A stretch of 7,744 nucleotides of DNA, from NCBI GenBank assembly GCA_003511125.1, contig DOJV01000004.1:1-7744 (forward strand). Direction: 5' to 3'. This stretch comes from Candidatus Uhrbacteria bacterium (GTDB taxonomy: Bacteria > Patescibacteriota > Patescibacteriia > UBA9934 > GWF2-40-263). A model generated the notes under the pieces. The model saw nothing but the letters and a program-made list of their open reading frames with translations, made no database searches and was not told where the DNA came from. Each line of letters opens with the position of its first letter. The first letter of the stretch is position 1. Made by a program: the position numbers and the translations under genes. Positions 1-7,744 of this stretch are shown in pieces.

Positions 1-120
1 GGCGCGAGAGGTTGGACCAGGGGGCTCCTAGTCCCGAAGCGTGCCCCACAGTAGCAGCCACAGGTCAAGAAGTGGCCGGCTACGGGCACTACAACCTTAT
101 GACCCCGGTTAATTTTTTTT
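1..120 (+). ncRNA. 3' part of an unidentified structured RNA, ending in a T8 tract
   Basis: There is no credible ORF here, but the folding potential is strong. A long hairpin is built from three consecutive stems: GTGCCC 41-46 with GGGCAC 84-89, GTAGC 51-55 with GCTAC 79-83, and CCAC 58-61 with GTGG 72-75. A second hairpin pairs GGAC 14-17 with GTCC 31-34 and AGG 19-21 with CCT 27-29. As an alternative, ACC 16-18 and GGGG 20-23 can pair with CCCC 103-106 and GGT 107-109, closing the whole domain just before AA and eight T at 113-120. That suggests a 3' end with an intrinsic-terminator-like U tract. I tested it by eye against RNase P RNA, tmRNA, SRP RNA, 5S and tRNA hallmarks and found none. 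The 5' end lies outside the window. It may be continuous with the structured region that follows. Confidence 0.35.
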
Positions 121-443
121 CGTATCGCTAATTCGCTCGACGCCAGGTAAGCCAGCCTGGACGAACTTTGTGTCTTTTGAGCCGAAGCCCAAAATCGAGC
201 GAACCACCACAGGCCTTGAGCTTGCGCTTGGGCCGAGGTTGTTTACCAGAGCTTCTGTCACAACTCTGGGACAACATCGTTTTCGTGATGTGTAGAGGCT
301 TGTTTTCTCCTTTGGAGCTGCAGAGGGCGAAGAACAGAGGTGGGGGGGGGTGGAGTTTCGGTGTCTGCGCACGGGTTGGAACGATCTTGGACCAACTTTT
401 TTCAGGTCCTTGACGCGCTCCGGGCTTGCCGGGCCCTCGGTAG

Positions 444-466
444 ACGAATCCGGAGATTCGTTTTTC
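444..466 (+). terminator. Hairpin followed by a T run, possible internal terminator
   Basis: ACGAATC (444-450) and GATTCGT (455-461) form a perfect 7-bp stem around a CGGA tetraloop, running straight into a T5 stretch (461-465). This has the form of a short intrinsic terminator on the + strand. Because strong stems continue on both sides, it may simply be one helix of the larger RNA. If it does terminate, it splits the structured region into two transcripts. Confidence 0.3.
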
Positions 467-575
467 CGCTTCCTGTGGCTCTGGCGGGAGCACTCCTTTC
501 TTGGTTGCGGGTCGGTCTTGATCAGATCCGCCCAGGGGTGTCAGCAGACGAGGACCAGAACCTCGCGCTGACGGA

Positions 576-626
576 GGGGCGGGTGGGCGAGGGTGGGGCG
601 CATGGGGCCTCCGGGTTGGGGGTGGG
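576..626 (+). other. Two consecutive G-quadruplex motifs
   Basis: Nine runs of three or more G occur in 51 bases: 576-579, 581-583, 585-587, 591-593, 595-598, 604-607, 613-615, 618-622 and 624-626. The first five are separated by loops of only 1, 1, 3 and 1 nt, a canonical and strong quadruplex pattern in the + strand DNA or its RNA. A 12-bp direct repeat, GGGTGGGCGAGG, occurs at 581-592 and 620-631. A separate G9 homopolymer lies at 342-350. Confidence 0.6.
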
Positions 627-837
627 CGAGGAGCTTACGAGGCCCGTACCTCGGGCTCTGGCGCCCACGACCACGGTCGTAGTTCATGCTTGCACCGTTC
701 CTCCTCGAGCCGGCGGTGAGGAGGAGCCAGGGGGATCGCCTGCCGGCCAGGCGTCGGGGGCGGCGGGGCTGGACCCAGGCCGCGATGGTCGCGGAAACTA
801 GTTCCGAAACGACTGAGCAGATTAGCATGAGTTGGAT

Positions 838-867
838 TTGGTGTCAAGAGGGGTGATGAGGTATAAT
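838..867 (+). promoter_or_regulatory. Sigma70-type promoter upstream of the Cas2-like gene and glyA
   Basis: A perfect TATAAT lies at 862-867. The best -35 is TTGGTG at 838-843 with an 18-bp spacer (3 of 6 matches to TTGACA). Transcription would start near 874, about 20 bases before the left palindrome. Since it lies outside the palindrome-bounded unit, I infer it was the original glyA promoter, now reading through the inserted gene. Confidence 0.45.
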
Positions 868-893
868 GACGGATATTAGTTATTAAGATGTTT

Positions 894-931
894 TTTGTAC
901 AAATAACGACGATCGACGGAAATCGTACAAA
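894..931. repeat. Left imperfect palindrome of the Cas2-like unit
   Basis: This 38-bp inverted repeat is centred between 912 and 913 on CGATCG. Its outer arms (TTTGTAC 894-900, GTACAAA 925-931) pair perfectly; the left inner arm has five mismatched positions. Its right half, 910-931, is identical to 1434-1455 of the downstream palindrome, and 894-900 matches 1418-1424. It ends one base before the ATG at 933, so its transcript would fold at the start codon. Confidence 0.85.
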
Positions 932-932
932 T

Positions 933-1415
933 ATGCGCAAAACTCCTGTAAAACCTTTAAAAATCAAAGCTAATACACCAGCTTTTGAATTAATACAGCT
1001 CTTAGGAGACCGTGGGGCAGCGAATGATTTCATATTTTTAAAAAAACCTGGTTATTTCAGCCCAAATCGTTTCTACAACGCCGTTAGAAAATTAAAAGAT
1101 AACAAGCTGATCAAAAAAGAAAAAGATAAAATTAAACTTACCGAAAAAGGGGTCTTGGAATACGCAAGAACTAAAATTGAAAAAACAGACCTTCTTCCTG
1201 AAGGAACGGACTGCATTGTGGTTTTTGACATTCCTGAGACAGAAAGAAAAATTAGAGACTTTTTATCAAAACTCTTAGAAGAAATTGCCTTTATAAGAAT
1301 TCAAAAAAGCGTCTGGATATCTCCTTTTGACAACGCCGCGGCTCTTAAAGAACTACTTCAACTCCTTGGATATAAAAAATGGGTTAGAATTTATAACGGA
1401 CAAGAATGCAAATAA
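933..1415 (+). CDS. Stand-alone Cas2-like protein with N-terminal winged-helix (PaaX-like) domain
   Basis: The product is a 160-aa cytoplasmic protein. Residues about 15-80 form a winged-helix-like DNA-binding module, with a helix pair around NRFYNAVRKLKDNKLI and a wing ending in KLTEKG. Residues about 92-158 match the Cas2-like ferredoxin fold: strand CIVVFDIPE with Asp99 at the place of the Cas2 metal-binding aspartate, an amphipathic helix, then IQKSVWISPFD, equivalent to the QxSVF strand of Cas2. This two-domain layout is that of PaaX-type regulators, and such proteins are often annotated as Cas2 in CPR genomes. No cas1, other cas gene or CRISPR array is here, so a role in spacer acquisition is unlikely. 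I chose ATG 933 because ATG 888 would translate the left palindrome; 888 would add 15 residues. No clear Shine-Dalgarno is seen. AT-rich codons contrast with glyA. Possible roles are palindrome-binding repressor, nuclease or mobility protein. Confidence 0.8.
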   Translation: MRKTPVKPLKIKANTPAFELIQLLGDRGAANDFIFLKKPGYFSPNRFYNAVRKLKDNKLIKKEKDKIKLTEKGVLEYARTKIEKTDLLPEGTDCIVVFDIPETERKIRDFLSKLLEEIAFIRIQKSVWISPFDNAAALKELLQLLGYKKWVRIYNGQECK

Positions 1416-1416
1416 A

Positions 1417-1456
1417 TTTTGTACGATTTCCGTCGATCGACGGAAATCGTACAAAA
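1417..1456. repeat. Right perfect 40-bp palindrome
   Basis: This is a perfect inverted repeat with no loop and no mismatch, centred between 1436 and 1437. The left arm is TTTTGTACGATTTCCGTCGA. It starts one base after the TAA of the Cas2-like gene and ends 40 bases before the glyA start. As RNA it would form a long hairpin in the glyA leader followed by an A-rich, not U-rich, stretch, so on the + strand it is not a standard intrinsic terminator. On the minus strand a T-rich tract follows. Confidence 0.93.
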
Positions 1457-1496
1457 AAACAAAAAAATAACCTCCTTCTCCTCTTCTTTATTCCCT

Positions 1497-2744
1497 ATGC
1501 CCTCCCCCACCTCCTCCGACCCCATCATCTCTTCCCTCCTCCAACTCGAACTCACCCGCCAGCGCCAAGGTCTCGAACTCATCCCCTCGGAAAACTTCGT
1601 CTCCCTAGCCGTCCTCGAAGCCCTCGGTAGCATTGCCACCAACAAATACGCCGAAGGCCAACCAGGCCGACGTTACTACGGCGGTTGCGAATTTATCGAC
1701 GAAATCGAAAAGCTGGCCATCGAACGAGCCAAGCAACTTTTTGGCGCCGAACATGTCAATGTCCAACCGCTCTCCGGCGCGCCAGCCAACCTGGCGGCCT
1801 ATGTAGCACTACTCCAACCCGGCGACACCGTCCTCGGCATGGACCTCTCCCACGGCGGCCACTTAACCCACGGTCACCCAGTTACCTTCATGGCCAGCAT
1901 CTACAACTTTGTCCGCTACAAAACCGCCGACGACGGAACTATCGATTACGACAACTTGCGAGCCATGGCCATCGAACACAAACCAAAATTAATTTTGGTC
2001 GGCTACTCGGCTTACTCGCGCGAAATTGATTACACTCGCATCAAACAAATTGCCGATGAAGTCGGTGCCTACACCATGGCCGACATCGCTCACATTGCCG
2101 GCCTCATCGCCGCTGGCGAAATGAATAATCCGGTTCCTCTTTTCGACATTGTCACCACCACCACTCACAAAACCTTACGCGGCCCGCGCGGTGGCATGAT
2201 CATGTGTAAAAAAGAGCACGCCAAGGCTGTAAACAAAGCTGTCTTTCCTGGCCTACAAGGCGGCCCGCACGAAAACGTGATCGCCGCCAAAGCCGTGGCC
2301 TTTAGCGAAGCCCTCCGACCGGAGTTCAAAGAATACGCTCGACAAATAAAAAAGAATGCGAAAATTTTGGAAGAAGAATTTAAAAATCGCGGTTACAAAA
2401 TCTGCTTCGGCGGCACCGACAACCATCTACTCCTCATCGACGTCATGAGTTCTAAAAACATCACTGGCCAAGAAGCCGAAGTTGCTCTCGACAAAGCCGG
2501 TATCACCTTGAACAAAAACATGATCCCCGATGACCCTCGAGGTCCGATGGATCCTTCCGGTATTCGTCTCGGAACTCCGGCAATTACTACTCGCGGAATG
2601 AAAGAAGAAGAAATGAAACAAATCGCCGCTTGGATTGACGAGGCTATTACTTCAAAAGACGACGAAATTAAATTGGCTGACATTAAAAACCGAGTCAAAG
2701 AATTAACCGATCGTTTTCCACTCTACCCTAACCTGAAATACTAG
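1497..2744 (+). CDS. glyA: Serine hydroxymethyltransferase
   Basis: This PLP enzyme (fold type I, cytoplasmic) interconverts serine plus tetrahydrofolate with glycine plus 5,10-methylene-tetrahydrofolate, feeding one-carbon metabolism. The 415-aa length is normal. Visible signatures are LIPSENFVS near the N-terminus (29-36), [13 protein letters not shown] (51-63), the [10 protein letters not shown] loop with the PLP-stacking His (about 122), DIAHIAG (Asp196, His199), the PLP-lysine motif [14 protein letters not shown] (Lys225) and the substrate-carboxylate Arg in [13 protein letters not shown]. The frame is open upstream to 1419, but that extension would be encoded by the right palindrome and a low-complexity leader; ATG 1497 gives the family length. 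There is no Shine-Dalgarno: the leader at 1471-1496 is pyrimidine-rich. It is probably cotranscribed with the Cas2-like gene from the TATAAT promoter. It converges with tatD. Confidence 0.96.
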
Positions 2745-2747
2745 AAC

Positions 2748-2777
2748 AAAAATCGCGGATGTTACTCCGTGATTTTT
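2748..2777. terminator. Bidirectional intrinsic terminator between glyA and tatD
   Basis: AAAAATC 2748-2754 pairs with GATTTTT 2771-2777; the stem continues G.U, CGGA/TCCG to a 6-nt loop at 2760-2765 (12 pairs in all). A T-rich tail follows on the + strand, and the A run at 2748-2752 gives a U tract on the minus strand. It starts three bases after the glyA stop. The tatD stop codon (2762-2764) lies in the loop, so the last tatD codons form one arm. Confidence 0.85.
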
Positions 2778-3649
2778 ATTTGAAAAAAATTTTCCGCGTT
2801 CCGTGTAGTCACTTCAATCACCTCATCCAAACTCTTGCGATGAAGCTCGGCAAGTTTTCGCGCCACCTCGACAACATAAGCCGGTTCGTTTCTCTTGCCG
2901 CGATACGGAGGCGGGGCCAAATACGGCGCGTCAGTTTCGATCATGACTTTTTCCAAGGGAATTTGTTGAACAACTTTTTGTAGTGGCGAAATTGAGCCTT
3001 CACTTTTTCGTGGAGGGAAAGTAATAATACCAGTGAAAGAAATCAAAAAACCGAGATTGAGATAATCTTGAGCCTCCTCGATGGTGCCGGTAAAACAATG
3101 AGTTACACCGCGCTTTGCGAGCTTACCAGCTGTGATATATTCGCGGAGCACGGCTATTTGATCGGCGTGAGCCGCACGCGAGTGGATGATAAGCGGTAGG
3201 CCGAGTTCGTCGGCTAAATCGAGTTGAGCGCGCAGAGCGATTTTTTGTTTGGCTTTGGCTTCTTCGATCGGAAAATCTTCCGGTAAATGATAATAATCCA
3301 AACCACACTCGCCAATGGCCACGACTTTTTTGCTTTTGGCAAGCTCGCGATAAAAATCCGGATCAAATTCCTCGCTACGAGTTTTAATGGTCGCAGTAGG
3401 CAGCTCGTCATCATCCTCAAACGATTGTTCTGAAGTATGCGACGGGTGGAGGCCGATGGCCGCCCATACTCCGTCGTATTTTTCGGCCACCTCGACAGCT
3501 CGTCGTGAAGTGTCTTGTTGGGTGCCGACGGTTATCATAAAAACACTTGCGTTCAACGAGCGTTTGATGACTTCGTCCATGTCTTGCTTGTAAGCGTTGA
3601 AATGGATGTGGCAGTGGGTGTCGATGAGTTTAAAAAGCTGAGGGGGCAT
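2762..3649 (-). CDS. tatD: TatD-family metal-dependent hydrolase / DNase
   Basis: This is a 295-aa TIM-barrel amidohydrolase-superfamily protein of the TatD group, known for metal-dependent DNA 3'-5' exonuclease activity and a role in DNA repair or turnover. All expected metal ligands are visible: DTHCHIHF (His12, His14), GECGLDYY (Glu114), IIHSR (His156), THCFTG (His184) and ETDAPYL (Asp240). Most members have about 260 residues; the excess here is an acidic insertion after GLHPSH (about residues 72-100, with FEDDDE). It starts 16 bp downstream of the cvpA-like stop with no Shine-Dalgarno, so it is probably expressed from the same transcript. Its 3' end lies inside the bidirectional terminator. 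Confidence 0.93.
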   Translation of the reverse strand: MPPQLFKLIDTHCHIHFNAYKQDMDEVIKRSLNASVFMITVGTQQDTSRRAVEVAEKYDGVWAAIGLHPSHTSEQSFEDDDELPTATIKTRSEEFDPDFYRELAKSKKVVAIGECGLDYYHLPEDFPIEEAKAKQKIALRAQLDLADELGLPLIIHSRAAHADQIAVLREYITAGKLAKRGVTHCFTGTIEEAQDYLNLGFLISFTGIITFPPRKSEGSISPLQKVVQQIPLEKVMIETDAPYLAPPPYRGKRNEPAYVVEVARKLAELHRKSLDEVIEVTTRNAENFFQIKITE

Positions 3650-3665
3650 AGGGGGCTGAGGAAAC

Positions 3666-4151
3666 TTACATCCACGGCATCATCACCGCCAAACTGGCCG
3701 TCACGCCATTGATATACCCAACCACCCACGACCCGCTAAACCACCCGCTAACCCAAGCCGGAAACATTAACTGAGAAAAATAAACCCCTGCTCCGACCAA
3801 AACAAAACCTTCGACCAAACCCAAAATGCCGCCGAGTAATTTATTTACAAAACCGACGAATGGGAGCCAACGCAGGAAGCCAAAAAGTCGATCAACAATC
3901 CAAAAAATAAAACCAACAAGGCGTTGGGTGATAATCAAGATCAAAAGAAACAGGACAATTCCGGCAACAGTCGTGTTTCCGGCAAAAAGAAAACCAAGAT
4001 AATCAACGGCCACACCTGTATATTGGCTGGCAACGATAGAACCGACGATTAGGCCAACGCCGTTTCCAAGAGTACGAATGAAGCCGAACCACAGACCATG
4101 GACGGCGAATACGCCGACCAGAACGAGAAGGATGATGTCGATGAGAGACAT
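3666..4151 (-). CDS. CvpA-family integral membrane protein
   Basis: This 161-aa, strongly hydrophobic protein has four likely membrane helices at about residues 3-22, 29-48, 61-86 and 100-128. The pattern is typical of the CvpA (colicin V production) family: a short N-terminus SLIDIILL, a Gly/Phe-rich turn GLWFGFIRTLG after helix 1, and NKLLGGILGLVEGFVLVG at helix 4. The family's biochemical role is poorly defined; in proteobacteria CvpA is linked to colicin export and envelope stress. The Trp-rich C-terminus (WVSGWFSGSWVVGY) is probably outside the last helix or re-entrant. ATG 4151 has no Shine-Dalgarno; the stop is 16 bp before tatD. A 144-bp repeat-bearing gap separates it from the large upstream gene, so it may have its own promoter, but I found no convincing one. 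Confidence 0.8.
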   Translation of the reverse strand: MSLIDIILLVLVGVFAVHGLWFGFIRTLGNGVGLIVGSIVASQYTGVAVDYLGFLFAGNTTVAGIVLFLLILIITQRLVGFIFWIVDRLFGFLRWLPFVGFVNKLLGGILGLVEGFVLVGAGVYFSQLMFPAWVSGWFSGSWVVGYINGVTASLAVMMPWM

Positions 4152-4220
4152 AAAATTTTAGTGGGTTATTTTTTCCAAATGTCCAAGAATTCAAGAGCCA
4201 AGGAACCAAAATTGTAAGCC

Positions 4221-4292
4221 ATCCGCCTCCGCCCACCTTCGCCCACCTTCGCGAGGGCTACGGTGGACAGGCCGAGCTACGGCTGGACAGGC
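4221..4292. repeat. GC-rich inverted and direct repeats after the 1026-aa gene
   Basis: GCCCACCTTC occurs twice in tandem (4231-4250). GCTACGG plus TGGACAGGC occurs twice (4257-4272 and, with one extra C, 4276-4292). CCACC 4243-4247 can pair with GGTGG 4262-4266, and GCCG 4271-4274 with CGGC 4280-4283, giving two adjacent hairpins starting a few bases after the stop codon of the large minus-strand gene. No T tract follows, so it is not a clear terminator. It resembles the GC-rich intergenic palindromic repeats I associate with Parcubacteria. The rest of the gap (4152-4220) is A/T-rich leader of the cvpA-like gene, with no secure promoter. Confidence 0.7.
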
Positions 4293-4295
4293 AAA

Positions 4296-4448
4296 CTAGC
4301 GAGAGAGAGACGCCCCGAGGCGGCCGCGCGAGTTGTCGGGAGCCCCGTCGAGCAGGCGGAGCCCGAGGGAGCCGCCGCTGCCGACATACGCGAGGAAACC
4401 CGGAGAAGAGCTTTCGTCCGACCGATCATATCTGTTTTCAAGTAGGCG
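4296..4448 (-). other. Candidate DGR variable region at the 3' end of the 1026-aa gene
   Basis: The segment encodes residues 977-1026 plus stop. Of its last 33 codons, 22 are NNC, with highly varied first two bases (TTC, CTC, GTC, GGC, AGC, TCC, CGC, GAC, CCC, AAC). This is what adenine-specific mutagenesis of AAC codons in a template would leave. Adenine is scarce in the coding strand. It ends in a pyrimidine-rich block, GGCGTCTCTCTCTCGC plus TAG, which could serve as the initiation-of-mutagenic-homing site, and is followed within a few bases by hairpin-forming repeats, as in phage BPP-1. No template repeat or reverse transcriptase lies in this window, so assignment rests on pattern alone. 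Confidence 0.45.
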
Positions 4449-7376
4449 TTGGTTAATTGTTCTTAATGAAACAAGGTGATCAAAAACTGTTTGTACGGGT
4501 TGGCGGCGTTTGATTTTGGTTGAATCAAGACCGATTCTTTCGGCTTCTTCTTGGAGTTTGGTGGTTTGGGTTAAGTGATCTTTTCCCAATGTACTTTGGA
4601 CAACATCTTTGGTGACGATTATCCATTCAAAGGTTGGCTGTGCCCGCCTTAGCTCGCTCGGAGCGACGACTGGAGTGGAGGTGGTGTAGAAATCTTCTAT
4701 TCTTGTGTTCCATAGAAGTTTTCCTTGTCCTTTTTCTTCCATGTCCGGAGCAATCAGATCTTTCATTGCTTTAATCGTGAGCGGAACATCTTGGCTGTTG
4801 ACTTTGATTGTGTTGACTCGAAGGATCAGAAGGTATTTGCCGTCTTTAATGTCTCTCTGATTTTTCGGCCTTGAGAAAAATTCTTTAATATCGGGTTCGT
4901 TGAGTTTTTCTTTTAGCATTTGTTCGGCTTGTTGGCGTTCGGATGGAGATAGATCGATTAGTTTAACGTCTTTGTCTTGTCTGTCTTTAATAGTGAAAGC
5001 TGATTCAATTTGTTCAACGCCGAAAAAGTTTTTGCCGAACAGTTCGCGGGCTTCGCGAGTGCATTCTTTTTCCCAACGGACGTCGGCTATTTCCTGTTTG
5101 GCGGCTGAGGCCTGTTTGGCGATTTCTGAAGCCAACCAACCTCTGTCCCAAACCAAATCACCTCTTTCACATAAACGCACGGCTTCCGCGATACCGCCAA
5201 GATAGACAACCAAAACAAGAATTTGACTTTTTCGCTTGTCGGAATCTTCTTTCTGAAATCTATCAACCAATTCGTCAACAGCTTGTTTTCGCAACTCCTC
5301 AATTTCAGATTTTTCAACGCCGGCCAACCTTGCTTGTTCCATTCCAATTTTTGTCTTTACCACTAATTCTTCATTACTATTGGTGATTCCGGTTTCCCAC
5401 CCAAGCCAACCCGCATCGAAAGCTAACACGGCAAAATCAATTAAATCTGACGAACGTGAATTCATCATTGGAATAGAACGCAACCGAAATTTCGCCGCAA
5501 AAAGATGTAAAAAATTAACTGCGTCTCTCTTATTCAAACCAAAAACCACATCGACGATGTCCAACCAACTAAAATTATTGCCTGTTTCAAAATAAGAAAA
5601 GATCCTTCCCACCGTCTCTCCGGTGTCAATTCCGGCCGCTCTTTGCGCTTTGAGTAAAATAATCAAATCTTTTGAATTATTCCTGATTATTTTTTCAAAC
5701 TCTTTCAACTCCTTGGAAAAATCCAACCCAATTTTCGCTTTCAAAATAATAGCAGAACTCAAATTTTCTTTTTTCTCTACAACTCCTACACCGTATTTCT
5801 CAATACCCATTTCGGCTTCGACGATTTTCAAGAAATCACCAAAAACTTCGTTTAAATCAAGTTTGGATTTTATGGCAAAATCAACGAGCCAAGATAACTC
5901 ATAGGCGCGATCGGTTCTGGCCTCCGGAAGAGCTTTAACGCGACGGATAATAATTCTTTCCGATTTCCTTTTGGAAATTAATCCGAGAGCGAATTCAGCT
6001 TCAAGCTCCTCGTGATCCGGAAGCGGCCCGAGTTTTTTGATTTTTTCATACAATTGTCTAAGCTCTTCAATTCGAGCTTCGGGCCCTTCGAGTTTTTCTT
6101 CAGCTTCTTTGGAAACGGCGCGGAAAAGTTCGTGCAGTTCGACCTCGCGAACTCGTTCGACAAGAGTACCGGTTAGCATGGCAACCAAAATCGGATTGGG
6201 TTTTTCTTTGGCGCCCGGCAAACTTTTCTCCAATTCGGCTTTTAGTTGACTTTGCATTTGTTCCATCTGTTCCGGGTTAACATGTTGAAGCGGTAACTGT
6301 TTGGTCTCCAACTCGAGTAAACCGTCAAGTTGTTCGCGCAAAACCTGACGGCCAGGCAAGGCGGAAACTCCGCGCGGAGAACGACGCAAAGAACGGTGGA
6401 AAGCGATATGAAAAATATTTCCAAAAAGATCGCTGCGCTCGGCCTCGCTGGATTCGCGGCCTTGGGAAACACCGAGCAAACGAGCAAAAAGTTGAGGATT
6501 TTTTTGTTTCAAAACTTCGGCGGCGTTTAATAAGTCGATCATCTGATCGGCTTGGCCGCGAAAAAAAGACAAACGACCGACGGTTTTTTTGAAATCATTT
6601 TTTAGCGGATCGATTTGACTATCAATAAAATCAGCTAGAGTGATCGCGGCCTCGACTAATTCGGCATCGCCGTCAACTTCGGCTACTCGAGAAACGGCAT
6701 CGAGCTCAAAAACCGCCGCTGCCGATCTGTTAGCAATGATCTCCTGATAGGTTTCCGTTCGTTCGAACATTTCCTCGCGCGCCGCTCGCCGTTCTTGCCA
6801 ATATTTTTTATTGGCCTCGTTTTCACCAAAAGGATCAATTACGACGATTTTTGTCGGTGTGGATTCTTGTTCTGAACTCAAACCTTCAAGATATCCAAAC
6901 ACGGTCGTGGTTTTTTGTCCGGCAACTTTTCCGATTTTCAACAAATCAACCAAACCGCCTTCTTTTTCCAAAATCAAATCAGCGGAAACTCCGGCTTGTG
7001 TCATCGCGTTATGTTCGGTCACCGCTTTACGAAGACCGAAAAACAGTGGATTAATTTCAGACACCAGCTGCCGACCAACTTCGATTAACGCGGGATTATT
7101 TATTTTTTGAACCAGACCCTTGGCAAAAAGCGAAGGTTGACCTGTTTTATCATCAAGTAAATATCGTTGAACGCGTACTGAAATTTCAGTCAAATATTCC
7201 ACCGCCGAGGGATTTCTAACCAATCGCGAAAGCAAAGAATCCACGGCCGCTTCGGTCGCCTCAAAAAGTTGTTCGGCACTTTGCGGCGCGACTTCAATAT
7301 TCTCGCGAGCAATTTGCTCGGCAGCCTCGGCCTCGGCGCCGGAAGGGTCAAAATTTGTTCCGGATTCGTGACTCAT
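4296..7376 (-). CDS. 1026-aa protein of unknown function, candidate DGR target
   Basis: I do not recognise the bulk of this protein. It has no signal peptide or membrane helix, and is acidic, Leu/Glu/Lys-rich and predicted mostly helical, with coiled-coil-like stretches such as EQMEQMQSQLKAELEK and RIEELRQLYEKIKKLG. An acidic, Ala/Glu-rich segment opens it (MSHESG..., residues 1-45). A more compact segment, about 895-976 (FEWIIVTKDVV, IKRRQPVQTVFDHLV), precedes a final 50-residue Gly/Ser/Leu/Arg tail whose base composition differs sharply from the rest. ATG 7376 lies 3 bp after the stop of the J-domain gene, so the two are probably translationally coupled, suggesting a chaperone-assisted client or partner. 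Repeats lie directly downstream. From memory, CPR proteins with this end motif (RLLENRY ... LGxSxSR) can be targets of diversity-generating retroelements. An alternative is a read-through of a repeat element into an ordinary helical protein. Confidence 0.85.
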   Translation of the reverse strand: MSHESGTNFDPSGAEAEAAEQIARENIEVAPQSAEQLFEATEAAVDSLLSRLVRNPSAVEYLTEISVRVQRYLLDDKTGQPSLFAKGLVQKINNPALIEVGRQLVSEINPLFFGLRKAVTEHNAMTQAGVSADLILEKEGGLVDLLKIGKVAGQKTTTVFGYLEGLSSEQESTPTKIVVIDPFGENEANKKYWQERRAAREEMFERTETYQEIIANRSAAAVFELDAVSRVAEVDGDAELVEAAITLADFIDSQIDPLKNDFKKTVGRLSFFRGQADQMIDLLNAAEVLKQKNPQLFARLLGVSQGRESSEAERSDLFGNIFHIAFHRSLRRSPRGVSALPGRQVLREQLDGLLELETKQLPLQHVNPEQMEQMQSQLKAELEKSLPGAKEKPNPILVAMLTGTLVERVREVELHELFRAVSKEAEEKLEGPEARIEELRQLYEKIKKLGPLPDHEELEAEFALGLISKRKSERIIIRRVKALPEARTDRAYELSWLVDFAIKSKLDLNEVFGDFLKIVEAEMGIEKYGVGVVEKKENLSSAIILKAKIGLDFSKELKEFEKIIRNNSKDLIILLKAQRAAGIDTGETVGRIFSYFETGNNFSWLDIVDVVFGLNKRDAVNFLHLFAAKFRLRSIPMMNSRSSDLIDFAVLAFDAGWLGWETGITNSNEELVVKTKIGMEQARLAGVEKSEIEELRKQAVDELVDRFQKEDSDKRKSQILVLVVYLGGIAEAVRLCERGDLVWDRGWLASEIAKQASAAKQEIADVRWEKECTREARELFGKNFFGVEQIESAFTIKDRQDKDVKLIDLSPSERQQAEQMLKEKLNEPDIKEFFSRPKNQRDIKDGKYLLILRVNTIKVNSQDVPLTIKAMKDLIAPDMEEKGQGKLLWNTRIEDFYTTSTPVVAPSELRRAQPTFEWIIVTKDVVQSTLGKDHLTQTTKLQEEAERIGLDSTKIKRRQPVQTVFDHLVSLRTINQRLLENRYDRSDESSSPGFLAYVGSGGSLGLRLLDGAPDNSRGRLGASLSR

Positions 7377-7379
7377 ATT

Positions 7380-7744
7380 TTATTTCCACCCGCGAACTCT
7401 TTCAATTAATTCGTAAGCGGCGTTTATCTGTTTAATTTTTGTTTCGTCTCCACCCAAATCAGTATGAAATTTTCTGGCCAAATCGTTTCGGGCCTTTTTG
7501 ACAGTTTCTCTAGCTGGCTCATCTTCAAAAACTCCCAAAACCGCGTAGGCTAAACTTAAATCTCTTTGTCGTTCAGCGGTTCGCAATTCACCTTGCCAAT
7601 CTTCTTCAGGCAGTGGTTTTTGCTTTTTCTCTAGTCTGTTGATTTGAGAAAGTAAATCCTCGAACAAAAGCACAGTGCCGGAACGAACAGCTTGAGCTTG
7701 AATCAGCATGGTTTGTAAAATTTCACGCAAGGCCGAAGTTTCTT
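7380..7744 (-). CDS. J-domain (DnaJ-like) protein with HTD motif, partial at window edge
   Basis: The C-terminal 57 or so residues form a J-domain: helix with YAVLGV, a helix ARETVKKARNDLARKFH, then HTDLGG, then KIKQINAAYELIERV. In J-domains the HPD tripeptide stimulates the Hsp70 ATPase; here Pro is replaced by Thr, so Hsp70 activation may be weakened or lost. The N-terminal part, about 55 residues, is a charged helical region (FEDLLSQINRLEKKQK) without recognisable fold. The frame is open to the right edge, with possible starts at TTG 7730 or ATG 7709, so the true start may lie outside the window. The stop is 3 bp before the 1026-aa gene, implying a tightly coupled operon and possibly a dedicated co-chaperone for that protein. 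Confidence 0.75.
   Translation of the reverse strand, partial: ETSALREILQTMLIQAQAVRSGTVLLFEDLLSQINRLEKKQKPLPEEDWQGELRTAERQRDLSLAYAVLGVFEDEPARETVKKARNDLARKFHTDLGGDETKIKQINAAYELIERVRGWK

Follow-up and report, generated by a model that had tools for sequence, protein, structure and literature searches.

A winged-helix/Cas2-fold protein encoded between paired palindromes: a dispersed palindrome unit in Patescibacteria organised like REP-RAYT

What is a small Cas2-like gene doing between two related palindromes, just upstream of glyA, in a genome many of whose relatives are annotated as Candidatus Uhrbacteria or other Patescibacteria? The answer that we favor, with a probability of roughly 60%, has two parts: palindrome, gene, and palindrome form a unit organised like REP-RAYT, and the encoded protein, of predicted winged-helix/Cas2 fold, probably dimerises on its own palindromes and is predicted to assist in placing copies of them at new positions, mostly between genes.

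The gene, its two palindromes, and its protein

The DNA analysed here (the window) covers bases 1 to 7744 of contig C8 in a source genome of 1.11 Mb and 67 contigs. The features at issue are the following.

893 to 932, no strand: left palindrome, imperfect, 14 of 20 pairs, centre CGATCG at 910 to 915, ending at the start codon; paired score 46.2
910 to 931, forward strand: 22-nt half of the left palindrome, identical to 1434 to 1455
933 to 1415, forward strand: Cas2-like gene, 160 codons and 160 aa, with a winged-helix-like N-terminus (residues ~10 to 85) and a Cas2/PaaX_M-like core (~92 to 157)
1417 to 1456, no strand: right palindrome, perfect, 40 bp, 20 of 20 pairs, no loop, centre CGATCG, one base past the stop
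1434 to 1455, forward strand: 22-nt half of the right palindrome, identical to 910 to 931

An earlier note on this DNA had described a 160-aa Cas2-like gene flanked, with one base to spare, by two related palindromes with identical 22-nt right halves, one of them a perfect 40-bp inverted repeat, and all of this held on inspection: the left palindrome directly abuts the ATG at 933, and base 1416 alone separates the stop codon from the right palindrome. From base composition, the chance expectation for a perfect 40-bp palindrome in the window is ~7e-9. An alternative in-frame ATG at 888 would give a 175-aa product, its frame crossing the left palindrome. The compositional distinctness claimed for the unit was likewise borne out, the gene having 34% GC compared with ~53 to 69% in neighbouring 400-base windows, with the caveat that the GC-rich sequence to the left is the end of the contig, since the window starts at base 1 of contig C8. 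Positions 1 to 830 are GC-rich (55–69%) and have no ORF longer than 153 aa on either strand; this stretch is possibly a contig-end artefact or foreign DNA.

Directly downstream of the unit lies glyA (SHMT, PF00464, 2.8e-160; likely start at 1497), as the note had placed it. Among the relatives, 37 have glyA, and we compared the loci from 29; none carried the gene or a palindrome match within ~1.5 kb on each side, where that much sequence was available, so a glyA-specific leader element was rejected. Homologues of the gene were found at many loci, rather than always at glyA.

The 160-aa protein of the window matched PaaX_M (PF20803, 6e-15), CRISPR_Cas2 (PF09827, 1.4e-6), and cas2 (TIGR01573, 5e-7), the last two above their own cut-offs. 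An AlphaFold2 model of the protein had a mean pLDDT of 94.6. A fold search with this model gave zero matches at E ≤ 0.001; its top match was E. coli PaaX (PDB 8a39, E 2.2e-3), and many of the following ranks were Cas2 chains. A profile search against PDB sequences, in which all E-values were weak, related the core to Cas2 and the N-terminus to ArsR/AspA-type winged helices.

The PaaX family has three domains, PF07848, PF20803, and PF08223. Like PaaX (PDB 8a39), the protein described here has a winged helix followed by a Cas2-like PaaX_M domain, and it is associated with a palindromic site. Unlike PaaX, the Cas2-like family is without PF08223 (0 of 39 members at E ≤ 0.01) and has PF07848 in 1 of 39, PF20803 being present in all 39 at the same threshold; two longer homologues outside the 39-member alignment, P0012 and P0014, do carry PF08223. 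It also differs from PaaX in having palindromes on both sides of the gene and many gene copies per genome (0 to 10). The protein shares with CRISPR Cas2 a Cas2-type core and an aspartate (D99) that ends the first core strand and is invariant in the family alignments A1 and A4. It differs from CRISPR Cas2 in its extra winged helix, in the single palindromes in place of a repeat array (no CRISPR-type array occurs within the window), and in its surroundings, where neither cas1 nor any other cas gene was found beside it among the six window ORFs scanned. PF01797 (Y1/HUH) matched neither the window protein (E ≤ 1) nor the 39 family members (E ≤ 0.01), and no catalytic step for the Cas2-like protein was identified in this analysis.

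Paired palindromes across the family

Whether the arrangement in the window is particular to this locus was addressed with 68 homologous copies, made up of 31 that were used out of 35 matches in 16 of 39 genomes and 37 that remained from 47 loci from named genomes after the removal of 10 duplicates. The pair score takes the best two palindrome centres, the first close to the start codon and the second close to the stop, and rates them by the agreement of their four arms. In a first, narrower test, 52 of the 68 copies scored above 25, compared with 1 of 202 control ORFs drawn from those loci. With a wider window that allows for wrong start or stop calls, a related pair was present around 55 of the 68 copies and 0 of 209 control ORFs, and therefore the paired arrangement is not due to chance. 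Homologues devoid of flanking palindromes, which would have counted against the reading of the earlier note, are accordingly not the pattern in this family.

The 13 copies that failed the pair test were kept in the denominator. By eye, one perfect palindrome lies near the gene in L003, L008, L016, L023, L112, and L029 (L003 and L008 are truncated by contig ends), and an imperfect one in L031; L002 has two imperfect palindromes, both downstream, weaker pairs are seen in L022, L105, L109, and L123, and the remaining failure is L096. Three copies were added later, with scores of 43.0, 28.4, and 19.8; L160 and L169 pass, and L163, at 19.8, fails. One copy, L120, lies on a contig labelled Lentisphaerae, which may reflect mis-binning or transfer; of its two related palindromes, the right one follows the stop codon at a distance of ~270 nt.

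Most palindromes share a centre, which is GATC in 71 of 104, GGTC in 13, and GGCC in 9 (52 of 71 copies, those with scores above 27). The size of the unit is narrow, with a median of 591 bp from centre to centre (range 524–840). The right palindrome lies at a median of 24 nt behind the stop codon and the left one at a median of 29 nt upstream of the start. Compared with each other, the two palindromes of a copy match better as direct repeats in 22 cases and as inverted repeats in 8, with a tie in 24.

Outside the centre, the arms vary from copy to copy, yet left agrees with right within a copy. Arm similarity follows protein identity (Mantel r 0.277, 52 copies; 0 of 2000 permutations as high), with 65% of half-site positions shared in the 7 pairs above 60% protein identity and ~31 to 33% in pairs below 30%. 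An example is provided by L014 and L017, which are one unit found at a corresponding position in two congeneric species, with flanks 74 to 79% identical: the palindromes of the two species differ, and left–right agreement is kept within each. Since this unit was kept in place in both species, units can be stable. Recognition of its own palindromes by the protein is likely.

Several of these results are also what one would expect under the main rival explanation, a PaaX-like autoregulated DNA-binding protein, with the flanking palindromes as its own operators, solo palindromes elsewhere in the genome as a small regulon or chromosome-organising sites, and ordinary horizontal transfer as the route by which the genes spread. 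The top fold match is the repressor PaaX, a DNA-type dyad with a conserved centre is present, the distance of the left palindrome from the start codon fits an operator, the arms follow protein relatedness, and the L014/L017 unit stayed in place between species. Autoregulation would explain the left palindrome and the dyad; it assigns no obvious operator role to the right palindrome behind the stop, and it fits less well with up to 10 gene copies in a genome, most of those inspected having private palindromes. Together with the behaviour of the solos described below, this leads us to regard autoregulation as the whole explanation as rather unlikely.

The kind of symmetry bears on whether the palindromes act as DNA or as RNA. 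In alignment A3, which holds the better palindrome of each pair for 41 of 51 copies (ten with poorer symmetry or odd centres were omitted), 94.3% of the 615 arm cells pair and G-U makes up 9 of about 580 paired cells; because so many cells pair with only 9 G-U, the symmetry is of the DNA type, in a sample chosen for good palindromes. Some Cas2 proteins are RNases, and endoribonuclease Cas2 is among the PDB names matched, so that the palindromes might instead work as RNA hairpins, around the gene and behind other genes, in the termination or stabilisation of transcripts; the Cas2-fold protein would then bind RNA or be an RNase. A terminator-like match on the minus strand overlaps the right palindrome of the window, and many palindromes lie behind stop codons, as this explanation would have it. 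Against it, the centre itself is symmetric, which the loop of an RNA hairpin does not have to be, G-U pairs are as scarce as just given, one palindrome lies upstream of the gene, and no known RNA family of Rfam matched in the window. We consider a role as RNA hairpins improbable.

Solo palindromes, their hosts, and their turnover

Palindromes also occur away from the gene. In G005, the palindrome of unit L019 is present at 13 sites (0 to 2 mismatches over 24 bases), 11 of them outside the unit and one of these 11 just upstream of a second unit, L032; a reversed control pattern gave 0 matches in this genome. The flanks of the G005 sites are unrelated, and the outer arms vary, mostly symmetrically. 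G070 has four identical 38-bp palindromes and three related ones at seven loci, one beside the gene, and in G170 the exact 34-bp palindrome of the gene recurs at two solos, with a third solo off by one position per arm. Solo palindromes, which the earlier note had suggested looking for, are thus found both in relatives and in the source genome, where five were seen, three matching L003 or L004 and two matching no resident unit; none was found there for the window's own palindrome sequence. A Y1_Tnp (IS200-type) gene lies ~1 kb from unit L003 on contig G000:C28.

Palindrome numbers go with carriage of the gene. We searched with R1, a covariance model built from palindromes of some of the searched genomes, and the counts include both strands (and so count sites twice) as well as gene-flanking palindromes. 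Among 39 relatives, at least 3 R1 matches were found in 14 of 16 that have the gene and in 0 of 23 that do not. The 14 palindrome-rich relatives have 7 to 25 matches each, and in the two that fall short, G010 and G015, the units (L022, L018, L030) are built around other centres. Of the gene-less relatives, 17 had no R1 match and six had one or two; of the six loci viewed, one per relative, four (L137, L140, L141, and L143) look terminator-like by eye and two (L135 and L144) look real. The same held class-wide in 285 genomes, with at least 3 matches in 22 of 51 gene-bearing genomes compared with 2 of 234 gene-less ones, and any match in 28 of 51 compared with 15 of 234 (E ≤ 0.01); when the genomes of the first set were left out, the figures for at least 3 matches were 15 of 42 and 2 of 226. 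The filters were strict, and 23 of the 51 gene-bearing genomes had no match at E ≤ 0.01. G083 (15 matches) and G158 (4 matches) have palindromes though no gene at E ≤ 1e-6.

From the R1 matches listed, we took 59 solos from 13 genomes, with 1 to 11 per genome. The best or tied-best match was a gene palindrome of the own genome for 34 of the 59 (permutation mean 2.8, maximum 18) and, without the 11 solos of G005, for 23 of 48; for 25 of 59, the best match was not a unit of the own genome. At L150, L153, L157, L163, L170, and L183, palindromes lie within ~150 bases of a contig end, as is seen for assembly-breaking repeats.

By rough ORF calls, 29 of the 59 solos lie in tandem spacers, 11 in convergent, and 7 in divergent ones, with 7 inside called ORFs and the remaining 5 at contig edges. 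For neighbouring spacers, the corresponding numbers are 14, 6, and 4, which is no different. A difference was seen for stop codons: 28 of 40 solos with a flanking stop lie within 45 nt of the stop, compared with 20.7 expected (26 of 20000 simulations as high).

Solos turn over, since solo sites differ between same-genus species. Two solo sites of G002 could be placed in the same-genus G019, which is without a palindrome at both and has no palindrome match genome-wide by R1; a third compared spacer is much longer in G019 than in G002. A comparison of G070 with G136, of the same genus, showed one retained solo and two missing ones, one of the latter aligned by its left flank only. No clean empty site or target duplication could be made out, the spacers of sister species being too diverged for exact insertion points to be read; the gene locus of the G002/G019 comparison (the L020 site) is not a clean empty site either, as it also lacks the neighbouring gene. 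A solo common to G029 and G024 sits in a ~430-bp stretch (L196:4842–5270, L193:4921–5338) that is 88.7% identical, other flanks of these two genomes being ~74 to 79% identical; part of the stretch recurs in L183, and it is perhaps a conserved RNA or another repeat.

These properties of the solos fit a regulon less well. They lean toward stops and not starts, divergent spacers hold few of them, their sites differ within a genus, and their outer arms differ among sites in a mostly symmetric manner, all of which counts against the PaaX-like autoregulator.

Could the palindromes be ordinary REP/IS200-type repeats that are moved by a Y1 (RAYT-like) transposase encoded elsewhere, with the Cas2-like gene as a passenger? 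Y1_Tnp was found in 24 of 39 relatives (E ≤ 0.001), with seven genes in the source genome, and one of the Y1 genes (G000:C58:2982) lies ~130 bp from solo L148 (~1013–1064). The association of Y1 with palindromes is weak (Fisher p 0.097), however; the palindrome-rich G018, G024, and G029 are without a Y1 match, eleven Y1 genomes are without a palindrome match, and it is the Cas2-like gene around which the palindromes pair. A passenger role for the Cas2-like gene is, in our estimate, very improbable.

A point against the REP-RAYT-like reading that we favor is that no near-identical gene units were found at different loci among the 68 copies: the best within-genome pair has 71% protein identity, and DNA matches between gene copies in G207, G066, and G103 reach ~73% over a few hundred bases. 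No recent transposition was found, 34 stretches of viral contigs that matched a pattern (with the subset alignment A2) encoded no relative, and plasmids and phages gave no match to protein P0001. The reading of the earlier note, either a tiny mobile element with palindromic ends or a selfish gene that regulates itself, is partly supported: paired palindromes, solos, and many loci were found, and no trace was found of movement of the unit, the closest within-genome pair of proteins being at 71% identity and no clean empty site being readable.

Comparison with REP-RAYT and a predicted mode of action

According to PMC2817692, rayt genes always lie between two REPs, gene and REP coevolve, and REP abundance is tied to the cognate gene; PMC3733652 places REPs mostly behind genes and describes rayt genes as having neither multiple copies nor changes of place. 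The system described here is like REP-RAYT in that a gene lies between two short palindromes, cognate solos occur in the genome and often behind genes, gene and palindrome coevolve, and palindrome abundance is tied to the presence of the gene. Because rayt genes are likewise described there as free of multiple copies and changes of place, the absence of near-identical gene units is not decisive.

The differences from REP-RAYT are as clear as the likeness. The protein is of winged-helix/Cas2 fold without a Y1/HUH match, the palindromes are near-perfect, have no loop, and are mostly GATC-centred, and copies are few, with 1 to 11 solos per genome in the 13 genomes inspected as opposed to hundreds. 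A GTAG or CGTC tag beside the palindrome is described for REPs in PMC3733652, and none was noticed by eye in the Patescibacteria palindromes. The system also differs from insertion sequences, as there are no near-identical gene copies at different loci (68 copies), although solo palindromes do recur identically.

From this pattern, we infer that the Cas2-like protein binds and mobilises the palindromes. A Cas2-like dimer would sit on the dyad with one winged helix per half-site, and at the left palindrome, it might also repress its own promoter. Spread would begin with the protein cutting at the palindromes or bridging them, with Asp99 as a candidate metal ligand; host repair or replication would then copy the palindrome and, more rarely, the gene. 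A bolder version makes the Cas2-fold protein, by itself, the recombinase in a novel class of mobile DNA: it would recognise, cut, and copy its own no-loop palindromes, the units being autonomous and the solos non-autonomous elements. We put this forward tentatively, as possible but doubtful; if true, REP-RAYT would have a counterpart run by Cas2, and the system might reveal how the handling of repeats by Cas2-type proteins arose.

Among open-licence PMC papers, we found no description of dispersed repeats tied to a Cas2-fold protein. The likeness to REP-RAYT is in organisation and not in protein descent. If the protein spreads the palindromes, as predicted, they would be selfish repeats driven by a protein related to one of CRISPR, the Cas2 fold would have a role in mobility outside CRISPR adaptation, and very small bacterial genomes would have REP-like parasites of their own. 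The system is tractable, with a protein of 160 residues, a cognate site of ~34 to 40 bp, and dozens of naturally occurring pairs of protein and site that differ in specificity.

Two observations concern the distribution of units between families. L010 and L023, distant copies in different families, both lie upstream of a gene that by eye resembles uvrC. A 28-bp palindrome core is common to L008 and solo L133 (both G001) and to L034 (G023), which belong to two families, and this hints at inter-family transfer.
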